Shown here: piece after piece, positions 1 through 64,000 of the stretch
Layout: every line of letters starts with the position of its first letter
How positions within the stretch are numbered: the stretch's first letter is position 1
Assembly: GCF_001598235.1 (NCBI RefSeq)
Contig: NZ_BCYO01000003.1
Location: 1 to 64,000, forward strand
From: Polaromonas jejuensis NBRC 106434
GTDB lineage: Bacteria; Pseudomonadota; Gammaproteobacteria; Burkholderiales; Burkholderiaceae_C
Direction: 5' to 3'
Length of the DNA stretch: 64,000 bases
Translations under genes and position numbers: made by a program
The notes under the pieces: model-generated
The model's input: only the letters and a program-made list of their open reading frames with translations
Told to the model about the DNA's origin: nothing
The model's database searches: none

Positions 1-944
1 ACCAGGGCATTGCGGTCGGAGGGGAGTGGGGCGGCGCTGTCCTCATGGCCGTCGAGCATGCTCCCGAGGGCAAAAAGGGCTTCTTCGGTAGCCTGCCGCA
101 GACGGGCGTCGCTCCCGGCCTCATCCTTTCCTCGCTGGCCATGGGAGCGGTGGCCAAGTTGCCCGAGCAGGACATGCTCACCTGGGGTTGGCGGCTTCCC
201 TTCTTAGCCAGTGTTGTCCTTCTTGTAGTGGGATGGTTCATCCGGGTGAGGGTCTCCGAATCTCCTGACTTCGAGCACATGAAAAAGAAGGGCGACAAGG
301 TCGAGGTCCCCGCGATGGTCGTGCTGCGCGAGTATCCGAAGGAAGTCCTGGTCGTGGTGGGCGCTCGTCTGGCAGAAGTGACTTGGTTCTACACAGTCGT
401 GACCTTCGCACTCGCCTATGCGACGGGCACGCTGGGCATGCCGCGCACGACAATGCTGGACGCGATCGTCTGGGGGGCGGCCGTTGCGCTATTCACCATG
501 CCGTTGTTCGGTCTGCTCGGAGATCGAATCGGATTCAAGTGGGTGTTCATGGCAGGCTCGGCAGGGATTCTGCTGTTCGCTTCGTCGTTCTTTTCTATGC
601 TTCAGACATTGAATCCCACGACCATCGCGATCGCGGTCGCAATTGCGATCGGATTAGTGTACTCGTCTCTGTACGGTCCTGAGGGGGGCCTGTTCTCGGC
701 GCAGTTCCCTCCGGAAGTGCGGTACAGCGGGATCTCCATCGCGGTGCAGGTCTCCGGCGCCATTGGCGGTGGTCTGGCACCCATCGTCGCGACGTCCCTG
801 CTCGCGTATGGCGGAGGCGATCCGCGCTACATCGTTTGGTACCTGAGCGCGCTGGGCGCAATCGCAATGGTGAGCACCCTGTTCATGCATGGTCCCGCGC
901 GCTTCGCGGTGCCAGCAGGAGCGCCGCAAGGAGCTGGGCGATGA
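1..944 (+). CDS. MFS transporter, MHS (metabolite:H+ symporter) type, 5' truncated by window
   Basis: The frame is open from base 3, so the gene starts upstream of the window; about 313 residues remain. The first visible residues (QGIAVGGEWGGAVLMAVEHA) are the conserved helix-4/5 stretch of the MHS branch of the major facilitator superfamily, the group with shikimate, proline/betaine and alpha-ketoglutarate permeases. A GDRIGFKW motif follows in the second half, the usual G-D-R-x-G loop after helix 7, with hydrophobic helices on both sides. The protein should be an inner-membrane proton-coupled importer of an organic acid; the substrate cannot be read from sequence. Its stop overlaps the next start (ATGA at 941-944), so it is probably co-transcribed with the DsbA-like gene. 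Confidence 0.85.
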   Translation, partial: QGIAVGGEWGGAVLMAVEHAPEGKKGFFGSLPQTGVAPGLILSSLAMGAVAKLPEQDMLTWGWRLPFLASVVLLVVGWFIRVRVSESPDFEHMKKKGDKVEVPAMVVLREYPKEVLVVVGARLAEVTWFYTVVTFALAYATGTLGMPRTTMLDAIVWGAAVALFTMPLFGLLGDRIGFKWVFMAGSAGILLFASSFFSMLQTLNPTTIAIAVAIAIGLVYSSLYGPEGGLFSAQFPPEVRYSGISIAVQVSGAIGGGLAPIVATSLLAYGGGDPRYIVWYLSALGAIAMVSTLFMHGPARFAVPAGAPQGAGR

Positions 945-1552
945 AGTCTCACATCGATTACTACTTCTGGCTCAACTCCGACTGGGCGTACCTCGGCGCG
1001 GATCGTCTGGAGGAACTCGCTGCAAGGCAGAACGTTCAGATCAACTACAAGCCTGTTGATCTGCCGAACGTGTATTCGAGGACTGGCGGCATTCTGCTAG
1101 GACAGCGCGCGCCGGAGCGGCAGGCCTATCGTGTGACGGAGCTGAAACGGTGGTGCCGCAAGCTGGGCATCGCGATCAATGCGCAGCCTGCGTTCATGTG
1201 TCCGAATGCCGATCTGGCGTCCCGCATTGTCATCGCCGCCGAGCGGCAGGGTGAGAACGTCCACGCACTGTACAAAGCGATCTTGCGTGCCGAATGGTGC
1301 GAGGAGCGAGACATATCCTCGGAGATCACGCTTTCCGACATCCTGAGTGAGCAGAGGCTCGACAGTAAAGAGCTTCTTCAGCAAGCGCGCGATTCGGCAA
1401 TAGGTGCGCTGTACGCCAGCTACACCGATGAGGCAGTGCGCGCTGGCGTATTTGGATCCCCGTCCTATGTCTACGACGGTGAGCTGTTCTGGGGACAGGA
1501 CCGCCTCGACATGCTGGAAGAGACCATTGCGGCAAAAAACAAGCGGGCGTGA
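941..1552 (+). CDS. DsbA-family protein, 2-hydroxychromene-2-carboxylate isomerase-like
   Basis: A 203-residue protein beginning MKSHIDYYFWLNSDWAYLGA. An aromatic-rich N-terminal strand followed by a helix is typical of the thioredoxin-fold HCCA isomerase/FrnE group, and the C-terminal stretch GVFGSPSYVYDGELFWGQD is the family's cis-proline and active-site region. There is no CxxC, which fits the glutathione-dependent isomerase branch rather than a disulfide oxidase. The start at 941 overlaps the preceding stop by 4 bases and is preferred to an in-frame codon at 836 lying inside the transporter gene. Family members isomerise aromatic-degradation intermediates; the substrate here is unknown. 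Confidence 0.8.
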   Translation: MKSHIDYYFWLNSDWAYLGADRLEELAARQNVQINYKPVDLPNVYSRTGGILLGQRAPERQAYRVTELKRWCRKLGIAINAQPAFMCPNADLASRIVIAAERQGENVHALYKAILRAEWCEERDISSEITLSDILSEQRLDSKELLQQARDSAIGALYASYTDEAVRAGVFGSPSYVYDGELFWGQDRLDMLEETIAAKNKRA

Positions 1553-1693
1553 GCTGCTCTCTACGGTGTCAACCAACTGCCTGTAGCGGGCGTGGGCCAT
1601 GCATCAATGTATTCATGACAATAATTTGATTGTATTGCGCGTTGGTCCTACGATGCCATATCGCCACCCACCTTGCCAGGAGCAGACGACACC

Positions 1694-2311
1694 ATGCACA
1701 TCGCCATCCTCACCTTTGAAGGCTTCAACGAACTCGATTCACTTATCGCACTCGGTATCCTCAACCGCGTCAAGAAGCCGGACTGGCGCGTCTCGATCGC
1801 CAGCCCAACTGCGAGGGTCCGTTCGATGAACGGCGTGGTGCTCGAAGCGCAGGCATCCCTTCGGGACGCCGCTGAGGCCGATGCGGTGATCGTCGGAAGT
1901 GGCATGCAGACAAGGGAGGTCGTCGCCGACGCGGCTTTGATGGCGCAATTGAAGCTCGACCCATCACGGCAACTGCTGGGCGCGCAGTGCTCCGGCACAC
2001 TCGTGTTGGCCAAACTGGGGCTACTCAATGGTGTCCCGGCGTGTACGGATCTGATCACGAAACCCTGGGTCGAGGAAGCAGGCATCGCCGTACTGAACCA
2101 GCCTTTCGTTGCCAGAGGCAACGTCGCCACTGCGGGCGGTTGCCTGGCGTCGCAATATCTTGCTGCCTGGGTGATTGCCCGGCTGGAGGGCATCGATGCG
2201 GCCCGGAGCGCGATGCACTACGTCGCACCTGTGGGTGAAAAAGAAGACTATGTTTCGCGTGCGATGCAGAACATTACGCCCTTCCTGGAAGAGGCGTTCG
2301 ACGCCGCGTGA
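1694..2311 (+). CDS. DJ-1/PfpI family protein
   Basis: A 205-residue protein starting MHIAILTFEGFNELDS, the standard N-terminus of ThiJ/PfpI-like proteins. The nucleophile elbow is in GAQCSGTLVLAKLGLL, with the conserved cysteine. The ATG at 1694 has an AGGAG about 11 bases upstream; an in-frame TTG at 1673 would add seven residues and is less likely. Members act as glyoxalases, isocyanide hydratases or amidases, so the specific function stays open. The gene follows the transporter/isomerase pair after a 141-base gap and precedes a PaiB-like gene by 27 bases, probably as one transcript. Confidence 0.8.
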   Translation: MHIAILTFEGFNELDSLIALGILNRVKKPDWRVSIASPTARVRSMNGVVLEAQASLRDAAEADAVIVGSGMQTREVVADAALMAQLKLDPSRQLLGAQCSGTLVLAKLGLLNGVPACTDLITKPWVEEAGIAVLNQPFVARGNVATAGGCLASQYLAAWVIARLEGIDAARSAMHYVAPVGEKEDYVSRAMQNITPFLEEAFDAA

Positions 2312-2338
2312 GATTGGTTACAAGTATTCGGAGCCCCA

Positions 2339-2974
2339 ATGTACATCCCAAGCCACTTTGAGGAATCGCAACCAGAGGCCTTGCACGGCTTTATCGTCGA
2401 ACATCCGTTGGGAGTACTCGTCACCCACGACAGGGATGGGTTGGACGCCAACCACCTGCCATTCGAACTGGACGCCAATGTTGGGAAACATGGGATTTTG
2501 CGAGCGCATGTGGCACGCAGCAACCCGGTCTGGCAGTCGATTGGCAACGGGGCTGAAGTGCTCGTGGTGTTTCGCGCGGAAGAGGCTTACATCTCACCAA
2601 ACTGGTACCCCAGCAAGCATGAGACACACAGGCAAGTGCCGACATGGAACTACAGGGTCGTACACGCTCATGGGCGTATCACCCTACGCGACGAAGAAAA
2701 GTACGTTCGTGGTGTCGTCGCCCGACTGACACGTAGGCACGAGGGGGGTCAACCGGCACCTTGGAAGATGGGCGATGCGCCGCAGGACTACATCGATACG
2801 ATGTTGAAAGCCATCGTGGGCATTGAAATCGAGATCGCCCGTCTGGTCGGTAAATTCAAATTGAGCCAGAACCGCGAAGTGCGTGACCGAGTCGGTGCCG
2901 GTGTGGCCTTGATTGGGCAGGGAGACATCGCGTTGGGACGAGCGATGCTGGACGCCAAGCCATCACCAACATGA
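2339..2974 (+). CDS. PaiB-like FMN-binding negative transcriptional regulator family protein
   Basis: A 211-residue protein opening MYIPSHFEESQPEALHGFI, with GLDANHLPFELD shortly after; both are hallmarks of the PaiB family (split-barrel FMN-binding fold). The segment ISPNWYPSKHETHRQVPTWN is the family's conserved central block. The name comes from Bacillus PaiB, linked to repression of sporulation and degradative-enzyme genes; in proteobacteria these proteins are more likely flavin-dependent enzymes or sensors. It ends a short plus-strand run with the DJ-1 gene. The next gene is convergent. Confidence 0.82.
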   Translation: MYIPSHFEESQPEALHGFIVEHPLGVLVTHDRDGLDANHLPFELDANVGKHGILRAHVARSNPVWQSIGNGAEVLVVFRAEEAYISPNWYPSKHETHRQVPTWNYRVVHAHGRITLRDEEKYVRGVVARLTRRHEGGQPAPWKMGDAPQDYIDTMLKAIVGIEIEIARLVGKFKLSQNREVRDRVGAGVALIGQGDIALGRAMLDAKPSPT

Positions 2975-3204
2975 CCGCCCGGAGTGCGGCCTTGCCTCTG
3001 TGACATTAGGCGTCCGCTTTGGGCGGCAATAGCGGACATTCGACTTACGCAAAAAAGCGGTAACAAGCTCGGTTAGCAACCCGGTTCGCCGTCATTCTTG
3101 AGTACCGAGCACCTTTTCCGCCAGCGAACGAGAAACACAACTTTAAACGTAGCCGAACACGGCAGTAATCAGGCACGGTCGAGAAAGTAGTTGCACCTAG
3201 CCGA
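2975..3204. other. intergenic gap between convergent genes
   Basis: About 230 bases lie between the convergent PaiB-like and glyoxalase-like genes. I see no ORF with coding character. It holds one short inverted repeat (GTCCGC at 3012-3017 and GCGGAC at 3032-3037, 14-base loop), which could help end transcription but lacks a T-run. Confidence 0.5.
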
Positions 3205-4095
3205 TCATTGTTTGCGTTCAAACTCCATGATCACATTCCCGCAATGCTCAGGAGCTATGAGCAATGTACCTCGCGAACTGGTCGTCGAAGGGATGCCTGC
3301 CTTTGTCCACATTTCACCCAGTTCATCGAAGCGAGGTGTGGATACGGTGATCGCGATGCCATGAGGTGCTTTGTCCCCTTTCCAGTCTGGCATTGGGATG
3401 GAGCCGAACATTTCCTCTACCCGTTTGGGCGAAGCGATACGGATAGCTCCGCAGCCGCTATCGGCCTCAACATAGTCAGCGCTTTTTTTAACCCGGTCAT
3501 CGCCATAGAACGCAACGTAACGCGGAGCCAATTCCATTGGCCGATCAGCAACATAGTTCACAGCGGTGATGGCCTCCACTCCATTGGGATGGTTCTGCCA
3601 GGCAGGAACCCAGATCAGCTCGGGTCGATGCTGATGGCAGATAAAATTCGAAACGTCCCTCTCTTCCTCGTTGAGGAAGAGCCCCAGGGACACGATCGCT
3701 ACATCTGGCGTTCCATCAGGCTTCTTCATGTCCCGGCGAAAGTCGATCTGGCCCTGGCTGACCAAGCCCCTATTTACCAAAGCCTGATGGTCGGCTTTGC
3801 AATCCTTGCTGTGCAAGGCCACCAGGCCTAGGCCTTCCACGCGATCCAGAAACTTTCCAACGTTTCGCCCGTAGCAGAAGCCACCGACCGAATTCGTGCC
3901 GAACTTGGACGCGTCGTTGACCGAGATCAACTCAATGAAGTTCTCTTTGAACATCAGCAGTGACATCGTGGTGCCCCACGGATGAAACCCCACTGGATTC
4001 GGCTCGAAGCCGAGTTTCTTGAATTGCTCTCGCGCCTTGTCAAGGTCGCGGATAGTTACTACGGGGTGATCGATTCCGTATTGCACATTTGGCAT
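3205..4095 (-). CDS. VOC-superfamily glyoxalase-like domain protein
   Basis: A 296-residue protein starting MPNVQYGIDHPVVTIRDLDK. The opening IDHPVVTIRDLD and the later GFHPWGTTMSLLMF and NFIELIS segments match the glyoxalase-like group of vicinal-oxygen-chelate proteins, with a second repeat (GIAITVSTPRFDEL, then a C-terminal EHCGNVIMEFE). Such metal-dependent enzymes isomerise, cleave or add to small organic acids; no substrate is indicated. It is the last gene of a minus-strand operon, 2 bases after the serine acetyltransferase stop, so it probably works on the compound taken up by the amino acid transporter upstream. Confidence 0.75.
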   Translation of the reverse strand: MPNVQYGIDHPVVTIRDLDKAREQFKKLGFEPNPVGFHPWGTTMSLLMFKENFIELISVNDASKFGTNSVGGFCYGRNVGKFLDRVEGLGLVALHSKDCKADHQALVNRGLVSQGQIDFRRDMKKPDGTPDVAIVSLGLFLNEEERDVSNFICHQHRPELIWVPAWQNHPNGVEAITAVNYVADRPMELAPRYVAFYGDDRVKKSADYVEADSGCGAIRIASPKRVEEMFGSIPMPDWKGDKAPHGIAITVSTPRFDELGEMWTKAGIPSTTSSRGTLLIAPEHCGNVIMEFERKQ

Positions 4096-4097
4096 GT

Positions 4098-4925
4098 TTA
4101 GCTCTCCTGGGCTTGAGTGGAAGTTGATTTGAATTCTTTGTCGATGGCGCTCAACCGATCGGGAGCCCGGCCAACAACCCTGGCGGGAACTCCCGCAACA
4201 ACAGCACCCGCTGGTACGGTTTTCAGAACGACGCTAGCTGCAGCCACGATGGCTCCCTCGCCAATTTCGATATTCCCCAAGATAGTCGCGCCTGCGCAAA
4301 TCGTGGCGTCACGTCTGACCTTTGGATGGCGGTCGCCAGCCTCTGTGAGCGTGCTGCCGAGGGTCACTCCATGCCACATGTTCACGCCGTCCTCAATGAC
4401 GGAGGTCGATCCAATGACTATGCCCATGCCATGATCAAAGAACACAGCTTTTCCAATCTTGGCGGCAGGATGTATATCCATGGCAAATTTGAGTGCGCCC
4501 CAGTTTTGCAGCATTGAGGCCAGCTGCCGCTCCCCTGAGTTCCAGAGCGCGTGGGTAATCCGATAAAACTGTAAGCCCTGAAATCCCCGGAAACTCATGA
4601 AACCTGTCAGCAGGTCAGGGCACGCCGGGTTGACGGAGTCGAGTTTTTGGAGATCGGCTGCCGCACTCTGGGCGATTTCAGGGTGAGCCTCCACGAGCTC
4701 GCAAAAAATGGACTTTACGTCTGAGTCTTGCGGGATCGAGTTGCGCATTGCATCTGCCAGCACGTTTGCAAGTGCGTCTGCGAACGATGCACGGCGCAAG
4801 ACTGCGTTATTCAAGGAAGCGCTAAGCGCCGGCGCAGTATTTTGCAATTTCTCAGCCTGCAGCCGCAGTGTCCCCCAAAGCTGAAAATCAAGCTTCAACT
4901 CTTTTGGAGCTTCCAACATATTCAT
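4098..4925 (-). CDS. cysE: serine O-acetyltransferase
   Basis: A 275-residue left-handed beta-helix acetyltransferase. It has an alpha-helical N-terminal half (residues 1-140) and hexapeptide repeats from DIHPAAKIGKAVFFDHGMG onward, including the catalytic His region and MWHGVTLGS. It transfers acetyl from acetyl-CoA to L-serine, giving O-acetylserine, the precursor of cysteine. The length is typical of CysE. The location is less typical: it sits between an amino acid ABC transporter and a glyoxalase-like gene, not with sulfur assimilation genes, and an L-serine dehydratase lies 12 kb away in the same block. It may be a dedicated paralog for a catabolic route rather than the housekeeping enzyme (inference). 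Confidence 0.88.
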   Translation of the reverse strand: MNMLEAPKELKLDFQLWGTLRLQAEKLQNTAPALSASLNNAVLRRASFADALANVLADAMRNSIPQDSDVKSIFCELVEAHPEIAQSAAADLQKLDSVNPACPDLLTGFMSFRGFQGLQFYRITHALWNSGERQLASMLQNWGALKFAMDIHPAAKIGKAVFFDHGMGIVIGSTSVIEDGVNMWHGVTLGSTLTEAGDRHPKVRRDATICAGATILGNIEIGEGAIVAAASVVLKTVPAGAVVAGVPARVVGRAPDRLSAIDKEFKSTSTQAQES

Positions 4926-4989
4926 TCCTTATTTCTCGGCGGAAAATCCGCGCCGTCGAAGTGAGCCAATTGAGATTTCGTTTTCAGCA

Positions 4990-5748
4990 TCAGTGTTTGA
5001 GAACGCGAGAGAGAAACAATCGGGTACGCTCCTCGCGGGGATTGTCGAATATCTCTTGGGGCGTTCCCTGCTCGTGAACTGTGCCTTGGTCGATGAAAAC
5101 GACCCGGTTCGCGACCTCCTTGGCGAACCCCATTTCGTGCGTCACGATCATCATCGTCATTCCCTCCGCTGCCAGCTCTCGCATAACGTCTAGGACTTCT
5201 CCTACCATCTCAGGATCAAGCGCTGACGTCGGTTCGTCGAAAAGCATCACATGCGGCTCCATTGCCAATGCCCTAGCGATCGCGACGCGTTGTTGTTGAC
5301 CGCCTGAAAGCTGTGCGGGGTACTTGTGGGCATGGTCCTGAAGACCCACCCGCTTTAAGAGTCGAAGACCCACGGCTTCCGCATCAGCCTTGTTCTTGCC
5401 GCGCACTCTCATGGGCGCAAGGGCAACGTTTTCCAGGACGGACTTATGCGGAAAAAGGTTGAATTGCTGGAAAACCATACCCACACCACGTCGAACGCCC
5501 ATGAGCTTATGGTCTTCACCGACTTCTCGATCGGCTTCACAAGGCAGCTCACACCCGTCAACGATGATTCGGCCTTCCTGAAATGCTTCGAGTCCATTCA
5601 CGCAGCGAATCAGGGTGGACTTGCCGGAACCACTGGCTCCGATGATGACTAGCACCTCTCCTTTGGTCACGCTCAAGTCGACGCTTCGGAGGACCTGAAC
5701 GGGGCCGAATGATTTGTTGACGCCTTTGATTTCGACAATGGTGTTCAC
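4990..5748 (-). CDS. polar amino acid ABC transporter ATP-binding protein
   Basis: A 252-residue ATPase with Walker [10 protein letters not shown] near residue 38, signature [16 protein letters not shown], Walker [15 protein letters not shown] and the switch histidine in VTHEMGF. The sequence is of the GlnQ/AapP/GltL type for polar amino acids. It lies 30 bases after the second permease gene and completes the four-component importer of this operon. It is cytoplasmic and peripheral to the membrane, driving uptake by ATP hydrolysis. Confidence 0.93.
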
Positions 5749-5778
5749 GATGATTATTCCGGGGTTAGTTGCAGAAGT

Positions 5779-6915
5779 TCAGCCGCGACCAGAGGCCATA
5801 CGCGCTTCAAGCCGACGGGCGCCATAGGTGATCAGGGACGCCATGGCCAGATACACCGCAAACATGAATACATAAACCTCGTAAGTTCTGTTGCCCGATT
5901 GCGGATTGACCAGAACCATCTGACCGGCACGAAGGAAATCAGTCATGCCGATAATGAAGAGGAGCGGAACGGTGTTGAAAATATCCAAAACATTGCCAAC
6001 AAGTGCGGGCATCACAACCCGAATAGCCTGCGGCAGCACGATGTCCCGGTTGACTTGGCCTGGAGCCATCCCCAGTGACTGCGCGGCCTCGACCTGCCCG
6101 CGAGGAACACTTTGCAAACCGCTTCGGACATATTCGGCCACATATGCTGCGAAGAAAAGCGTGAAGCCGAGCAGGCCACGGCCCAGATCCGGCCCCGCAT
6201 TGGAGGGCATGAGAAGTGGCATGACGATCCAGATGCAATAGACAACCAGGATCAGAGGCAGTGATCGCATGACCTCGATGTATGCAGAACAGATGATCCG
6301 GGCGCTCGGATAGCGACTGCGCCTTCCAAAGGCAAGAGCAACGCCAAGGGGGACGCTCAACACGGATGCCAGCAGCGTAAAAAGCACACTCATCAGCAGC
6401 CCGCCCCATCGCTCCATCCCCGCTGGAGCTAGCAAGAGAGTGATGGCCACAATTCCCACGACCCACGCGACAACGGAAAACCTTCTGACCGGTCTCCAGA
6501 GTCCGGCCGCGAGCCAACCGACACCCGCCAACGCTACGCATAGTGAGGAAAGGTCGAGTGCGGTGAATTCAAGAACATAGCCGCTTGCGCCGGCAGCACA
6601 AGCCAAGGCGATCATCGGCAGAGTAATTTTTCTCAAAGGTCCTGCAACTCCTCCCATGGCCATCCCGCTGAGTAACGAGAGAATGGCCGCACAGGCCCAA
6701 GGCCTCCACATCATGTCGCGAGGATAGGTTCCGACCATAAAGACGCGGATGTTCTCGGCGACAACCTCCCAATGGGCAGTGAAAATCGCCCACGAGATGA
6801 GCGAACTCATCATCCAAAGACACCAGGAGATGCAGACAACGGAGAGGGTGGAATCGGCTGCTGTGGCAAATAGATTTCGCCGCACCCAGCGCAAAGCGGG
6901 CGAGTTTGATTTCAT
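5779..6915 (-). CDS. polar amino acid ABC transporter permease (AapM-like)
   Basis: A 378-residue integral membrane protein with about eight hydrophobic segments. The permease loop EYVRSGLQSVPRGQVEAAQSLG is the EAA motif of the HisM/GlnP family. The long N-terminal part before the permease domain is the pattern of AapM/YhdY proteins of general L-amino-acid transporters. Its ATG overlaps the stop of the first permease (ATGA, 6912-6915), so the two subunits are translationally coupled and should form the heterodimeric channel. Confidence 0.92.
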   Translation of the reverse strand: MKSNSPALRWVRRNLFATAADSTLSVVCISWCLWMMSSLISWAIFTAHWEVVAENIRVFMVGTYPRDMMWRPWACAAILSLLSGMAMGGVAGPLRKITLPMIALACAAGASGYVLEFTALDLSSLCVALAGVGWLAAGLWRPVRRFSVVAWVVGIVAITLLLAPAGMERWGGLLMSVLFTLLASVLSVPLGVALAFGRRSRYPSARIICSAYIEVMRSLPLILVVYCIWIVMPLLMPSNAGPDLGRGLLGFTLFFAAYVAEYVRSGLQSVPRGQVEAAQSLGMAPGQVNRDIVLPQAIRVVMPALVGNVLDIFNTVPLLFIIGMTDFLRAGQMVLVNPQSGNRTYEVYVFMFAVYLAMASLITYGARRLEARMASGRG

Positions 6916-8099
6916 CGTGAACCTCCTGCTTTGAGGACTCGACTGTTTGCCAAATTCACCACCGCACTAATAATCCAGCTGAGAAAAAGATAAGCAAGCA
7001 TGACAACGATGACACCTTCAAGGCTTCGACCTGACTGATTGGCGACAGTGCCGTAGACGTTGAACAGGTCAGAAAACCCGATGGCGATCCCCAGTGAGGT
7101 CGATTTCGCCAAGCTGATGTATTGGTTGCCGAACGCAGGCAGGACCACTCGAAAGACTTGAGGCACCACGATGTCCACAAACGTGGCTCTGCGCGTCAAA
7201 CCCAATGCGGCCGATGCCTCCCACTGGCCCTTCGGAAGCGACAGGATGGCTCCGCGAACGATCTCGGCGATGAAGGCCGCGGTGTAGACACTCAAGCCCG
7301 CAACCAGCGCACCAAATTCAGGGGTCAGGGAAAGTCCTCCGACGACGTTTACGCCATCAGCTTGGGGCACTTGCAGGGTGAGTGGAAATCCGAGTACAAC
7401 GGAAATCACCAGACCCAGCGCGGCTCCCGCCAGCTTCAAGGTCCGGCTCCCCTTTCTGGCAACTGCGCCAACGAGGAATACGACGCTCATCAGGAGCGCC
7501 CATATCGCAAAGATGGGTGCGCCGTTCGCGCCGACTACGGTGGGTAAATACAGTCCCTGCTGACTCAGAATAATCCCACCGAGCCAAACCGATGCGTCGG
7601 CAAGTCCCGGTAGCTTCAGAGCCACGGCGAAATACCAGAATACAAGCTGGATCAGCAGCGGCGTATTGCGCACGAACTCCACCAGACCAAAGCTCAACTG
7701 GCGCACGAGCCAGTTGCGCGACACGCGTGCAACGCCGATCAGAACACCAAGCACGGTCGATAAAGCGATGGCGATGATCGAGACTTTCACCGTGTTCAGA
7801 AAGCCGACCAGAAGCGCTTGCCCGTTAGTGTCGCTGGACACGAATCGGCGCAACCCCTCTAAGGTTGGAAGCGACCCTTCACTAATGTCGAAGTTAGCCA
7901 TGCCCCCAAGAAAACCCATGTCGAAGCCAATTCCGTTGCGTGCCAAGCCGGCGCGTATTGCAATTGCCAGGCACGCCAAAATTCCGAGAACTGCGGCGAC
8001 GATCAGGCCCTGCTTGATCAGGTACATGTGGCGAGCCCATTGGGAATCGGTCATGGTAGGCACGTCGTCGGTTGAGTAAGGTCGGGTAAATATGTCCAT
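6912..8099 (-). CDS. polar amino acid ABC transporter permease (AapQ-like)
   Basis: A 395-residue permease starting MDIFTRPYSTDD. It has the EAA-type loop EIVRGAILSLPKGQWEASAALG and the large periplasmic insertion between the first helices that marks AapQ/YhdX subunits. I chose the ATG at 8099; an in-frame TTG at 8132 adds 11 residues that do not resemble the family. It lies 57 bases downstream of the binding-protein gene. With AapM-, AapP- and AapJ-like neighbours it forms a general L-amino-acid importer; actual specificity is not readable. Confidence 0.9.
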   Translation of the reverse strand: MDIFTRPYSTDDVPTMTDSQWARHMYLIKQGLIVAAVLGILACLAIAIRAGLARNGIGFDMGFLGGMANFDISEGSLPTLEGLRRFVSSDTNGQALLVGFLNTVKVSIIAIALSTVLGVLIGVARVSRNWLVRQLSFGLVEFVRNTPLLIQLVFWYFAVALKLPGLADASVWLGGIILSQQGLYLPTVVGANGAPIFAIWALLMSVVFLVGAVARKGSRTLKLAGAALGLVISVVLGFPLTLQVPQADGVNVVGGLSLTPEFGALVAGLSVYTAAFIAEIVRGAILSLPKGQWEASAALGLTRRATFVDIVVPQVFRVVLPAFGNQYISLAKSTSLGIAIGFSDLFNVYGTVANQSGRSLEGVIVVMLAYLFLSWIISAVVNLANSRVLKAGGSR

Positions 8100-8156
8100 G
8101 GTCAGCTCATATAGGATGGGCTGCCCAGGCAAGTTGAATGCCCGGGCGGCTATGCC

Positions 8157-9194
8157 TTAGATCCAGGGTGGCGAGTAGATGGCGCCGCCTTGGCTGTAGG
8201 GCGCGTTGAGCGTGCCTTTGCGGTCCATGAAATTGGGCGTTTTAGGACCCAAGTTGCGGTCGTAGATCTCACCAAAATTGCCGACTTGCAAAATCATCTT
8301 TGGCACGAAGTCCGCGGCAAGGCCGAAATCAGGGCCGAAGCTGGATCCGACGCCCAGGAACTTCTGCACGAACGGATCGGCACTCTTGAGCGATGCGTCC
8401 AAACCTTTGGAAGTGATCTTGTCCTCTTCCGCCTGGAACAGCGCGAACGTGATCCAGCGCAAGGCATTGCGCCAGCGCGAATCATTGGCCACCGTGAAAC
8501 CCGCGAAAGGTGACTTGTCGAGGGTCTCTGGCAGGATGGTGTAGTCGGCGGGCTTTGGCGCGTTGGCCTTCCATGATGACAGTGCGGACCGGTCCGTGCT
8601 CATTCCTGCGCAACGTCCGGACTCCATCGCGGCAAACAGTTTTTCGAGGTTTTCATACGTCAAAACTTTGGTCGATGCGTTCCAGCCTTGCGATTTGGCG
8701 TAGCCGGCCAGCGTCTGTTCGGTAGCAGATCCCTGCGTTGTGCAGAGCGTCGCGCCATTCAGTTGCTTGACGCTTTTTATCTTGTCGCCTTTGACCATCA
8801 CGCCGGTGCCATCGTAGAAATAGATCGGCAGGAAATCGACCGTGATTGCCGACTCACGTGCGGGTTTGACCGTGGTGTGAGCGAACACCACGTCGACCTG
8901 GTTCGTCTGAACAGCGCTGAATCGACTTTTGTCGGTCACGACGACAAATTTCACCTTCTTGGCGTCGCCCAAAACGGCGGCCGCCACTGCGCGACACATA
9001 TCGACGTCCAGGCCCTCCATCTCTCCGGTTTTGGTATTGAGGTATCCGAATCCAGGGGCCGAATTATCGGTTCCGCAGTTCAAAACGCCACGTTGCTTGA
9101 CTGTGTCAAGAACCGACGCAGCGTGACTTTGAGACGCGGCCACACAGACTGCTGCAGCGGCAATGATTCGACTGAATTTCGCGAATGATTTCAT
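8157..9194 (-). CDS. amino acid ABC transporter periplasmic substrate-binding protein (AapJ-like)
   Basis: A 345-residue secreted protein. An N-terminal signal peptide of about 25 residues ends in an AAVCVAASQSHAA-type cleavage region. The mature part is a family-3 solute-binding protein (GVLNCGTDNSAPGFGY, then GLDVDMCRAVAAAVLG). The size is typical of AapJ, larger than ordinary 250-residue binding proteins. It is the first gene of the minus-strand operon binding protein - permease - permease - ATPase - cysE - glyoxalase-like. Upstream it faces a LysR gene across a 136-base divergent region, so LysR control is likely. Confidence 0.92.
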   Translation of the reverse strand: MKSFAKFSRIIAAAAVCVAASQSHAASVLDTVKQRGVLNCGTDNSAPGFGYLNTKTGEMEGLDVDMCRAVAAAVLGDAKKVKFVVVTDKSRFSAVQTNQVDVVFAHTTVKPARESAITVDFLPIYFYDGTGVMVKGDKIKSVKQLNGATLCTTQGSATEQTLAGYAKSQGWNASTKVLTYENLEKLFAAMESGRCAGMSTDRSALSSWKANAPKPADYTILPETLDKSPFAGFTVANDSRWRNALRWITFALFQAEEDKITSKGLDASLKSADPFVQKFLGVGSSFGPDFGLAADFVPKMILQVGNFGEIYDRNLGPKTPNFMDRKGTLNAPYSQGGAIYSPPWI

Positions 9195-9330
9195 GACGGT
9201 TCCTTTATGTGAGATCGCTGAATGGGTCAGCGATGCAGATAGTAGGAACGAACATCTATGTAGGTCTACTGATTGTTTTTTAGGTAATACATTAAAATTT
9301 CTAAATGATTGATGTTTTCAAGGATGCCCA
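9195..9330. promoter_or_regulatory. divergent promoter region, ABC operon / LysR gene
   Basis: This 136-base AT-richer region separates the start of the binding-protein gene (minus) from the LysR start (plus). By the usual LysR arrangement it should carry both promoters and the regulator's binding sites. I see no single convincing perfect palindrome. An AAGGA lies just before the LysR TTG start. Confidence 0.5.
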
Positions 9331-10236
9331 TTGGACATTGCACGTCTAAGAGCTCTTCGCGAGTTGTCGAGTAGACAGACCATGGCGGCGGTGGCGGAAG
9401 CGCTGTTCCTGACCCCCTCGGCGGTCTCGCAGCAAATCGCTCAGCTTGAGGAGGAGGCCGGAGTCAAACTCATCGAACGCCAAGGTCGCGGCGTGCGCCT
9501 GACCAAGGCGGGAGAAGTGCTTGTTGAGCACACGGAGCGCATGCTTTTGGTGTTGGACGAAGCGAAGTCAGACCTTGCCCAAATCAAACGTGAGGTTGCT
9601 GGTGTAATACGAGTTGCCGCCTTTCCCACGGTTGCCGCTGCCTTGCTGCCACGGGCCATCAATGCGCTGAAACTCAGTTATCCCTATCTGGACGTGGTAC
9701 TTGAGGAGCTCGAGCCGGCGGAGGGATTGGCCTCTCTAAGCTCTTGGCAAACGGATGTTGCATTCGTGGATGATCTCTCGCTCAAGCTTGGCGGAAAGCA
9801 AAAGAACATCGAGCAGGTTTCCGTACTCAACGATGTGCTCTACGTAATGTTGCCGTCTGGCCATCGCCTCGCATCACAGGTGTCCCTATCGGTGAGCGAC
9901 CTCCGCAACGAGCGCTGGGCACTCGATTCCGCGTCGAGTTTTTATGCGCAATTTGTGGTGAATCTATGTCGCCGGGCCGGTTACGAGCCGCAAGTGAACG
10001 CTGCAGGTCGCGGCTTCGAGATAGTTTCAGCGATGGTTGCTGCAGGGTGCTCAGTCACGGTCATTCCCGGCCTGCGCATGGCGCACCGGATTGAAGGGGT
10101 CGTGGCTGTCAAACTTCGTCCCGAGATTGGTCGAAAGATATCTGTCGCCTACCGAAAAGGCGAGCGCGGCCATCCCGCGATCAAAGTGTTTGTGGATCAG
10201 GTGGTTCGTTCAGCGGCTGAGATCGCAGTCGCTTAG
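9331..10236 (+). CDS. LysR-family transcriptional regulator
   Basis: A 301-residue protein beginning MDIARLRALRELSSRQTMAA, with a winged helix-turn-helix around residues 15-45 (AVAEALFLTPSAVSQQIAQLE) and a two-lobed effector domain after residue 90. The start is a TTG at 9331 preceded by AAGGA; an ATG start would shorten the DNA-binding domain. It is divergent from the amino acid ABC operon and probably regulates it, with an amino acid or derived acid as effector (inference). Confidence 0.9.
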   Translation: MDIARLRALRELSSRQTMAAVAEALFLTPSAVSQQIAQLEEEAGVKLIERQGRGVRLTKAGEVLVEHTERMLLVLDEAKSDLAQIKREVAGVIRVAAFPTVAAALLPRAINALKLSYPYLDVVLEELEPAEGLASLSSWQTDVAFVDDLSLKLGGKQKNIEQVSVLNDVLYVMLPSGHRLASQVSLSVSDLRNERWALDSASSFYAQFVVNLCRRAGYEPQVNAAGRGFEIVSAMVAAGCSVTVIPGLRMAHRIEGVVAVKLRPEIGRKISVAYRKGERGHPAIKVFVDQVVRSAAEIAVA

Positions 10237-10238
10237 CG

Positions 10239-10811
10239 CTACTCGCGGACTACTTTGCCTGTCAGCGCGTCCATGATAGGTGTCGGGCGCAGGGCGGCCC
10301 CGACCTCAGCGTCCATCGCTGCCGCCAGCTCGACCGGGAAGTAGCGCAAAGCTTCCTGCAAGGTTCGCGCAGGCGGCTCGCCGTGAGGATTCGCGCTTGT
10401 CGAGACAAGTGCGCCGTCAAACGCACGGCACAGCGCTGCGGCCGGTGCATGTGCTGTCACTCTCAGCGCAATTCCGCTGTGGCGCCCCATCACCCATTTC
10501 GGAACGATGGATGACGCCGGAAAAATCCAGGTCGTCGGTCCGGGCCACGACGATTTTGCTCTTGCCAAAACTGCGGAAGGAACCCTCTTTATGTCAATGA
10601 AGGCTTCAACGTGCCGGAACTCGGCACCGACGAGCAGAAAACCCTGGTCGGCGCTTCTTTGTTTTATTTGATGGATGCAAGCAACCGCCTTGGCGTTTTG
10701 CGGATCACAGCCCAGTCCAAACACCGCTTCAGTAGGATAGGCGACGACCCCTCCCTCGCGCAAAGCCTGTGCGATGTCATCAGGGTCCGAGCTGGATATT
10801 GTGGAAGTCAT
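10239..10811 (-). CDS. tsaC: L-threonylcarbamoyladenylate synthase, TsaC/YrdC type
   Basis: A 190-residue YrdC-domain protein with GGVVAYPTEAVFGLGCDP near the N-terminus and STSANPHGEPP near residue 140, both conserved in TsaC. It makes threonylcarbamoyl-AMP from threonine, bicarbonate and ATP for the t6A37 modification of tRNAs reading ANN codons. Length matches the short TsaC form, without the Sua5 C-terminal domain. Its start overlaps the stop of the upstream LysR gene (ATGA at 10808-10811), an odd partner for a housekeeping enzyme; it may be a second copy carried by this island. Confidence 0.88.
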   Translation of the reverse strand: MTSTISSSDPDDIAQALREGGVVAYPTEAVFGLGCDPQNAKAVACIHQIKQRSADQGFLLVGAEFRHVEAFIDIKRVPSAVLARAKSSWPGPTTWIFPASSIVPKWVMGRHSGIALRVTAHAPAAALCRAFDGALVSTSANPHGEPPARTLQEALRYFPVELAAAMDAEVGAALRPTPIMDALTGKVVRE

Positions 10812-11749
10812 TGACGTACACCCTTGCTGCGTTGCCTGGAGTCTTTAAAAGCCCGCATAGTCGAAATAAGTTGCAAAAGAAGTTGGTTGGCCGCCGTTGG
10901 CAGTTGCCGTCCCAAGCGGGTGACGATATGGGCCTCGACGCCTGCGAGCAGTGGATGATCGATCTGCAGCGCGACCAGGTCGCCAGCATCGACTTCCTGA
11001 GTTACTGCGAACTCGGGCAGTAGCCCAATCCCCATACCTGCCATCACGAAGCGTTTGACCACAGTGATCGAGTCCGTCGTCAGCTTCGGCGTCAAGCGTA
11101 TCCGGTCCATTTGTTCCGCTAGCGCAATGACCTGCCGGGTCCCATAGGAGCCGTGCATTAAGGCCAACGGATATGCCGCAACGTGCTTCAGCAAAGGCTG
11201 TCTTTCGAGTTTGGTGAGTGGATGGTCGGGCGGGACGATGGCGCACATGGGCTGGCGCACCGCGGCACGCGAACGTATGGATGGGGTAATTGGGGGGTTG
11301 TAGACCAGTCCAATATGTGCCAGATCATCAGTCACTTGGCGTAGCACGTCGTTGGTGCCCGCCAAATTCATTTTGATCGTCAATCCAGGATATTTAACCC
11401 AAAAACTCTGTAGCGGCTCCGCCATGAGGTCGCTCACAAACCCTTCACCCAACACCAAATCAATGTGGCCGCGAGCCAAGCCACGAAGCTCTCCGAGTTT
11501 GATCACAAGGTCGCTTTGATGAGACTGATGTTGCCGGTAGTAGTCGATGAGCATCTCGCCGGCATCTGTGGGCTTCACGCCACGACCATGACGCTCTATC
11601 AAGGTAATCGCGAGCTCTGACTCAAGCTGCGCGATTTGCCTGCTGACCACCGACGGATTCATATCCATCTTATCGGCAGCAGCTCGCACTGAGCCGGAAG
11701 TCACTGCTTCAAAAAGGTATCTGACGCGCCGGTCATCAATGGTTTCCAT
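10808..11749 (-). CDS. LysR-family transcriptional regulator
   Basis: A 313-residue LysR protein. The helix-turn-helix lies around residues 15-45 (AAADKMDMNPSVVSRQIAQLE), and a ligand-binding domain follows. It is transcribed away from the hydroxyacid dehydrogenase gene at 11924, with a 174-base gap between the two starts, so it is the natural regulator of the 11.9-18.3 kb catabolic run. It is translationally coupled to tsaC downstream. Confidence 0.9.
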   Translation of the reverse strand: METIDDRRVRYLFEAVTSGSVRAAADKMDMNPSVVSRQIAQLESELAITLIERHGRGVKPTDAGEMLIDYYRQHQSHQSDLVIKLGELRGLARGHIDLVLGEGFVSDLMAEPLQSFWVKYPGLTIKMNLAGTNDVLRQVTDDLAHIGLVYNPPITPSIRSRAAVRQPMCAIVPPDHPLTKLERQPLLKHVAAYPLALMHGSYGTRQVIALAEQMDRIRLTPKLTTDSITVVKRFVMAGMGIGLLPEFAVTQEVDAGDLVALQIDHPLLAGVEAHIVTRLGRQLPTAANQLLLQLISTMRAFKDSRQRSKGVRQ

Positions 11750-11923
11750 GGTGTTACCTACAAAGTCAAGTCATCTGTCTGTTGACTAAAAAGCAACGAA
11801 ATTCTACTCCCGTTGCCATTGATGGCGAAAAAGCTTCATGGGATTCTCGCTACTGTCATCGGCTTGCTTTAGGAAAAGGCCGACTTGCAACCACCTTCAA
11901 TTAACTTACACGGAGCTCAGGAA

Positions 11924-12799
11924 ATGAAAAATATCGGCGTTATCGGTTTGGGAAACATGGGTCGGGGCATGGCCATATCCCTGAAGCGCGGCGGCTTTCA
12001 TGTGATCGGCACGGATGCCTCATCCAAAACCCGCGACGCGATGGTTGGCGAAGGCATTGAAGTGCGTACGAGCATTGCCGAAGTGGTCGCCGCTTCGGAC
12101 ATGGTGATCCTGTCCTTGCCCACCGCAGCGATCGTTGCGGAGGTTGTCGAAGGACCTGGTGGTCTCATCGCCAATGCCAAGAAAGGGGTTTTGGTAGTTG
12201 ACACGTCGACCTCGCACCCCGATACAACCCGCCGCCTCGCCAGACTGCTCGAAGCCGCTGGCATGCAAATGATGGACGCGCCCGTCAGCGGTGGCCCCAA
12301 GGGCGCCATCAACGGCACCATGGCCATGGTCATCGGCGCTTCCAACGAGGATCTCGCTCGCGCCATGCCAGTCCTGGAGGCGATGAGCGCAAAGCGCGTA
12401 CACGTGGGTGGCGTCGGCGCCGGTCATGTGGCCAAGATTGCAAACAACCTCTTTACGGCCTCTCATCTGATAGTTGCTGCAGAAGTCACGCGAATGGCCG
12501 CCAAAGCTGGCGTGCCGACCGAGGCTCTTCTGCAAGGTATCAACGCTGGATCCGGCCGCAGCTTCGTCACAGAGCACAGCTTCCCAACCTGGGTCATGAA
12601 CGGCAAGTTCGACTCGGGCTTCACCATGAAGCTCATGCGCAAAGATGTCCGCCTGAGCCAGGAACTCATAGGCGCACTTGCGCTTGATCTGCCACTCTCT
12701 GCCAAAGTTGCCGAGCTCTGGGCCTTGAGCTCCGAGTCCATTGCAGACGATGAAGACTTCAACCGCATTGTCGAACTCGGCACCCGAACTCCGGCTTAA
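11924..12799 (+). CDS. NAD(P)-dependent beta-hydroxyacid dehydrogenase (3-hydroxyisobutyrate dehydrogenase family)
   Basis: A 291-residue protein starting MKNIGVIGLGNMGRGMA, a Rossmann GxGxxG nucleotide site. The substrate motif APVSGGPKGA and the catalytic lysine in GVGAGHVAKIANN are both present. Relatives oxidise 3-hydroxyisobutyrate, or interconvert tartronate semialdehyde and glycerate, or other beta-hydroxyacids. The ATG at 11924 has CAGGAA upstream and is chosen over an in-frame TTG at 11885. It is directly followed by an aldehyde dehydrogenase; together they could oxidise a hydroxyacid to a semialdehyde and then to an acid. Confidence 0.87.
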   Translation: MKNIGVIGLGNMGRGMAISLKRGGFHVIGTDASSKTRDAMVGEGIEVRTSIAEVVAASDMVILSLPTAAIVAEVVEGPGGLIANAKKGVLVVDTSTSHPDTTRRLARLLEAAGMQMMDAPVSGGPKGAINGTMAMVIGASNEDLARAMPVLEAMSAKRVHVGGVGAGHVAKIANNLFTASHLIVAAEVTRMAAKAGVPTEALLQGINAGSGRSFVTEHSFPTWVMNGKFDSGFTMKLMRKDVRLSQELIGALALDLPLSAKVAELWALSSESIADDEDFNRIVELGTRTPA

Positions 12800-12826
12800 G
12801 ACCAACCTTTTCAAGGACTCGTCACT

Positions 12827-14350
12827 ATGAACTCGAACTCCACCCAACAACTTCTTGCTGCATTCGCGCCGTTTTTCCCTGAAGGAGTCATTGGCTCCTA
12901 CGTGAATGGGGAAATACTGGAGGGCGAAGGCGCTCCGGTATCTCTCGTCAATCCTTCGACCGGCGTCGAATTTCTGGCTTACAAGGACGCGGGCGCCAAC
13001 GTTGCGTCCAAGGCTGCAGTTGCGGCCATCGCAGGACAAAAAGTCTGGGCCGCGCTGAGCCATGCTGAGCGTGGTCGCGTGATGCAGGAAGTCGGACGCC
13101 TGCTGCGCGCCAATCTCGAACCCCTGGCTCAGCTCGAATCCCTCTCCGCCGGCAAACCCATTCGTGATTGCCGCGGCGAGGCGCTGCGTGTCGCGGAGAT
13201 GTTTGAATACTACGGCGGCTGGACCGACAAGCTCTATGGCAACGTCATCCCCGTCCCAAGCGGCCACCTGAACTACACCCGCCGGGAGCCATGCGGTGTT
13301 GTTCTGCAGATCACGCCCTGGAACGCTCCTTTGAACACCTGCGGCTGGCAGGTCGCGCCGGCAATTTGCATGGGTAACGCCGTGCTGCTCAAGCCGTCGG
13401 AACTCACCCCACTGAGCTCGCTGGTAGTCGCAAAGCTCGCCGAGCAAGCAGGTGTCCCGAAAGGTGTGATCAACGTCCTCGCAGGTTTCGGCCACACAAC
13501 AGGTCAGGCCGCACTGAATCATCCTGCCATCAAAAAGGTTGTTTTCGTCGGATCTGTGCCGACTGGCGGGAAGATCGCCGCAGCAGCTGCAATCCGCGGT
13601 ATTCCCTGCCTGTTGGAATTGGGTGGTAAATCCGCGAACATCGTCTTCGAAGACGCTGACCTTGACCGAGCTTGCATTGGTGCCCAGGCAGCCATTTTCG
13701 GCAACGCGGGTCAAAGTTGTGTTGCCGGATCGCGACTGCTGATTCAACGCAGCATTTACGATAAATTTGTCCAAATGGTCGCCGACGGCGCAAGCCGACT
13801 GCGCGTGGGCGAGCCGACCTCGGCAGACACGGAAGTTGGCCCGATTCAGAATGCGACTCAGTATCGCCATGTGCTGAACATGATCGAGACTGGCGTGAAA
13901 GAAGGTGCCGAAATCGTCGGCGGCGCTGCCGGCAACAGCAGTGACGGCTTCTACATTCGTCCGACCGTGCTGAAAAACGTGACCAATCAGATGGCCGTTG
14001 CGCGGACCGAGATCTTTGGCCCGGTGGTCGTCGCCATCCCCTTTGATACCGAAGAGGAGGCCATCGCCATCGCCAACGACAGCGACTTCGGCCTGGCCGG
14101 TGCGGTCTGGACCAAGGACCTGGGTCGTGCGTTCCGCGTAGCCGCGCAGGTCAAGGCTGGAACTTTCTGGGTCAATATGTACAAGGTAATCAACGTCGCA
14201 TCGCCATTCGGTGGCTACGACTCAAGTGGCTACGGTCGCTCCAGCGGCGTGGAAGCGCTGCAAGAGTACACGCAGGTCAAGAGCGTCTGGGTGGAAACGT
14301 CAGCCAAGCCGGTTCAGCCCTTTGGCTACGCGCCTTCGCTGGACAAGTAA
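12827..14350 (+). CDS. NAD(P)-dependent aldehyde dehydrogenase
   Basis: A 507-residue ALDH-superfamily enzyme. It has the catalytic Glu in LELGGKSANIVFEDADLD, the catalytic Cys in FGNAGQSCVAGSRLLI and the cofactor-binding ITPWNAPL segment. The overall pattern resembles betaine/semialdehyde dehydrogenases of about 490-500 residues, with a slightly longer N-terminus. It lies 27 bases after the hydroxyacid dehydrogenase, so the two are probably co-translated from one mRNA. It should oxidise the aldehyde made by its neighbour. Confidence 0.88.
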   Translation: MNSNSTQQLLAAFAPFFPEGVIGSYVNGEILEGEGAPVSLVNPSTGVEFLAYKDAGANVASKAAVAAIAGQKVWAALSHAERGRVMQEVGRLLRANLEPLAQLESLSAGKPIRDCRGEALRVAEMFEYYGGWTDKLYGNVIPVPSGHLNYTRREPCGVVLQITPWNAPLNTCGWQVAPAICMGNAVLLKPSELTPLSSLVVAKLAEQAGVPKGVINVLAGFGHTTGQAALNHPAIKKVVFVGSVPTGGKIAAAAAIRGIPCLLELGGKSANIVFEDADLDRACIGAQAAIFGNAGQSCVAGSRLLIQRSIYDKFVQMVADGASRLRVGEPTSADTEVGPIQNATQYRHVLNMIETGVKEGAEIVGGAAGNSSDGFYIRPTVLKNVTNQMAVARTEIFGPVVVAIPFDTEEEAIAIANDSDFGLAGAVWTKDLGRAFRVAAQVKAGTFWVNMYKVINVASPFGGYDSSGYGRSSGVEALQEYTQVKSVWVETSAKPVQPFGYAPSLDK

Positions 14351-14381
14351 TCAGTCGATCCACAAAAGAGGAATCATCAAA

Positions 14382-15731
14382 ATGTCCACAGCAACTGTTT
14401 ATACGTCCGCCAAGCCTGTTGGCTTTAGCGATCAGGCGCGGCTTTACATTGCCGCCTTCATCATCGTCCTGATCGCGGAATATATCGGTAACGTCGCCAT
14501 TCCGCTGGGGCCGGCAAAGATCGTGCTTCTGCCGCTGTTGTGGGCGTTGCTGATGGGCGCAGCTCTTGGGCTCGCGAGCAAGCGCATGCCACCTGGCGTA
14601 AGCATTACAAGCGAGCTACAGCGTTCAGCTGCGGCGCTCTTGCAGCCTGCGCTACTTCTCTTCATTGCGAAGCTGGGTCTTCTGGTTGGCGGTTCCATAC
14701 CAAAGCTTGCCGCCTCTGGAGGGGGCCTGTTTCTCCAGGAGTTTGGGCATTTTTTCGGGACCATGGTTTTTGGCCTGCCCATCGCGTTGCTGCTCGGCAT
14801 CAAGCGGCAAGCCATCGGTGCAACCTTCTCTGTCGGCCGTGAGCCGAGTTTGGCCATCATTGCCGAACGCTTCGGCATGAAATCACCCGAAGGACAAGGG
14901 GTGCTTGCCGAATACCTCACCGGCACCGTATTCGGCGCGGTATTTATCGCACTGCTGGCTGGTCTGCTTGCAAGCCTGAATCTCTTTAATCCTCTGGCGC
15001 TGGCGATGGGCGCAGGCGTTGGTTCTGGCAGCATGATGGCTGCGGCCTCTGGCGCCATTGCCGCCCAGCAAACGCCTGAAGTGGCGAAAGACGTGGCGGC
15101 ATTCGCGGCGGCGAGCAACCTTATTACCACCACGATCGGAACCTACTTCACGTTGTTCCTGTCTCTGCCGTTCACGATCTGGGCGTACAAGGTTCTTGAG
15201 CCCATTCTGGGCCGCACGACCAAGGCCAGCGTGACGGCGGATGCTGATGTCGGTGCGGATGTCGATCACGAAACACCACCCCTGGACATTCCCGCACAAG
15301 TCCTCGTGTGGGTTCTCGTCGGCGTGTTCGCTCTTTTCGGCAACTGGATCAACTACAAGGTGCCGGCGACTGATCCGATGGCGCTTGGTGGCATGGCCAT
15401 CATCATCGGTGTGGTGCTTGTCGGCTACCTCCTTTATCGCCTCACGATGCGCAAGCTTCCCGCAGTCATCTGGGTGTCTTTGGTCGGGATGGCTCTTACG
15501 TATCCGGCATTCCCCTTTTCCGCCTCGATTTCGGCCATGACTGGCAAGATCAACTTCCTCGCGCTGTCGACGCCGATCCTCGCTTTCGCGGGTCTTTCGA
15601 TCGCCAAGGACGTGCCGGCCTTCCGCCGCCTCGGTTGGCGCATTGTGGTCGTCTCTTTCGCTGCCAACGCGGGCACGTTCATCGGCGCGGCCATCATTGC
15701 CCAATTCTTCATGCACAACCCCGGCGTCTGA
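14382..15731 (+). CDS. DUF3100-family integral membrane protein, probable transporter
   Basis: A 449-residue polytopic membrane protein with about ten or more hydrophobic helices. The conserved opening LYIAAFIIVLIAEYIGNVAIPLGPAK and central AMGAGVGSGSMMAAASGAIA are what I recognise as DUF3100. The ATG at 14382 follows GAGGAATC and is preferred; the frame extends upstream into the aldehyde dehydrogenase gene only by overlap. The family has no assigned substrate, but its members often sit beside M20 amidohydrolases, as here (next start 2 bases after this stop). I infer uptake or efflux of the peptidase substrate or product. Confidence 0.75.
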   Translation: MSTATVYTSAKPVGFSDQARLYIAAFIIVLIAEYIGNVAIPLGPAKIVLLPLLWALLMGAALGLASKRMPPGVSITSELQRSAAALLQPALLLFIAKLGLLVGGSIPKLAASGGGLFLQEFGHFFGTMVFGLPIALLLGIKRQAIGATFSVGREPSLAIIAERFGMKSPEGQGVLAEYLTGTVFGAVFIALLAGLLASLNLFNPLALAMGAGVGSGSMMAAASGAIAAQQTPEVAKDVAAFAAASNLITTTIGTYFTLFLSLPFTIWAYKVLEPILGRTTKASVTADADVGADVDHETPPLDIPAQVLVWVLVGVFALFGNWINYKVPATDPMALGGMAIIIGVVLVGYLLYRLTMRKLPAVIWVSLVGMALTYPAFPFSASISAMTGKINFLALSTPILAFAGLSIAKDVPAFRRLGWRIVVVSFAANAGTFIGAAIIAQFFMHNPGV

Positions 15732-15732
15732 C

Positions 15733-16905
15733 ATGACTCAAGCAATGGAACAATCCATCCTGGGCGCTGACTTGGTGGAATCCATGGTCAGCTGGAGGCG
15801 TGATCTCCATGCTCACCCAGAACTTGCTTTCGCCGAGTTCAGGACGTCGGACAAGGTCGCCGCCGAATTGTCCGCAATGGGGATCGATATCCATCGAGGC
15901 CTTGGGAAAACCGGCGTTGTCGGTACCTTGACCAATGGCGAGGGTCCCTCCATCGGACTTCGCGCGGACATGGACGCGTTGCCGGTGGTTGAGCTGGGCG
16001 ACATCCCGCATTGCTCGACTCACGCCGGCCGTATGCATGCCTGCGGCCACGACGGCCATACCGCAATGCTTTTGGGGGCAGCCAAGCACCTTGCCCGTGA
16101 GCGGAACTTCAAGGGAACGGTTCACTTTATTTTCCAGCCGGCTGAAGAGAATGAAGGGGGGGGTAGGGCTATGGTGGAAGACGGTCTTTTCACGCGCTTT
16201 CCCTGTGACGCGGTCTATGGAATGCACAACTGGCCCGGACTGAAAGCGGGCCAGTTCGCGATCAACCACGGCCCCATGATGGCCGCCCTCGACACTTTTG
16301 AGGTCGAGATCCAGGGGCGCGGTAGCCACGCGGCCATGCCCGAGCAAGGCATTGACCCCTTCATCAGTGTGGCGCAAATTGTCATGTCGCTGCAGACCAT
16401 TCCCAGCCGCTTGTTAAGCGCGCTGGACTCGGCGGTGGTTAGCGTGACCCAGATTCACGGCGGCGACGCCATGAACGTGATTCCTGACAGTGTCGTGATA
16501 CGCGGGACCGCAAGGTGCTTTTCAGAAATCGTACGAGCACGGGTTGAAGAGTCTTTGCGTTCGATCTGCCAGCTAGTGGCCGCTGCGCACGGTGCTACGG
16601 CCAGCGTAGCTTACAAAAAAGGTTACCCACCAACAATCAATACGCCGGCGCAAACTGACAACGCGATCATCGCTGCAAAAGCCCTTGTGGGCAGCAACAA
16701 CGTCCAACTTGGTGTCAAGCCATCGATGGCGTCGGAAGATTTCGCCTTCATGCTCCAGGCGTGTCCAGGCGCCTATATCTGGCTTGGAGCGGATGGCTCT
16801 CAGCCCAGCAAGCCTCTTCACAACCCTCGATACGACTTCAACGATTCAACGCTCGCGCTCGGCGCGGCCTATTGGGTAAGCCTTGTGCAAACCCAGCTAG
16901 TCTGA
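15733..16905 (+). CDS. M20-family amidohydrolase (hippurate hydrolase-like)
   Basis: A 390-residue metallohydrolase with RRDLHAHPELAFAEFRT near the N-terminus, metal-binding MHACGHDGHTAMLLG, QPAEENEGGG and the late SEDFAFML. This is the M20D pattern of N-acyl-amino-acid and IAA-conjugate hydrolases, which free an amino acid from an N-acyl group. A dimerisation domain lies between the metal-binding segments. The ATG at 15733 follows the DUF3100 stop directly, suggesting coupling. The released amino acid could be passed to the serine dehydratase encoded next. Confidence 0.88.
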   Translation: MTQAMEQSILGADLVESMVSWRRDLHAHPELAFAEFRTSDKVAAELSAMGIDIHRGLGKTGVVGTLTNGEGPSIGLRADMDALPVVELGDIPHCSTHAGRMHACGHDGHTAMLLGAAKHLARERNFKGTVHFIFQPAEENEGGGRAMVEDGLFTRFPCDAVYGMHNWPGLKAGQFAINHGPMMAALDTFEVEIQGRGSHAAMPEQGIDPFISVAQIVMSLQTIPSRLLSALDSAVVSVTQIHGGDAMNVIPDSVVIRGTARCFSEIVRARVEESLRSICQLVAAAHGATASVAYKKGYPPTINTPAQTDNAIIAAKALVGSNNVQLGVKPSMASEDFAFMLQACPGAYIWLGADGSQPSKPLHNPRYDFNDSTLALGAAYWVSLVQTQLV

Positions 16906-16947
16906 CCCGGTCAATTTCACTTATAACCAAGCCTGCGAGGCAACACA

Positions 16948-18342
16948 TTGGCAGTCAGCATTTTTGACCTTTTCAAAATAGGTATCGGCCCGTCGAGTTC
17001 CCACACCGTGGGGCCGATGAGGGCCGCTCGCCTTTTTACTCTGCGCTTAGTCAGCGAAGGCGTATTGGATTCCGTGGCACGCGTGAAGTCTGAGCTCTAT
17101 GGCTCCTTGGGCGCCACAGGGAAAGGCCATGGAAGTGACACCGCCATTTTGTTAGGCCTTGCCGGGTATGAGCCTGACACTGTTCAGCCAGACGATATCC
17201 CGACCTTGCTGGCAGACATTCGTAGCAGGGGCCGCGTAGAGCTGCTTGGACGGCGTGGCATTGCGCTCAATGAGAAGGCCGACGTTCTTTTCTACCTTCT
17301 TAAAACCTTGCCCTTCCACGCGAACGGTATGAAGTTCACGGCATTTGACTCACGCGGGGAAGAACTTACGTCTCACACCTACTACTCTGTGGGAGGTGGC
17401 TTTGTGGTGAGCGACCAAGTCGCCGAGGACGGCAGCAAGCAGAAGGTGATCGCACCAGACGTCACTGTCTTGCCACTCCCGTTCCGAACCGGAGACGACC
17501 TTCTCGCTATCACTCGTGATCTTGGATGCAGTATTGCCGAGGTGATGAGAAGGAACGAACGGCATTGGAGAAGTGATGCGGAGATCGACAGTGGCCTTTT
17601 GAAAATTTGGTCGGTGATGCAGGATTGTGTGAGCAGAGGTTGCCGCGCTGAGGGGAGGCTTCCTGGCGGCTTCAAGGTCAGGCGCAGAGCGGCCGCGTTG
17701 CACCGCGCCTTAACCGCGCCATCGTCAGATCAAAAGGCGCCGGACCCGTTGATTGTGTTGGATTGGGTAAACCTTTACGCGCTAGCTGTGAATGAAGAAA
17801 ACGCTTCTGGCGGCCGTGTAGTGACTGCTCCTACCAATGGGGCGGCCGGAATCATTCCGGCGGTCCTGCATTACTATGCACGTCATTTGTCGAGCGCAAC
17901 AGATGCTGGCGTCATCGACTTCCTGCTGACGGCGGGAGCCATAGGGATACTTTATAAAGAGAATGCATCCATCTCGGGCGCAGAGGTTGGTTGCCAAGGC
18001 GAGGTTGGCGTGGCTTGCTCCATGGCCTCGGCAGCACTCTGTGCAGTGATGGGCGGTTCACCTGAACAAGTAGAGAACGCTGCGGAAATCGGCATGGAGC
18101 ACCATTTGGGACTGACGTGCGATCCTGTGGGAGGGCTGGTGCAGATACCATGCATCGAGCGCAACGCCATTGCGTCGGTAAAAGCCATTAATGCAGCTCG
18201 AATGGCCCTTCATGGCGATGGAACGCATCATGTCAGCTTGGATAAAGTCATCAAAACCATGCGCGAGACGGGCGCAGACATGATGACTAAATACAAAGAG
18301 ACCTCGCGTGGAGGGCTCGCGGTCAACATCGTCGAGTGCTAG
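16948..18342 (+). CDS. sdaA: L-serine ammonia-lyase (L-serine dehydratase)
   Basis: A 464-residue single-chain, iron-sulfur L-serine deaminase that turns L-serine into pyruvate and ammonia. It has the [14 protein letters not shown] motif near residue 13 and the cluster cysteines in [22 protein letters not shown] and PCIERN. The length is typical. The start is a TTG at 16948 with GAGG eight bases upstream. It ends the plus-strand catabolic run 42 bases after the amidohydrolase, and makes serine, or a serine derivative, the best guess for the pathway's amino acid product. Confidence 0.92.
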
Positions 18343-18344
18343 AA

Positions 18345-18731
18345 ATGTTCTCTGTCTTAACCCTCCCAGGATAGGGAAATTCGGAGCCCGGTCACTGGCA
18401 CGAACACTGGGAATCGAACGGACTCGGCGCTCGCCAGGTGAGTTTCGGTGAATGGCATAAACCCGAACTTGGGCAATGGATGCGCCGGCTTGACAACGCG
18501 GTCAAGGATGAGGGGCGACCGATACTTTTAGCGGCACACAGCCTTGGCGCACTGACGATCGCTCATTGGGCTGCGGGGGGAGGGCGCGGATGCGTCGGAG
18601 CTCTGCTCGTCGCAGTGCCCGATCCCAAAGCGCCAATTTTCCCGAACGCACGCGGTTTTGAGCCCGTGCCGGAGAGTCGGCTCCCTTTCCCATGCATCGT
18701 CGTCGCGAGCGCCAACGATCCGCATTCATGA
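18345..18731 (+). pseudogene. RBBP9/YdeN-type serine hydrolase, broken at both ends
   Basis: Reading from the ATG at 18345 gives MFSVLTLPG, then a TAG at 18372, then GNSEPGHWHEHWE continuing in the same frame. That is the normal N-terminus of RBBP9-type alpha/beta hydrolases with one Trp or Leu codon changed to stop. The nucleophile elbow AAHSLGALTIAHWAA is intact. The frame ends early at 18731 after ASANDPHS, where family members continue with the catalytic Asp/His region (about 180-190 residues in all; about 128 codons remain here). The region beyond is the end of an unrelated LysR gene, so the break also marks the edge between low-GC and high-GC DNA. Confidence 0.8.
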
Positions 18732-18760
18732 AAGTTAGTGGGACTTCCGTGCAAGGGCGG

Positions 18761-19666
18761 CTAGAGCCAGCCCGGCTGCCTGAAGGCCTGCGCCAGGAAG
18801 TCCACCATGACACGGATTTTGCCCGAAAGGTGTTTTCGGCTCGGGTACACGGCGTGGATGCCCAGCGCCGGCCCGCGGTAGTGCGGCAGGATTTCCACGA
18901 GGCGGCCGGCTTTGAGGTCCGGCCCCACCAGAAAGCCGGGTTGCAGCACGATGCCCTGGTCGGCCAGGGCCGCCGCACGGCAGGTATCGCCGCTGTTGGC
19001 GCGCAGGCGGGGATGGGTGGTCACGGATTCCGGTCCCTGGGGCCCCGCAAACGTCCACACATCGCCGGCCGACCAGTAGGAGTAGGCCATCACGCTGTGC
19101 TGGGCCAGGTCTTTCAGCTGCGCAATGGCGGGGGCGCGCTGCAGGTAGGTGGGCGAGGCGCACAGAATGGCCCGGTCGCTGCTGAGCGGGCGCGCCACCA
19201 GGCTGGAGCTTTGCAGGCTGGTGGCGGCGCTGATGCGGACGGCCAGGTCAAAGCCTTCTTCGACCAGATCGACCACGCGGTCGGCCAGCGTCACGTCCAG
19301 CTCGACTTGCGGATAGGCCTTGAGGAACTCGCCCCACAGCGGCGCCAGGTGCAGATTGCCAAAGGTCAGCGGCGCGTTGATCTTGAGGCGGCCCGCGGGC
19401 TGGGCCGTGGTGGCGCTGGCCGCGGCGTTGGCGTCGGCCAGCTCGTCCAGGATCTGGCGGCCGCGCTCGAAGTAGTCCGAGCCCGAGTCCGTGAGTGACA
19501 GCCGCCGCGTGGTGCGGTTCAACAGCCGGGTGCCGAGCTGAGCTTCGAGCTCCAGCACCAGGCGCGAAACCACGGCCTTGGAGCAGTCCAGTTTGTCGGC
19601 GGCCCTGACAAAACTGCCGCTTTGCACCACGGCAACAAAGGCTTGGAGCTGGCGAAATTGGTCCAT
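18761..19666 (-). CDS. LysR-family transcriptional regulator
   Basis: A 301-residue LysR protein (MDQFRQLQAFVAVVQSGSFV) of the large CrgA/DsdC-like subgroup, with a helix-turn-helix at about residues 16-45 and an effector domain from residue 90. It is divergent from the DOPA-dioxygenase-like gene at 19765, with a 7-base-arm inverted repeat in the shared gap, so it very probably controls that gene and itself. Confidence 0.9.
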   Translation of the reverse strand: MDQFRQLQAFVAVVQSGSFVRAADKLDCSKAVVSRLVLELEAQLGTRLLNRTTRRLSLTDSGSDYFERGRQILDELADANAAASATTAQPAGRLKINAPLTFGNLHLAPLWGEFLKAYPQVELDVTLADRVVDLVEEGFDLAVRISAATSLQSSSLVARPLSSDRAILCASPTYLQRAPAIAQLKDLAQHSVMAYSYWSAGDVWTFAGPQGPESVTTHPRLRANSGDTCRAAALADQGIVLQPGFLVGPDLKAGRLVEILPHYRGPALGIHAVYPSRKHLSGKIRVMVDFLAQAFRQPGWL

Positions 19667-19688
19667 GGGTTTGGCGCTTCAGAAGTTT

Positions 19689-19711
19689 ATTGTCTAAAAA
19701 ACAAAGACAAT
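19689..19711. promoter_or_regulatory. inverted repeat in the LysR / dioxygenase divergent promoter
   Basis: ATTGTCT at 19689-19695 is mirrored by AGACAAT at 19705-19711 with a 9-base A-rich spacer. It lies in the AT-rich 98-base gap between the two divergent starts. Position and T-N11-A-like symmetry fit a LysR operator. Confidence 0.55.
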
Positions 19712-19764
19712 TATTCAATAAATTTGATATTTATCTTTGATTTCCGGATAGATACAGTGGCGGC

Positions 19765-20616
19765 ATGAGCTTTGGAAAGAATGACCCCATGAGTCGCCCC
19801 GCACTGCCTTTACTTCCTGTCCTGTATGTTTCCCATGGCGCACCGCTGTTCGCCATTGAGGCTGGCACCACCGGCCCGGCGCTCACGCGCTGGGGCCGGC
19901 AACTGGCCGCTTCCGCTACGCTGCGCGGCATCGTCATCATGTCGCCGCACTGGATGGCGCGCGCGCCCGCCGTCATGAGTAATCCGGCGCCGGCCACCTG
20001 GCATGACTTTGGCGGTTTTCCGCCCGCGCTGTACGAGCTGCAATATCCCGCAGCCGGCCACCCGGCCCTGGCGTCTGAGGTGCTGGGCTTGCTGAAGGCG
20101 GCCGGCCTGCCGGCCGACAGCGACGCCGAACGGCCGCTGGACCATGGCGCCTGGGTGCCGCTGATGCATTTGTTCCCCGAGGCGCAGGTGCCGGTGGTTC
20201 AAGTCGCCCTGCCCGTGGGCGCCGGCCCGGCACAGGTCCTGGCCATGGGCCGGGCCCTGAGCGGCCTGCGGGAGCAAGGCGTTTTGCTCATCGGCTCGGG
20301 CAGCATGACGCACAACCTGCGCGAGTTTTTTGGTGGCGCACGCGAGCCGGCGCCCTATGTGATCGAGTTCAGTCGCTGGGTCGAGTCGGCGATTGAGCGC
20401 GGCGACCAGGCCACCCTGCTGGACTACCGCCGCCAGGCCCCGCACGCGCAGCGCGCGCACCCGAGTGAAGACCATTTCCTGCCGCTGTTTTTTGCGCTGG
20501 GGGCAGCCGGCTGGGGCGAGGATGAGTCGGTGAAGGCCGACTACCTGAGCCGCGAAGTGATGTACGGCATTCTGGCCATGGATTCGTTTGCGCTCGCTAC
20601 GGCGCAGCCGGCCTGA
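19765..20616 (+). CDS. class III extradiol ring-cleavage dioxygenase, 4,5-DOPA dioxygenase (YgiD) type
   Basis: A 283-residue protein with the LigB-fold motifs YVSHGAPLFAIE near the N-terminus, SPHWMARAPAVM, GSGSMTHNLREFF and the late HPSEDHFLPLFFALGAAG. These supply the His residues that bind the catalytic metal. Plant and bacterial DOPA dioxygenases of this size cleave catecholic rings; the physiological substrate of YgiD-type enzymes is often unknown. The ATG at 19765 is taken; the alternative ATG at 19789 (MSRPALPLLP) is also plausible. A divergent LysR gene is likely its regulator, and an esterase gene follows 30 bases downstream. Confidence 0.88.
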   Translation: MSFGKNDPMSRPALPLLPVLYVSHGAPLFAIEAGTTGPALTRWGRQLAASATLRGIVIMSPHWMARAPAVMSNPAPATWHDFGGFPPALYELQYPAAGHPALASEVLGLLKAAGLPADSDAERPLDHGAWVPLMHLFPEAQVPVVQVALPVGAGPAQVLAMGRALSGLREQGVLLIGSGSMTHNLREFFGGAREPAPYVIEFSRWVESAIERGDQATLLDYRRQAPHAQRAHPSEDHFLPLFFALGAAGWGEDESVKADYLSREVMYGILAMDSFALATAQPA

Positions 20617-20646
20617 AACCCTGCAAGGTGTTAAAAAAGGATTGAT

Positions 20647-21333
20647 ATGAGTGAAACAAGCCTGCAGCCCAATGCCAACGGGCGCCAACAGCTATCTTTT
20701 TTGAAGCGTGACGCCGCGCCGGGGAGCACCCAGCCGTGGCTGCTGGTCCTGATGCACGGCGTGGGCAGCAACGAGGCCGACCTGTTTGGCCTGGCCGCCC
20801 ATGTGCCGGCCCAGTTCCATGTGGTCAGCCTGCGCGCGCCCAACGTGGTGGGCCATGGCGCCTACGCCTGGTTCCAGTTTGGCGTCACGCCGCAGGGCCA
20901 GCGCGTCATCAACCAGGCGCAGGAAGCAGCGAGCCGCCAGCTGGTGGCCGATACCATTGCGGCGCTGTCGCAGCAGCTCGGCGTGCCGCCCGAGCGTGTG
21001 GTGCTGGGCGGCTTCAGCCAGGGCGGCATCATGGCCCTGTCGCTGCTGCTGACGCAGCCGCAACTGCTGCAAGGGGCCATGGTGCTGCACAGCCGTCTGC
21101 TGGCGGAGGTGCTGCCGCAGATCGCCCCGGCCGGGCAACTGCAAGGCAAGCAGCTCTGGGTCAGCGCGGGCACGCGCGACCAGGTGCTGCCGCTGGCCCA
21201 TGCCCAGGCGATTCGCGATCAGCTGCAAACGCTACCGCTCACGCTGCGCTATGCCGAGTTTCCCAATGCCCATGAAATCACCCCCGATGAGCTGGCGCAG
21301 GCCATGCAGTGGCTGAAGGAACTGGCGGCGTAG
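20647..21333 (+). CDS. phospholipase/carboxylesterase family alpha/beta hydrolase
   Basis: A 228-residue protein with LVLMHGVGSNEADLFGLA (oxyanion strand), the nucleophile elbow GGFSQGGIMALSLLL and the C-terminal NAHEITPDEL carrying the catalytic His. This is the bacterial carboxylesterase group related to acyl-protein thioesterase. It is cytoplasmic, with no signal peptide. It follows the dioxygenase with a 30-base gap, likely the same transcript. Confidence 0.88.
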   Translation: MSETSLQPNANGRQQLSFLKRDAAPGSTQPWLLVLMHGVGSNEADLFGLAAHVPAQFHVVSLRAPNVVGHGAYAWFQFGVTPQGQRVINQAQEAASRQLVADTIAALSQQLGVPPERVVLGGFSQGGIMALSLLLTQPQLLQGAMVLHSRLLAEVLPQIAPAGQLQGKQLWVSAGTRDQVLPLAHAQAIRDQLQTLPLTLRYAEFPNAHEITPDELAQAMQWLKELAA

Positions 21334-21437
21334 CTGGTGCGCTGCCTTCTACGGACGCGTCGCCGCCTCCATGCCTTCGGCCTGCGGGTTGTTTTTAAGT
21401 GAAATCCGCCTCCAGCCCTTGGCTTTCATGCGCAGCC

Positions 21438-21456
21438 AGCTATAGAAATGATAGTG
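21438..21456. repeat. dispersed CTAT...ATAG palindrome
   Basis: CTAT at 21440-21443 and ATAG at 21451-21454 flank a 7-base A/T-rich centre, in the gap between convergent genes. It is a degenerate copy of the palindrome found at several other sites in this window. Confidence 0.45.
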
Positions 21457-21475
21457 AATGCGGCGCGGGGCCGGC

Positions 21476-22465
21476 CTACAGGCTGTCCCGCACCCGGGCT
21501 GTGATGTCCAGGGAGTGCTGCGCGATCAGGGGATCGTGGACAGGGATGGTCAGCATCAACTCGTCGGCTTCGGTGTCCGCCATGAAATGGCGAAGGCTGG
21601 CTGCCAGCGTGGCGGCCGAGCCTGCCATGGCGTACTTGAGCATGTGCTGGACGCCGGTTTTTTCAGCCGGCGACCAGTAGGCGTCGATGTTGTCGATTGG
21701 CGGCGGCATCAGGCCAGGGTGGCCGCGCAGCAGGTTGGTCATGGCCTGCTGGATGGAGCTGAACTGGTAACGTGCTGCAGCATCGGTGTCGGCGGCCACC
21801 ACATGGGCCACGACCATGGCATAGGGCTTTGGCAGTTGCGCCGAAGGCTTGAAGCGCTCACGGTAAATGTCCAGCGCGTGCATCAGCATGTCGGGCGCAA
21901 AGTGCGAGACAAACGCAAACGGCAGGCCCTGCTGGGCGGCGAGCTGGGCGCCGAAGAGGCTGGAGCCCAGCAGCCAGAGCGGGACCTTGAGCCCGGCACC
22001 GGGCACGGCACGGACTTGCTGACCGGGCTGCAGCGGTTCGAAATACCCCCTGAGCTCCTCCACGTCCTGCGCGAAGGTGTCGGCATGCTGGGTCTGCTCA
22101 TGCCGCAGGGCGTGGGCGGTCAGCGGGTCGGTGCCGGTCGCCCGGCCCAGTCCGAGGTCGATCCGGCCTGGATAGAGCGAGGCCAGCGTGCCGAACTGCT
22201 CGGCGATCACCAGCGGGGCGTGGTAGGGCAGCATCACGCCGCCCGAGCCCACGCGAATCGTCTTCGTGCCGCCCGCCACATGGCCGATCAGCACGGCGGT
22301 GGCCGCGCTCGCAATACCCGGGTTGTTGTGGTGCTCGGCCAGCCAGAAGCGCCGGTACGCCAGTCTTTCCGCGTGCCGGGCCAGTGCCAGCGTGTGGCCA
22401 AAGGCATCGGCGGCCGTGGCACCCCTGACGATGGATGACAGATCAAGGACTGAAAATGGGATCAT
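21476..22465 (-). CDS. LLM-class flavin-dependent oxidoreductase
   Basis: A 329-residue luciferase-like monooxygenase. [15 protein letters not shown] at the start and [29 protein letters not shown] are the conserved block of the MsnO8-type family, with [19 protein letters not shown] after it. The ATG at 22465 starts at the usual family position; an upstream in-frame codon adds 13 unconserved residues. Such enzymes use reduced FMN and oxygen; the substrate is unknown. No operon partner is evident. Confidence 0.88.
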
Positions 22466-22565
22466 CGCAAGGCGATTATGGTTGGCATGCCGGGCGGGAT
22501 GCAAGGCGGCGGCAGGCCTTCAGCGCTGCCCCGGTGACGGGCTGTCAGGAAGGTATAAACAGGGC

Positions 22566-23453
22566 ATGACCTTCTCCATCACCGCTCCGCTGCCCGACGC
22601 AGCACAGACACTTCTGGCAACCGCGACCCGCATGGACACCCCTTGCGGGACCGGCCAGCTGGTCTGGCATGTCTGGGGCCAGACCAACGCCCATCCCGGC
22701 CTGGCGCCCGTGGTGCTGTTTCACGGCGGCAGCGGCAGCTGGACACACTGGTTGTGCAATGTTCCCGCGCTGGTGGCTTCGGGACGTCAGGTTCTGGTGC
22801 CCGACTTGCCCGGCTTTGGCGATTCCGCCGTGCCGCTGCAGGGCAACGATGCCGATGCCTTGCCCGAACCCCTTGAGCAGGGGCTGCAGCTTTTGCTTGG
22901 CGAGCGTGCCTGTGAACTGGTCGGGTTTTCCTTCGGGGGCATGGTGGCGGGCTTTCTGGCGGAGCGATTTCCGGCGCGGGTCGTCCGCCTGGTGATCGTG
23001 GGGGCGCCGGGGCTGGGCATTGACCCGCTGCGATCCATTCGTTTACGGGCCTGGCGGCATTTGCCCGAAGTGGCCCAGCGCGAGGCGGTGCACCGTGGCA
23101 ATCTGGCGGCCTTGATGCTGTACCGGCCCGAAGCTGTCACCGAGACCGCTTTGCAACTGCATGTGGCCAATGTCATGCGTGACCGGATGAAAGGGCGGCG
23201 CTTGTCGCGCACCGATGCGCTGCGGCGCTCGCTGGCGCAGGTGCAGTGCCGGGTTGACGCGATTTATGGCCGGGAAGATGCGCTCTACCGGGGGGAAGCC
23301 GAGGCCTTGGCGACGGCCTTGCAGCAGGCCCCCCATTTCAGGTCGCTGACCTGGATTGAGGATGCCGGACACTGGGTTCAGTTTGAGCGCCACCACGCGT
23401 TTGACGAGGCGCTGCGCAAGGTATTGCGCCAGTCAGCTGGCGTGATGGATTGA
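22566..23453 (+). CDS. alpha/beta-fold hydrolase
   Basis: A 295-residue hydrolase with FHGGSGSWTHW (oxyanion region), nucleophile elbow VGFSFGGMVAGFL, an acid in GREDALY and catalytic His in AGHWVQFE. The ATG at 22566 begins at the expected family position; the open frame extends further upstream only across the divergent promoter. It resembles meta-cleavage-product hydrolases and lipases generally; I cannot assign a substrate. Convergent with the FKBP gene. Confidence 0.85.
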   Translation: MTFSITAPLPDAAQTLLATATRMDTPCGTGQLVWHVWGQTNAHPGLAPVVLFHGGSGSWTHWLCNVPALVASGRQVLVPDLPGFGDSAVPLQGNDADALPEPLEQGLQLLLGERACELVGFSFGGMVAGFLAERFPARVVRLVIVGAPGLGIDPLRSIRLRAWRHLPEVAQREAVHRGNLAALMLYRPEAVTETALQLHVANVMRDRMKGRRLSRTDALRRSLAQVQCRVDAIYGREDALYRGEAEALATALQQAPHFRSLTWIEDAGHWVQFERHHAFDEALRKVLRQSAGVMD

Positions 23454-23472
23454 TAAAGGCCAGTCCGGCCAG

Positions 23473-23493
23473 CGGCGGCAAAACAGGCCGCCG
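23473..23493. terminator. GC-rich hairpin between convergent genes
   Basis: CGGCGGC at 23473-23479 and GCCGCCG at 23487-23493 form a 7-bp stem with a 7-base loop between two convergent genes. There is no long T-run, so termination is only suggested by position. Confidence 0.35.
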
Positions 23494-23526
23494 GGTTCTT
23501 CCTTGCGGGGGCTGTCTCGCTACGCC

Positions 23527-23937
23527 TTACTTTTCGATGGCCAGCAGTTCGACCTCGAAGGTCAGCGTGGCGTTGGGCGGCACGACGCCGCCGGCGCCGC
23601 GTTCGCCATAGGCCGTGGCGGGCGGGCAGGTCAGCGTGGCCTTGCCGCCGACCTTGATTTTTTGCAGGCCTTCCGTCCAGCACGGCACCACCCGGCTGAG
23701 CGGGAAGGTGGCGGGGCTGCCGCGTTTGTAGGAGCTGTCAAATTCCTTGCCATCGGCGAGGGTGCCGCGGTAGTGGACCCTGACCGTGTCCGAGGCCTTC
23801 GGTTGCGGGCCGCTGCCATCAACGCTGTGCACAATCTTGACGCCCGTGGGCAGCGTCTCGGCGGGTGCTGCGGCGAAGGCCTGGCCGGCCAGGGCCAAAG
23901 TGGCGAGCAGGGCCAGAAGGGGTTTTGTGGTTTTCAT
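23527..23937 (-). CDS. FKBP-type peptidyl-prolyl cis-trans isomerase, exported
   Basis: A 136-residue protein with an N-terminal signal peptide (KPLLALLATLALAGQAFAAA) and a single FKBP domain: VRVHYRGTLADGKEFDSSYKR, then YGERGAGGVVPPNATLTFEVELL. It accelerates folding at prolyl bonds, here probably in the periplasm. The ATG at 23937 is preferred to a TTG at 23973 because it places the signal peptide at the start. A cysteine pair (VVPCWTEG and LTCPPA) is slightly unusual and could form a disulfide. Confidence 0.9.
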   Translation of the reverse strand: MKTTKPLLALLATLALAGQAFAAAPAETLPTGVKIVHSVDGSGPQPKASDTVRVHYRGTLADGKEFDSSYKRGSPATFPLSRVVPCWTEGLQKIKVGGKATLTCPPATAYGERGAGGVVPPNATLTFEVELLAIEK

Positions 23938-24052
23938 GGTGGTGGGCGTTAGGAGGGATAGTTTTCTGAACAAAAAAGCAGCGCGCGTTGAGGTGTCCGG
24001 GGAATTATCTCCGGCTGGCGCGACGCGCTGTAACGGAACGCTACAGTCCGCA

Positions 24053-24808
24053 TCAGCTGGCGCGGCCCAGCAGCAGAGGCAATGAAGACGCCAGCAAGGC
24101 CAGGCCCGAAGCCGTCAGCAGGCCGAGCACGATTTTTCGGAACGCCGCCTCGCTGAGGCCGATGTAAACGCGGCCGCCGAGAAGAGAGGGAATCAGCATC
24201 GCCGGGATCACGACGGCCAGCATGGGCAGGGTGTCGCGCGTCACGATACCGGTGGCGACATAGGTGCTCATGGTGACCGCCAGCACGGCCAGATTGAAGT
24301 TCTGGATGATGGCGCGCTGGGCGTCCTTGTCATAGCCCCGCAAGGTGCACCAGAGCGTGGGAATGACGCCGGAAAAACCACCCATGGCGCTCATGACGCC
24401 GCCCAGGCTGCCCGCCAGGCCATCGCCGAGCCGTCCGCCGACGCGGATGCGCGGCAGGCGCCCGGCCATCAGCATGGCCGGGCACCAGAGCATGAGCAGC
24501 AGGCCCAGAAAGGTTTTGAACATCTGCACGTCCAGCCAGGGCAGCACCAGCAAGCCGACGGGAATGCCCAGCAGGCCGCCGGCCAGGAACGGGGCCAGCC
24601 GTCGCAGTTCAAAGCCGCGTCTCACCGTGACCGCCGCAATCAGTTGCCCGGTCAGTGCCCCGCAGACCACCAGGGCGGCGGCCAGGCGGGGGTCCAGCGT
24701 CCAGGCCCAGAAGGACATGGCGACCAGGCCAAAGCCGAAGCCCGAGAGGCCTTGCACAAAACCGGCCACGACGGCGCCCGTCACGATCAGCGCGGTCTGC
24801 GAATCCAT
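24053..24808 (-). CDS. TauE/SafE-family membrane permease
   Basis: A 251-residue polytopic protein with about eight hydrophobic helices and the duplicated TauE pattern: VAGFVQGLSGFGFGLVAMSFW in the first half, GSLGGVMSAMGGFSGVIPTLW in the second. Family members export sulfite, sulfoacetate or other small organic anions. It lies 45 bases downstream of gcvP on the same strand and may be read from the gcv transcript, but a functional link to glycine cleavage is not established. Confidence 0.87.
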   Translation of the reverse strand: MDSQTALIVTGAVVAGFVQGLSGFGFGLVAMSFWAWTLDPRLAAALVVCGALTGQLIAAVTVRRGFELRRLAPFLAGGLLGIPVGLLVLPWLDVQMFKTFLGLLLMLWCPAMLMAGRLPRIRVGGRLGDGLAGSLGGVMSAMGGFSGVIPTLWCTLRGYDKDAQRAIIQNFNLAVLAVTMSTYVATGIVTRDTLPMLAVVIPAMLIPSLLGGRVYIGLSEAAFRKIVLGLLTASGLALLASSLPLLLGRAS

Positions 24809-24853
24809 GCCGGGCCAGGTCGTGCGGCGCGTCTTGACAGCCTGCGGCCTGCC

Positions 24854-27748
<2,895 letters not shown>

Positions 27749-27780
27749 GTCAGGGTCTCGGGTCAGGCTGTTTAGGAATA

Positions 27781-28149
27781 TCAGGCGGCGGAGAAAGCGG
27801 TGTAGCTGGTTTCGTCCATCAGCGCATCCAGCTGCGAAGGCGCTGAAAGCTTGATCTTGAAGAACCAGCCGGCACCCAGCGGGTCGCTGTTGGCCAGTGA
27901 CGGATCGTCACGCAGGGCTTCGTTGATTTCGATGACTTCGCCGCTGACCGGCATGTAGACATCGGCGGCGGCCTTCACGGACTCCACCACGCCGGCGGTG
28001 TCTTTCTGGGCAAGGACGCTGCCGACGGCGGGCAGGTCGACAAACACCACATCGCCCAGGGCATCCTGCGCATGCACGGTGATGCCGACGGTGGCCGTGT
28101 CACCTTCAATCTTGAGCCATTCGTGGTCTTCGGTGTATTTGACGGTCAT
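27781..28149 (-). CDS. gcvH: glycine cleavage system H protein
   Basis: A 122-residue lipoyl carrier protein ([19 protein letters not shown]). The lipoylated lysine is K59 in [19 protein letters not shown], the canonical site. It shuttles the aminomethyl group and electrons between the P, T and L proteins. Length and position between gcvT (63 bases upstream) and gcvP (32 bases downstream) are standard. No gcvL/lpd lies in the window, so dihydrolipoamide dehydrogenase must be encoded elsewhere. Confidence 0.97.
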
Positions 28150-28212
28150 GGGGGTCTCCAGAGGTTGGGTAAGGAAGGGGTTAAAAAAGCAGGAAAGAAA
28201 TCAGCCGCGACA

Positions 28213-29355
28213 TCAGCCGCGGTAGTAGCGGGTCGGAACGAAAGGCATGGCCGACACCTCCATGGGCACCGCCTTGCCACGCACGATGGCGTTCACGCGG
28301 GTGCCCAGGGCGGCGAATTCGGGGCGCACATAGCCGATGGCCACGGGCTGGTTGATCGTGGGGCCCAGCAGGCCGCTGGTGACTTCGCCAATCGGTGCGC
28401 CGTCGGCGCTTTGCAGTTCGGTGTGGTCGCGCACCGGAATGCGTTCCAGCGCGACCAGGCCCACGCGCTTTCTGGCCACGGTGCTGGCGGGGTCGGCGAG
28501 TTGGGCCAGAATTTTGCTGGCACCCGGAAAGCCGCCGGCGCGCGCGCCGCCCGTGCGGCGGACTTTTTGAATCGCCCAGTTCAGGCTGGCTTCCACCGGC
28601 GTGGTGCTGGTGTCGATGTCGTTGCCGTAAAGGCACAGGCCGGCTTCCAGCCGCAGCGAATTGCGCGCCCCCAGGCCTATGGGCTCGACTTCCGGCTGGG
28701 CGAGCAGGGCGCGCGCCAGCGTCTCGGCCTGCGATTCGTGCACCGAGATTTCGAAGCCGTCTTCGCCCGTGTAGCCGCTGCGGGTCAGAAAACAGTCGCA
28801 GCCGGCGATGCTGAAGCGCCCGCCCGACATGAACACCAGCTGCTCCACACCGGGCGCCAGGCGCTGCAAGGCCGTCACGGCCTGCGGGCCCTGCAAGGCC
28901 AGCAGCGCCATCTCGGGCATGGGAATGACTTCACAGCGGGCGCCGATTTTTGCCTGGATATGGGCGATGTCGCCCGCCTTGCAGGCGCCGTTGACGATAA
29001 GGAAGAGGTCGCCGCCATTCGCATGGTCGCGGTTGAAAAACATCAGGTCGTCGATGATGCCGCCTTCGTCGTTGAGCAGCAGGCCGTAGCGCTGCTTGCC
29101 GGCGGGCAGGTCGATGACATCGACGGGTAGCAGGCTTTCGAGCGCGGCGGCGGCATCCGGCCCGACCAGGCGCAACTGGCCCATGTGCGAGACGTCAAAC
29201 AGGCCGGCGGCGTTGCGGGTGTGGTGGTGCTCGGCCATCAGGCCGGCCGGGTATTGCACCGGCATGGAATAGCCGGCAAACGGTACCATGCGTGCGCCAA
29301 GCTCTACATGCAGGTCATGCAGCGGTGTTTTGAGAAGAGTTTCGGGGTTGGACAC
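28213..29355 (-). CDS. gcvT: aminomethyltransferase, glycine cleavage T protein
   Basis: A 380-residue T protein that releases ammonia from the aminomethyl group on GcvH and gives 5,10-methylene-tetrahydrofolate. Conserved blocks are LFDVSHMGQLRLVGPDAAA and GYTGEDGFEISV, and LGARNSLRLEAGLCLYGND carries folate-binding residues. It is the first gene of the operon, about 55 bases downstream of a tandem glycine riboswitch. An extended C-terminal barrel domain is present, as in full-length members. Confidence 0.96.
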   Translation of the reverse strand: MSNPETLLKTPLHDLHVELGARMVPFAGYSMPVQYPAGLMAEHHHTRNAAGLFDVSHMGQLRLVGPDAAAALESLLPVDVIDLPAGKQRYGLLLNDEGGIIDDLMFFNRDHANGGDLFLIVNGACKAGDIAHIQAKIGARCEVIPMPEMALLALQGPQAVTALQRLAPGVEQLVFMSGGRFSIAGCDCFLTRSGYTGEDGFEISVHESQAETLARALLAQPEVEPIGLGARNSLRLEAGLCLYGNDIDTSTTPVEASLNWAIQKVRRTGGARAGGFPGASKILAQLADPASTVARKRVGLVALERIPVRDHTELQSADGAPIGEVTSGLLGPTINQPVAIGYVRPEFAALGTRVNAIVRGKAVPMEVSAMPFVPTRYYRG

Positions 29356-29407
29356 AGAGTTTTCTCCGGGGGCAAACTATAGTCATGGCCAAAAACCATG
29401 GGCTGCC

Positions 29408-29622
29408 CCTGCTGTCCACTTTACCTGAGAGATTCACCTGGCGATGCAGGTTTGCTCCTTCGGTGGGCCGCTTTGAAAACGGCCTCTCTCCAGTAGGGAA
29501 CGCCTTCCGGCAGCGTGTACCGGAAAGCGCTTGCCAGTCCTTTTGCCTGAGCGTTCAGTGCCCCATTGTGGGTGGCACATGCGCCTTCGGCGGTTTTCTG
29601 TGAAAACTCTCTCCTGACCCGG
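29408..29622 (-). promoter_or_regulatory. tandem glycine riboswitch upstream of gcvT
   Basis: On the minus strand two glycine aptamers follow each other. The first (about 29614-29536) has GGAGAGAG, GCCGAAGGCGC and CTCAGGCAAAAGGACTGG. The second (about 29492-29412) has GGAGAGAG, CACCGAAGGAGCAA and CTCTCAGGTAAAGTGGACAG. These are the P1, core and 3' consensus elements of the gcvT-type glycine riboswitch in its usual two-aptamer form with a short linker. Directly upstream of gcvT it should switch the operon on when glycine is abundant (established for the class). Confidence 0.95.
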
Positions 29623-29643
29623 CAAGTGTAACGGAAGCGGGGC

Positions 29644-30237
29644 TTAGGCCGCCATACTGGCGCTTGAATCGGCCGCTGGTAAAAGCATGGCAATGCGCTC
29701 GCTGAGGGAGTCCGCGCGCTCGTGGCCTGCGATGGTTTCAATTTCCTCCAGCATCTCGCGAGAGGCGGCGAGCATGCTCTCGCGGTCCTTGGCATTGCGC
29801 AGGGCTTCGCGAAAGCGCTCGGCCATGTCGGGGTTGCGCCGGACAAACATGCGTTCGCAGATGTCAAAGAGGAACATGCGCGTGGTGGCGAGGGAGCGTT
29901 TCCCCTCGAATGCGTCGGCCGCCACCGCAATGGCTTGCGCGGATTCCGGCCTGGGCTCGTTTGGACGCTGCCCGGTGCTCGTTGCGCCAGCTGCCGATTG
30001 GGGGGAAGGTACAGCCACGGGCGCCGCGGCCGACTTGATGCCCGGATGCGCCTCCAGAAAGCCCTCACGCAGCAGGCGCAGGGCAATTTCCTCGCCGTCG
30101 CCATCAAACAGCGGACGGAAATCCTGCACGGACTTGCTGCCGTCGGCCAGCAACAGCAGGGTGCGCTCGCGCTGGCCGAGCGTGCGCACGCCGGGTTTCA
30201 GTTCAGCACGGGCCCGGTCGGTTTTGTGAAGCTGCAT
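29644..30237 (-). CDS. hypothetical protein, probable winged-helix-like N-terminus
   Basis: A 197-residue soluble protein I do not recognise by name. The first 60 residues (RTLGQRERTLLLLADGSKSVQDFRP, then EEIALRLLREGFLEAHPG) look like a small winged-helix module. A low-complexity Ala/Pro/Ser linker (about 68-100) leads into a helical C-terminal region rich in charged residues. Coding is supported by GC-rich third positions and an ATG at 30237. A 180-codon frame on the plus strand over the same bases is judged a shadow. It sits upstream of the glycine riboswitch on the same strand. Confidence 0.65.
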   Translation of the reverse strand: MQLHKTDRARAELKPGVRTLGQRERTLLLLADGSKSVQDFRPLFDGDGEEIALRLLREGFLEAHPGIKSAAAPVAVPSPQSAAGATSTGQRPNEPRPESAQAIAVAADAFEGKRSLATTRMFLFDICERMFVRRNPDMAERFREALRNAKDRESMLAASREMLEEIETIAGHERADSLSERIAMLLPAADSSASMAA

Positions 30238-30554
30238 GGGATCTCATTCATAGAGCAATGAACCTCCTAGCATCGCGCCCAAAGATGACAGGCGCGTGAA
30301 TGCTTGTCCCGTTTATTTCGTGGACACCCGCTCACAAACAGCGCTGCAATGACACCCGGCAGAAAGAGGGCAGGCGATTGCAGCGCCGCCTCCAGCCGCA
30401 GTCAATCGCGCGAAAGTCGGGCACTGGCAGCGATGAACACATGATTACGGCGCCGTAGAGAACTTGAAAAGTCCAAGTAAACTGCGGCCTGGGTCGTTGG
30501 TGCGGGCTCCACCGTGGATATCTGCCTGATTGGCCTATAAAAAGAGGAGACAAC
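30238..30554. other. 317-base intergenic region between divergent genes
   Basis: This gap separates the start of the hypothetical gene (minus) and of the MFS transporter (plus). I see no coding frame, tRNA or clear repeat. A ribosome-binding AAGAGGAG lies just before the transporter start. The promoters of both genes must be here, but I cannot place them with confidence. Confidence 0.5.
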
Positions 30555-31871
30555 ATGGAAACAAAAACGCTTGATGGTGTTGAGAGCGCCCGCAGGCCTG
30601 CCGACAGCTTTGAAGCAGCCACCTATAACAAGGTCGGCTGGCGTCTGATCCCCTTCCTGCTGCTTTGCTATGTCGTTGCATATCTTGATCGCGTCAATGT
30701 TGGATTCGCCAAGCTGCAGATGCTGCAAGACCTGAATCTTAGCGAGACGGTTTATGGGCTGGGGGCGGGTATTTTTTTCATCGGCTATTTTCTGTTCGAG
30801 GTCCCGAGCAATGTGATCCTGCATCGGGTCGGCGCGCGCATCTGGATTGCGCGCATCATGGTGACCTGGGGGGTGATTTCGGCGGCGATGATGTTCGTCA
30901 CATCGGCGACGAGTTTCTACGTGCTGCGCTTCCTGCTCGGTGTGGCCGAGGCGGGCTTCTTTCCCGGCATCATTCTTTATCTGACCTACTGGTACCCCGC
31001 CGAACGCCGGGGTCGCATGACCGCGCTGTTCATGACGGCGATCGCGCTGTCTGGCGTTATCGGCGGGCCGCTGTCGGGCTGGATCATGCACAGCTTTGCC
31101 GGTGTGAACGGTTTGAAAGACTGGCAGTGGCTCTTTATTCTTGAAGGCCTGCCCTCGATCATCATGGGCATCGTCACATTCTTTTATCTTGATGACCGGA
31201 TCGCCCATGCGAAATGGCTGACGCCGCAAGAAAAGGCACTGCTCGAACGCAACATTGTCGCGGAGAACGCCGGCAAGCAGGACCTCGAAATTGGCGCGGT
31301 ATTCACTGATCCAAGGGTCTGGCTGATGAGCCTGATCTACTTCAGCTTTGTGATGGGGCTTTACGGCGTCAGCTTTTGGTTGCCAACAATAATCAAGGCC
31401 ACCGGCGTGAAAGATGCGCTGCAGATTGGTCTGCTGACCGCCATTCCCTTCGGTTTCGGAGTGGTTGCGATGGTCCTGGTGTCTCGCAGCGCCGATCGTA
31501 GCCGCGAACGACGCTGGCATATTGCCATTCCTGCGCTCTTGGGCGCTGCCGGCCTGGTGCTCAGCGCCGTTTGGGGGCAAAACACGGGACTTGCCATGGC
31601 AGCATTGACGCTGGCGACCATGGGTATCCTGACAACGCTGCCCTTGTTCTGGAGCCTGCCGACGGCGTTTCTTGCCGGAGCTGGCGCAGCAGCCGGGATT
31701 GCACTGATTAACTCCCTCGGGAATCTCGCTGGCTTTGTCAGTCCGTTTCTGGTTGGCTGGCTGAAGGACCTGACGCAAAGTACGAACACGGGCATGTATT
31801 TGCTGGCAGCGTCGATGGTGCTTGGCGCGCTGCTCACGCTGAGCGTGCCGGCTCGACTCGTCAACAAGTAA
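30555..31871 (+). CDS. MFS transporter, anion:cation symporter (ACS) family
   Basis: A 438-residue, 12-helix transporter. YLDRVNVGFAKLQM and GYFLFEVPSNVILHRVGAR, followed by RFLLGVAEAGFFPGIILYLTYWYP, are the signatures of the ACS group (tartrate, glucarate, phthalate and other organic-acid uptake). The start at 30555 has GAGGAG 10 bases upstream. Downstream and convergent lies a decayed erythronate-dehydrogenase-like remnant, which hints that the original substrate was a sugar acid such as erythronate; the phthalate genes 16 kb away are another possible link. Confidence 0.88.
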   Translation: METKTLDGVESARRPADSFEAATYNKVGWRLIPFLLLCYVVAYLDRVNVGFAKLQMLQDLNLSETVYGLGAGIFFIGYFLFEVPSNVILHRVGARIWIARIMVTWGVISAAMMFVTSATSFYVLRFLLGVAEAGFFPGIILYLTYWYPAERRGRMTALFMTAIALSGVIGGPLSGWIMHSFAGVNGLKDWQWLFILEGLPSIIMGIVTFFYLDDRIAHAKWLTPQEKALLERNIVAENAGKQDLEIGAVFTDPRVWLMSLIYFSFVMGLYGVSFWLPTIIKATGVKDALQIGLLTAIPFGFGVVAMVLVSRSADRSRERRWHIAIPALLGAAGLVLSAVWGQNTGLAMAALTLATMGILTTLPLFWSLPTAFLAGAGAAAGIALINSLGNLAGFVSPFLVGWLKDLTQSTNTGMYLLAASMVLGALLTLSVPARLVNK

Positions 31872-31877
31872 CCTGGT

Positions 31878-32165
31878 CTAGGAGCGCATCTCTGTTGTGA
31901 CGGCATCCGCGTTGTCACGCAGGTATTCGCTGATGAAAGACTCAAAGTTGCTGGCTGGCATAAGACCAAGCCCTCTAGCCCGCGCGGCATCGATCGTCGC
32001 GGGCCAGCGGGTCACGATACTGGCGATGGCCGGATCCGGCGTCCAGTCAATCATCTCGGCCGCAGATTTGCCAGCGCCGCGGCCATGTGGCTGTGAGGGT
32101 CGGCAGGTTGATGGCCGTGCGGGCGCCCCCATTCGGCGTCGCTGGCTTGCGCCGTGCGGCAGTCC
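31878..32165 (-). pseudogene. remnant of NAD-dependent D-erythronate dehydrogenase-like epimerase (3' end)
   Basis: The minus strand encodes EMIDWTPDPAIASIVTRWP and then DAARARGLGL and FESFISEYLRD, the C-terminal pattern of DenD-type NAD-dependent epimerase/dehydrogenases. Upstream, the expected preceding segments appear in other frames: INLPTLT in one, MAAALA in a second, then KSAAEMIDW in the third. At least two frameshifts therefore separate them, and the N-terminal two thirds (nucleotide-binding domain) is missing. A start-to-stop frame of 111 codons exists here, but its first half is not protein-like. I read this as a decayed gene, not a short functional one. Confidence 0.7.
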
Positions 32166-32240
32166 GTCAATCGTGCGGTCGGGTGAAGACAGGGCCCCAG
32201 CGCCGGCCACCACAATAGTTGCAAGCCCTGCACCACAAAA

Positions 32241-32266
32241 AAAAGCCCGGCTTGCCGGGCTTTTTT
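32241..32266 (-). terminator. rho-independent terminator after the ETF-QO gene
   Basis: AAAAGCCCGGC and GCCGGGCTTTTTT form a strong GC stem flanked by A- and T-runs, so it can work in both directions. It lies about 20 bases past the stop of the ETF-quinone oxidoreductase gene on the minus strand. Confidence 0.85.
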
Positions 32267-32284
32267 AACAAGAGTGCGCAGCGC

Positions 32285-33970
32285 TTACATGCCGCTGTAG
32301 TTGGGCCCGCCGCCGCCCTCCGGCGTGACCCAGACGATGTTTTGCGTCGGGTCCTTGATGTCGCAGGTCTTGCAGTGCACGCAGTTTTGCGCGTTGATCT
32401 GCAGGCGATCGCTGTTGTCCTCGTTCTTCACAAACTCATACACGCCGGCCGGGCAGTAGCGGCTTTCGGGGCCGGCGTATTTGGCCAGGTTGATGTTGAC
32501 CGGCACGCCGGCGTCCTTGAGCGTGAGATGCGCAGGCTGCTGCTCTTCGTGGTTGGTGTTGGACACAAACACAGAACTCAAACGGTCAAAGCTGATTTTG
32601 TTGTCGGGCTTGGGATAGACGATGGGTGTGCACTCGGCCGCCGGCTTGAGCATGGCGTAGTCCGGCTGGCTGCGGTGAATCGTCCACGGCGGGCTCTTGA
32701 TGCCCAGTTTGGGCAGCAGCCACTGCTCGATGCCCGTCATGAGCGAGCCCATGTACACGCCCTTCTTGAACCAGGCCTTGAAGTTGCGCGACTGGTTCAG
32801 CTCCTGCGCCAGCCAGCTCTTGGCATAGGCCTCGGGGTAGGCGCTCAGTTCGTCGTGCTGGCGGCCGGCGGTCACGGCCGCATAGGCGGCTTCGGCGGCC
32901 AGCATGCCGGTCTTGATGGCGGCGTGGCTGCCCTTGATGCGGCTGGCGTTGAGGTAACCGGCTTCGCAGCCTACCAGGGCGCCGCCGGGGAACACGGTCT
33001 TGGGCAGGCTCAGGGCGCCGCCCGCCGTGATGGCGCGCGCGCCATAGCTGATGCGCTTGCCGCCTTCCAGGTATTGGCGGATAGCGGGGTGGGTTTTCCA
33101 GCGCTGCATTTCTTCAAATGGGCTGAGGTAGGGGTTGCTGTAGTCCAGACCGGTGACAAAGCCGAGCGTGACCTTGTTGTCTTCCAGGTGGTACATGAAA
33201 CCGCCGCCGTAGGTCTGACTGTCCATGGGCCAGCCGGCGGTGTGCACGACCAGGCCGGGCTTGTGTTTGGACGAATCGATTTCCCAGAGTTCCTTCACGC
33301 CCAGTGCGTAGGCCTGCGGGTCCTTGCCTTCGTCGAGCTTGAAGCGGCTGATCAGCTGGCGGCCCAGGTGGCCGCGCGCGCCTTCGGCAAACACGGTGTA
33401 TTTGCCGTGCAGTTCCATGCCGAGCTGGAAGTTGTCGGTCGGCTCGCCGTCTTTGCCGATACCCAGGTTGCCGGTGGCCACGCCCTTGACTGAGCCGTCC
33501 TCGTTGTAGAGCACTTCGGCAGCGGCAAAGCCGGGGAAAATTTCAACGCCGAGGTTTTCCGCCTGCTGCGCCAGCCAGCGCACCACATTGCCGAGGCTGA
33601 TGACGTAATTGCCTTCGTTGTGAAAGCAGTCGGGCACCAGAAAATTGGGCGTCTTGGTCGCGCCGGTTTCGCTGAGGAACAGCACTTCGTCGCTGGTGAC
33701 AGGCTGGTTCAGCGGCGCGCCCTGGGCCTTCCAGTCGGGAATCAGTTCGGTGAGGGCCTTGGGGTCCATCACCGCGCCCGAGAGAATGTGCGCGCCGGGC
33801 TCGGAGCCTTTTTCCAGTACCACGACGGAAATGTCCGTGCCCTTTTCGGCCGCGAGTTGTTTGAGGCGAATCGCCGTGGACAGGCCGCCGGGGCCGCCGC
33901 CCACAACGACGACGTCATATTCCATGGCCTCACGGGGGCCGAACTGGGCCAGAATTTCTTGGTTATTCAT
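32285..33970 (-). CDS. electron transfer flavoprotein-ubiquinone oxidoreductase
   Basis: A 561-residue membrane-associated flavoprotein that passes electrons from ETF (fatty- and amino-acid oxidation) to ubiquinone. The FAD-binding Rossmann motif VVVGGGPGGLSTAIRL is at residues 20-36. The C-terminal 4Fe-4S domain has cysteines in YCPAGVYEF and NCVHCKTCDIKDPTQNI. Length and domain order match bacterial and mitochondrial ETF-QO. It is a single-gene unit with a strong terminator downstream; the divergent neighbour encodes an SDR enzyme. Confidence 0.96.
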   Translation of the reverse strand: MNNQEILAQFGPREAMEYDVVVVGGGPGGLSTAIRLKQLAAEKGTDISVVVLEKGSEPGAHILSGAVMDPKALTELIPDWKAQGAPLNQPVTSDEVLFLSETGATKTPNFLVPDCFHNEGNYVISLGNVVRWLAQQAENLGVEIFPGFAAAEVLYNEDGSVKGVATGNLGIGKDGEPTDNFQLGMELHGKYTVFAEGARGHLGRQLISRFKLDEGKDPQAYALGVKELWEIDSSKHKPGLVVHTAGWPMDSQTYGGGFMYHLEDNKVTLGFVTGLDYSNPYLSPFEEMQRWKTHPAIRQYLEGGKRISYGARAITAGGALSLPKTVFPGGALVGCEAGYLNASRIKGSHAAIKTGMLAAEAAYAAVTAGRQHDELSAYPEAYAKSWLAQELNQSRNFKAWFKKGVYMGSLMTGIEQWLLPKLGIKSPPWTIHRSQPDYAMLKPAAECTPIVYPKPDNKISFDRLSSVFVSNTNHEEQQPAHLTLKDAGVPVNINLAKYAGPESRYCPAGVYEFVKNEDNSDRLQINAQNCVHCKTCDIKDPTQNIVWVTPEGGGGPNYSGM

Positions 33971-34084
33971 CGGGGACTCGCTGATAATGAATTTCAGGAT
34001 AGGTTCTTTGTCTCGCCGCTGATTTTATGTTGCGAATGCAGATAGCCCGAATAGTCGTTCATCTTTCATCGGGAGGAGTCTCCA

Positions 34085-34867
34085 ATGGCCTACAGTTTGG
34101 ATCTTTCGGGACGTGTCGCCCTGGTGACCGGCGCTTCTGGCGGATTGGGTGCGCAGTTCGCAAAAACACTGAGCCGGGCCGGCGCTGCCGTGGTGCTGGC
34201 CAGCCGCAGACTCGACAAGCTCAAGGAACTGCGCGCGCAAATTGAGGCCGAGGGCGGCGATGCGCACGCGGTATCGCTCGATGTGACGGACTACGCCAGC
34301 ATCAAGGCCGGCGTGGCCCATGCCGAAACCGAGGTCGGCCCTATCGACATTCTCGTCAACAATTCCGGCGTGAGCACGACGCAGCGCCTGCAGGAAGTGG
34401 CCGAAGAAGACTACGACTTCATTTTCAACACCAACGTGAAGGGCGCGTTTTTTGTCGCCCAGGAAGTCGGCAAGCGCATGCTGGCCCGCGCCAAGGGGGC
34501 GGCACCCGGCACCTACGCGGGGGGGCGCATCATCAACATCGCCTCCATGGCGGGGCTGCGCGTGCTGCCGCAAATCGGCGTGTACTGCATGAGCAAGGCC
34601 GCCGTGGTGCAAATGACCAAGGCCATGGCGCTGGAGTGGGGCAAGTTCGGCATCAACGTCAACGCCATTTGCCCGGGCTACATCGACACCGAGATCAACC
34701 ACCACCACTGGGAAACCGAGCCGGGCCAAAAGCTGGTGCAGATGCTGCCGCGCAAGCGCATTGGCAAGCCGCAAGACCTGGACGCGCTGCTGGTCATGCT
34801 GGCCAGCGCTGAGAGCCACTTCGTCAACGGCGCCATCATTGCGGCCGACGACGGTTTCGGCGTCTGA
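34085..34867 (+). CDS. short-chain dehydrogenase/reductase (SDR)
   Basis: A 260-residue classical SDR. It has the cofactor motif TGASGGLGAQFAK at residues 14-26, NNSGVSTT, the catalytic Ser in NIASMAGL and the Tyr/Lys pair in GVYCMSKAAVVQ, with the PGYIDTEI segment after it. NAD(P)-dependent; many close homologs in Burkholderiales act on acyl-CoA or alcohol substrates, and the position opposite ETF-QO would suit beta-oxidation. That link is inference. GGGAGGAG precedes the ATG. Confidence 0.9.
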   Translation: MAYSLDLSGRVALVTGASGGLGAQFAKTLSRAGAAVVLASRRLDKLKELRAQIEAEGGDAHAVSLDVTDYASIKAGVAHAETEVGPIDILVNNSGVSTTQRLQEVAEEDYDFIFNTNVKGAFFVAQEVGKRMLARAKGAAPGTYAGGRIINIASMAGLRVLPQIGVYCMSKAAVVQMTKAMALEWGKFGINVNAICPGYIDTEINHHHWETEPGQKLVQMLPRKRIGKPQDLDALLVMLASAESHFVNGAIIAADDGFGV

Positions 34868-34917
34868 ATGATGGCTGGAGGGCGTCCGGTTTCCGAAAAT
34901 AAAAAACCAGCCAGCGC

Positions 34918-35820
34918 ATGCTGACGGGGGTGCTGGCGGGGCTCGCGGCGGGCGCGCTGTGGGGCCTGGTGTTTGTGGTGCCGCGCATGCTCACCATGGG
35001 CGAGGGCGGTTATTCCTCGGTGGACCTCACGGCCGGTCGCTTTGCCGTTTACGGCGTGGTGGCTGCCGCCGTGATGCTGCTGGGCCTGGGGCGCCGGCGC
35101 TGGCCCACGCCGCGGCAGGCCGGGGCCGCGCTGGTCATGAGCGTGCTGGGCTTTAGCGGCTACTACCTGCTGCTGGTGCTGGCCATCCGCGATGCGGGCA
35201 CGGAAGTGCCCACCCTCATCATAGGCACCATCCCCCTGTGGATCATGCTGCTGGGCAAGCCGCTGGGCCTGCGCTGGTCAGCGCTGCTGCCGGGGCTGCT
35301 GCTTACCTTCGCGGGCCTGCTGCTCATGATGGGTTCCACGCAGGGCGCGGGCGCCGGCGATGCCACGCATTTCTGGCGCGGCATTGTCTTTGCCTTGATC
35401 TCGCTGCTGTGCTGGACGGTGTTCGCCATTGTCAATTCGGCCTGGCTCAAGAGGCACCCCGAGGTCAATGCCACCGACTGGGCCAACTGGCTGGGCGTGG
35501 CCACCGGCCTGGGCGCGCTGCTGATGTGGCTGGCGGCGGGCTCCGGGGCCGGCGTGCTGGCGGCACGTGAAGAGCGGGCCAGCTTTGCCCTGTTGTGCGT
35601 GATGGCCGGTTTCGGCTCGACCTGGCTGGCCACCATTTTGTGGAACATGGCCAGCCAGCGGCTCAGCGCCAGCCTGTGCGGGCAGCTCATCGTCAGCGAA
35701 ACCATTTTTGCGCTGCTGTATTCTTTTGCCTGGGACGGCCATTGGCCCACGCCCGCGCAGTTCGGTGCCTGCGTACTGTTCACGCTGGGCATTCTTTCCT
35801 CCATACGGGCTCACCGCTGA
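34918..35820 (+). CDS. DMT-superfamily (EamA) transporter
   Basis: A 300-residue protein with ten hydrophobic helices in two EamA repeats (about residues 1-140 and 150-300). The opening LAGLAAGALWGLVFVVPRML and the late LCGQLIVSETIFALLYSFAWDG are typical of the family. Substrate unknown; members export or import amino acids and metabolites. It follows the SDR gene by 50 bases, and the thioesterase gene starts 23 bases downstream, suggesting one transcript. Confidence 0.88.
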   Translation: MLTGVLAGLAAGALWGLVFVVPRMLTMGEGGYSSVDLTAGRFAVYGVVAAAVMLLGLGRRRWPTPRQAGAALVMSVLGFSGYYLLLVLAIRDAGTEVPTLIIGTIPLWIMLLGKPLGLRWSALLPGLLLTFAGLLLMMGSTQGAGAGDATHFWRGIVFALISLLCWTVFAIVNSAWLKRHPEVNATDWANWLGVATGLGALLMWLAAGSGAGVLAAREERASFALLCVMAGFGSTWLATILWNMASQRLSASLCGQLIVSETIFALLYSFAWDGHWPTPAQFGACVLFTLGILSSIRAHR

Positions 35821-35843
35821 GTCAGCTTGAGCGACCCTGGCGC

Positions 35844-36266
35844 ATGAAAATTGAAATTCCCGAAAAGAAGAAACTGGTCCACGAGATGCGCATCGCCATT
35901 CGCTGGGGCGACATGGACGCGATGGGCCACCTCAACAACGGCACTTACTTTCGTTACCTGGAAACCATACGCATCGACTGGATGTACACCATTGGATGCA
36001 AGCCCGACCCGCAGGGCGAGGGGCCGGTGATCGTCAATGCCTTTTGCAATTTCTATAAGCAGCTCGAATACCCGCGCGACGTGCTGGTCAAGATGTATGT
36101 GAGCGACCCCGGCCGCACCACCTTTGAAAGCTGGGCGACGATGGCGCGCGCGGACCAACCCGATGTGATCTGTGCCGCAGGCGGCGCCACCACGATCTGG
36201 GTGGACTTTCCGGCGCAAAAAGCCAAGACCCTGCCGCACTGGATGCGCCAGCTGGTTGAGGGCTGA
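35844..36266 (+). CDS. hotdog-fold acyl-CoA thioesterase (4HBT family)
   Basis: A 140-residue single-domain thioesterase. RWGDMDAMGHLNNGTYFRYLE carries the conserved catalytic Asp and helix of the 4-hydroxybenzoyl-CoA thioesterase/YbgC group. The ATG at 35844 is chosen because it gives the standard length; the frame is open further upstream inside the transporter gene. It hydrolyses an acyl-CoA to free acid and CoA. Confidence 0.88.
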   Translation: MKIEIPEKKKLVHEMRIAIRWGDMDAMGHLNNGTYFRYLETIRIDWMYTIGCKPDPQGEGPVIVNAFCNFYKQLEYPRDVLVKMYVSDPGRTTFESWATMARADQPDVICAAGGATTIWVDFPAQKAKTLPHWMRQLVEG

Positions 36267-36302
36267 ATTTGAGTTTAATGTGGCGCCTGCCCTTTGTCGA
36301 TG

Positions 36303-36338
36303 GGCGTAGATGGCTATCAAATTAATAGCGACTACGCC
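36303..36338. repeat. dispersed palindrome, extended form
   Basis: A nested palindrome: outer arms GGCGTAG (36303-36309) and CTACGCC (36332-36338), inner GCTATCAAATTAATAGC (36313-36329). It could form a long cruciform or an RNA hairpin between the convergent thioesterase and TctC-type genes. It is the most complete copy of the repeat in this window. Confidence 0.75.
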
Positions 36339-36384
36339 AGTGCCAGAAGCCGGGTAGGACATTGACCGTGCCGGCGCTGTCAAC

Positions 36385-37383
36385 TCAGTCGAGCTTGAGC
36401 CCCTTCTTGGCAATCAAATCGCCATACGTGGCCGTGTCGCTCTTGATGCGCTGCGCGAGTGCGGTGGCGGAGGTGTCGTCGGCTTTCCAGCCCAGCAGAA
36501 AGAGTTTTTGCCGCATCTCGCGCGAGCCGAGGATTTTGCCGAACTCGCTGCTCAGGCGCGCCTGGTGCGCTGCCGGCATTTTGGCGGGCGCCATGACCGC
36601 GTTCCACACTTCGATGTTGGTGGTTTTGGCGCCGATTTCCTGCATCGAAGGCAGCTCGGGTTCCAGTGGACTGCGTTTGGCCGAGGTCACGGCCACGGCC
36701 GTCAGTTTGCCCGCCTGCACCATCGGCATGACGGTCGATGCGGGCAGCAAGGTCATATGCACTTGTCCGCCCATCATGGCGTTGAGAATGGGCGGGCCGC
36801 CGTTGAATGGCACATGCAGTGGGTTGATGCCCAGCTGTTCCTTGACCAGCTCCATGCCCAGATGGCTGCCTGAGCCGGCACCTATGGAGCCGTAAGCGAG
36901 TTTGTCGCCGCTGGCGCGGACCTGTTTGATGTAATCGTCCACCGAACTTGTGATCGCTGATTTCGGCGCCACCCAGATCAGCGGCGCCGCGCCGATCAGG
37001 GCGATAGGCGCCAAGTCCTTCAGGGGGTCATAGGGCAGCTTGGCATAGAGGAATTTGGAGCTGGTCAGTGGGCCGTTGCCGATGACGCCGATGGTGTGGC
37101 CATCGTCGGCCTTGGCCGTGATATCGGCGCCGATGTTGCCGCTGGCACCGGGCCTGTTCTCCACGATCACGGGCTGGCCCAGGGCCCTGGACAGTGGCTC
37201 GGCCAGCATGCGGGCCTGGATGTCGGGTGAGGAGCCGCTGGGATAACCCACGATGATGCGCACGGCTTTGCTTGGCCAGGCGGCTTGGGTCTGGGCACCG
37301 GCGGCCAGCGGCAGCAACGCCAGGCCGAGCAGGGTCAGCCCGGCGCGGGTCAAGAAGGATGGTTTAGTGCGAGTCATGGTCAT
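36385..37383 (-). CDS. Bug/TctC-family periplasmic solute-binding protein
   Basis: A 332-residue exported protein. An N-terminal signal peptide (about 30 residues, ending in PLAAGAQTQA) precedes the Bug-type mature domain: VRIIVGYPSGSSPDIQARML, then GQPVIVENRPGASGNIGAD. This family binds organic acids for tripartite tricarboxylate transporters or as orphan receptors, and is greatly expanded in Burkholderiales. No TctA/TctB membrane partner is near. It is downstream of the two-gene unit at 37457-39264 and on the same strand. Confidence 0.9.
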   Translation of the reverse strand: MTMTRTKPSFLTRAGLTLLGLALLPLAAGAQTQAAWPSKAVRIIVGYPSGSSPDIQARMLAEPLSRALGQPVIVENRPGASGNIGADITAKADDGHTIGVIGNGPLTSSKFLYAKLPYDPLKDLAPIALIGAAPLIWVAPKSAITSSVDDYIKQVRASGDKLAYGSIGAGSGSHLGMELVKEQLGINPLHVPFNGGPPILNAMMGGQVHMTLLPASTVMPMVQAGKLTAVAVTSAKRSPLEPELPSMQEIGAKTTNIEVWNAVMAPAKMPAAHQARLSSEFGKILGSREMRQKLFLLGWKADDTSATALAQRIKSDTATYGDLIAKKGLKLD

Positions 37384-37387
37384 GGCT

Positions 37388-37460
37388 CCTGCCGAGCCGC
37401 CTCAAAGGAGGCAAGCGCCCCCTTGGGGGGCAGCGAACAAATGTGAGCGTGGGGGTTCAT
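37388..37460. repeat. two small hairpins between the TctC-type and downstream gene
   Basis: GCCTCaaagGAGGC and GCCCCCTTGGGGGGC are two adjacent inverted repeats at about 37399-37432. The pair, followed by a GTGGGGG-like stretch, looks like a mobile or regulatory intergenic element. Only one copy is in the window. Confidence 0.4.
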
Positions 37461-38215
37461 AGGGTCTCCTGGTTTTTGAAGGCTTGAAACAGATGCGGGC
37501 GCGGCGGTTGGCGCGCGCTTGAAGGGCTGGCCAGTTCGTCCTGGCGGACCTGGCTCTGCAGTTCGAAAAAAGCGGGCGCTGAAACCGCTGTGGCCACGGG
37601 CGACAGGGCCTGCACCAGCGCGTGCGTGTGGGCGCGCAGGGCGGCACGGTCCATACCCTGCAGCATCACGACGAAGTCCGCGCCGGCTCCGGCAGCCTCG
37701 ACGGCGCTCGTGCGGTTGGCAATCGGGAAATCTTCTGACGCCACCGCCGTCCCCCAGTGGGTGCAGACGATCCTTGCCTGGTCCACCAGTTGCCCCAGCC
37801 GGGCTGCGGCTTGCGCGGCAAAAAGGTCCGCGTCGCCGCGCAAGTGCACGGTGGCCAGCTGCGTCGCCGTGGACTGGCCGTAAGCGCCCGACAGCGAGCA
37901 GGGCAGGCGCAAGAAGTCGCGCAGCTCGCTGCGCATGCGGGCCGACCAGGGGGTGGGATGGGTGAACACTTCGCGGTACTGCGCCGTGGCCAGGGCCTCG
38001 ACGGAGGCCAGCCAGTAGCAGGTGAAGTAGCGCGGTGGCTGCGCCGACGGCTCATCCTCATGCGAGCGGTAGCGCCGCGCTTCGATAAAGCCCGGCAGGC
38101 CGACGCGCTCGGGCACATGCTCGAACGTGTGCCAGGTGTCGTACTCCGGCTGCAGCTGCGGGCTGCTGATGCTGTTCCACAGGGCCAGGAAGGCGCGGGC
38201 GGTGGGACGTCTCAT
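37457..38215 (-). CDS. hypothetical protein, duplicated dimeric alpha-beta barrel-like
   Basis: A 252-residue protein resembling the DUF4286-type group: FLALWNSISSPQLQPEYDTW and HVPERVGLPGFIEARRYRS are recognisable, with a looser second repeat (ADFVVMLQGMDRAALRAH). No catalytic motif is evident. Its start overlaps the stop of the alcohol dehydrogenase gene by 4 bases, so it should share that enzyme's pathway. The C-terminal tail after residue 225 is Pro/Ser/Arg rich. Confidence 0.65.
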   Translation of the reverse strand: MRRPTARAFLALWNSISSPQLQPEYDTWHTFEHVPERVGLPGFIEARRYRSHEDEPSAQPPRYFTCYWLASVEALATAQYREVFTHPTPWSARMRSELRDFLRLPCSLSGAYGQSTATQLATVHLRGDADLFAAQAAARLGQLVDQARIVCTHWGTAVASEDFPIANRTSAVEAAGAGADFVVMLQGMDRAALRAHTHALVQALSPVATAVSAPAFFELQSQVRQDELASPSSARQPPRPHLFQAFKNQETL

Positions 38216-39264
38216 ACCGCGGCTTCAAGCTCGGGCTGCACCATGACCTTGGTCGCGACCTTGCTGCGGGCCAGCGCGAAACCTTCGTAGGCCAGCGACA
38301 GCGGCACGCGGTGCGTGATCATGTGGCGCAGCGTCTCCTGCTGATTGCGCATGAATTCCACCACCTCGGGCCAGGCTTGCTCCGGCGCGCGGTAGGAGCC
38401 GCGGATCTGCTGGTGCTGGCGGACCAGCGCCGTCAGGTCAATCGGCACCGGCGCCGCATGGATGCCGGTGATGACCAGCACCCCATGCGTTTTGAGGGCG
38501 CGCAGCGCCGGCTCGATCACGGCGGCAGCGCCGGTGGCTTCGATCACCACATCAAACTTGCCTTCCTGCAGGTAAGGCGTCAGGCCTTGTTCCATGCCCC
38601 CGTCGGCGAAATCGATGAGGTCGGTAAAACCCATTTTGCGCAGCACCTCGAAGCGCGCGGCGTCGCCATGGCCGGCCACCACGACCTGGCGCGCTCCGGC
38701 GGCCCACGCAAAGATGGCGATGCCCTGACCGATGTTGCCGGGGCCCAGCACCAGCACGCGATCGCCGCGTTGCACGTTGCCGGTGCGCACCGCCTCATGG
38801 CTCACGGTCAGGGGTTCGGTGAGGGCAGCCACCTCGGCGTCAACACCGGCGGGAATCGGCACGCAGTTGCGCGCCGGCACCAGCACCCAGGGGGCAAAGC
38901 CGCCGTCACGCGTCACGCCAATGCCGCGCCGCGTGACGCAGGCGTCGGGCTGGCCGGCCAGGCAGGCTTCGCAGCGGCCGCACACCACCGACGGCCGCAC
39001 GGCCACCAGCTGCTGCAAGGGCAGGCCGGCCACCCCCTCGCCGCGGGCGGCGACTTCGCCGCTGAACTCGTGGCCCACGGTGACCGGCAGCGCAGCCGTC
39101 ACAAAGTGATAGCTAGGGGTCCATTCGTCAATGTGCAGGTCGGTGCCGCAGACACCGGAGGATTTGACCTTGAGCAGCACCTCGCCCGGGCCGGGGGCGG
39201 GCGGGGGCGCGATGTCCTGGAGATCCAGGCCGCAGCCTGGTTTGAGTTTGCGCAGTGCGTGCAT
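38212..39264 (-). CDS. zinc-dependent medium-chain alcohol dehydrogenase
   Basis: A 350-residue MDR enzyme. Catalytic-zinc ligands are in SSGVCGTDLHIDEW and VGHEFSGEV; the structural-zinc cysteines are in CGRCEACLAGQPDAC; the NAD(P) site is VLVLGPGNIGQGIAI. It resembles threonine/sorbitol-type dehydrogenases more than ethanol dehydrogenases. It is co-translated with the hypothetical gene (overlap 38212-38215), and the TctC-type binding protein gene follows. A divergent LysR gene at 39390 is the likely regulator. Confidence 0.9.
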   Translation of the reverse strand: MHALRKLKPGCGLDLQDIAPPPAPGPGEVLLKVKSSGVCGTDLHIDEWTPSYHFVTAALPVTVGHEFSGEVAARGEGVAGLPLQQLVAVRPSVVCGRCEACLAGQPDACVTRRGIGVTRDGGFAPWVLVPARNCVPIPAGVDAEVAALTEPLTVSHEAVRTGNVQRGDRVLVLGPGNIGQGIAIFAWAAGARQVVVAGHGDAARFEVLRKMGFTDLIDFADGGMEQGLTPYLQEGKFDVVIEATGAAAVIEPALRALKTHGVLVITGIHAAPVPIDLTALVRQHQQIRGSYRAPEQAWPEVVEFMRNQQETLRHMITHRVPLSLAYEGFALARSKVATKVMVQPELEAAV

Positions 39265-39389
39265 CGTGGGTTCACATCAGTGGGGAAGGAGCCCGAAGTG
39301 TCGACCGCCCTGATTCATACGTCAAAGACCGAGTTTGTATTTGAAGCATACTTATTGGATATGGCAACCGGGATGAAGGAGAGCTGTCC

Positions 39390-40340
39390 ATGGAACTGCG
39401 GCATCTGCGTTATTTCGTCGGCGTGGCCGAACTCGGCAGTGTCAGCCGGGCCGCTGAAAAGCTGTTCATTGCCCAGCCGGCGCTGTCGGCCCAAATCCGC
39501 CAGCTGGAAGAAGAGCTGGGGGTCAGCCTGTTTGTGCGCCTGCCGCGCGGCGTCCGGCTGACGCAGGCTGGCGAGTCCTTCCTGGTAGACGCGCGGGCGA
39601 TTCTGGCGCGCGCGCAGCAGGCGACGATACGGGCGCGGGAGCGGCAGTCGGGCCAGCGCGCGACCTTGCGGCTGGGGCTTGTGCCCTCGACCACGCATTC
39701 GGTGTTACCGGGCCTGTTGCAGCGGGTGCGGGACTCGGGCCTGGCTGCCAACATCGAGGCGCGCGAGATGATCACCTCGCGCCAGCTGCAGGCCTTGCGC
39801 AATGACGAGATTGATCTGGGCTTCGCCCGCCCCGGCGAGGGCAGCACGCCGGCGGAAACGGTCGCTGCCATTGACGACCCCTACTGCCTGGTCCTGCCCG
39901 AGGGCAACCCGCTGGCCGCCGGCCAGGGGCCGCTGTCCCTGAAGCGGGCCGCGCATGAGCATTTTGTGAGCTTTTCGCGCTACCAGGAGGCCGACTACTT
40001 CGACCGCACCGCCGCCCTGTGCCTGGAGGCCGGCTTCACGCCCGACATCCGCCATGAGGCCGGCCAGTTCGTGAATGTGCTGGCGCTGGTGGCCTGCGGT
40101 CTCGGCGTGGCCATTGTGCCGGCCTCGTTTGCCACCCTGCCGTTTGGCCGGGTGGTGTTCCGGCGGCTGCAGGCGTCGCGCTCCAAAAGCCAGCTGGTCA
40201 TCCTGCGCGCACAGCGGCAGCTGCAGGACGACTGGTCTTCACAGATGACCCAGCTGGCCGTAGCCGAGCTTGACAGCCTGGCGGACAGGCTTGCCGCCGG
40301 ACTCGATGGCACGGACCGCGGTGTTTTGCCACCGGGCTGA
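39390..40340 (+). CDS. LysR-family transcriptional regulator
   Basis: A 316-residue LysR protein. MELRHLRYFVGVAELGSVSR begins a canonical DNA-binding domain with helix-turn-helix AAEKLFIAQPALSAQIRQLEEELG, and an aromatic-acid-type effector domain follows. It lies divergent to the alcohol dehydrogenase - hypothetical - TctC-type unit, with a 125-base gap, and is the expected regulator of that unit. Confidence 0.92.
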   Translation: MELRHLRYFVGVAELGSVSRAAEKLFIAQPALSAQIRQLEEELGVSLFVRLPRGVRLTQAGESFLVDARAILARAQQATIRARERQSGQRATLRLGLVPSTTHSVLPGLLQRVRDSGLAANIEAREMITSRQLQALRNDEIDLGFARPGEGSTPAETVAAIDDPYCLVLPEGNPLAAGQGPLSLKRAAHEHFVSFSRYQEADYFDRTAALCLEAGFTPDIRHEAGQFVNVLALVACGLGVAIVPASFATLPFGRVVFRRLQASRSKSQLVILRAQRQLQDDWSSQMTQLAVAELDSLADRLAAGLDGTDRGVLPPG

Positions 40341-40375
40341 CAAATACGCAGGGGATCGGCATCCAGGCGATGCCG

Positions 40376-41263
40376 TCAGCGCACGGCACGCCAGCTTTTG
40401 GCGTTGTCGGCCAGCCAGCGCGCGGCCAGTGCCTGGCCCTGGGCTTCGGGCGCGCTGTGCGCTTCCTGGTCGGGGTGGAAGTCGCGCCGCAGGTAGGCGA
40501 GCAGCGGCCCGGTGCAGCGCCAGACCATGCCGTCCTTGCCCCAGAAGAATTTCAGTGCGCTCCACCAGGTGCCGGGCTTGAAGGCGCTGCCGTCATGCCA
40601 CAGGTTGAGCACGGTCTGGCGGCCGGCGTCCAGGATGAACAGCAGCAGCGCATAAAAATACCAGCGAATGCGCCAGGCGTAATTGCCGCCCAGCGCGGTG
40701 TACAAATCAAACGCCACGGCGCGGTGTTCGGTTTCTTCGGCTGCGTGCCAGCGCCATAGCGTTGCCATTTTGGGATCGGCGTTGGCAAACCAGCGTTCGT
40801 AGCGCAGCGTGCCGTCGGCAAACACGGCGGTGCAGTGCTCATAGGCGGCGGTGACGGCCAGCCAGTGCCGCGGGTGTATGCCCCGCTTTCTGCCGAAATC
40901 GATGCGCCGGCTGGCCCAGTGCTGCCAGCGGTTGACCAGGCCCTGCTTTTCCAGGTGCGCGTTGTACAGGATGTGCACATGGCGGTGCGTGGCTTCCTGG
41001 CCAATGAACTGGGTCGCGGCTTCGCGCAGCTTCGCATTCTCGGGGCTTTCGGGCAGCAGCTTCAGGCCGTCGCGCACCGAATCAATGAAGGACTGCTCGC
41101 CGACCGGAAAACTCATGGACAGCGCGTTGTAGTACTGGCTTAAAAAAGCGTCGCCGCCGTGCCAGTGGCGCGCAAAACCCTGGCTCAGGTCCACCTGCAG
41201 CTTGCGCACGGTGAGGCCGCTGGCATGCGCCAGGGTGGCAGAAGGGCTGGGACTGTGTTGCAT
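40376..41263 (-). CDS. metal-dependent hydrolase of the PF10118 type
   Basis: A 295-residue protein with FIGQEATHRHVHILYNAHLE and AAEETEHRAVAFDLYTALGG, the His/Glu-rich helices of the predicted metal-dependent hydrolase family (ferritin-like helical fold). The later helices are hydrophobic (IRWYFYALLLFILDAG), so it may be membrane-associated. The ATG at 41263 (MQHSPSPSATLAH) is preferred to one at 41332, as the extra 23 residues look like untranslated leader. Function unknown. Confidence 0.82.
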   Translation of the reverse strand: MQHSPSPSATLAHASGLTVRKLQVDLSQGFARHWHGGDAFLSQYYNALSMSFPVGEQSFIDSVRDGLKLLPESPENAKLREAATQFIGQEATHRHVHILYNAHLEKQGLVNRWQHWASRRIDFGRKRGIHPRHWLAVTAAYEHCTAVFADGTLRYERWFANADPKMATLWRWHAAEETEHRAVAFDLYTALGGNYAWRIRWYFYALLLFILDAGRQTVLNLWHDGSAFKPGTWWSALKFFWGKDGMVWRCTGPLLAYLRRDFHPDQEAHSAPEAQGQALAARWLADNAKSWRAVR

Positions 41264-41350
41264 GGTTGTCGCTGCTGGGTACACCGGAGTTTGAGGACCC
41301 ACTGGTGCGCGTTGAATTGGCCTGTAGCCCAATCAACATGGGCGAAAGTT

Positions 41351-41367
41351 GCTATTAAATAGATAGC
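41351..41367. repeat. dispersed GCTAT-N7-ATAGC palindrome
   Basis: GCTATTAAATAGATAGC lies just before the end of the AhpD-like gene (minus strand) and after the hydrolase promoter region. Perfect 5-base arms; same form as the copies at 36313 and 45401. Confidence 0.75.
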
Positions 41368-41368
41368 A

Positions 41369-41968
41369 TCAAGAGGGCTTGGCGGGTTTGGGAACGCGTC
41401 CCATCAGGTAGAACTCGGGATTGGGCTGCATGTTGCTGAAGCTGGCCATGCGGTTCGAGAGGCCAAAAAACGCGGTAATGGCCGCAATGTCCCAGGCGTC
41501 TTCATCGTCAAAGCCGTGCGCGTACAGGGCCTCAAAGTCGGCGTCTTCAATCTGGTCGGACTGCTGGCAGACCTTCATCGCGAAGTCGAGCATGGCGCGC
41601 TGGCGCGGCGTGATGTCGGCCTTGCGGTAATTCACAGCCACCTGGTCGGCCACCAGCGGCTTCTTTTCGTAAATGCGCAGGATCGCGCCATGCGCCACCA
41701 CGCAGTACAGGCACTTGTTGGCCGCGCTGGTGGTGGTGACTATCATTTCGCGCTCGCCCTTGGTGAGGGACCCGTTGGGGTTGGAGCCCGCTTCCTTGAG
41801 CATCAGCGCATCGTGGTAGGCGAAGAAGGCGCGCCACTCGGCCGGCCGGCGCGCCAGCGCCAGAAACACATTCGGCACAAAGCCGGCCTTTTCCTGCACC
41901 TCCAGCACCTTGGCCTTGATGTCATCGGGCAAATCCTTGAGTTCGGGGGCGGGGTAGCGTGCGCGCAT
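41369..41968 (-). CDS. peroxidase-related (AhpD/CMD-family) protein
   Basis: A 199-residue member of the carboxymuconolactone decarboxylase/AhpD superfamily. The redox motif NKCLYCVVAHGAILRIY has CxxC and the following His of AhpD-type enzymes. FVPNVFLALARRP and the C-terminal NMQPNPEFYLMGR are typical of the peroxidase-related subgroup of about 190 residues. It probably protects against hydroperoxides. It lies downstream of catalase on the same strand, beyond that gene's terminator. Confidence 0.88.
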   Translation of the reverse strand: MRARYPAPELKDLPDDIKAKVLEVQEKAGFVPNVFLALARRPAEWRAFFAYHDALMLKEAGSNPNGSLTKGEREMIVTTTSAANKCLYCVVAHGAILRIYEKKPLVADQVAVNYRKADITPRQRAMLDFAMKVCQQSDQIEDADFEALYAHGFDDEDAWDIAAITAFFGLSNRMASFSNMQPNPEFYLMGRVPKPAKPS

Positions 41969-42034
41969 GGTCTTGTCTCCTTCTCTTTGGGTGAGTGATG
42001 CTTGCAGGCAATGATACGTTCAGGTGCGGGCCAT

Positions 42035-42064
42035 AAAAAAGCGCATGGCCGTGAAACCATGCGC
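42035..42064 (-). terminator. rho-independent terminator of the catalase gene
   Basis: On the minus strand GCGCATGG pairs with CCATGCGC (42064-42057 with 42048-42041), 8-base loop, followed by TTTTTT. A textbook terminator about 55 bases after the catalase stop. Confidence 0.9.
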
Positions 42065-42117
42065 TTGTGTCAGTGGCTGGCCGTCTTGCGTCAGGCCAGC
42101 CATGGAGTTGCCGCGGC

Positions 42118-43551
42118 TCAGGCCAGTTTGGCCAGTGCCCTGGCCACGCCGGCGCCATAGGCCGGATCGGCCTTGGTGCAGTTGGCGATGTGGCGCTCCT
42201 GTATCACCTTGGAGGCGCCGCCGACGGAGCGGGCGGTGTTGTCAAACAGCACCTGTTGCTGCGCCGGCGTCATCAGGCGGAACAGCTTGCCCGGCTGCGA
42301 GTAGTAGTCGTCATCCACGCGGTGGTTCCAGTGGTCGGCCGCGCCTTCAATCGACAGCGGCGGCTCTGCAAAGTCGGGCTGCTCTTGCAATGCGCCCTTG
42401 CTGTTGGGCTCGTAGCCGATCTCCGCGCCATTGTTGTTGTCCACGCGCATGCTGCCGTCGCGGTGGTAGCTGTGGAAGGGGCACTTGGGTGCATTGACCG
42501 GAATCTGGTGGTGGTTCACACCCAGCCGGTAGCGCTGCGCATCGCCATAGCTGAACAGGCGCGACTGCAGCATCTTGTCGGGCGAGAAGCTGATGCCCGG
42601 CACCACATTGGCCGGTGAGAAGGCCAGCTGCTCGATTTCGGCGAAGTAGTTTTCGGGGTTGCGGTTGAGCTCCAGCACGCCGACGTCGATCAGCGGGTAG
42701 TCCTTGTGCGGCCAGACCTTGGTCAGGTCGAAGGGGTTCAGGTGGTAGGTGGCAGCGTCTTTTTCGGGCATGACCTGGATCTTCAGATTCCAGCGCGGGA
42801 AGTCCTTGTTGTCGATCGCGTTCAGCAAATCGGCCTGCGCGCTTTCACGGTCGCGGCCCACCAGTTCGGCGGCTTCGGCGTCGGTCAGGTTCTGGATGCC
42901 TTGCTGCGTGACGAGGTGGAACTTGACCCAGAAGCGTTCATTCTTTGCATTGATGAAGCTGAAGGTATGGCTGCCAAAACCGTGCATGTGGCGGTAGGAC
43001 CTGGGAATGCCGCGATCGCTCATCACGATGGTGACCTGGTGCAGCGCTTCGGGCAGCAGGGTCCAGAAATCCCAGTTGTTTTCGGCGCTGCGCAGGTTGG
43101 TGCGCGGGTCGCGCTTCACGGCGCGGTTGAGGTCGGGAAACTTCAGCGGGTCGCGCAGGAAGAACACCGGCGTGTTGTTGCCGACCAGATCCCAGTTGCC
43201 CTCTTCGGTGTAGAACTTGACGGCAAAGCCGCGGATGTCGCGCTCGGCATCGGCCGCTCCCCGCTCACCGGCGACGGTGGAGAAGCGAATTGCCAGTTCC
43301 GTCTTTTGGCCGATGGCGGAAAAGATTTTGGCCTTGGTGTAGCGGGTGATGTCGTGCGTCACGGTAAAGCTGCCGAAGGCGCCCGAGCCCTTGGCATGCA
43401 TGCGCCGCTCGGGAATCACCTCGCGGGCAAAGTGGGCCAGCTTTTCCAGGTGCCAGACATCCTGCAACAGCACGGGTCCGCGCGGGCCTGCGGTTTGCGT
43501 GTTCTGGTTGTCAACGACAGGGGCGCCGGCGGCGGTGGTTAATTTGCTCAT
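42118..43551 (-). CDS. monofunctional heme catalase, small-subunit clade
   Basis: A 477-residue catalase degrading hydrogen peroxide. The active-site His block is near RVVHAKGSG-type residues ([14 protein letters not shown]), with [27 protein letters not shown] next to it. The heme-ligand Tyr is in [14 protein letters not shown], and VNHHQIPVN follows. Length fits clade 3 (about 480-500). The ATG at 43551 ([12 protein letters not shown]) is taken over an ATG at 43575. It is monocistronic, with a strong terminator. Confidence 0.95.
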
Positions 43552-43631
43552 GGCTGCTTTCCTTTTCTGCTTCAAAGTGGCGGGGCTGAATTTCCGTCTT
43601 CCGGTTCCGCTGGGATCACCGGATCTTCATC

Positions 43632-43648
43632 AATAGATATAAGCTATT
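43632..43648. repeat. dispersed palindrome variant
   Basis: AATAG (43632-43636) and CTATT (43644-43648) flank a 7-base A/T centre, upstream of the catalase gene. It has the same arms as the GCTAT repeats, in inverted order. Confidence 0.5.
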
Positions 43649-43819
43649 AATTTATGTTTTATTGTGGCTGTTGACTATTGGAAGCGCAATAGCGTGTCCA
43701 TAGTAATTATTCAAAGCGCCGATAGGCAAGCCCTGTTGCCGCCTGAAGTCTTTCCCGAACGGGTGGCACCGGCATGAGCGTGCCCGCTATGCTGGCGGCT
43801 TTGATTCAGGAGCGCGCAC

Positions 43820-44197
43820 ATGGATTCCCAGTTCGAAAAAGGTTTGGCCACCCGCAAGCAGGTGATGGGCGAAGACTTTGTGGCCAAGGCCTTTGCCGGC
43901 GCCACCGATTTCACCCGGCCGATGCAGGAGCACATCACGGCCAAGGCCTGGGGCGATGTCTGGCAGCGTCCCGGCCTGGACCTCAAGACCCGCAGCCTCG
44001 TCACGGTCGCCATGCTGACGGCGCTGGGCAGGCAACATGAGCTCAAAGGCCATGTGCGTGGCGCGCTGAACAACGGCGCCACGCCAGAGGAAATTCAGGA
44101 GCTTCTGTTGCACGCCGCCGTGTATTGCGGCGTGCCGAGCGCGGTCGAGGCGTTTCGCAGCGCGGCCGACGTGATTGACGCGCCTGGAAAACCCTGA
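43820..44197 (+). CDS. carboxymuconolactone decarboxylase family protein, PcaC-like
   Basis: A 125-residue protein with the full PcaC pattern: RPGLDLKTRSLVTVAMLTALG, HELKGHVRGALNNGATPEEI and LLLHAAVYCGVPSAVEAF. True PcaC (about 130 residues) decarboxylates 4-carboxymuconolactone in protocatechuate ortho-cleavage. Phthalate genes 5 kb away feed protocatechuate, so PcaC function is attractive. No pcaGH or pcaB lies in the window, and many family members are unrelated, so I keep the gene symbol open. CAGGAG precedes the ATG. Confidence 0.75.
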   Translation: MDSQFEKGLATRKQVMGEDFVAKAFAGATDFTRPMQEHITAKAWGDVWQRPGLDLKTRSLVTVAMLTALGRQHELKGHVRGALNNGATPEEIQELLLHAAVYCGVPSAVEAFRSAADVIDAPGKP

Positions 44198-44255
44198 ACG
44201 TCAAGTATTGTTCAAGGGTTTTGAGGCTGCGGCGGCTCCAGGCTATGCGCAAGCA

Positions 44256-44272
44256 GCTATTAAAAACGTAGC
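44256..44272. repeat. dispersed palindrome, one-mismatch copy
   Basis: GCTAT (44256-44260) and GTAGC (44268-44272) flank a 7-base A-rich centre, in the gap between convergent PcaC-like and SLAC1-type genes. Confidence 0.55.
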
Positions 44273-44322
44273 AAGCTTGCCATCTGCAGGGGGCGCTCGG
44301 ATTCGCCGATCACAGGGGCTGC

Positions 44323-45336
44323 TCAGGCCAGCGTGAGGGTTTTCAGTTCGCCTTGCGCGATGCCGTGCAGCGTGCGCCAGGCCAGGCCCAGCACCAACAG
44401 GGTGGTGAAGGCCAGCAGCATCAGCGCCAGGATGTGGGCAAAGGCCGCGCCCAGGTGCGTTGCGTAGGTCAGCGCGGCAATCGAGGCGGCGGCCATCGGA
44501 AAGCCCGCCGCCCACCACGACACGCGAAACGGGCAGCAGCCCGGCAAATCGAGCAGCTTGGGAAACAGCACGGCCAGCATGAACAGCGCCAGGTAAAACA
44601 GGCCGCTGGCCAGCAGGTCCATCTGCCCCACCGTGCCCACATAGGCCGAAAAGCCCACGGCAAACGGCGCCAGCAAAATCAGCAGCGAAGGCCGCTGCGC
44701 TGCGGGCATGGGTTCTTCAAGCAGCAGGCGCGCAAAGATCAGGGCGAACAGCGGCAGCGTGAAGAACAGGCCCACCGCCAGCGAAAACAAAGCCACCTCG
44801 TACAGACCGGGCCAACCCAGCAAGTTGCCGGTAATCGGGATGTCCAGCGTGCCGACCACCGGCACGATCCAGGCCGGCGTGGCATGTGCGAGTTGCTGGC
44901 GCACGCTCATCCAGCGCTTGACCATCCACCAGGCAAACAGCACCATCAGCAGCGCGCCCAGCACCCACAGGGCGCCTGCCAGCGGCCGCGCATAAGGCAG
45001 CAGCACGGCCGGCAACAGCAGCAGCGAGATGATGAAAGTGGCGAAGAAGTTGGCCGCCACGGGGTGCACGAACTCGGCATGCACGGCGGCCGGCGCGCGC
45101 ACCAGCTTCATGCCGTAGGCCGCGCACAGCACGAGAAAGACCAGCACGGCGGCCCCGCCTATGGTTTCTGATATCAGCGTCGGGAGGCTGTAGGCAGCGG
45201 CGGCGATGCGCCAGGCCAGGCACAGGGCGCTCAAGCTCATGACAGCGCCGAACAGGCTGACCGGCAGATGGTGCAGGGCGCTGTCGGGTGCAGCGTTGCG
45301 GGTGTCGGCGGAGGGATGGGCCGCGGTCGTGTTCAT
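44323..45336 (-). CDS. SLAC1/TehA-family anion channel or transporter
   Basis: A 337-residue polytopic membrane protein with about ten helices. Helix pattern and segments such as HPVAANFFATFIISLLLLPAV and GNLLGWPGLYEVALFSLAVGLF fit the voltage-dependent anion channel/TehA (TDT) family of tellurite-resistance and dicarboxylate proteins. Its role here is unknown. It is followed upstream by a PAS-LuxR gene on the same strand. Confidence 0.8.
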   Translation of the reverse strand: MNTTAAHPSADTRNAAPDSALHHLPVSLFGAVMSLSALCLAWRIAAAAYSLPTLISETIGGAAVLVFLVLCAAYGMKLVRAPAAVHAEFVHPVAANFFATFIISLLLLPAVLLPYARPLAGALWVLGALLMVLFAWWMVKRWMSVRQQLAHATPAWIVPVVGTLDIPITGNLLGWPGLYEVALFSLAVGLFFTLPLFALIFARLLLEEPMPAAQRPSLLILLAPFAVGFSAYVGTVGQMDLLASGLFYLALFMLAVLFPKLLDLPGCCPFRVSWWAAGFPMAAASIAALTYATHLGAAFAHILALMLLAFTTLLVLGLAWRTLHGIAQGELKTLTLA

Positions 45337-45400
45337 GGCGCTCCTTTATGAATTTTTCAGGCATTTTAGGGCTATGGCGCCCATGGAACAAGCGCAATAA

Positions 45401-45417
45401 GCTATCAAATAGATAGC
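45401..45417. repeat. dispersed GCTAT-N7-ATAGC palindrome
   Basis: GCTATCAAATAGATAGC with perfect 5-base arms, in the 90-base gap between the SLAC1-type and PAS-LuxR genes. Confidence 0.75.
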
Positions 45418-45426
45418 GAAATGGGT

Positions 45427-45981
45427 TCAGCCGGCCATCAGTTTCTGCACCAGGTCGGCCGTGGTCGAGGCCTTGTATTTGCGCATCAGGCGCGCCCGGT
45501 AAATCTCCACGGTGCGGTGGCTGATGACGAGGGCGCGGCCGATTTCCTTGGACGTCAGACCACGCATCAGATGGGCGGCCACTTCGCGCTCGCGGGCGGT
45601 CAGCTCGGCCGTCACCGGCCGGCTGGCGCTCAGGTCTTCAAAGGTCCAGATGCCGGCCTCATGCGGCACGGCTCGGTTCAGGGCGCGCCCGGTGACATGG
45701 CACCAGAAGGTTTCGTCCTTGTTGCGTCCATCCACGCGCTTCATGATGCGGTTGTCCGAATACATGCCGGTGGCGTTGAGGATGGGCAGCATGCGGGCGC
45801 CTATGCGCTCGTATTCATCGACGCTGGGATAGAGAATCAGGAAGGATTGCCCCATGAGTCGCTCACGGCTGGTGCCAAACATGTCGCAGACATGCTGGTT
45901 GCAGTCCACAATGGAGCGGTTGCGGGATAGCACCAGTCCTACCGGCGCGAGGTCGAAAGCGAGCTGGTAATTCACGTCCAT
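45427..45981 (-). CDS. PAS-LuxR transcriptional regulator
   Basis: A 184-residue regulator. An N-terminal PAS domain (residues 5-110; FDLAPVGLVLSRNRSIVDCN, then SFLILYPSVDEYERIG) is followed by a LuxR/FixJ-type helix-turn-helix (residues 120-184; LTAREREVAAHLMRGLTSKEIG). No receiver domain, so it should sense a ligand or redox state directly. It is divergent from the CoA-transferase genes, with a strong palindrome between them; regulation of those genes is the obvious inference. Confidence 0.9.
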   Translation of the reverse strand: MDVNYQLAFDLAPVGLVLSRNRSIVDCNQHVCDMFGTSRERLMGQSFLILYPSVDEYERIGARMLPILNATGMYSDNRIMKRVDGRNKDETFWCHVTGRALNRAVPHEAGIWTFEDLSASRPVTAELTAREREVAAHLMRGLTSKEIGRALVISHRTVEIYRARLMRKYKASTTADLVQKLMAG

Positions 45982-46002
45982 GGGGCTAACCTTTACGAAA
46001 AA

Positions 46003-46022
46003 CTACGTACTGAGATACGTAG
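46003..46022. promoter_or_regulatory. palindromic operator candidate before the CoA-transferase genes
   Basis: CTACGTA (46003-46009) and TACGTAG (46016-46022) are a perfect inverted repeat with a 6-base spacer. Weaker ACGA/CGT symmetry extends outside. It lies in the gap between the PAS-LuxR start and the CoA-transferase start, the right place for a dimeric LuxR-type regulator. Confidence 0.65.
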
Positions 46023-46089
46023 TATCGTAACCAACTCTCGGCCTTATTGGTCGTTTGCAAGCGCAGTTGATGTTTACCAGGAGACATTT

Positions 46090-46797
46090 GTGAACAAACT
46101 TTATCTTTCCGCGGAAGAGGCGCTCAAGGGCGTCGTCAAGGACGGTCAATTATTGGCCGTGGGTGGCTTTGGATTGTGCGGCATTCCCGAGGCCTTGATC
46201 GACGCCTTGAAGGGCAGCCAGGTCAAGGGCCTGACGGTGATCTCCAACAATGCCGGCGTTGACGGTTTTGGCCTGGGCAAGCTGCTGCAAACGCGGCAGA
46301 TCAAGAAGATGATCTCCAGCTACGTGGGCGAGAACAAGGAGTTCGAGCGCCAGTACCTCGCAGGCGAGCTGGAACTTGAATTCACGCCGCAGGGCACGCT
46401 GGCTGAAAAGCTGCGCGCGGGCGGCGCCGGCATCCCGGCCTTCTTCACCAAGACCGGTGTGGGCACGCAGGTGGCCGAAGGCAAGGAGCTGCGCGAGTTT
46501 GACGGCGAGACCTATGTGATGGAGCGGGCGCTGGTGCCTGACGTGGCGCTGGTCAAGGCGCATGTGGCCGACAAGTCGGGCAACCTGCAGTTCCGCCTGA
46601 CGGCGCGCAACTTCAATCCGGCGGCCGCCATGGCCGGCAGGGTCTGCATTGTGGAAGTCGAGCATGTGGTGGAGACGGGTGAACTTGAGCCCGACTCGAT
46701 TCACTTGCCAGGCATTTATGTGCACCGCATCGTGCACAACCCGAATCCCGAAAAGCGCATCGAGAAACGAACCGTCACCGAGAAAGCAGGAGCGTAA
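46090..46797 (+). CDS. scoA: 3-oxoacid CoA-transferase subunit A
   Basis: A 235-residue alpha subunit. VGGFGLCGIPEALIDALK is the N-terminal CoA-binding region, and the later HVADKSGNLQFRLTARNFNP and LPGIYVHRIV fit succinyl-CoA:3-ketoacid (SCOT) subunits. The start is GTG at 46090 with CAGGAG in front. Acetoacetate and 3-oxoadipate are both possible substrates; a 3-oxoadipate role would connect with the phthalate/protocatechuate route (inference). Subunit B starts 3 bases after this stop. Confidence 0.9.
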   Translation: MNKLYLSAEEALKGVVKDGQLLAVGGFGLCGIPEALIDALKGSQVKGLTVISNNAGVDGFGLGKLLQTRQIKKMISSYVGENKEFERQYLAGELELEFTPQGTLAEKLRAGGAGIPAFFTKTGVGTQVAEGKELREFDGETYVMERALVPDVALVKAHVADKSGNLQFRLTARNFNPAAAMAGRVCIVEVEHVVETGELEPDSIHLPGIYVHRIVHNPNPEKRIEKRTVTEKAGA

Positions 46798-46800
46798 ATC

Positions 46801-47439
46801 ATGGCATGGACACAAGACCAAATGGCGGCGCGTGCCGCGCAAGAGCTCGAAGACGGCTTTTACGTCAACCTCGGCATAGGCATTCCGACCCTGGTGGCCA
46901 ACTATGTGCCAGCCGACAAGGAAGTCTGGCTGCAGTCGGAAAACGGCATGCTGGGCATTGGCCCGTTTCCCACCGAAGACGAAGTCGATGCCGACCTGAT
47001 CAACGCCGGCAAGCAGACCGTCACCACCATCAAGGGCTCGTCGATCTTCGGCAGCCATGACAGCTTTGCCATGATTCGCGGCGGCAAGATCAACCTGTCC
47101 ATCCTGGGCGCCATGCAGGTGAGCGAACACGGCGACCTGGCCAACTGGATGATTCCGGGCAAGATGGTCAAGGGCATGGGCGGCGCCATGGACCTGGTGG
47201 CCGGTGTCAAGCGCGTGATCGTCCTCATGGAGCATGTCGCCAAAAAGAAGGACGGCACCGAAGACCTGAAGATCCTGCCGCGCTGCACGCTGCCGCTGAC
47301 CGGCGTGGGCGTGGTGGACCGCATCATCACCGATCTGGCCGTGATGGACGTGACGCCTCAGGGCCTCAAGGTGGTGGAACTGGCCCCCGGCGTGACGAAA
47401 GAAGCCCTGCAGGCCAAGACGGGCGTCAAGCTCCTCTGA
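46801..47439 (+). CDS. scoB: 3-oxoacid CoA-transferase subunit B
   Basis: A 212-residue beta subunit. The catalytic glutamate lies in [27 protein letters not shown] precedes it and [19 protein letters not shown] follows, all family-typical. It forms the heteromeric CoA-transferase with subunit A. Convergent with the MarR-type gene. Confidence 0.93.
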
Positions 47440-47465
47440 CCCTGAAATAGCGGCCGCCGGCCCGT

Positions 47466-48032
47466 TCAGGCCGCGGCTTTGCGGGCGCCGCGCGGTTTCG
47501 CGGTCTTTTCGCTTTTCTTGCGCTCAGCGGCGGCTTTGCGTTTGACCGGTGGGGCCTGCAGCAGCTCGTCCTTGGCCAGGTTCTCTATCATGGCCAGCAG
47601 CACCTTGCGCGTGAGCTTGATCTCTTCGGCTGCAATGCCTTCAATGCTCACGCTGTTGGTTTCTTCCGCCATGGGCACCAGCAGCTTCTTCAGCGCACGC
47701 CCTTCCTCGCTCAGGTAGACGTACACATTTTTCTTGTTGGTGGGCAACTGCTTGCGAACGATGTAGCCAAGGGCCTCCATGGCCTTCATGGCGGAGAAGG
47801 TGGTGGGCTCCATCACGCCGGCGCGCTCGCTGAGTTCCTTTTGCGTGAGGCCGTCCGATTCCCAGAGAATGCGCAGAAATGTCCAGTGGCCGAAGGGCAC
47901 GCCCTGCGATGCCAGGCGTATTTGCAGCGCCTTCTGAAAGGCGCGCGACGCGTCACGGATCAGGTGTGCCAGGCGGTCATTGGGGACGGCCTCGCGCCAG
48001 TGGCGGATGATGTTTTGGGTGTCGTGGGTCAT
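47466..48032 (-). CDS. MarR-family transcriptional regulator of the phthalate locus
   Basis: A 188-residue winged-helix regulator. RLASQGVPFGHWTFLRILWE and LTQKELSERAGVMEPTTFSAM are the MarR helix-turn-helix region, then the wing (QLPTNKKNVYVYLSEEGRAL). A long Lys/Arg/Ala-rich tail ends the protein. The ATG at 48032 overlaps the stop of the dihydrodiol dehydrogenase gene (ATGA), making it the third gene of the minus-strand phthalate unit. It presumably represses the divergent promoters through the palindrome at 50261-50276 until phthalate or a product binds (inference). Confidence 0.88.
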   Translation of the reverse strand: MTHDTQNIIRHWREAVPNDRLAHLIRDASRAFQKALQIRLASQGVPFGHWTFLRILWESDGLTQKELSERAGVMEPTTFSAMKAMEALGYIVRKQLPTNKKNVYVYLSEEGRALKKLLVPMAEETNSVSIEGIAAEEIKLTRKVLLAMIENLAKDELLQAPPVKRKAAAERKKSEKTAKPRGARKAAA

Positions 48033-49228
48033 GAACCGGCATTGTGACTGACTTGGTGCCGGGGCCGGCACGCGCTGCCTGTTCGTGCCGACTGCAGCAG
48101 GGCCAGGCAGACTGCCGTGGTGGCGCGGGCCCATTCACCGCTGTGAACGGCCGGGCGGTCCTTCACCACGGTAGCGAAAAGCTCGTCAATCACCTCCCGG
48201 CGGGGAATGACGGGCGCGGGCAGGGTCTCAATCACTTTTTGGCTGTCGGTGTAGATAGCGATCCCGGTTGCGCCGGGCCGCAAGTCGGCCTTTTCGCAGT
48301 TCACAATGATTTGCCCGAAATGCTGATGCGCCAGGTTTTGGGGCAGGGCGGTGCCGGGCACATACAGGCTGCCGCCATAGTTGCGTGCCGCTTTCAGCGC
48401 GCTTTCCTCAGTGGACGTGGCGGCGTTTTGCAGGCGCTTGCGTGCTGCGCCGTAGTCGTCCGGGTCTTTCGCCTGGCCCATCTCGCCGATGTTGTCCATC
48501 AGCTCGTCCGAATCGTAGTGGCCGTAGCCGCTGTAGGTGGCAGAGGCGAACGCGCCGCCTTCAAAGCCCAGGAGGGCGCTGTAGGCGCCTTCCGTCGGGC
48601 GGGCCGCATCCCATGAGCCGGTGTGGGCGCGTACGCTGTTCACCAGCCCGCCGCCCAGCAGCCGGACGATGTCCATCTGGTGCGTCGCCTGGCTGTGGAT
48701 GACGCCGCCGCCGGCCTGGGTGTCCAGCTCTTCCGGCCTGCGTGGCCGGTACAGGAAATCGGTGAAGTTCAGTGCGTTAATCATCCGCACAGCGCCGTAG
48801 CGGCCGCTGTCAATGATTTCCCGTGTGCGCCGGATGGGCGTATTGAAGCTGTGGCTGTGCCCCACGATGAGGTGAACGCCCGCACGGCGGGTGGCCTCGA
48901 TCATGCGGGTGCATTCGTGCACCGTCAGGGCCATGGGTTTTTCAACCATCACGTGTTTGCCGTGTGAAGCGGCGAGGCACACATGCGCGGCATGAAACTG
49001 GTGCGGGGAGGCGATGTAAAGCACTTCAACCGCCGGGTTGGCGCACAGCGCCTCCATCGATTCGTAGCCGGGCGCACCAAAGTCTTTTTCAAACTGTGCC
49101 CGGGCAGCGGCAATGGGGTCGGTCGCGCCCACCAGCTTGACGCGGCTGTCATGCACAAAGGTGGGCAGCATGAGCGTGAAAGCCCGCCCCAGGCCGACGA
49201 CGCCAATCTTCAGTGTCCTGTTTGTCAT
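48029..49228 (-). CDS. ophB: phthalate 4,5-cis-dihydrodiol dehydrogenase (Gfo/Idh/MocA family)
   Basis: A 399-residue oxidoreductase with NAD site KIGVVGLGRAFTLMLP and the family motif MVEKPMALTV around residue 95. By family, length and neighbours it fits OphB/Pht4, which rearomatises the 4,5-dihydrodiol of phthalate to 4,5-dihydroxyphthalate with NAD. It is coupled by 4-base overlaps to both the reductase gene upstream and the MarR gene downstream. Gfo/Idh/MocA enzymes also act on sugars, but the neighbouring Rieske oxygenase, reductase and decarboxylase make the phthalate assignment strong. Confidence 0.87.
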   Translation of the reverse strand: MTNRTLKIGVVGLGRAFTLMLPTFVHDSRVKLVGATDPIAAARAQFEKDFGAPGYESMEALCANPAVEVLYIASPHQFHAAHVCLAASHGKHVMVEKPMALTVHECTRMIEATRRAGVHLIVGHSHSFNTPIRRTREIIDSGRYGAVRMINALNFTDFLYRPRRPEELDTQAGGGVIHSQATHQMDIVRLLGGGLVNSVRAHTGSWDAARPTEGAYSALLGFEGGAFASATYSGYGHYDSDELMDNIGEMGQAKDPDDYGAARKRLQNAATSTEESALKAARNYGGSLYVPGTALPQNLAHQHFGQIIVNCEKADLRPGATGIAIYTDSQKVIETLPAPVIPRREVIDELFATVVKDRPAVHSGEWARATTAVCLALLQSARTGSACRPRHQVSHNAGS

Positions 49229-50214
49229 AAGTCCAGTACCAGTTCAGGCGATTTGGCACGCGACACGCAGACCATGATGTGGTCGGCTTTTTCTTCGTCG
49301 CTCAGCACCATGTCGCGGTGTTCGGCCTCGCCGGCCAGCAGGCCGGTTTTGCACGAGCCGCAGGTACCGCTTTCGCAGGAGCTGGGCACGCGCAATCCCT
49401 TGCCGCGCAGGGCTTCCAGGAGGGTCTGTCCGGCACCCACGTCAAGGGTGGCGCCTGTCTTTTCAAGGCGGACGGTGAAGGGGGCGTTTTCGGCATAGGC
49501 CTTGGCATCGACACCGAAGCTTTCAAAATGCACGGTGCCGGAAGGCCAGTGGCCCGACATGTCCGCCACGCTGTCCATGAGGCCTTTGGGGCCGCAGCAG
49601 TAAACATGCGCGGCGGCGGGCCTTTCAAACACCGGCCACAAGTCCAGCGCCTGCCCCATGTCGCCGTTGTCGTGGTGAATCTGGACCTGGCCGGCAAATT
49701 CTGAATGGATGTCGTCCATGAAGGCGGTGCCGGCCGCATCTCGTGTGCAGTAGTAGAGCTTGAAGCCGCCGCGGCCCGTGCTTTTGAGGTGGCGCATCAT
49801 CGACAGGATGGGGGTGATGCCAATGCCGCCGGCCACAAAAATAAAGTCCATGGCGCGTTCTGCCAGCGCGAAATTGTTCCGGGGGGCGCTCACCGAAAGC
49901 AGCTGGCCGAGATGCACGTCGTCGGCCATGCTGACGGAGCCGCCGCGCCCGGCATGGTCGCGCTTGACGGCGATCTGCCAGGCGCTGGTGTCCGCCGGAT
50001 TGCTGCACAGCGAGTAGTTGCGCCGCACGCCGCTGGGCACCTGCACCGTCAAGTGGGATCCGGCGCTGAAAGCGGGGAGCGGCGCGCCATCGGGATGACG
50101 CAGCTCGAACAGGTAAATGCCTTGTGCGACGGCTTCCTTTTTTACAACCCGGAGGTTGAAGAAATCCGGCTCCACGGTTGCCGCATCCGTTGCGACGTCA
50201 GGGTTAACGCTCAT
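49225..50214 (-). CDS. ophA1: phthalate 4,5-dioxygenase reductase component
   Basis: A 329-residue phthalate-dioxygenase-reductase type protein. The FMN-binding RRNYSLCSNPADTSAW is at about residues 70-85, NAD binding is at GGIGITPILSMMRH, and a C-terminal plant-type 2Fe-2S domain has cysteines in CESGTCGSCKTGLL and VCVSRA. It moves electrons from NADH to the Rieske oxygenase encoded divergently. The ATG at 50214 has a GGAG; the in-frame codon at 50247 would run toward the operator. First gene of the reductase - dehydrogenase - MarR unit. Confidence 0.9.
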   Translation of the reverse strand: MSVNPDVATDAATVEPDFFNLRVVKKEAVAQGIYLFELRHPDGAPLPAFSAGSHLTVQVPSGVRRNYSLCSNPADTSAWQIAVKRDHAGRGGSVSMADDVHLGQLLSVSAPRNNFALAERAMDFIFVAGGIGITPILSMMRHLKSTGRGGFKLYYCTRDAAGTAFMDDIHSEFAGQVQIHHDNGDMGQALDLWPVFERPAAAHVYCCGPKGLMDSVADMSGHWPSGTVHFESFGVDAKAYAENAPFTVRLEKTGATLDVGAGQTLLEALRGKGLRVPSSCESGTCGSCKTGLLAGEAEHRDMVLSDEEKADHIMVCVSRAKSPELVLDL

Positions 50215-50235
50215 GGGTGTCTCCACAAAATTTTC

Positions 50236-50276
50236 TTGACAAGTCATAAAATCGCGATAATCTTAGTCATCTAAGA
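50236..50276. promoter_or_regulatory. divergent promoter and MarR operator candidate of the phthalate locus
   Basis: TCTTAG (50261-50266) and CTAAGA (50271-50276) form a perfect inverted repeat around a 4-base centre; symmetry continues for about two further bases each side. A TTGACA (50236-50241) lies just upstream on the plus strand as a possible -35 element. The site is between the divergent reductase and oxygenase genes, fitting a MarR-family operator. Confidence 0.65.
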
Positions 50277-50336
50277 ATAATCCGGTTGCTCCGGATTTGC
50301 AAGCTGTTTTGAGTTGAAATTTGAAGGACATTCGCG

Positions 50337-51653
50337 ATGTTGACCGCTGAAGAAAATGACTTGTTGTGCCGCGTGGAAGGCAAGGCCCCCATGGGCCAGC
50401 TGATGCGCCGCCACTGGACGCCGGTTTGCCTGATCGAAGAGGTCAGCGAGCCGGACGGCACGCCCGTCAAGGCGAGGGTGTTTGGCGAAGACCTGGTGGT
50501 GTTTCGTGACACCAAGGGCCGTGTGGGCGTGATGGACGAGTATTGCCCGCATCGGCGCGTGTCACTGGTGTTCGGCCGCAATGAAGACTGCGGCCTGCGC
50601 TGCCTGTACCACGGCTGGAAGATGGATGTGGAGGGCAACGTGCTGGAAATGGTCTCTGAGCCGGCGGCCAGCGGCATGGCGCAAAAGGTCAAGCACCTGG
50701 CCTACCCGGTGAAAGAGTGGGGCGGTTTTGTCTGGGCTTACATGGGCCCGCCGGAAACCCAGCCCGAGTTTCAGCCGCCTGCGTGGGCACCCACGGCAGA
50801 CGCGCAGGTGACGATTGCCAAGGCCATCATCCCCTGCAACTGGGCCCAGATTCTGGAGGGCGCCATCGATTCGGCGCACAGCTCCAGCCTGCACTCGTCG
50901 GACATGGTGCCGGCCCGGGTAGAAGGCGCCGAGGCGACCGACACCAACTGGTTGCGACCCTCTACCGACAAGGCGCCGCGCATGCAGGTGGAGCGCGGGC
51001 CCTATGGCTTTCGCTATGCGGCCATACGGCGGCCCATCACCAACGCGGCCGCGAACGACTACGTGCGCTCCACCGTCTTCGTGGCGCCTGCAACCGCATT
51101 GATCCCGCCCAACAACCTCTACAACGTGGCCAACATCAACGTGCCGATGGACGACACCAACACGGCGTTTTACTTCATCGCCTGGGGCCATCCGGCACAA
51201 ACACCCGACACGGCCACCTGGAGGACGTTTCTGGGCCAGCAGATCGGGCCAGACCTGGATGAAAAATACGTGCCGCTGCGTCATCGGGGCAACCACTTCT
51301 GGCAGGACCGCGCCGCGATGAAAGCCGGCAACTTCACCGGCATCACCGGCTTTCCCAACCAGGACATCGCGATGTGGGTGACCATGGGGCCGATTGCCGA
51401 TCGCACCCATGACCGGCTCGGCGCCAGCGATCTGGCCGTCGTGGAGTTCCGCAAGCAGATGCTGGAGGCGGTACGCGCTTTTCAGGACGGAGCCCCCGCG
51501 ATCGGCACCGGCGAGTCCCGTATCCCTTCCAGCGTCTGCGCGTTCCAGGCTATTGTTCCCAAAACGACCGACTGGCGTGCTTTTTCGACGTCCCATGTGT
51601 GGGATTCGAACGAACCCGCGCTGGAGCCTTCTTATTCCACGTCCGCTTCCTAG
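50337..51653 (+). CDS. ophA2: phthalate 4,5-dioxygenase oxygenase component (Rieske)
   Basis: A 438-residue Rieske oxygenase. The 2Fe-2S ligands are C70 and H72 in YCPHRR and C89 and H92 in CLYHGW. The mononuclear iron motif is in EGAIDSAHSSSLHSSD (two His and a nearby acidic residue). Length and sequence style match phthalate 4,5-dioxygenase (OphA2/Pht3, about 439 residues), which dihydroxylates phthalate. The reductase is encoded divergently, the decarboxylase 1.1 kb downstream. Substrate assignment rests on this context as well as family. Confidence 0.9.
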   Translation: MLTAEENDLLCRVEGKAPMGQLMRRHWTPVCLIEEVSEPDGTPVKARVFGEDLVVFRDTKGRVGVMDEYCPHRRVSLVFGRNEDCGLRCLYHGWKMDVEGNVLEMVSEPAASGMAQKVKHLAYPVKEWGGFVWAYMGPPETQPEFQPPAWAPTADAQVTIAKAIIPCNWAQILEGAIDSAHSSSLHSSDMVPARVEGAEATDTNWLRPSTDKAPRMQVERGPYGFRYAAIRRPITNAAANDYVRSTVFVAPATALIPPNNLYNVANINVPMDDTNTAFYFIAWGHPAQTPDTATWRTFLGQQIGPDLDEKYVPLRHRGNHFWQDRAAMKAGNFTGITGFPNQDIAMWVTMGPIADRTHDRLGASDLAVVEFRKQMLEAVRAFQDGAPAIGTGESRIPSSVCAFQAIVPKTTDWRAFSTSHVWDSNEPALEPSYSTSAS

Positions 51654-51711
51654 GCGCTGACGCCTTCCCCGACCGCCAAGAATTTCCATACAACAAGCTG
51701 GAGACATTTCC

Positions 51712-52695
51712 ATGAAACAACGCCGTATTCTTTTGCTGGCCGCTGCCCTGCTGTCGGCCGGCGCCCTGGTGCTGCCCATGCTGGCGCGCGCCGAGGGCGC
51801 CTACCCCAACAGGCCCATCAAATTTGTCGTGCCTTACTCTGCCGGCGGCCTGCCGGACACGGTGGCGCGCATCTTTGCGCAGCGGCTCGGCGACAAGCTG
51901 GGGCAGCCGGTGGTAGTGGACAACCGTCCAGGCGCCAACGGCGTGGTGGCGGCCCAGGCCCTGGCCACGGCGCCCAAGGACGGCTACACCTTCCTGGTGA
52001 CCGATGGTTCGATGTTCTCCATCAACCCGGCCATCTACAAAAAACAGGGCTACGACTACAAACGGGACTTCATGCCCGTGTCGCTGGCGGCACGCGCGCC
52101 GCTGTACCTGGCGGTGCATACCAAGGTGTCGGCCAATACCCTGCAGGAATTCATTGCGCTGGCCAAGGCCAAGCCCGGCACGCTGAACTACGGTTCCTCG
52201 GGTATCGGCAGCACGCACCACCTGACCATGGAGGCACTGAAAGCTTCGCTGGGCCTGGACCTGGCGCACGTGCCATTCAAGGGCTCCGGGCAGTCGGTGC
52301 CGGCGCTGATTGGCGGCCAGGTGGATGTGCTGTTCTCGGCGCTGCCTTCGCTGTCGGGGTTTGTGAAAGCCGGGCAGATCAAGCTGCTGGCCACCAATGC
52401 GGCGCAGCGCTCCAGCCTGGAGCCCAATGTGCCCGCCATTGCAGAAATCATTCCGGGTTTTGATTTTGCACCCATCGTCGGTGTCCTCGCGGCAACGGGC
52501 ACGCCGGCCAGTGCGATAGACCGCATCAGCGCCGAAATGGCGCAGATCGCCAAAATGCCTGAAGTCATCCAGTCACTCAACAAGGCCGGCATTGACCCGA
52601 TCGGCAGCGGCCCGGCCGACTACAACAAGGCCGTCCTCGGCGAAAACGAACGCCTGGCAAAAGCCATTGCCGCTGCAGGCATCAAGGCGGAGTAA
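51712..52695 (+). CDS. Bug/TctC-family solute-binding protein, candidate phthalate receptor
   Basis: A 327-residue exported protein with a signal peptide (residues 1-25, ending LPMLARAEG) and the Bug fold: IKFVVPYSAGGLPDTVARIF, then GQPVVVDNRPGANGVVAAQ. It lies 58 bases after the Rieske gene and 76 bases before the decarboxylase gene on the same strand, so it probably binds phthalate or a close acid in the periplasm. No TctAB membrane proteins are in the window; the import route is therefore unresolved. Confidence 0.88.
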   Translation: MKQRRILLLAAALLSAGALVLPMLARAEGAYPNRPIKFVVPYSAGGLPDTVARIFAQRLGDKLGQPVVVDNRPGANGVVAAQALATAPKDGYTFLVTDGSMFSINPAIYKKQGYDYKRDFMPVSLAARAPLYLAVHTKVSANTLQEFIALAKAKPGTLNYGSSGIGSTHHLTMEALKASLGLDLAHVPFKGSGQSVPALIGGQVDVLFSALPSLSGFVKAGQIKLLATNAAQRSSLEPNVPAIAEIIPGFDFAPIVGVLAATGTPASAIDRISAEMAQIAKMPEVIQSLNKAGIDPIGSGPADYNKAVLGENERLAKAIAAAGIKAE

Positions 52696-52771
52696 TCAGC
52701 CCCCGCCCTTGTCGGATACCCCCATCGCGGCCTCACCCGGCCGCTCTCAACTTCAGCCTCCAGATTCTCAA

Positions 52772-53764
52772 ATGTCAAAACTTAAACTTACCTTCGGCTG
52801 CTGGAACTATGACCGCACCCGTGCCCTGATGGACGGAAGCGTTCAGCCCGACGGCATTGATTTGAACTACCTCAACATGCCGGTGGAGGAAACCTTCTTT
52901 CGCATGTTGCGGCACAAAGAGTTCGATGTGGCCGAAATGTCGCTGTCGTCCTACACCGTGTCCATGTTCAATGAGGCGCGGCCTTTTGTGGCAATCCCGG
53001 TGTTTCCGTCGCGCTTTTTCCGTCATTCCTGTATTTATGTGAATGCCAAATCGGGCATCCGCGAAGCCAGGGACTTGATCGGCAAGCGTGTCGGCAACCC
53101 CGAGTACCAGATGACCGCGCCGGTCTGGATCCGCGGCATCCTGTCGGATCACTATGGGGTGCCCGTGGACAGCGTCACCTATTTCACCGGCGGCGAGGAG
53201 GAGCCGGGCCGGCCTGAAAAGATCAAGCTTGATTTGCCGGCCAACATCAAGGTCGAGCGCATCGGCCCCGAGCAGACGCTGGCGCAAATGCTGCTGGACG
53301 GCGAGATTGATGCACTCTATACCGCGCGCATGCCTTCAAGCTTTTTGAAGGGCGGCGGAAAGGTAAAGCGCCTTTTCGAAGACTACGAGCAGGTCGAGCG
53401 CAATTACTTCAAGGAAACGAAAATGTTTCCCATCATGCATACCGTGGCAATCCGCCGCGACGTGTACGAGGCCAACCGCTGGGTGGCGCGTTCGATGATG
53501 AAGGCACTGGAAGAGTCGCAGCGGCGTACCTACGAAGACCTGTATGAAACCGCGGCGCTCAAGGCCATGCTGCCGTGGCTGACATCGCACGTCGAGCAGG
53601 TCAGGCGTGAGATGGGCGAAGACTTCTGGCCTTACGGCTTTGAGAAGAACGAAGCCACCCTGCAAACCTTCCTGCGCTACTCGTTTGAGCAAGGCCTTTC
53701 AAAGCGGCTGCTGAAGCCCAGTGAGCTGTTTGCCCCCGAGTCGCTTGAGGCGTTCAAGATCTGA
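52772..53764 (+). CDS. ophC: 4,5-dihydroxyphthalate decarboxylase
   Basis: A 330-residue protein (MSKLKLTFGCWNYDRTRALM). LKLTFGCWNYDRTRAL and the HSCIYVNAKSGIR and GNPEYQMTAPVWIRG segments are those of OphC/Pht5, whose fold resembles NMT1/THI5 periplasmic-binding proteins without a signal peptide. It removes a carboxyl group from 4,5-dihydroxyphthalate to give protocatechuate. The ATG at 52772 gives the expected length (about 330); the frame is open upstream into the binding-protein gene. With ophA2, ophA1 and ophB it completes phthalate to protocatechuate. Confidence 0.88.
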   Translation: MSKLKLTFGCWNYDRTRALMDGSVQPDGIDLNYLNMPVEETFFRMLRHKEFDVAEMSLSSYTVSMFNEARPFVAIPVFPSRFFRHSCIYVNAKSGIREARDLIGKRVGNPEYQMTAPVWIRGILSDHYGVPVDSVTYFTGGEEEPGRPEKIKLDLPANIKVERIGPEQTLAQMLLDGEIDALYTARMPSSFLKGGGKVKRLFEDYEQVERNYFKETKMFPIMHTVAIRRDVYEANRWVARSMMKALEESQRRTYEDLYETAALKAMLPWLTSHVEQVRREMGEDFWPYGFEKNEATLQTFLRYSFEQGLSKRLLKPSELFAPESLEAFKI

Positions 53765-53795
53765 CACGGTATGAAACCCCGGCGTTTGGCCGCTG

Positions 53796-54203
53796 ATGTC
53801 TGAAGCCTTTCTGGGCTATCTGCCGGCCATGGGCGCCTTGCTGCTTTTCACGACGAGCATCCTGGTCACCAAAGTTGCCTCAAGCCGTATCGACCTCGGC
53901 TTGGGATTTCTGATTGCGACAAGCACCAACGTCGTCTTTTCTTCGCTGGCGCTTGCTGTGCAGCCAGGGTTTTGGCCTGATGGTTTGCTGTGGAATGCGC
54001 AGGCATTCCGGCGGTTTGCAGCAGCGGGCGCATTCACCACTTATTTGGGCCGCTGGGTTTTTTACGAATAGGTCGTGCGCTTCGGCCCTGCCAAGGCCAG
54101 CATTTTCCAGGTGAACAGTCCCCTCTTTACGGCCGTGATGGCCTGGCTGCTGCTCGGCAGCGCCATGACTTGGCCGGGAATTTTCATCAGCGCGATGCGC
54201 TGA
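53796..54203 (+). pseudogene. DMT (EamA) transporter, broken by nonsense mutation and truncation
   Basis: The first 91 codons (MSEAFLGYLPAMGALLLFTT) encode three to four helices of an EamA-type transporter, ending at TAG 54069-54071 after GRWVFYE. The same frame continues VVRFGPAKASIFQVNSPLF, the expected next helix, so a Gln-like codon has become a stop. The frame ends for good at 54203, about 135 codons in all against some 300 for intact members. The second repeat is missing. It lies just past ophC and may once have been a transporter of that locus. Confidence 0.78.
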
Positions 54204-54316
54204 ACCGGCTGGCCTGGCCGGCCCCCCTTGGGAAAGGCCCCTGCCGGCTGGTATCCTCCGGCTGGGCTGATATCTTTCACGCGGCGGATGAGGGCGCGTG
54301 CTAGACTGAAATCACA

Positions 54317-57025
54317 ATGCTTTGCTACATGCGCTCGCCAAAGTCCTCGTTGACCTCGGCGGGATCATCTGGCGTGCGCATCGCCGCTTTGGGCGTGCTG
54401 GCGGTGTTGGCCTTGTGGGCTGGCTGCGCCGGCCCGGCCCTAGGCGCCGCGCAGCCGGAGCGTCTGACGCTGCAGCTCAAGTGGCTCCACCAGTTCCAGT
54501 TCGCCGGCTATTACGCCGCCCAGGCCAAAGGTTTTTACCATGATGAAGGGCTGGAGGTCACGATCAGAGAGGGCGGCCCGGACAGACCGCCCGTGGCCAC
54601 AGTCCTCAGCGGTGAAGCCCAGTTCAGTATTGGCGACTCCGACCTTGTAGCAACCCGGATCAATGGGCAGCCGATTGTGGCACTGGCGGCGATTTTCCAG
54701 CATTCGCCCTATGTCATCATGAGCCGGCGGGACCGCAATATCCGCACGCTCAGTGATCTCATCGGCGCAAAGGTCATGATGTCGGAAGACCAGGGTGCCA
54801 TCCAGTTGCGCGCCATGTTGCAGCGCGAGGGCATCGATCCGAAGCTCGTCAATATTCTTCCGCAGTCCTGGAAGCTCGAGGACCTGATCGCAGGCGAGGT
54901 GGACGCCATGTCGGCCTACGCCACCGTAGAGCCTGCGCTGCTGCGCGCCCGTGGTGTATCTCCGGCGACGATGCGCAGCCTTGACTATGGCGTTGATTTC
55001 TACGGCGACATTCTTTTCACGACAGAGGCTGAAGTCGCGAAACACCCCGAGCGCACTGCCGCGTTCCTGCGCGCTACCCGAAAAGGTTGGGACTATGCGC
55101 TCAGCCATGGCGATGAGATCGCCGGTTTGATCCTTGAAATGGACGGTGTCGTGCAACGGGGGCTGACGCGTGAGATCCTGATCAGGGAAGCCGTCGAGAT
55201 GCGGCCCTTCATCCTGCCGGATGTGGTGGAGATCGGGCATATGAATCCAGGCCGGTTCGAGCACATCGCACGGACGCTGGCGGAGCAGGGGCTGGTGCGG
55301 ACCGATTATTCACTGGCGGGTTTGATGTACGAGCCCGACGCCGGCGTCGATCCCGGGCTGTTGCGATGGCTGACGGGCGCTGGCCTGGCAGTCTTCGCGC
55401 TGGTGGCGCTGGTGCTGCTCTGGAACCTGCAGATTCGCCGCAAGGTGCGCGAGCGAACGCGGGAACTGCAGGCAGAAGTCAACCACCGCACCGAGGTGCA
55501 GCAGCAGCTCAAAGTCAGCCAGGAGATGGTTCAGCTGATATTTGGCACCGCTGCCGCAGGCATTGTGATGAACACGCCTGATGGACATTTTCTGATGGCC
55601 AATCCCGCCTACCATGCGATTGTCGGTTACACGGAGGCCGACCTGCAGGGCATGGACACGCGTGAGCTGACACACCCCGAGGACCGTCTTCGTTATGCAG
55701 GGCTGAGGGACCGGATGATCGCCGGTGAATTCGACACCTTTTCCGACGAAAAGCGCTATCTCAAAAAAGGCGGTGGCTCCGTGTGGGTCCATTCAACAGT
55801 GTCGCTGGTGCGCTCGGCGGACCGCCTGCCTATGTATGTCATCGCGGTGACCGAGGACATCACGGCGCGCCGGGCGACAGAGGACAAACTGCGCCAGAGC
55901 GAGGTGCTGTTGCAGATCGCAGGGCGCACCGCGCGGTTGGGCGGCTGGATGCTGGATGTGGCGGCCGATCATGTGGTCTGGTCTGATGAAGTCTGCAAGA
56001 TTCATGACATGCCGGCCGGCAGCAGCCCGCTGCTGCATGACGCCCTGCAGTTCTATGCGCGGGAATGGCGGGAGAAAATCACTTCTGCGATGGAAATTTG
56101 CATCCGGGACGGCACGCCCTTTGATGAAGAGCTGGAAATCATCACGGCCAAGGGGCGCCGCGTCTGGGTCCGTTCCGTCGCCGAAGCCTTGCGCGACGAC
56201 AGCGGCAAGATCACCCGGATACACGGCTCCTGCCAGGACATCACCGAGCGCAAGCGGGCGCAGGAAAGCATTCTTCAGCTCAACGCCGAGCTGGAGGACC
56301 GTGTGCGCCGGCGCACCGCCCAGCTGGAGGCGGTGAACCGGGAGCTGGAGGCTTTTTCCTATTCCGTGTCGCACGACCTGCGCTCGCCCCTGAGTACGAT
56401 CGACGGGTTCAGCCAGCTGATGGAGCGCATGGGCGTGGACAAGGTCGGCGAACAGGGGCGGCACTACCTGAGCCGGATTCGCGCCGGGACGAGGCAGATG
56501 GGCGAGCTGATTGAAGGCCTTCTGTCCCTGGCGAAGCTGGCGCGCGATCCGCTGAAGTCCGCAACGGTTGACCTTGCCGCCATTGCCAGGCGGGCGGAGC
56601 AGGCGTGCAGGGAGCGCGAGCCCGGGCGCCAGGTGCACATGCATATTCAGGAGGACTTGTTGGCGCGCGGCGACCCCGTGCTGCTGTCGGTCGTCATGGA
56701 TAACCTCGTGGGCAACGCCTGGAAGTTCACGTCAAAGAAGGCCCTGGCACGGATTGATGTAGGCCGCGAGGCCGGCGCAGGCGGCGAAACCGTTTATTTC
56801 GTCAAGGACAACGGTGCCGGGTTTGACATGGCATACGCCAGCAAGCTGTTTGGCACCTTCCAGCGGCTTCATTCGCCGTCTGATTTTTCAGGAACCGGCA
56901 TCGGACTGGCCACGGTGCAGCGCATCATCTCCAGGCACGGTGGGCGGGTCTGGGCGCATGCTGTTGAAGGGCAGGGCGCAGAATTTTATTTCACCCTGGG
57001 TGCTGCGGAGGCCAAAGCGTTTTGA
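54317..57025 (+). CDS. receptor-type sensor histidine kinase: NMT1/THI5-like sensor, PAS-PAS-HisKA-HATPase
   Basis: A 902-residue protein. Domains in order: signal or anchor segment (20-45); NMT1/THI5-like periplasmic binding domain (50-300; LQLKWLHQFQFAGYYAAQAK); one transmembrane helix (351-370); PAS (about 400-520); second PAS (about 530-650); HisKA with phospho-acceptor H686 in SYSVSHDLRSPL; and HATPase_c (780-900) with N box NLVGNAWKF, DNGAGF and GTGIGLA. No receiver domain and no response-regulator gene nearby. The sensor domain relates to pyrimidine-precursor-like binding proteins, so the ligand may be a thiamine-precursor-like or aromatic compound. Start ATG 54317; ATG 54329 is a close alternative. 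Confidence 0.85.
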   Translation: MLCYMRSPKSSLTSAGSSGVRIAALGVLAVLALWAGCAGPALGAAQPERLTLQLKWLHQFQFAGYYAAQAKGFYHDEGLEVTIREGGPDRPPVATVLSGEAQFSIGDSDLVATRINGQPIVALAAIFQHSPYVIMSRRDRNIRTLSDLIGAKVMMSEDQGAIQLRAMLQREGIDPKLVNILPQSWKLEDLIAGEVDAMSAYATVEPALLRARGVSPATMRSLDYGVDFYGDILFTTEAEVAKHPERTAAFLRATRKGWDYALSHGDEIAGLILEMDGVVQRGLTREILIREAVEMRPFILPDVVEIGHMNPGRFEHIARTLAEQGLVRTDYSLAGLMYEPDAGVDPGLLRWLTGAGLAVFALVALVLLWNLQIRRKVRERTRELQAEVNHRTEVQQQLKVSQEMVQLIFGTAAAGIVMNTPDGHFLMANPAYHAIVGYTEADLQGMDTRELTHPEDRLRYAGLRDRMIAGEFDTFSDEKRYLKKGGGSVWVHSTVSLVRSADRLPMYVIAVTEDITARRATEDKLRQSEVLLQIAGRTARLGGWMLDVAADHVVWSDEVCKIHDMPAGSSPLLHDALQFYAREWREKITSAMEICIRDGTPFDEELEIITAKGRRVWVRSVAEALRDDSGKITRIHGSCQDITERKRAQESILQLNAELEDRVRRRTAQLEAVNRELEAFSYSVSHDLRSPLSTIDGFSQLMERMGVDKVGEQGRHYLSRIRAGTRQMGELIEGLLSLAKLARDPLKSATVDLAAIARRAEQACREREPGRQVHMHIQEDLLARGDPVLLSVVMDNLVGNAWKFTSKKALARIDVGREAGAGGETVYFVKDNGAGFDMAYASKLFGTFQRLHSPSDFSGTGIGLATVQRIISRHGGRVWAHAVEGQGAEFYFTLGAAEAKAF

Positions 57026-57073
57026 TGACAGTGTGAAATTCAACGCGGCAAGCTGGCGTCGTGGGCGAAAAAC

Positions 57074-57147
57074 TGGAGCGGGTGAAGGGAATCGAACCCT
57101 CGTATGAAGCTTGGGAAGCTGCCGTTCTGCCATTGAACTACACCCGC
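57074..57147 (-). tRNA. tRNA-Gly(CCC)
   Basis: On the minus strand a full cloverleaf begins GCGGGTGTAGTTCAATGGC, has the loop TTCCCAA (anticodon CCC), the T arm GGTTCGATTCC and an encoded CCA end at 57074-57076. Acceptor stem GCGGGTG pairs with CACCCGC. It is the likely attachment site for the integrative element on its right. The 5' end of the tRNA, not the 3' end, faces the integrase gene. Confidence 0.95.
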
Positions 57148-57373
57148 TTATCCGTAACTCGTTGATTTACAACGAATTTCCGTCTAAGTTGTTGAATTGT
57201 ATCGGGATTTTATGGGTTTTGGCCTTTCGATCAATCCCATATTCACCCACATTCAACCATATCAACTTACACTCTCGGCGTAGGTTTTGGCGTAGTTTTT
57301 ATTGAAAGCTACGCCGGCCTGCGCTGCCGCTGCATGTTGATTTGCAGCGGCTACAGACGGGAGTATACGGGGC
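57148..57373. other. tRNA-integrase spacer with inverted repeats (candidate att/arm region)
   Basis: This 226-base AT-rich gap has two inverted repeats: GGCGTAG/CTACGCC (57289-57295, 57309-57315) and GCCGCTGC/GCAGCGGC (57326-57333, 57344-57351). GGCGTAGGTTTT and GGCGTAGTTTTT are tandem direct repeats just before the first. These fit integrase arm-binding or operator sites in front of the integrase start. No gene is seen in it. Confidence 0.55.
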
Positions 57374-58684
57374 ATGTTCTTTGATGCGCGATCGGCCAAG
57401 CTGTTAAAGCCGGGCCAGCACATGGTGATTGATGGCTGCCCAGGCCTGCGATTGACGGTATCCGCCACGCGCAAGACGTGGATCTATCGATATAAATCAC
57501 CGACTGATGGGCGGATGAAGCAGGTGGCCATCGGCCAGTGGCCGGCCGTGACGGTGCAGGCGGCAGCTGCGCAGTGGCAGGCGCTGCGTGAGCAGCGAGG
57601 TGAGGGCGCGGACCCCGCCGCTCAGCGCCGGACCGAGCGGCAAAGTGCACTCTCCGAAGTCATGGCGCCCAAAATCTTGACCGTGCGCCTCCTGGTTGAA
57701 GCCTTCATCACTGGGCACTTGAAGGCCCAGCGCAAGGCCGCAGGAGCGCGTGCCGGAGAGGTGGCGCTGCTGAGGCTGCTGGACGAGCAGCCGACCTTTG
57801 CGCAGATGCCGGCCGCGTCGGTCACGCGTTCGGTGGCGTTCGAGGTGCTTGACTCCAAAAAGGCTACGCCGACGGCGGCGGCAAAGCTACGCTCGCTGCT
57901 GGGCGCCGGCTGGGATTACGCGCTTGATGCTGGCCGGCTCGATGGCGAGGTGCCCAACTGGTGGCGCATGGTCATGAAGGGGCGTCTGAAGAGCAAGGGC
58001 AAGCTGGTCGGTGGGAAGCACCAGGGCCAGCAGCGCCGGGTGTTGCGTGCGGGCGAGATCGGCGAGCTGTTGGGGTGGCTGCCAAACATGCACGAGCTGG
58101 GAAGTGATGCCACGCAGATGTACCTGTGGACCTGCGCGCGCGGCGTCGAGATCTTTGGCATGCGCCCCGAGCATGTCGCCGAGGAGGCTGACGGCTGGTG
58201 GTGGACCGTGCCCAAGGGCCAGACCAAGAATGCCCGCTTCAGTGCCGGTGTTGATTTACGTGTGCCGCTGATTGGGCGGGCGCTGGAGATCGTGAGGCGC
58301 AGGTTGGATGCGGTCGGAGAGTCGGGCTGGCTGTTTGAGGATGCCAGGGGTGAGCAGTACGAGCAGAAGGACTTCTCGACCTACATTTATAGTTTGCAGC
58401 CCTATTCGGAGAAGGTGAGCCGGCGCGAGAGTGAGGGGCTGGTGATTCCGGTGGCCGGCTGGTCGCCGCATGATTTGCGCCGAACCGGCCGAACGCTGCT
58501 GGCTTCCCTGGGTTGCCGTGATGAGATCGCCGAGGCCATCATCGGGCACCTGCCCAAAGACATCGTCGGGATCTATAACGCCTACACCTACGACGCGGAG
58601 CGCCGGCACTGGCTGGGTGAGTTGTCGAGGCACCTGGAGGGCCTTGCGATGCCCGCTCAGGATGGCTTGCCGGCGCGGCCGTGA
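57374..58684 (+). CDS. tyrosine-type site-specific integrase, P4 family
   Basis: A 436-residue integrase. The N-terminal DUF4102-type domain (residues 1-90; GCPGLRLTVSATRKTWIYRY) is followed by a core-binding domain and the catalytic domain with Arg in ARGVEIFGMRPEHV, HDLRRTGRTLLASLG and the C-terminal nucleophile Tyr in IYNAYTYDAERR. P4-type integrases usually enter at tRNA genes, and a tRNA-Gly lies 226 bases away. Its last 28 bases overlap the end of the convergent AlpA-like gene (58657-58684). Confidence 0.92.
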   Translation: MFFDARSAKLLKPGQHMVIDGCPGLRLTVSATRKTWIYRYKSPTDGRMKQVAIGQWPAVTVQAAAAQWQALREQRGEGADPAAQRRTERQSALSEVMAPKILTVRLLVEAFITGHLKAQRKAAGARAGEVALLRLLDEQPTFAQMPAASVTRSVAFEVLDSKKATPTAAAKLRSLLGAGWDYALDAGRLDGEVPNWWRMVMKGRLKSKGKLVGGKHQGQQRRVLRAGEIGELLGWLPNMHELGSDATQMYLWTCARGVEIFGMRPEHVAEEADGWWWTVPKGQTKNARFSAGVDLRVPLIGRALEIVRRRLDAVGESGWLFEDARGEQYEQKDFSTYIYSLQPYSEKVSRRESEGLVIPVAGWSPHDLRRTGRTLLASLGCRDEIAEAIIGHLPKDIVGIYNAYTYDAERRHWLGELSRHLEGLAMPAQDGLPARP

Positions 58685-58914
58685 CCGCTGTTTGCCGGCG
58701 GCAGCAGGTCGGATACCGGGCGGCCCTTGCCCCAGGCCTCCAGTTCCTCCACCAGCCAGCCAGAGCGGCCATTGCTGATCTTCCGCGGGCGCGGTGCGTC
58801 GCCCTGTGCCACGAGCTTGTCCAGCATGCTCTCGGAGATCGACAAAAATGAGGCGGCCTGCTGGCGCGCCAGGTAGAGCGGCTTGAGCTGGATGATGGCG
58901 TTTTGCTCTTTCAT
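58657..58914 (-). CDS. AlpA-like helix-turn-helix protein
   Basis: An 85-residue protein with a MerR/AlpA-type helix-turn-helix: LYLARQQAASFLSISESMLD, then KISNGRSGWLVEELEAW. Proteins of this kind activate or direct excision by P4-type integrases. Its ATG overlaps the stop of the reverse transcriptase gene (ATGA, 58911-58914), so expression is tied to the DGR train, an unusual link of excision control to RT. Confidence 0.85.
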   Translation of the reverse strand: MKEQNAIIQLKPLYLARQQAASFLSISESMLDKLVAQGDAPRPRKISNGRSGWLVEELEAWGKGRPVSDLLPPANSGHGRAGKPS

Positions 58915-60044
58915 GGGGACTTCCTGAAAATCTTCGTCAAATCTGGTTTAAAGCTGTGGCCGCGCTTGCGCAGCACGTTCATCAGCAGCGCCTGGTCGTG
59001 GTGGCTGTGGCTGGCCTGGCGCAGCAGGCCCAGATAGCTGTTGCCTGCGCTGAAAACGTCCCTGGCGGGCATTTCCTGCAGGCGGCGCACGGCGGCGGCC
59101 ACGGTGCGCATGCGCGTGGTGCGGCGCCATGGCCTGATGACATGGCCTACAAAGTCAATGCCGCGGTCGACGGGCTGCAGGATGGTCTTGCGCGGGTTGA
59201 GCTGGGCGCCCAGGCGCTGCGGCACAAAGGTGTTGATGCTGGCCAGCGCGTCGTTGAGCCACTGCGTGGACTCGTGCAACAGGTAGAAGTCGTCCACGTA
59301 GCGGCCGTAATGCCGGGCGCGCAACTGGTGCCTGGCGAACTGGTCCAAGGCATTCAAATGCACATTCGCAAAAAACTGGCTGCTCAGGTTGCCGATGGGC
59401 AGGCCGGTGTCGGCGGGGGCATTGATCAGCCGTTTGTGCGCCGGCACGCGCGCCAGCAGGCGCGGATCGCCGCGCAGCTCGAAGTCGGTGCGCGGGTCGT
59501 GCATCAGCACGGTGTCAGTCAGCCAGCGCCAGTAGGGCTCTGTTACCTTGGTGTGCAGCTGGGCCTGCAGCACGCGCTTGTCGATAGCCACGAAGAAGTT
59601 GGCCAGATCCATTTTGAGGTAATAGGCGGCCCGGCTCCAGTTGTGCGTGATGCTGCGCACGTCATGCTCCAGGCGCTTGGCGGCGTAAAGGGTGCCGCGG
59701 CCCGGGATGCAGGCGGCGCTGCCGGCATCAAAGCTGGCGATGAAGCGGGGGGCGATGGCGTTGTACAGCAGGTGGTGCACGACGCGGTCGCGAAAGTCGG
59801 CCGCCCACACCTCGCGCGGCTTGGGGTGGGTGACCACAAAGCAGATGCTGCGGCCGGGCCGGTAGGTCTGGCTCAGCAGCTCGGCGCGCAGCGCGCAAAG
59901 GTTGCGCTCAGCGTTGGCTTCAAAGGCCTGGGCGCTGGCGCTTTGGCGCTTGTTGCGCCGGCAGTCCAGCCAGGCTTGCACCAGATCTGCCATGGTGAAG
60001 GCTGGCGCAGCTGGTTCGTCCGTGGTAAAGAGGTCAAAAGTCAT
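58911..60044 (-). CDS. DGR-type reverse transcriptase
   Basis: A 377-residue reverse transcriptase. Catalytic aspartates lie in KMDLANFF (D146) and YVDD (249-252). Motif 4 reads IGNLSSQ (217-223): the I/L/V-GxxxSQ form is the hallmark of DGR RTs, where group II introns have QGxxxSP. No maturase or endonuclease domain follows. It copies the template RNA with errors at adenine. The ATG at 60044 overlaps the stop of the PP-loop gene (ATGA); codons further upstream lie inside that gene. Confidence 0.95.
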   Translation of the reverse strand: MTFDLFTTDEPAAPAFTMADLVQAWLDCRRNKRQSASAQAFEANAERNLCALRAELLSQTYRPGRSICFVVTHPKPREVWAADFRDRVVHHLLYNAIAPRFIASFDAGSAACIPGRGTLYAAKRLEHDVRSITHNWSRAAYYLKMDLANFFVAIDKRVLQAQLHTKVTEPYWRWLTDTVLMHDPRTDFELRGDPRLLARVPAHKRLINAPADTGLPIGNLSSQFFANVHLNALDQFARHQLRARHYGRYVDDFYLLHESTQWLNDALASINTFVPQRLGAQLNPRKTILQPVDRGIDFVGHVIRPWRRTTRMRTVAAAVRRLQEMPARDVFSAGNSYLGLLRQASHSHHDQALLMNVLRKRGHSFKPDLTKIFRKSP

Positions 60045-61123
60045 TCGCATAGCGCGTAAGACGAACTGCAGGCGTTCGTCTCTTCCGCGTCGTTGAGGAG
60101 GCTGTATTGCTTCCCGCCTCGGGTCGTTTTCGCCCACTGGATACGGGTCCAGACGTTCAGCTCATTAAAAATGATTCGCCTGTCGCTCACCTTGGCGATG
60201 TCGGCCGGCGCGTCTGCAAAGAAGGTGCTGAAACCGCGCTTGCTGGCCATGCCCACACGCACCTCCCAATCACCGATACGCCCGATATGTGCAGGAAAGC
60301 GGGCGGCCCACTGCCGCAGCTCTTCCTTGCTCTGGTTGATGCAGAAACATCCGACCCGCCCGAAGCCCATGGAATAAAGCGGGTTGGCCAGAATCTCATG
60401 CAGAGTGGCAAACTCAATGGCTTGCATCGCCGTCCAGTCCACGATAGGTCGGTAAATGTAGAGGCGCGGCGCCACGCGCTCAAAGCTCTTTGCATCGCGG
60501 CGATTGAATGACTCGTCGCGGCGCACGCCCTGCCAGCTGACTACGGTGTGGCCTTGGTCCATCAGCTCCATTTGGAACTCGACAGCCATGTTTCGCTTCA
60601 GCTCTTCGGTGCAGAACTGGGCTTTGCGGCTCGGAAACCGGCCTTTCCACAGACACAGGTCGAGGAAAACGTTGCCGGTGGGGTGCAGCACTGACAGCGC
60701 CCGGCGCTTGGCCTTGTTGGTCCAGCGCACCTTGCGACCTCCGCCGACCTTGACGGTCTTCTGAACTGTCCTACCTTTTTTGTCGAGCACGACTGCACCG
60801 CGTCCGTCACGCTTTGGCACTGGCGTCACTCCGTCAGCCTCAAACACAGGCTTGGTGTCGTACTGGCGGCGGGTGCGTTGGTCGTTGGCCACAAACTTGC
60901 GCTTGCCTGCAATCTCGTCGATGAAGCTGGCGCGCAGGCGGGTGATCTTGAGGCCCAGCCGGCGTTCAAGGTATCCGAGATACTCATAGGTCAGCTCGTG
61001 CTCGTTGCCGGTGTCGCAGAAGATGGCGATGATGTTGGCCACGCCAAAGCGCATGATGGCGATCAGCAGCGTTGCGAGGCTGTCCTTGCCGCCGCTGACC
61101 GAAACGACGTGTTTTACTGTCAT
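60041..61123 (-). CDS. PP-loop ATPase, phosphoadenosine-phosphosulfate (PAPS) reductase-like
   Basis: A 360-residue protein with the PP-loop SVSGGKDSLATLLI at residues 8-21 and a FCDTGNEHELTYEYL strand, as in PAPS reductases, DndC and related AMP-forming sulfurtransferases. Several conserved cysteines remain (FCTEELK, GCFCINQSK, and three near the C-terminus), which may bind Fe-S. A central basic insertion (residues 110-150) is unusual. It lies between the template repeat and the RT gene, with ATGA overlaps on both sides. Phage genomes often carry this family with unknown function; what it does inside a DGR is not known. Confidence 0.85.
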   Translation of the reverse strand: MTVKHVVSVSGGKDSLATLLIAIMRFGVANIIAIFCDTGNEHELTYEYLGYLERRLGLKITRLRASFIDEIAGKRKFVANDQRTRRQYDTKPVFEADGVTPVPKRDGRGAVVLDKKGRTVQKTVKVGGGRKVRWTNKAKRRALSVLHPTGNVFLDLCLWKGRFPSRKAQFCTEELKRNMAVEFQMELMDQGHTVVSWQGVRRDESFNRRDAKSFERVAPRLYIYRPIVDWTAMQAIEFATLHEILANPLYSMGFGRVGCFCINQSKEELRQWAARFPAHIGRIGDWEVRVGMASKRGFSTFFADAPADIAKVSDRRIIFNELNVWTRIQWAKTTRGGKQYSLLNDAEETNACSSSYALCE

Positions 61124-61437
61124 ATAGGTGCCCCCGCTCGGAGGGCGATTGAATCCGCGGAAAGCACGAACCCTGTGCTCGTTGTCCTTGTTGTTCCAGT
61201 TGCTGTTGCCGTTCTCGAAGTCCTGGACGAAGGCGTTGTTGCGCGAGTTCTGCGTGTTGCCGAGCTATCTACGTCGCCGGGCCGAAGGTTTGCACCGATC
61301 AGCCCGGTAACTGCGCCGGACCATAGCGCGAGCTGTTCGGGCTCGCCGGTATCCGTGGTGCGCATGGCGGTGGGCTGTGGGCCCAGCGGCTCGACCGGAT
61401 TCAATAAACGCACGGGCATGATGGCCTTGACCGTCAT
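61120..61437 (-). CDS. small ORF of 105 residues that contains the DGR template repeat
   Basis: Start ATG 61437 overlaps the avd stop (ATGA) and stop TGA at 61120-61122 overlaps the PP-loop gene start (ATGA). The first half (MTVKAIMPVRLLNPVEPLGP) looks like ordinary protein with no family I know. The second half reads the template repeat in a different frame from that of the target genes, giving Thr/Arg/Ser-rich low complexity. It may be a real short protein, or a reading frame kept only so ribosomes can pass from avd to the PP-loop and RT genes. Not certain to be a gene. Confidence 0.45.
   Translation of the reverse strand: MTVKAIMPVRLLNPVEPLGPQPTAMRTTDTGEPEQLALWSGAVTGLIGANLRPGDVDSSATRRTRATTPSSRTSRTATATGTTRTTSTGFVLSADSIALRAGAPI
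61156..61260 (-). repeat. DGR template repeat (TR)
   Basis: About 104 bases on the minus strand, rich in AAC codons in the target frame. Read in that frame it gives NTQNSRNNAFVQDFENGNSN and then WNNKDNEHRVRAFR, with ten Asn (AAC) codons. It matches the ends of both target genes, with every mismatch at a template adenine: 14 differences to VR1 and 12 to VR2. The final GAGCACAGGGTTCGTGCTTTC part is identical in all three, as expected for the initiation-of-homing end. A TAG lies immediately before it in the target frame, so the TR is not itself part of a target gene. Confidence 0.95.
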
Positions 61438-61808
61438 GCAGCAGGCGCTGCGGAAAGGGTGGCGATGGTCTGTTTGCGCCAGCCGCCGGCCATGGAACCG
61501 ACGGTGTCGAGCAGCTCGACCGACTGGCCCCACAACTTTGGGGAGATCAGCCGCTTGTCGTGGCTGACGCGCAGCATCGCCGTGGTGGCGCGCAGGTGCT
61601 GCAACAGCAGGTCGAGCTGCTGCACCCTGCCGTCGCCGCGCGAAGCATTTGCCATGGCCATGGCTTCCAGCATTTCCACGCACAGGCCGTGGATCTTCTC
61701 GCCCAGGCTGCGCTTGAAAATGCGCGGCATCTGGGTTTGCACGTCAAGCGCCAGCGACAGCAGGTCGCAGCCGTGTTTGTAAATGGGAAGTTCGGAGTAA
61801 AGGGCCAT
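61434..61808 (-). CDS. avd: DGR accessory variability determinant (Avd), four-helix bundle
   Basis: A 124-residue helical protein beginning MALYSELPIYKHGCDLLSLA, with FKRSLGEKIHGLCVEMLEAM and LRVSHDKRLISPKLWGQSVEL: the bAvd-type four-helix-bundle pattern (about 124-128 residues). In studied DGRs Avd pentamers bind RT and the template RNA and are needed for cDNA synthesis. It sits upstream of the TR, the expected order. A hairpin followed by a T-run lies 22 bases before its start, and no clear ribosome site is seen. Confidence 0.9.
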   Translation of the reverse strand: MALYSELPIYKHGCDLLSLALDVQTQMPRIFKRSLGEKIHGLCVEMLEAMAMANASRGDGRVQQLDLLLQHLRATTAMLRVSHDKRLISPKLWGQSVELLDTVGSMAGGWRKQTIATLSAAPAA

Positions 61809-61829
61809 GGTCGAAAAAAAAATTCGCGA

Positions 61830-61845
61830 ACCGGCTTGCGCCGGT
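61830..61845 (-). other. hairpin downstream of VR1 (DGR hairpin or terminator)
   Basis: ACCGGC and GCCGGT (6-bp stem, loop GCAA on the minus strand) lie 46 bases past VR1, then seven bases and a run of nine T. The matching hairpin after VR2 has the same spacing to a T-run. Studied DGRs carry a hairpin shortly after the VR that promotes target recognition; it could equally end transcripts. Confidence 0.6.
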
Positions 61846-61862
61846 GGGTGGACAAAAAGGGG

Positions 61863-62378
61863 TTAAGTGTTCAAGGCGTCAAGTGGAATCGCGCGGAAAG
61901 CACGAACCCTGTGCTCGCCGCCCTTGCCGTCCCAGCCGCTGCTGCCGTCCTCGAAGTCCTGGACGAAGGCGTCGTCGCGCGAGTCCTGCGTGCTGGTCCA
62001 ATACCAGTCGTCTTTGCTGAAAAGCTCGGGCACGTTGGCAGCGGCCGAGTTGAGCTCGCCCAGGCTGGGCAGGTACCAGTCGTTGTGACCGTCGATGGTG
62101 AGCTCGCGCACCTTCAGGGCTGCAGGGCAGCTGGCCAGTGCCATGGCTTCGGTGTTGGCCTTGCCATCGGTGCGGCTGCTGGTGCCTGGCACGTCTTTGC
62201 CGTACTCGCCCCAGGCGATGTCTTCGAATTCGCCGACGGCCGCGTCAGACACCAGCAGCGCAAAGGGCGGCTGCTCGATGCCGTCGACGGTGGGGCCGCG
62301 CAGGATCGCGGCCAGCATGCCGCCTTGGCCAGCGATGACGGCGCCGAATGCCGGCAGGGTGATGGGGTGTACTTTCAT
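61863..62378 (-). CDS. DGR target protein 1, DUF1566/C-type-lectin-like
   Basis: A 171-residue protein. WYLPSLGELN (101-110) and WYWTSTQ (125-131) are the conserved core of DUF1566-type domains, a C-type-lectin-like fold. VR1 covers residues about 128-162; all ten Asn codons of the template are changed, plus one Asp (D153 to G), and the rest of that stretch is identical. No signal peptide is seen. GAGGAG precedes the ATG at 62378, while a further upstream ATG lies within the VR2 gene's end region. It should be a ligand-binding protein whose binding surface is diversified. Confidence 0.9.
   Translation of the reverse strand: MKVHPITLPAFGAVIAGQGGMLAAILRGPTVDGIEQPPFALLVSDAAVGEFEDIAWGEYGKDVPGTSSRTDGKANTEAMALASCPAALKVRELTIDGHNDWYLPSLGELNSAAANVPELFSKDDWYWTSTQDSRDDAFVQDFEDGSSGWDGKGGEHRVRAFRAIPLDALNT
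61892..61995 (-). repeat. DGR variable repeat VR1
   Basis: Aligned with the TR over 104 bases, it differs at 14 places, all TR adenines, and all of them read G here. Eleven codons change (Asn to Asp, Ser or Gly, and one Asp to Gly). Confidence 0.95.
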
Positions 62379-62412
62379 GGGTAGCTCCTCGGGGTGGTTA
62401 AAAAAATCGTGG

Positions 62413-62430
62413 ACCGGCGCCAGCGCCGGT
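62413..62430 (-). other. hairpin downstream of VR2 (DGR hairpin or terminator)
   Basis: ACCGGCGC and GCGCCGGT with a two-base loop (or a 6-bp stem with a longer loop) lie 36 bases past VR2, followed after six bases by a run of seven T. Same layout as the hairpin after VR1. Confidence 0.6.
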
Positions 62431-62445
62431 GAAGTGTTCAAGGGG

Positions 62446-63042
62446 TCAAGCGCTCAAGTGAACCCAGCGGAAAGCACGAACCCTGTGCTCGTTGTCCTTG
62501 AGGTCCCAGTAGCTGTAGCCGCCCTCGAAGTCCTGGACGAAGGCGCCGTCGCGCGAGGTCTGCGTGCTGCTCCAATACCAGCCGCTTTTCTGGAAAAGCT
62601 GCGGTGCGCAGATGTGCGCCATCACCAGGTCCAGGCGGCTTGGCAGGTAAAAGTCGGTGTGGCCGTCGGCCGTGTAGGCGTCTGCCCATTTGGCGGCTGG
62701 GTGGTCCTGGCCGGTGGCGAGCAGGGCGGCGGTGTTGGCTGGGCCATCGAGCTGACTGCGGGCGCCTGGCACGTCCAGTGATGGGCCGAACTCCAGGCTC
62801 TCGACTTCATGCTCGCTCGCGATCAGGTGACGGGCGGGCACGCCCAACAACTCCGGCAGGGTGCAGATGTAGCGGCCGCCCTGGCCGGGCCAGTAGTCGC
62901 CGTGGGCGGGTGGGGGCAGGGTGCTGCTCGGTGCGGCTGGCTCTGCTGCTTGGCGAAAGACCGCGGGGAAATCAAGGCCCTGTGGGGCCGCGTCTGATGG
63001 CAGGCTCAGGTGGATGGTGGCGTTGGTGATATGCAATTGCAT
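62446..63042 (-). CDS. DGR target protein 2, DUF1566/C-type-lectin-like
   Basis: A 198-residue protein with the DUF1566-type segments FYLPSRLDLVMAHI and WYWSSTQTSRDGAFVQD near the C-terminus. VR2 covers residues about 158-192; nine of ten template Asn codons are changed, to Ser, Thr, Asp, Gly, Gly, Tyr, Tyr, Asp and Leu, and one stays Asn. The N-terminal half, with a Pro-rich stretch, differs from target 1, so the two genes share only the diversified end. ATG 63042 has GGAG in front. It lies 26 bases after the 159-residue gene. Confidence 0.9.
   Translation of the reverse strand: MQLHITNATIHLSLPSDAAPQGLDFPAVFRQAAEPAAPSSTLPPPAHGDYWPGQGGRYICTLPELLGVPARHLIASEHEVESLEFGPSLDVPGARSQLDGPANTAALLATGQDHPAAKWADAYTADGHTDFYLPSRLDLVMAHICAPQLFQKSGWYWSSTQTSRDGAFVQDFEGGYSYWDLKDNEHRVRAFRWVHLSA
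62467..62570 (-). repeat. DGR variable repeat VR2
   Basis: Aligned with the TR over 104 bases, it has 12 differences, all at TR adenines: seven to G, three to T and two to C. No template G, C or T is changed. Confidence 0.95.
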
Positions 63043-63068
63043 GGTGGCTCCGGGTGGTGTGTTGAAAA

Positions 63069-63548
63069 TTACAAGCGGGCAGAGGTGGCCGAGTAGGCCG
63101 GCGCCAGCACGTCGCCGCTCTCGATGCGGTCTTGCGCCTCCGCGTGCGCGCGGACCAGCTGCTGCGGGTTGCTCAGGCTGAGCAGCTGGTCGTGCAGGTC
63201 CAGCGCCGGCGGCACCTCGGCCAGGGCGGCGGCATCGGCGCCGAAGCGGCCCTGCCGGTGGTAGCGCTGCTGCATGGCCACCAGCGTCAGCTGGGCGCGG
63301 ATCACGACATCTACCGCGGGCTGGCCCACGGGCTCACTGAGCACCAGGGCGGCATTCATGGCGCGCGCCAGCGTGTCGAAGTGCTCGGTGCTGCCCGTGC
63401 CATGGGTCAGGTGGTGCCAGGCCAGGCGCGCCTGATTGCTTAAGGAGGCGGCCTCCTCTTCGTCGAAGGGGCGCAGCTGGTGGATGACCGACAGCGCCGC
63501 CTTGGGATTGGGCGCCCAGCGGATGCGGCGGGGTTTGCGGCCGCTCAT
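63069..63548 (-). CDS. hypothetical phage-like protein, 159 residues
   Basis: A soluble, mostly helical protein (MSGRKPRRIRWAPNPKAALS) with no motif I can name. The N-terminus is strongly basic and the middle (DEEEAASLSNQARLAWHHLT) is predicted helical. The ATG at 63548 overlaps the stop of the preceding 63-residue gene (ATGA); a longer frame upstream would overlap two genes and is rejected. Its place between the methyltransferase and the DGR targets suggests an element-borne helper gene. Confidence 0.65.
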   Translation of the reverse strand: MSGRKPRRIRWAPNPKAALSVIHQLRPFDEEEAASLSNQARLAWHHLTHGTGSTEHFDTLARAMNAALVLSEPVGQPAVDVVIRAQLTLVAMQQRYHRQGRFGADAAALAEVPPALDLHDQLLSLSNPQQLVRAHAEAQDRIESGDVLAPAYSATSARL

Positions 63549-63736
63549 GCGAACAGCTCCTGTTGTGGGGTGGCTGGCTTTGGCGTGCCGGTTGAAATGA
63601 AGTGCTTCAGCTGGCCGCTGTCGCTGCAGGCGTTGAACTGGGAGCGGGGATCCACCGTCCAGTGCGCGTAGTGGGTGCACTCGTCGCGCTTGGGGCATGG
63701 CTCGATGCCCAGGCCGGAGCAGATGATGGGCTTCAT
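63545..63736 (-). CDS. small cysteine-containing protein, 63 residues
   Basis: A 63-residue protein, MKPIICSGLGIEPCPKRDE then CTHYAHWTVDPRSQFNACS, with four cysteines and histidines that could bind one zinc ion. The ATG at 63736 overlaps the methyltransferase stop (ATGA); its own stop overlaps the next start. Such small metal-binding proteins are common in phage-like elements. Function unknown. Confidence 0.7.
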   Translation of the reverse strand: MKPIICSGLGIEPCPKRDECTHYAHWTVDPRSQFNACSDSGQLKHFISTGTPKPATPQQELFA

Positions 63737-64000
63737 GCGGCGGCCCGCCCGTAGATTTCCGCTTCGTGCGCAAAGTTGGCGCGCACCAGGGCCTCGGCCA
63801 CGGGCGGGCAGACGCTGTTGCCGCACATGCGGACCTGCGCCGATTTGGTCAGGCTCAGGCCCTGGCAGGCGTCATCGCCGATGATGTAGTCGGCCGGAAA
63901 GCCCTGGGCCCGGAACAATTCACGGGGCGTGAGCATGCGCAACCCGATGTCCACGATCTGGTAGTCCTGGCCCTTGATGGTGACCAGGCCGAAGCGGTCG
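63733..64000 (-). CDS. DNA (cytosine-5) methyltransferase, C-terminal part
   Basis: The frame is open to the window edge, so only the last 88 or so residues are present. MLTPRELFRAQGFPADYIIG is the late target-recognition/motif IX region of C5-methyltransferases, and QVRMCGNSVCPPVAEALV is motif X. It is the first visible gene of the minus-strand element train. With no restriction gene visible, it may be a phage-type orphan methylase. Confidence 0.85.
   Translation of the reverse strand, partial: DRFGLVTIKGQDYQIVDIGLRMLTPRELFRAQGFPADYIIGDDACQGLSLTKSAQVRMCGNSVCPPVAEALVRANFAHEAEIYGRAAA

Follow-up and report, generated by a model that had tools for sequence, protein, structure and literature searches.

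Results

The retroelement lies within a tailed prophage

The window, a stretch of 64,000 nucleotides from Polaromonas jejuensis NBRC 106434, contains a diversity-generating retroelement (DGR) in the integrase-side operon of a ~40.8 kb element that is inserted in tRNA-Gly and is a tailed prophage. The left border is an attL core formed by the 5' 24 nt of tRNA-Gly(ccc) (57124..57147, minus strand), located with ARAGORN and a repeat search; the same search found an exact second copy of the 24-base core, attR, at contig C3:97891-97914. Near attL are a tyrosine integrase gene (57374..58684, plus strand; Arm-DNA-bind_3, 51.7 bits; Phage_integrase, 27.0/27.1 bits; phrog_1 integrase) and a gene for an AlpA-like small regulator/excisionase (58657..58914, minus strand), whose Phage_AlpA score of 18.3 bits is below the cut-off of 21. 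Terminase, portal, major head, tape measure, distal tail and tail-fibre genes are all found at 76-93 kb, with a major tail protein gene at 84.5-85.2 kb (PHROGs), such that integrase, att repeats and genes for the head, tail and packaging of a tailed temperate phage are all present. An earlier note made from this sequence had proposed an integrative element without phage tail genes; the structural genes at 76-93 kb rule this out, and the element reaches ~97.9 kb. A 39.8 kb IMG/VR record carries a reverse transcriptase (RT) gene whose product is 100% identical to that of the window.

The RT (58911..60062, minus strand) contains the motifs IGNLSSQ and YVDD and matches RVT_1 (46 bits) and the phrog_1423 reverse transcriptase (4e-107), and its best match among solved structures is 8ub7, "Reverse transcriptase" (8e-37), which we take to be the Bordetella DGR complex. 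Its homologues were found in 107 phage records, BPP-1 among them, while no NCBIfam RT model reached its cut-off with this protein, the best being the group II intron RT at 75/300 bits. The product of avd (61434..61808, minus strand) matches Pfam bAvd (44.2 bits, cut-off 40) and phrog_3206, "Avd protein of DGR", and scores below the NCBIfam DivGenRetAVD cut-off (49.1/80 bits). A DGR-type RT and Avd are thus encoded on one strand, as had been suggested.

Three variable repeats differ from the template only at adenines

The template repeat (TR), delimited by repeat comparison, occupies 61157..61259 on the minus strand. Searching with the TR against the host draft genome (79 contigs, E <= 0.001) returned four copies: the TR itself, the variable repeats VR1 (61893..61995, minus strand) and VR2 (62467..62569, minus strand), both placed by alignment to the TR, and VR3 at contig C3:70472-70579, 6.5 kb past the window end. 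The 14 internal mismatches of VR1 are all changes of a TR A to G, with one G>C at the first base, 61260, which lies outside the repeat as bounded (61157-61259). VR2 has 12 mismatches, every one at a TR adenine (seven to G, three to T and two to C), as are 16 of 16 in VR3. Pooled over the 103 bases common to the three VRs, mismatches affect 42 of 96 A sites and 0 of 213 non-A sites. The earlier note had placed the TR and two VRs here on the minus strand and had counted 14 and 12 mismatches, all on template adenines, which alignment confirmed and VR3 extended to 42 of 42; the pattern that it held would speak against a DGR, namely substitutions as frequent at other bases as at A, was not seen. 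Its count of two targets rises to three with VR3. That these are chance or ordinary repeats outside any DGR has a negligible probability, since the chance of all 42 mismatches falling on A, when 32 of 103 bases are A, is ~10^-21, and RT and Avd are present.

Target gene 1 (61863..62378, minus strand) encodes an Lcl_C/C-type-lectin-like protein that scores 37.3 bits against the Lcl_C cut-off of 34.9 in the longer ORF, while the Lcl_C-like product of target gene 2 (62446..63042, minus strand) scores 23.9 bits, below the same cut-off; phrog_4245 is common to both. The DUF1566-type targets of the earlier note were accordingly borne out as proteins of the Lcl_C type. The AlphaFold2 model of target 1 (pLDDT 93.7) had as its best Foldseek match the Lcl C-terminal domain, 8q4e (E 4.4e-5 for the predicted model), with animal C-type lectins matching only at E 0.15 or worse. 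As modelled, the VR falls within the C-terminal C-type-lectin-like domain, the position expected of a DGR target, and the targets would serve to bind a variable ligand.

A structured RNA precedes the template repeat

Two features take this locus beyond a routine DGR: an RT-15 RNA located 5' of the TR and a PAPS-reductase-like gene located between the TR and the RT. The RT-15 RNA (RF03018; 61253..61450, minus strand) was detected at 184.7 bits (gathering score 82, E 4.5e-46) over the full Rfam model (1-192/192), and it overlaps the final bases of avd and the opening bases of the TR. Among 15 loci scanned, RT-15 exceeded the gathering score in seven close family members, which include all six loci bearing a gene between TR and RT, and in one further locus (L135), and was below it in seven distant loci; a scan of the distant DGR L345 (2200-5000), which also bears a PAPS-like gene, returned no Rfam match. 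Of 10 genomes positive for the RT, 6 had RT-15 above the cut-off; among 369 genomes of the class taken regardless of RT presence, it was found only in the host's own. In the papers available to the search, RF03018 and an RT-15 RNA or motif were unmentioned.

The gap between avd and TR that holds this RNA has a median length of 171 nt (in 208 of 210 records), and the TR is followed by the aligned RT start at a median of 16 nt. Using RNAalifold on 98 loci, we obtained -49.1 kcal/mol for the 5' region compared to -0.6 for shuffled columns; the fold comprises 44 pairs with 96.3% of cells paired and 31 pairs showing double changes, while a control with slid partners gave 26-43% of cells paired and 10-13 pairs with double changes. 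The avd coding control gave 0, and no conserved structure was detected in the 170 nt following the TR in 91 insert-free loci (-0.6 kcal/mol). A short hairpin 3' of the TR (61130..61146, minus strand) is present in the window's own clade, and we rejected it as a family-wide trait because its mean z over 203 loci was 0.11.

One segment of RT-15 that is unpaired in the Rfam model (61396..61405, minus strand; ATTGAATCCG) is predicted from comparative pairing to form a helix with the 3' end of the TR (61148..61157, minus strand; CGGATTCAAT), a stretch absent from the VRs. The second position of the extension of this helix was paired in 94% of 159 loci (GC 71, TA 51, CG 12, AT 9) compared to 43% with swapped partners (maximum 54% of 500), and VRs agree with the TR at this position in 37%. 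Extension positions 1, 3, 4 and 5 showed no or hardly any gain over swapped partners, and the core motif of the helix was absent from the searched place in 44 of 203 records. Three supported independent G/C contrasts at position 2 nearly always agreed, and five T/A contrasts averaged 2.2 agreeing, 0.5 opposing and 2.2 unchanged, with neither sign test being significant. The minimum-energy structure predicted for the RNA of the window itself contains the long-range helix, the stability of the whole 346-nt RNA being just 1.3 sd above that of shuffles.

Genes of several kinds are inserted between TR and RT

The PAPS-reductase-like (PP-loop) gene (60041..61123, minus strand; PAPS_reduct, 79.4 bits, cut-off 22.5; phrog_424) lies as apparent cargo between TR and RT, its end overlapping the RT start. 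Gene inserts of four kinds occur at this place in 6 of 210 RT records, the window's included, and 203 of 210 are without an insert. PAPS-like genes were found there in the window, L073, L025 and the distant L345 (by tblastn only), and L335 has one just ahead of its RT, with its TR past the contig end. The other kinds are a queuine tRNA-ribosyltransferase-like gene (phrog_887) and two DNA methylases, one N6/N4 and one C5; PHROGs, unlike Pfam and NCBIfam, gave names to the inserts carried by L025 and L081. This recurrence of PAPS-like genes would be expected if they encoded a DGR accessory factor rather than a passenger, but the varying insert kinds, the different inserts of L073 and L081, whose RTs are 97% alike, and the rarity of inserts overall make this an unlikely explanation.

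The inserts also bear on the function of RT-15, which stays beside the TR in all six insert-bearing loci, 0.8-1.1 kb away from the RT. With its overlap into the end of avd and its place in the RT leader of insert-free loci, RT-15 could instead regulate expression of the RT or the operon in cis (as an attenuator or translation switch), with the RT-binding module of the template RNA elsewhere, for example in the RT coding sequence. Its retention at the TR, the co-variation of its free segment with the TR 3' end and the lack of conserved structure in the 170 nt after the TR in insert-free loci argue against this possibility, to which we still assign a low probability, above that of an accessory factor.

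Relatives of the retroelement vary at template adenines

The earlier note had proposed comparing repeats across related genomes, and VRs of near-identical phages were found to vary almost solely at template adenines. Haboob (L012) and the IMG/VR contig L240 are identical in RT, TR and VR flanks, and their VRs differ at 38 of 66 A sites and 1 of 137 non-A sites; three more pairs of near-identical phages show the same adenine-biased VR differences. Between L073 and L081, both of which carry inserts, VR differences affect 16 of 37 A sites and 0 of 64 non-A sites, with 16 of 200 in the flanks, a comparison in which the inserts were not necessarily in place for the whole divergence time. Judged from these sequence differences, relatives of the window's DGR are active. 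No second strain of the window's copy was found, and its clean VRs would be compatible with activity of its own; the lack of a comparison strain and the unusual TR-RT distance would fit a copy killed by its insert. Such a dead copy is improbable, slightly more so than an accessory role for the PAPS-like gene, given 0 of 213 non-A changes over three VRs and the variation between the insert-bearing L073 and L081.

Discussion

We consider it probable that this prophage DGR belongs to a lineage whose template RNA has its structured part 5' of the TR and that it works as follows. The left operon would give a single transcript encoding Avd and RT and containing RT-15 followed by TR. RT-15 would fold and its free segment, 61405-61396, would pair with 61157-61148 at the TR 3' end, so that the TR would be looped out from the RT-15 body and closed at its base; RT and Avd may bind to this body. 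cDNA synthesis would begin at the closed TR 3' end, the putative priming site, with adenines being miscopied, and the cDNA would replace VR1, VR2 and VR3 (70.5 kb), altering ten AAC codons in the genes of the three small targets, which are C-type-lectin-like. We propose that the TR-RT junction takes passenger genes because no structure is required 3' of the TR.

More broadly, and with somewhat less confidence, we favour the existence of two mirror-image DGR template RNAs, with the RT-recruiting module either 3' of the TR, as in BPP-1, or 5' as RT-15, clamped by a helix to the TR 3' end; the VRs would be unable to form this helix, and the 5' arrangement would characterize a widespread phage lineage. 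If so, the helix distinguishes template from target, and the 3' side is free to receive phage genes, of which several resemble DNA methylase or base-modification genes. RT recruitment by DGR RNA and the start of cDNA synthesis are best understood in BPP-1; with ~200 distinct RTs having the module on the other side, and with natural inserts, the minimal RNA becomes directly testable, as does the rule that discriminates TR from VR. The survey of Roux et al. 2021 looks for repeats no farther than 1 kb from the RT, a limit that would miss the window's DGR because its TR is 1.02-1.09 kb from the RT start.

Comparison with known systems

The window resembles BPP-1 in having avd (presumably bbp7 in BPP-1), TR and RT in the same order on one strand, in its A-limited VR changes and in a target of the C-type-lectin type, the BPP-1 target Mtd having a C-type-lectin fold. 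The distances differ, avd-TR and TR-RT being 0 and 144 nt in the BPP-1 annotation compared to family medians of 171 and 16 nt. Rfam RT-15 and Phage_DGR (RF03022) are alike in flanking a DGR TR, but Phage_DGR lies 3' of the TR in BPP-1 while the window's RNA is RT-15 and lies 5'. PMC12875486 describes a role for the 144-nt structured spacer 3' of the BPP-1 TR; in the window, the TR and RT are separated by a gene rather than a structured RNA spacer, and the small targets are encoded apart from tail genes. BPP-1-type VRs are followed by a GC-rich hairpin of 7-10 bp with a 4-nt GRNA loop, as described in PMC3240598. In the family, 0 of 429 VRs had a 7-bp GC-rich stem with a GRNA loop within 70 nt, and such a stem with another loop followed 33 of 429 VRs compared to 5 of 429 random windows; in this prophage, a 6-bp stem with loop GCAA follows VR1, a 7-bp stem with loop CTGG follows VR2, and VR3 has none.

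Likenesses are also found in the cultured phages Magia, Cruim01, QDWS and Haboob, whose RTs share 62-64% identity across 88-90% of the query and whose DGRs have small targets, the order avd, gap, TR, RT, and a location amid integration, recombination or regulatory genes. The location away from tail genes, which the earlier note thought perhaps undescribed, is therefore of a known kind, and that of Magia is already reported in PMC7883833. Magia also has three VRs, one ~6 kb from the next, and a target annotated with a lectin fold, and the Cruim01 record annotates a misc_RNA "RT-15" ahead of its TR; in contrast with the window, these four phages have no intervening gene between TR and RT. The prophage DGR of Polaromonas sp. 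OV174 (L026/L104) likewise lacks a PAPS-like gene at this place, but shares with the window a 90% identical RT, the RT-15 RNA and a 10-bp long-range helix.

Three target genes in a tail-gene-bearing prophage

On the minus strand, the transcription order of the cassette is target 2 with its variable repeat (VR2, 62467-62569), target 1 with VR1 (61893-61995), avd, an RT-15 RNA, the template repeat (TR, 61157-61259), a PAPS-reductase-like gene (60041-61123), the RT and an AlpA-like gene, while the integrase lies on the plus strand adjoining tRNA-Gly. The TR and the two VRs located in the earlier note were confirmed at these coordinates. Querying the host draft genome with the TR revealed a further copy at 70472-70579 of the same contig, inside a 188-aa ORF of phrog_4245, the family of the other targets, so that three target genes replace the two originally counted. 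All 42 pooled TR/VR mismatches fell at TR adenines, bearing out the adenine-only pattern read from the sequence: 40 of 60 AAC-codon adenines were changed, compared with 2/36 remaining adenines and 0/213 non-adenine sites.

The prophage occupies the 5' end of tRNA-Gly (57074-57147), whose first 24 nt are repeated at 97891-97914; the tRNA's former upstream sequence should therefore now be ~41 kb off. Between these repeats, a PHROGs scan covering 30 proteins, a subset of the prophage ORFs, identified terminase, portal, major head, tape measure, distal tail, tail fibre and major tail genes, together with a regulator-like gene (71.8-72.5 kb) and a replication initiation protein (74.6-75.5 kb). We read the element as a siphovirus-like prophage of ~40.8 kb. 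The integrase and tRNA-Gly do stand beside the DGR, as had been noted in place of phage tail genes, and tail genes lie elsewhere in the same element. A 39,808-base IMG/VR record encodes an identical RT (100%). Closer to the DGR are genes for a 615-aa DNA methyltransferase (63733-65580) and, beyond the window, a deoxynucleoside monophosphate kinase (66685-67392 of the contig), which may form a DNA-modification set with the PAPS-like gene.

The three targets (171, 198 and 188 aa) all lie away from the tail module. The AlphaFold2 model of target 1, for which the alignment comprised target 2 plus 18 rows taken from its relatives, had a mean pLDDT of 93.7. In Foldseek searches, it matched the Lcl C-terminal domain (8q4e, E 4.4e-5, TM 0.53/0.66) and viral proteins down to E 2.7e-11, several of them named DUF1566 (best 5e-9), while animal C-type lectins scored no better than E 0.15.

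Largely adenine-limited variation among relatives

Relatives of the RT were drawn from phage records, host-family genomes, IMG/VR (among the matches listed) and GTDB genomes. Matches were found in 10/299 genomes of the host's family, its own included, and the nine best phage records had 59-64% RT identity; the Magia DGR is already in print (PMC7883833). A TR/VR pair was seen in 131/140 of the first loci and, in the whole set, on the RT's strand in 258/279; 253 loci passed the comparison filters, giving 210 with distinct RT sequences. Among the family's VRs, 33/429 were followed by a GC-rich 7-bp stem with a 4-nt non-GRNA loop, compared with 5/429 random windows, and the family may have a weaker or different post-VR signal.

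We compared VRs site by site between loci (L-numbers) whose RT genes were at least 90% identical, a check that the earlier note had proposed. Phage Haboob (L012) and IMG/VR contig L240 were identical in RT, TR and 400 flanking bases, with VR differences at 38/66 adenine and 1/137 other sites. Differences were similarly distributed in L059/L061 (14/52 and 1/126), L193/L195 (14/95 and 0/232) and L079/L096 (35/63 and 0/138, with 2/400 in the flanks). The least clean pair was L100/L143 (26/60 and 6/144). Overall, VR differences between near-identical phages were nearly confined to template adenines. Many pairs had no VR differences, some being one contig entered twice. We found no other strain of this phage among the gathered phage, host-family, IMG/VR and GTDB matches; loci L024 (the window's phage) and L282 are one contig. 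Haboob, a sequenced P. aeruginosa phage, and L240 could serve directly as a natural pair in which to study DGR activity.

A conserved RNA fold 5' of the TR and a predicted helix to its 3' end

An Rfam scan placed RT-15 at 61253-61450 (184.7 bits). Comparative folding used 98 of 110 tree representatives, leaving aside two minus-strand rows and ten distant or odd ones (L020-L023, L131, L132, L135, L137, L189 and L311). L135 does have RT-15 (91.8 bits), while L189 and L311, with avd-TR gaps of just 44 and 55 nt, may be without it. Across the 98 loci, the 5' region yielded a consensus of 44 pairs with 96.3% of cells paired and double changes in 31 pairs, compared with 26-43% and 10-13 pairs when partners were slid. 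The consensus energy was -49.1 for the 5' region, -0.6 for the 3' region (91 insert-free loci), and 0 for both the avd coding control and the TR itself.

A 5-bp helix scan of the 5' module against the TR 3' end gave TTGAATCTG with CAGATTCAA as the top register by pairing and covariation. Best helices scored 6.74 on average with own partners; swapping the partners gave a mean of 5.92 (at most 6.15 in 40 swaps), and shuffling the letters gave 5.39. The helix reached at least 7 bp in 54 of the 98 loci and only 5 bp in 29, and in some (L009, L012, L130, L074) another register gave the best helix. Examined by position, which covered 159 of 203 records, the second extension pair was formed in 94%, with four Watson-Crick types, compared with 43% after partner swapping (at most 54% in 500 swaps); core position 4 was TA in 151, CG in 7 and other in 1, and no clear pairing excess was seen at positions 1, 3, 4 and 5 beyond the core. 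The position-2 pair type changed at least 16 times on a tree of 77 rows, although supported independent contrasts were few: three for G/C, which agreed nearly always, and five for T/A, of which a mean of 2.2 agreed, 0.5 opposed and 2.2 showed no change. The window's minimum-energy fold contains ATTGAATCCG (61405-61396) paired with CGGATTCAAT (61157-61148); its total energy lies 1.3 sd under that of shuffled sequences. The VRs lack the helix partner, with a mean identity to the TR of 37% over 8 nt (331 VRs), and the Rfam RT-15 model leaves the helix segment unpaired.

Genes inserted between TR and RT

The TR adjoins the RT in 203/210 records; the gap is 316 nt in one (L217) and >700 nt in six. 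The inserts are PAPS-like in the window and L073, a short PAPS-like gene in L025, a phrog_887 queuine tRNA-ribosyltransferase-like gene preceded by a small ORF in L081, an N6/N4 DNA methylase in L121 and a C5 DNA methylase piece in L222, the last two spread over more than one frame. L073 and L081 have 97% identical RTs and different inserts, pointing to gene exchange at one place. A PAPS query added two loci whose RTs are only ~30% identical and which lack RT-15: L345 (3735-5922), in the order TR, PAPS-like gene, RT, with PAPS homology starting ~146 nt past the TR, and L335 (33-2215), with a PAPS-like gene before the RT on a contig that stops before any TR. With both included, the insert label costs six changes on the RT tree by a quick method.

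The RT frame starts within the end of the insert in the window, L025, L081, L121, L345 and L335, an overlap absent in L073. In four of the six insert loci (exceptions L222 and L025), the TR lies >1 kb from the RT ORF, exceeding the TR-RT limit in Roux et al. (PMC8144416). Scripted helix lengths were 10 bp in the window and L025, 9 in L222, 8 in L121, and 7 in L073 and L081 (TCATTTT/AAAATGG), where an adjoining core, ATCTG/CAGAT, was read by eye.

A proposed template RNA compared with known DGRs

The strongest argument that RT-15 is part of the template RNA is a natural one: RT-15 keeps beside the TR in the six loci whose TR and RT are separated by an insert. On our best reading, the template RNA would comprise RT-15 and TR, with a recruiting body 5' of the TR clamped to the template's 3' end; binding and priming by this body are inferred. 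In BPP-1, the spacer 3' of the TR recruits bRT-Avd and primes cDNA (PMC12875486), and the proposed arrangement would be its mirror. Rfam positions indicate that the known 3' RNAs occupy a different place from the window's 5' RNA: Phage_DGR in BPP-1 (locus L362, 2822-2954) lies between TR (2684-2817) and brt (2962), and RT-14 lies 3' of the TR in BalMu-1 (70.4 bits) and, below threshold, in VP58.5 (37.4 of 48.1 bits). The 5' layout may nevertheless be wider than RT-15, since the distant relatives L020-L023 also have avd-TR gaps of 131-221 nt with no Rfam match. Bacteroides phage F2 (locus L365, 2725-2995) likewise has a 128-nt avd-TR gap, its TR near the RT and no Rfam match; FP_Lagaffe has a short gap and also no match. 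In L020-L023, too, the TR lies near the RT; their gaps and that of F2 perhaps hold unnamed 5' DGR RNAs.
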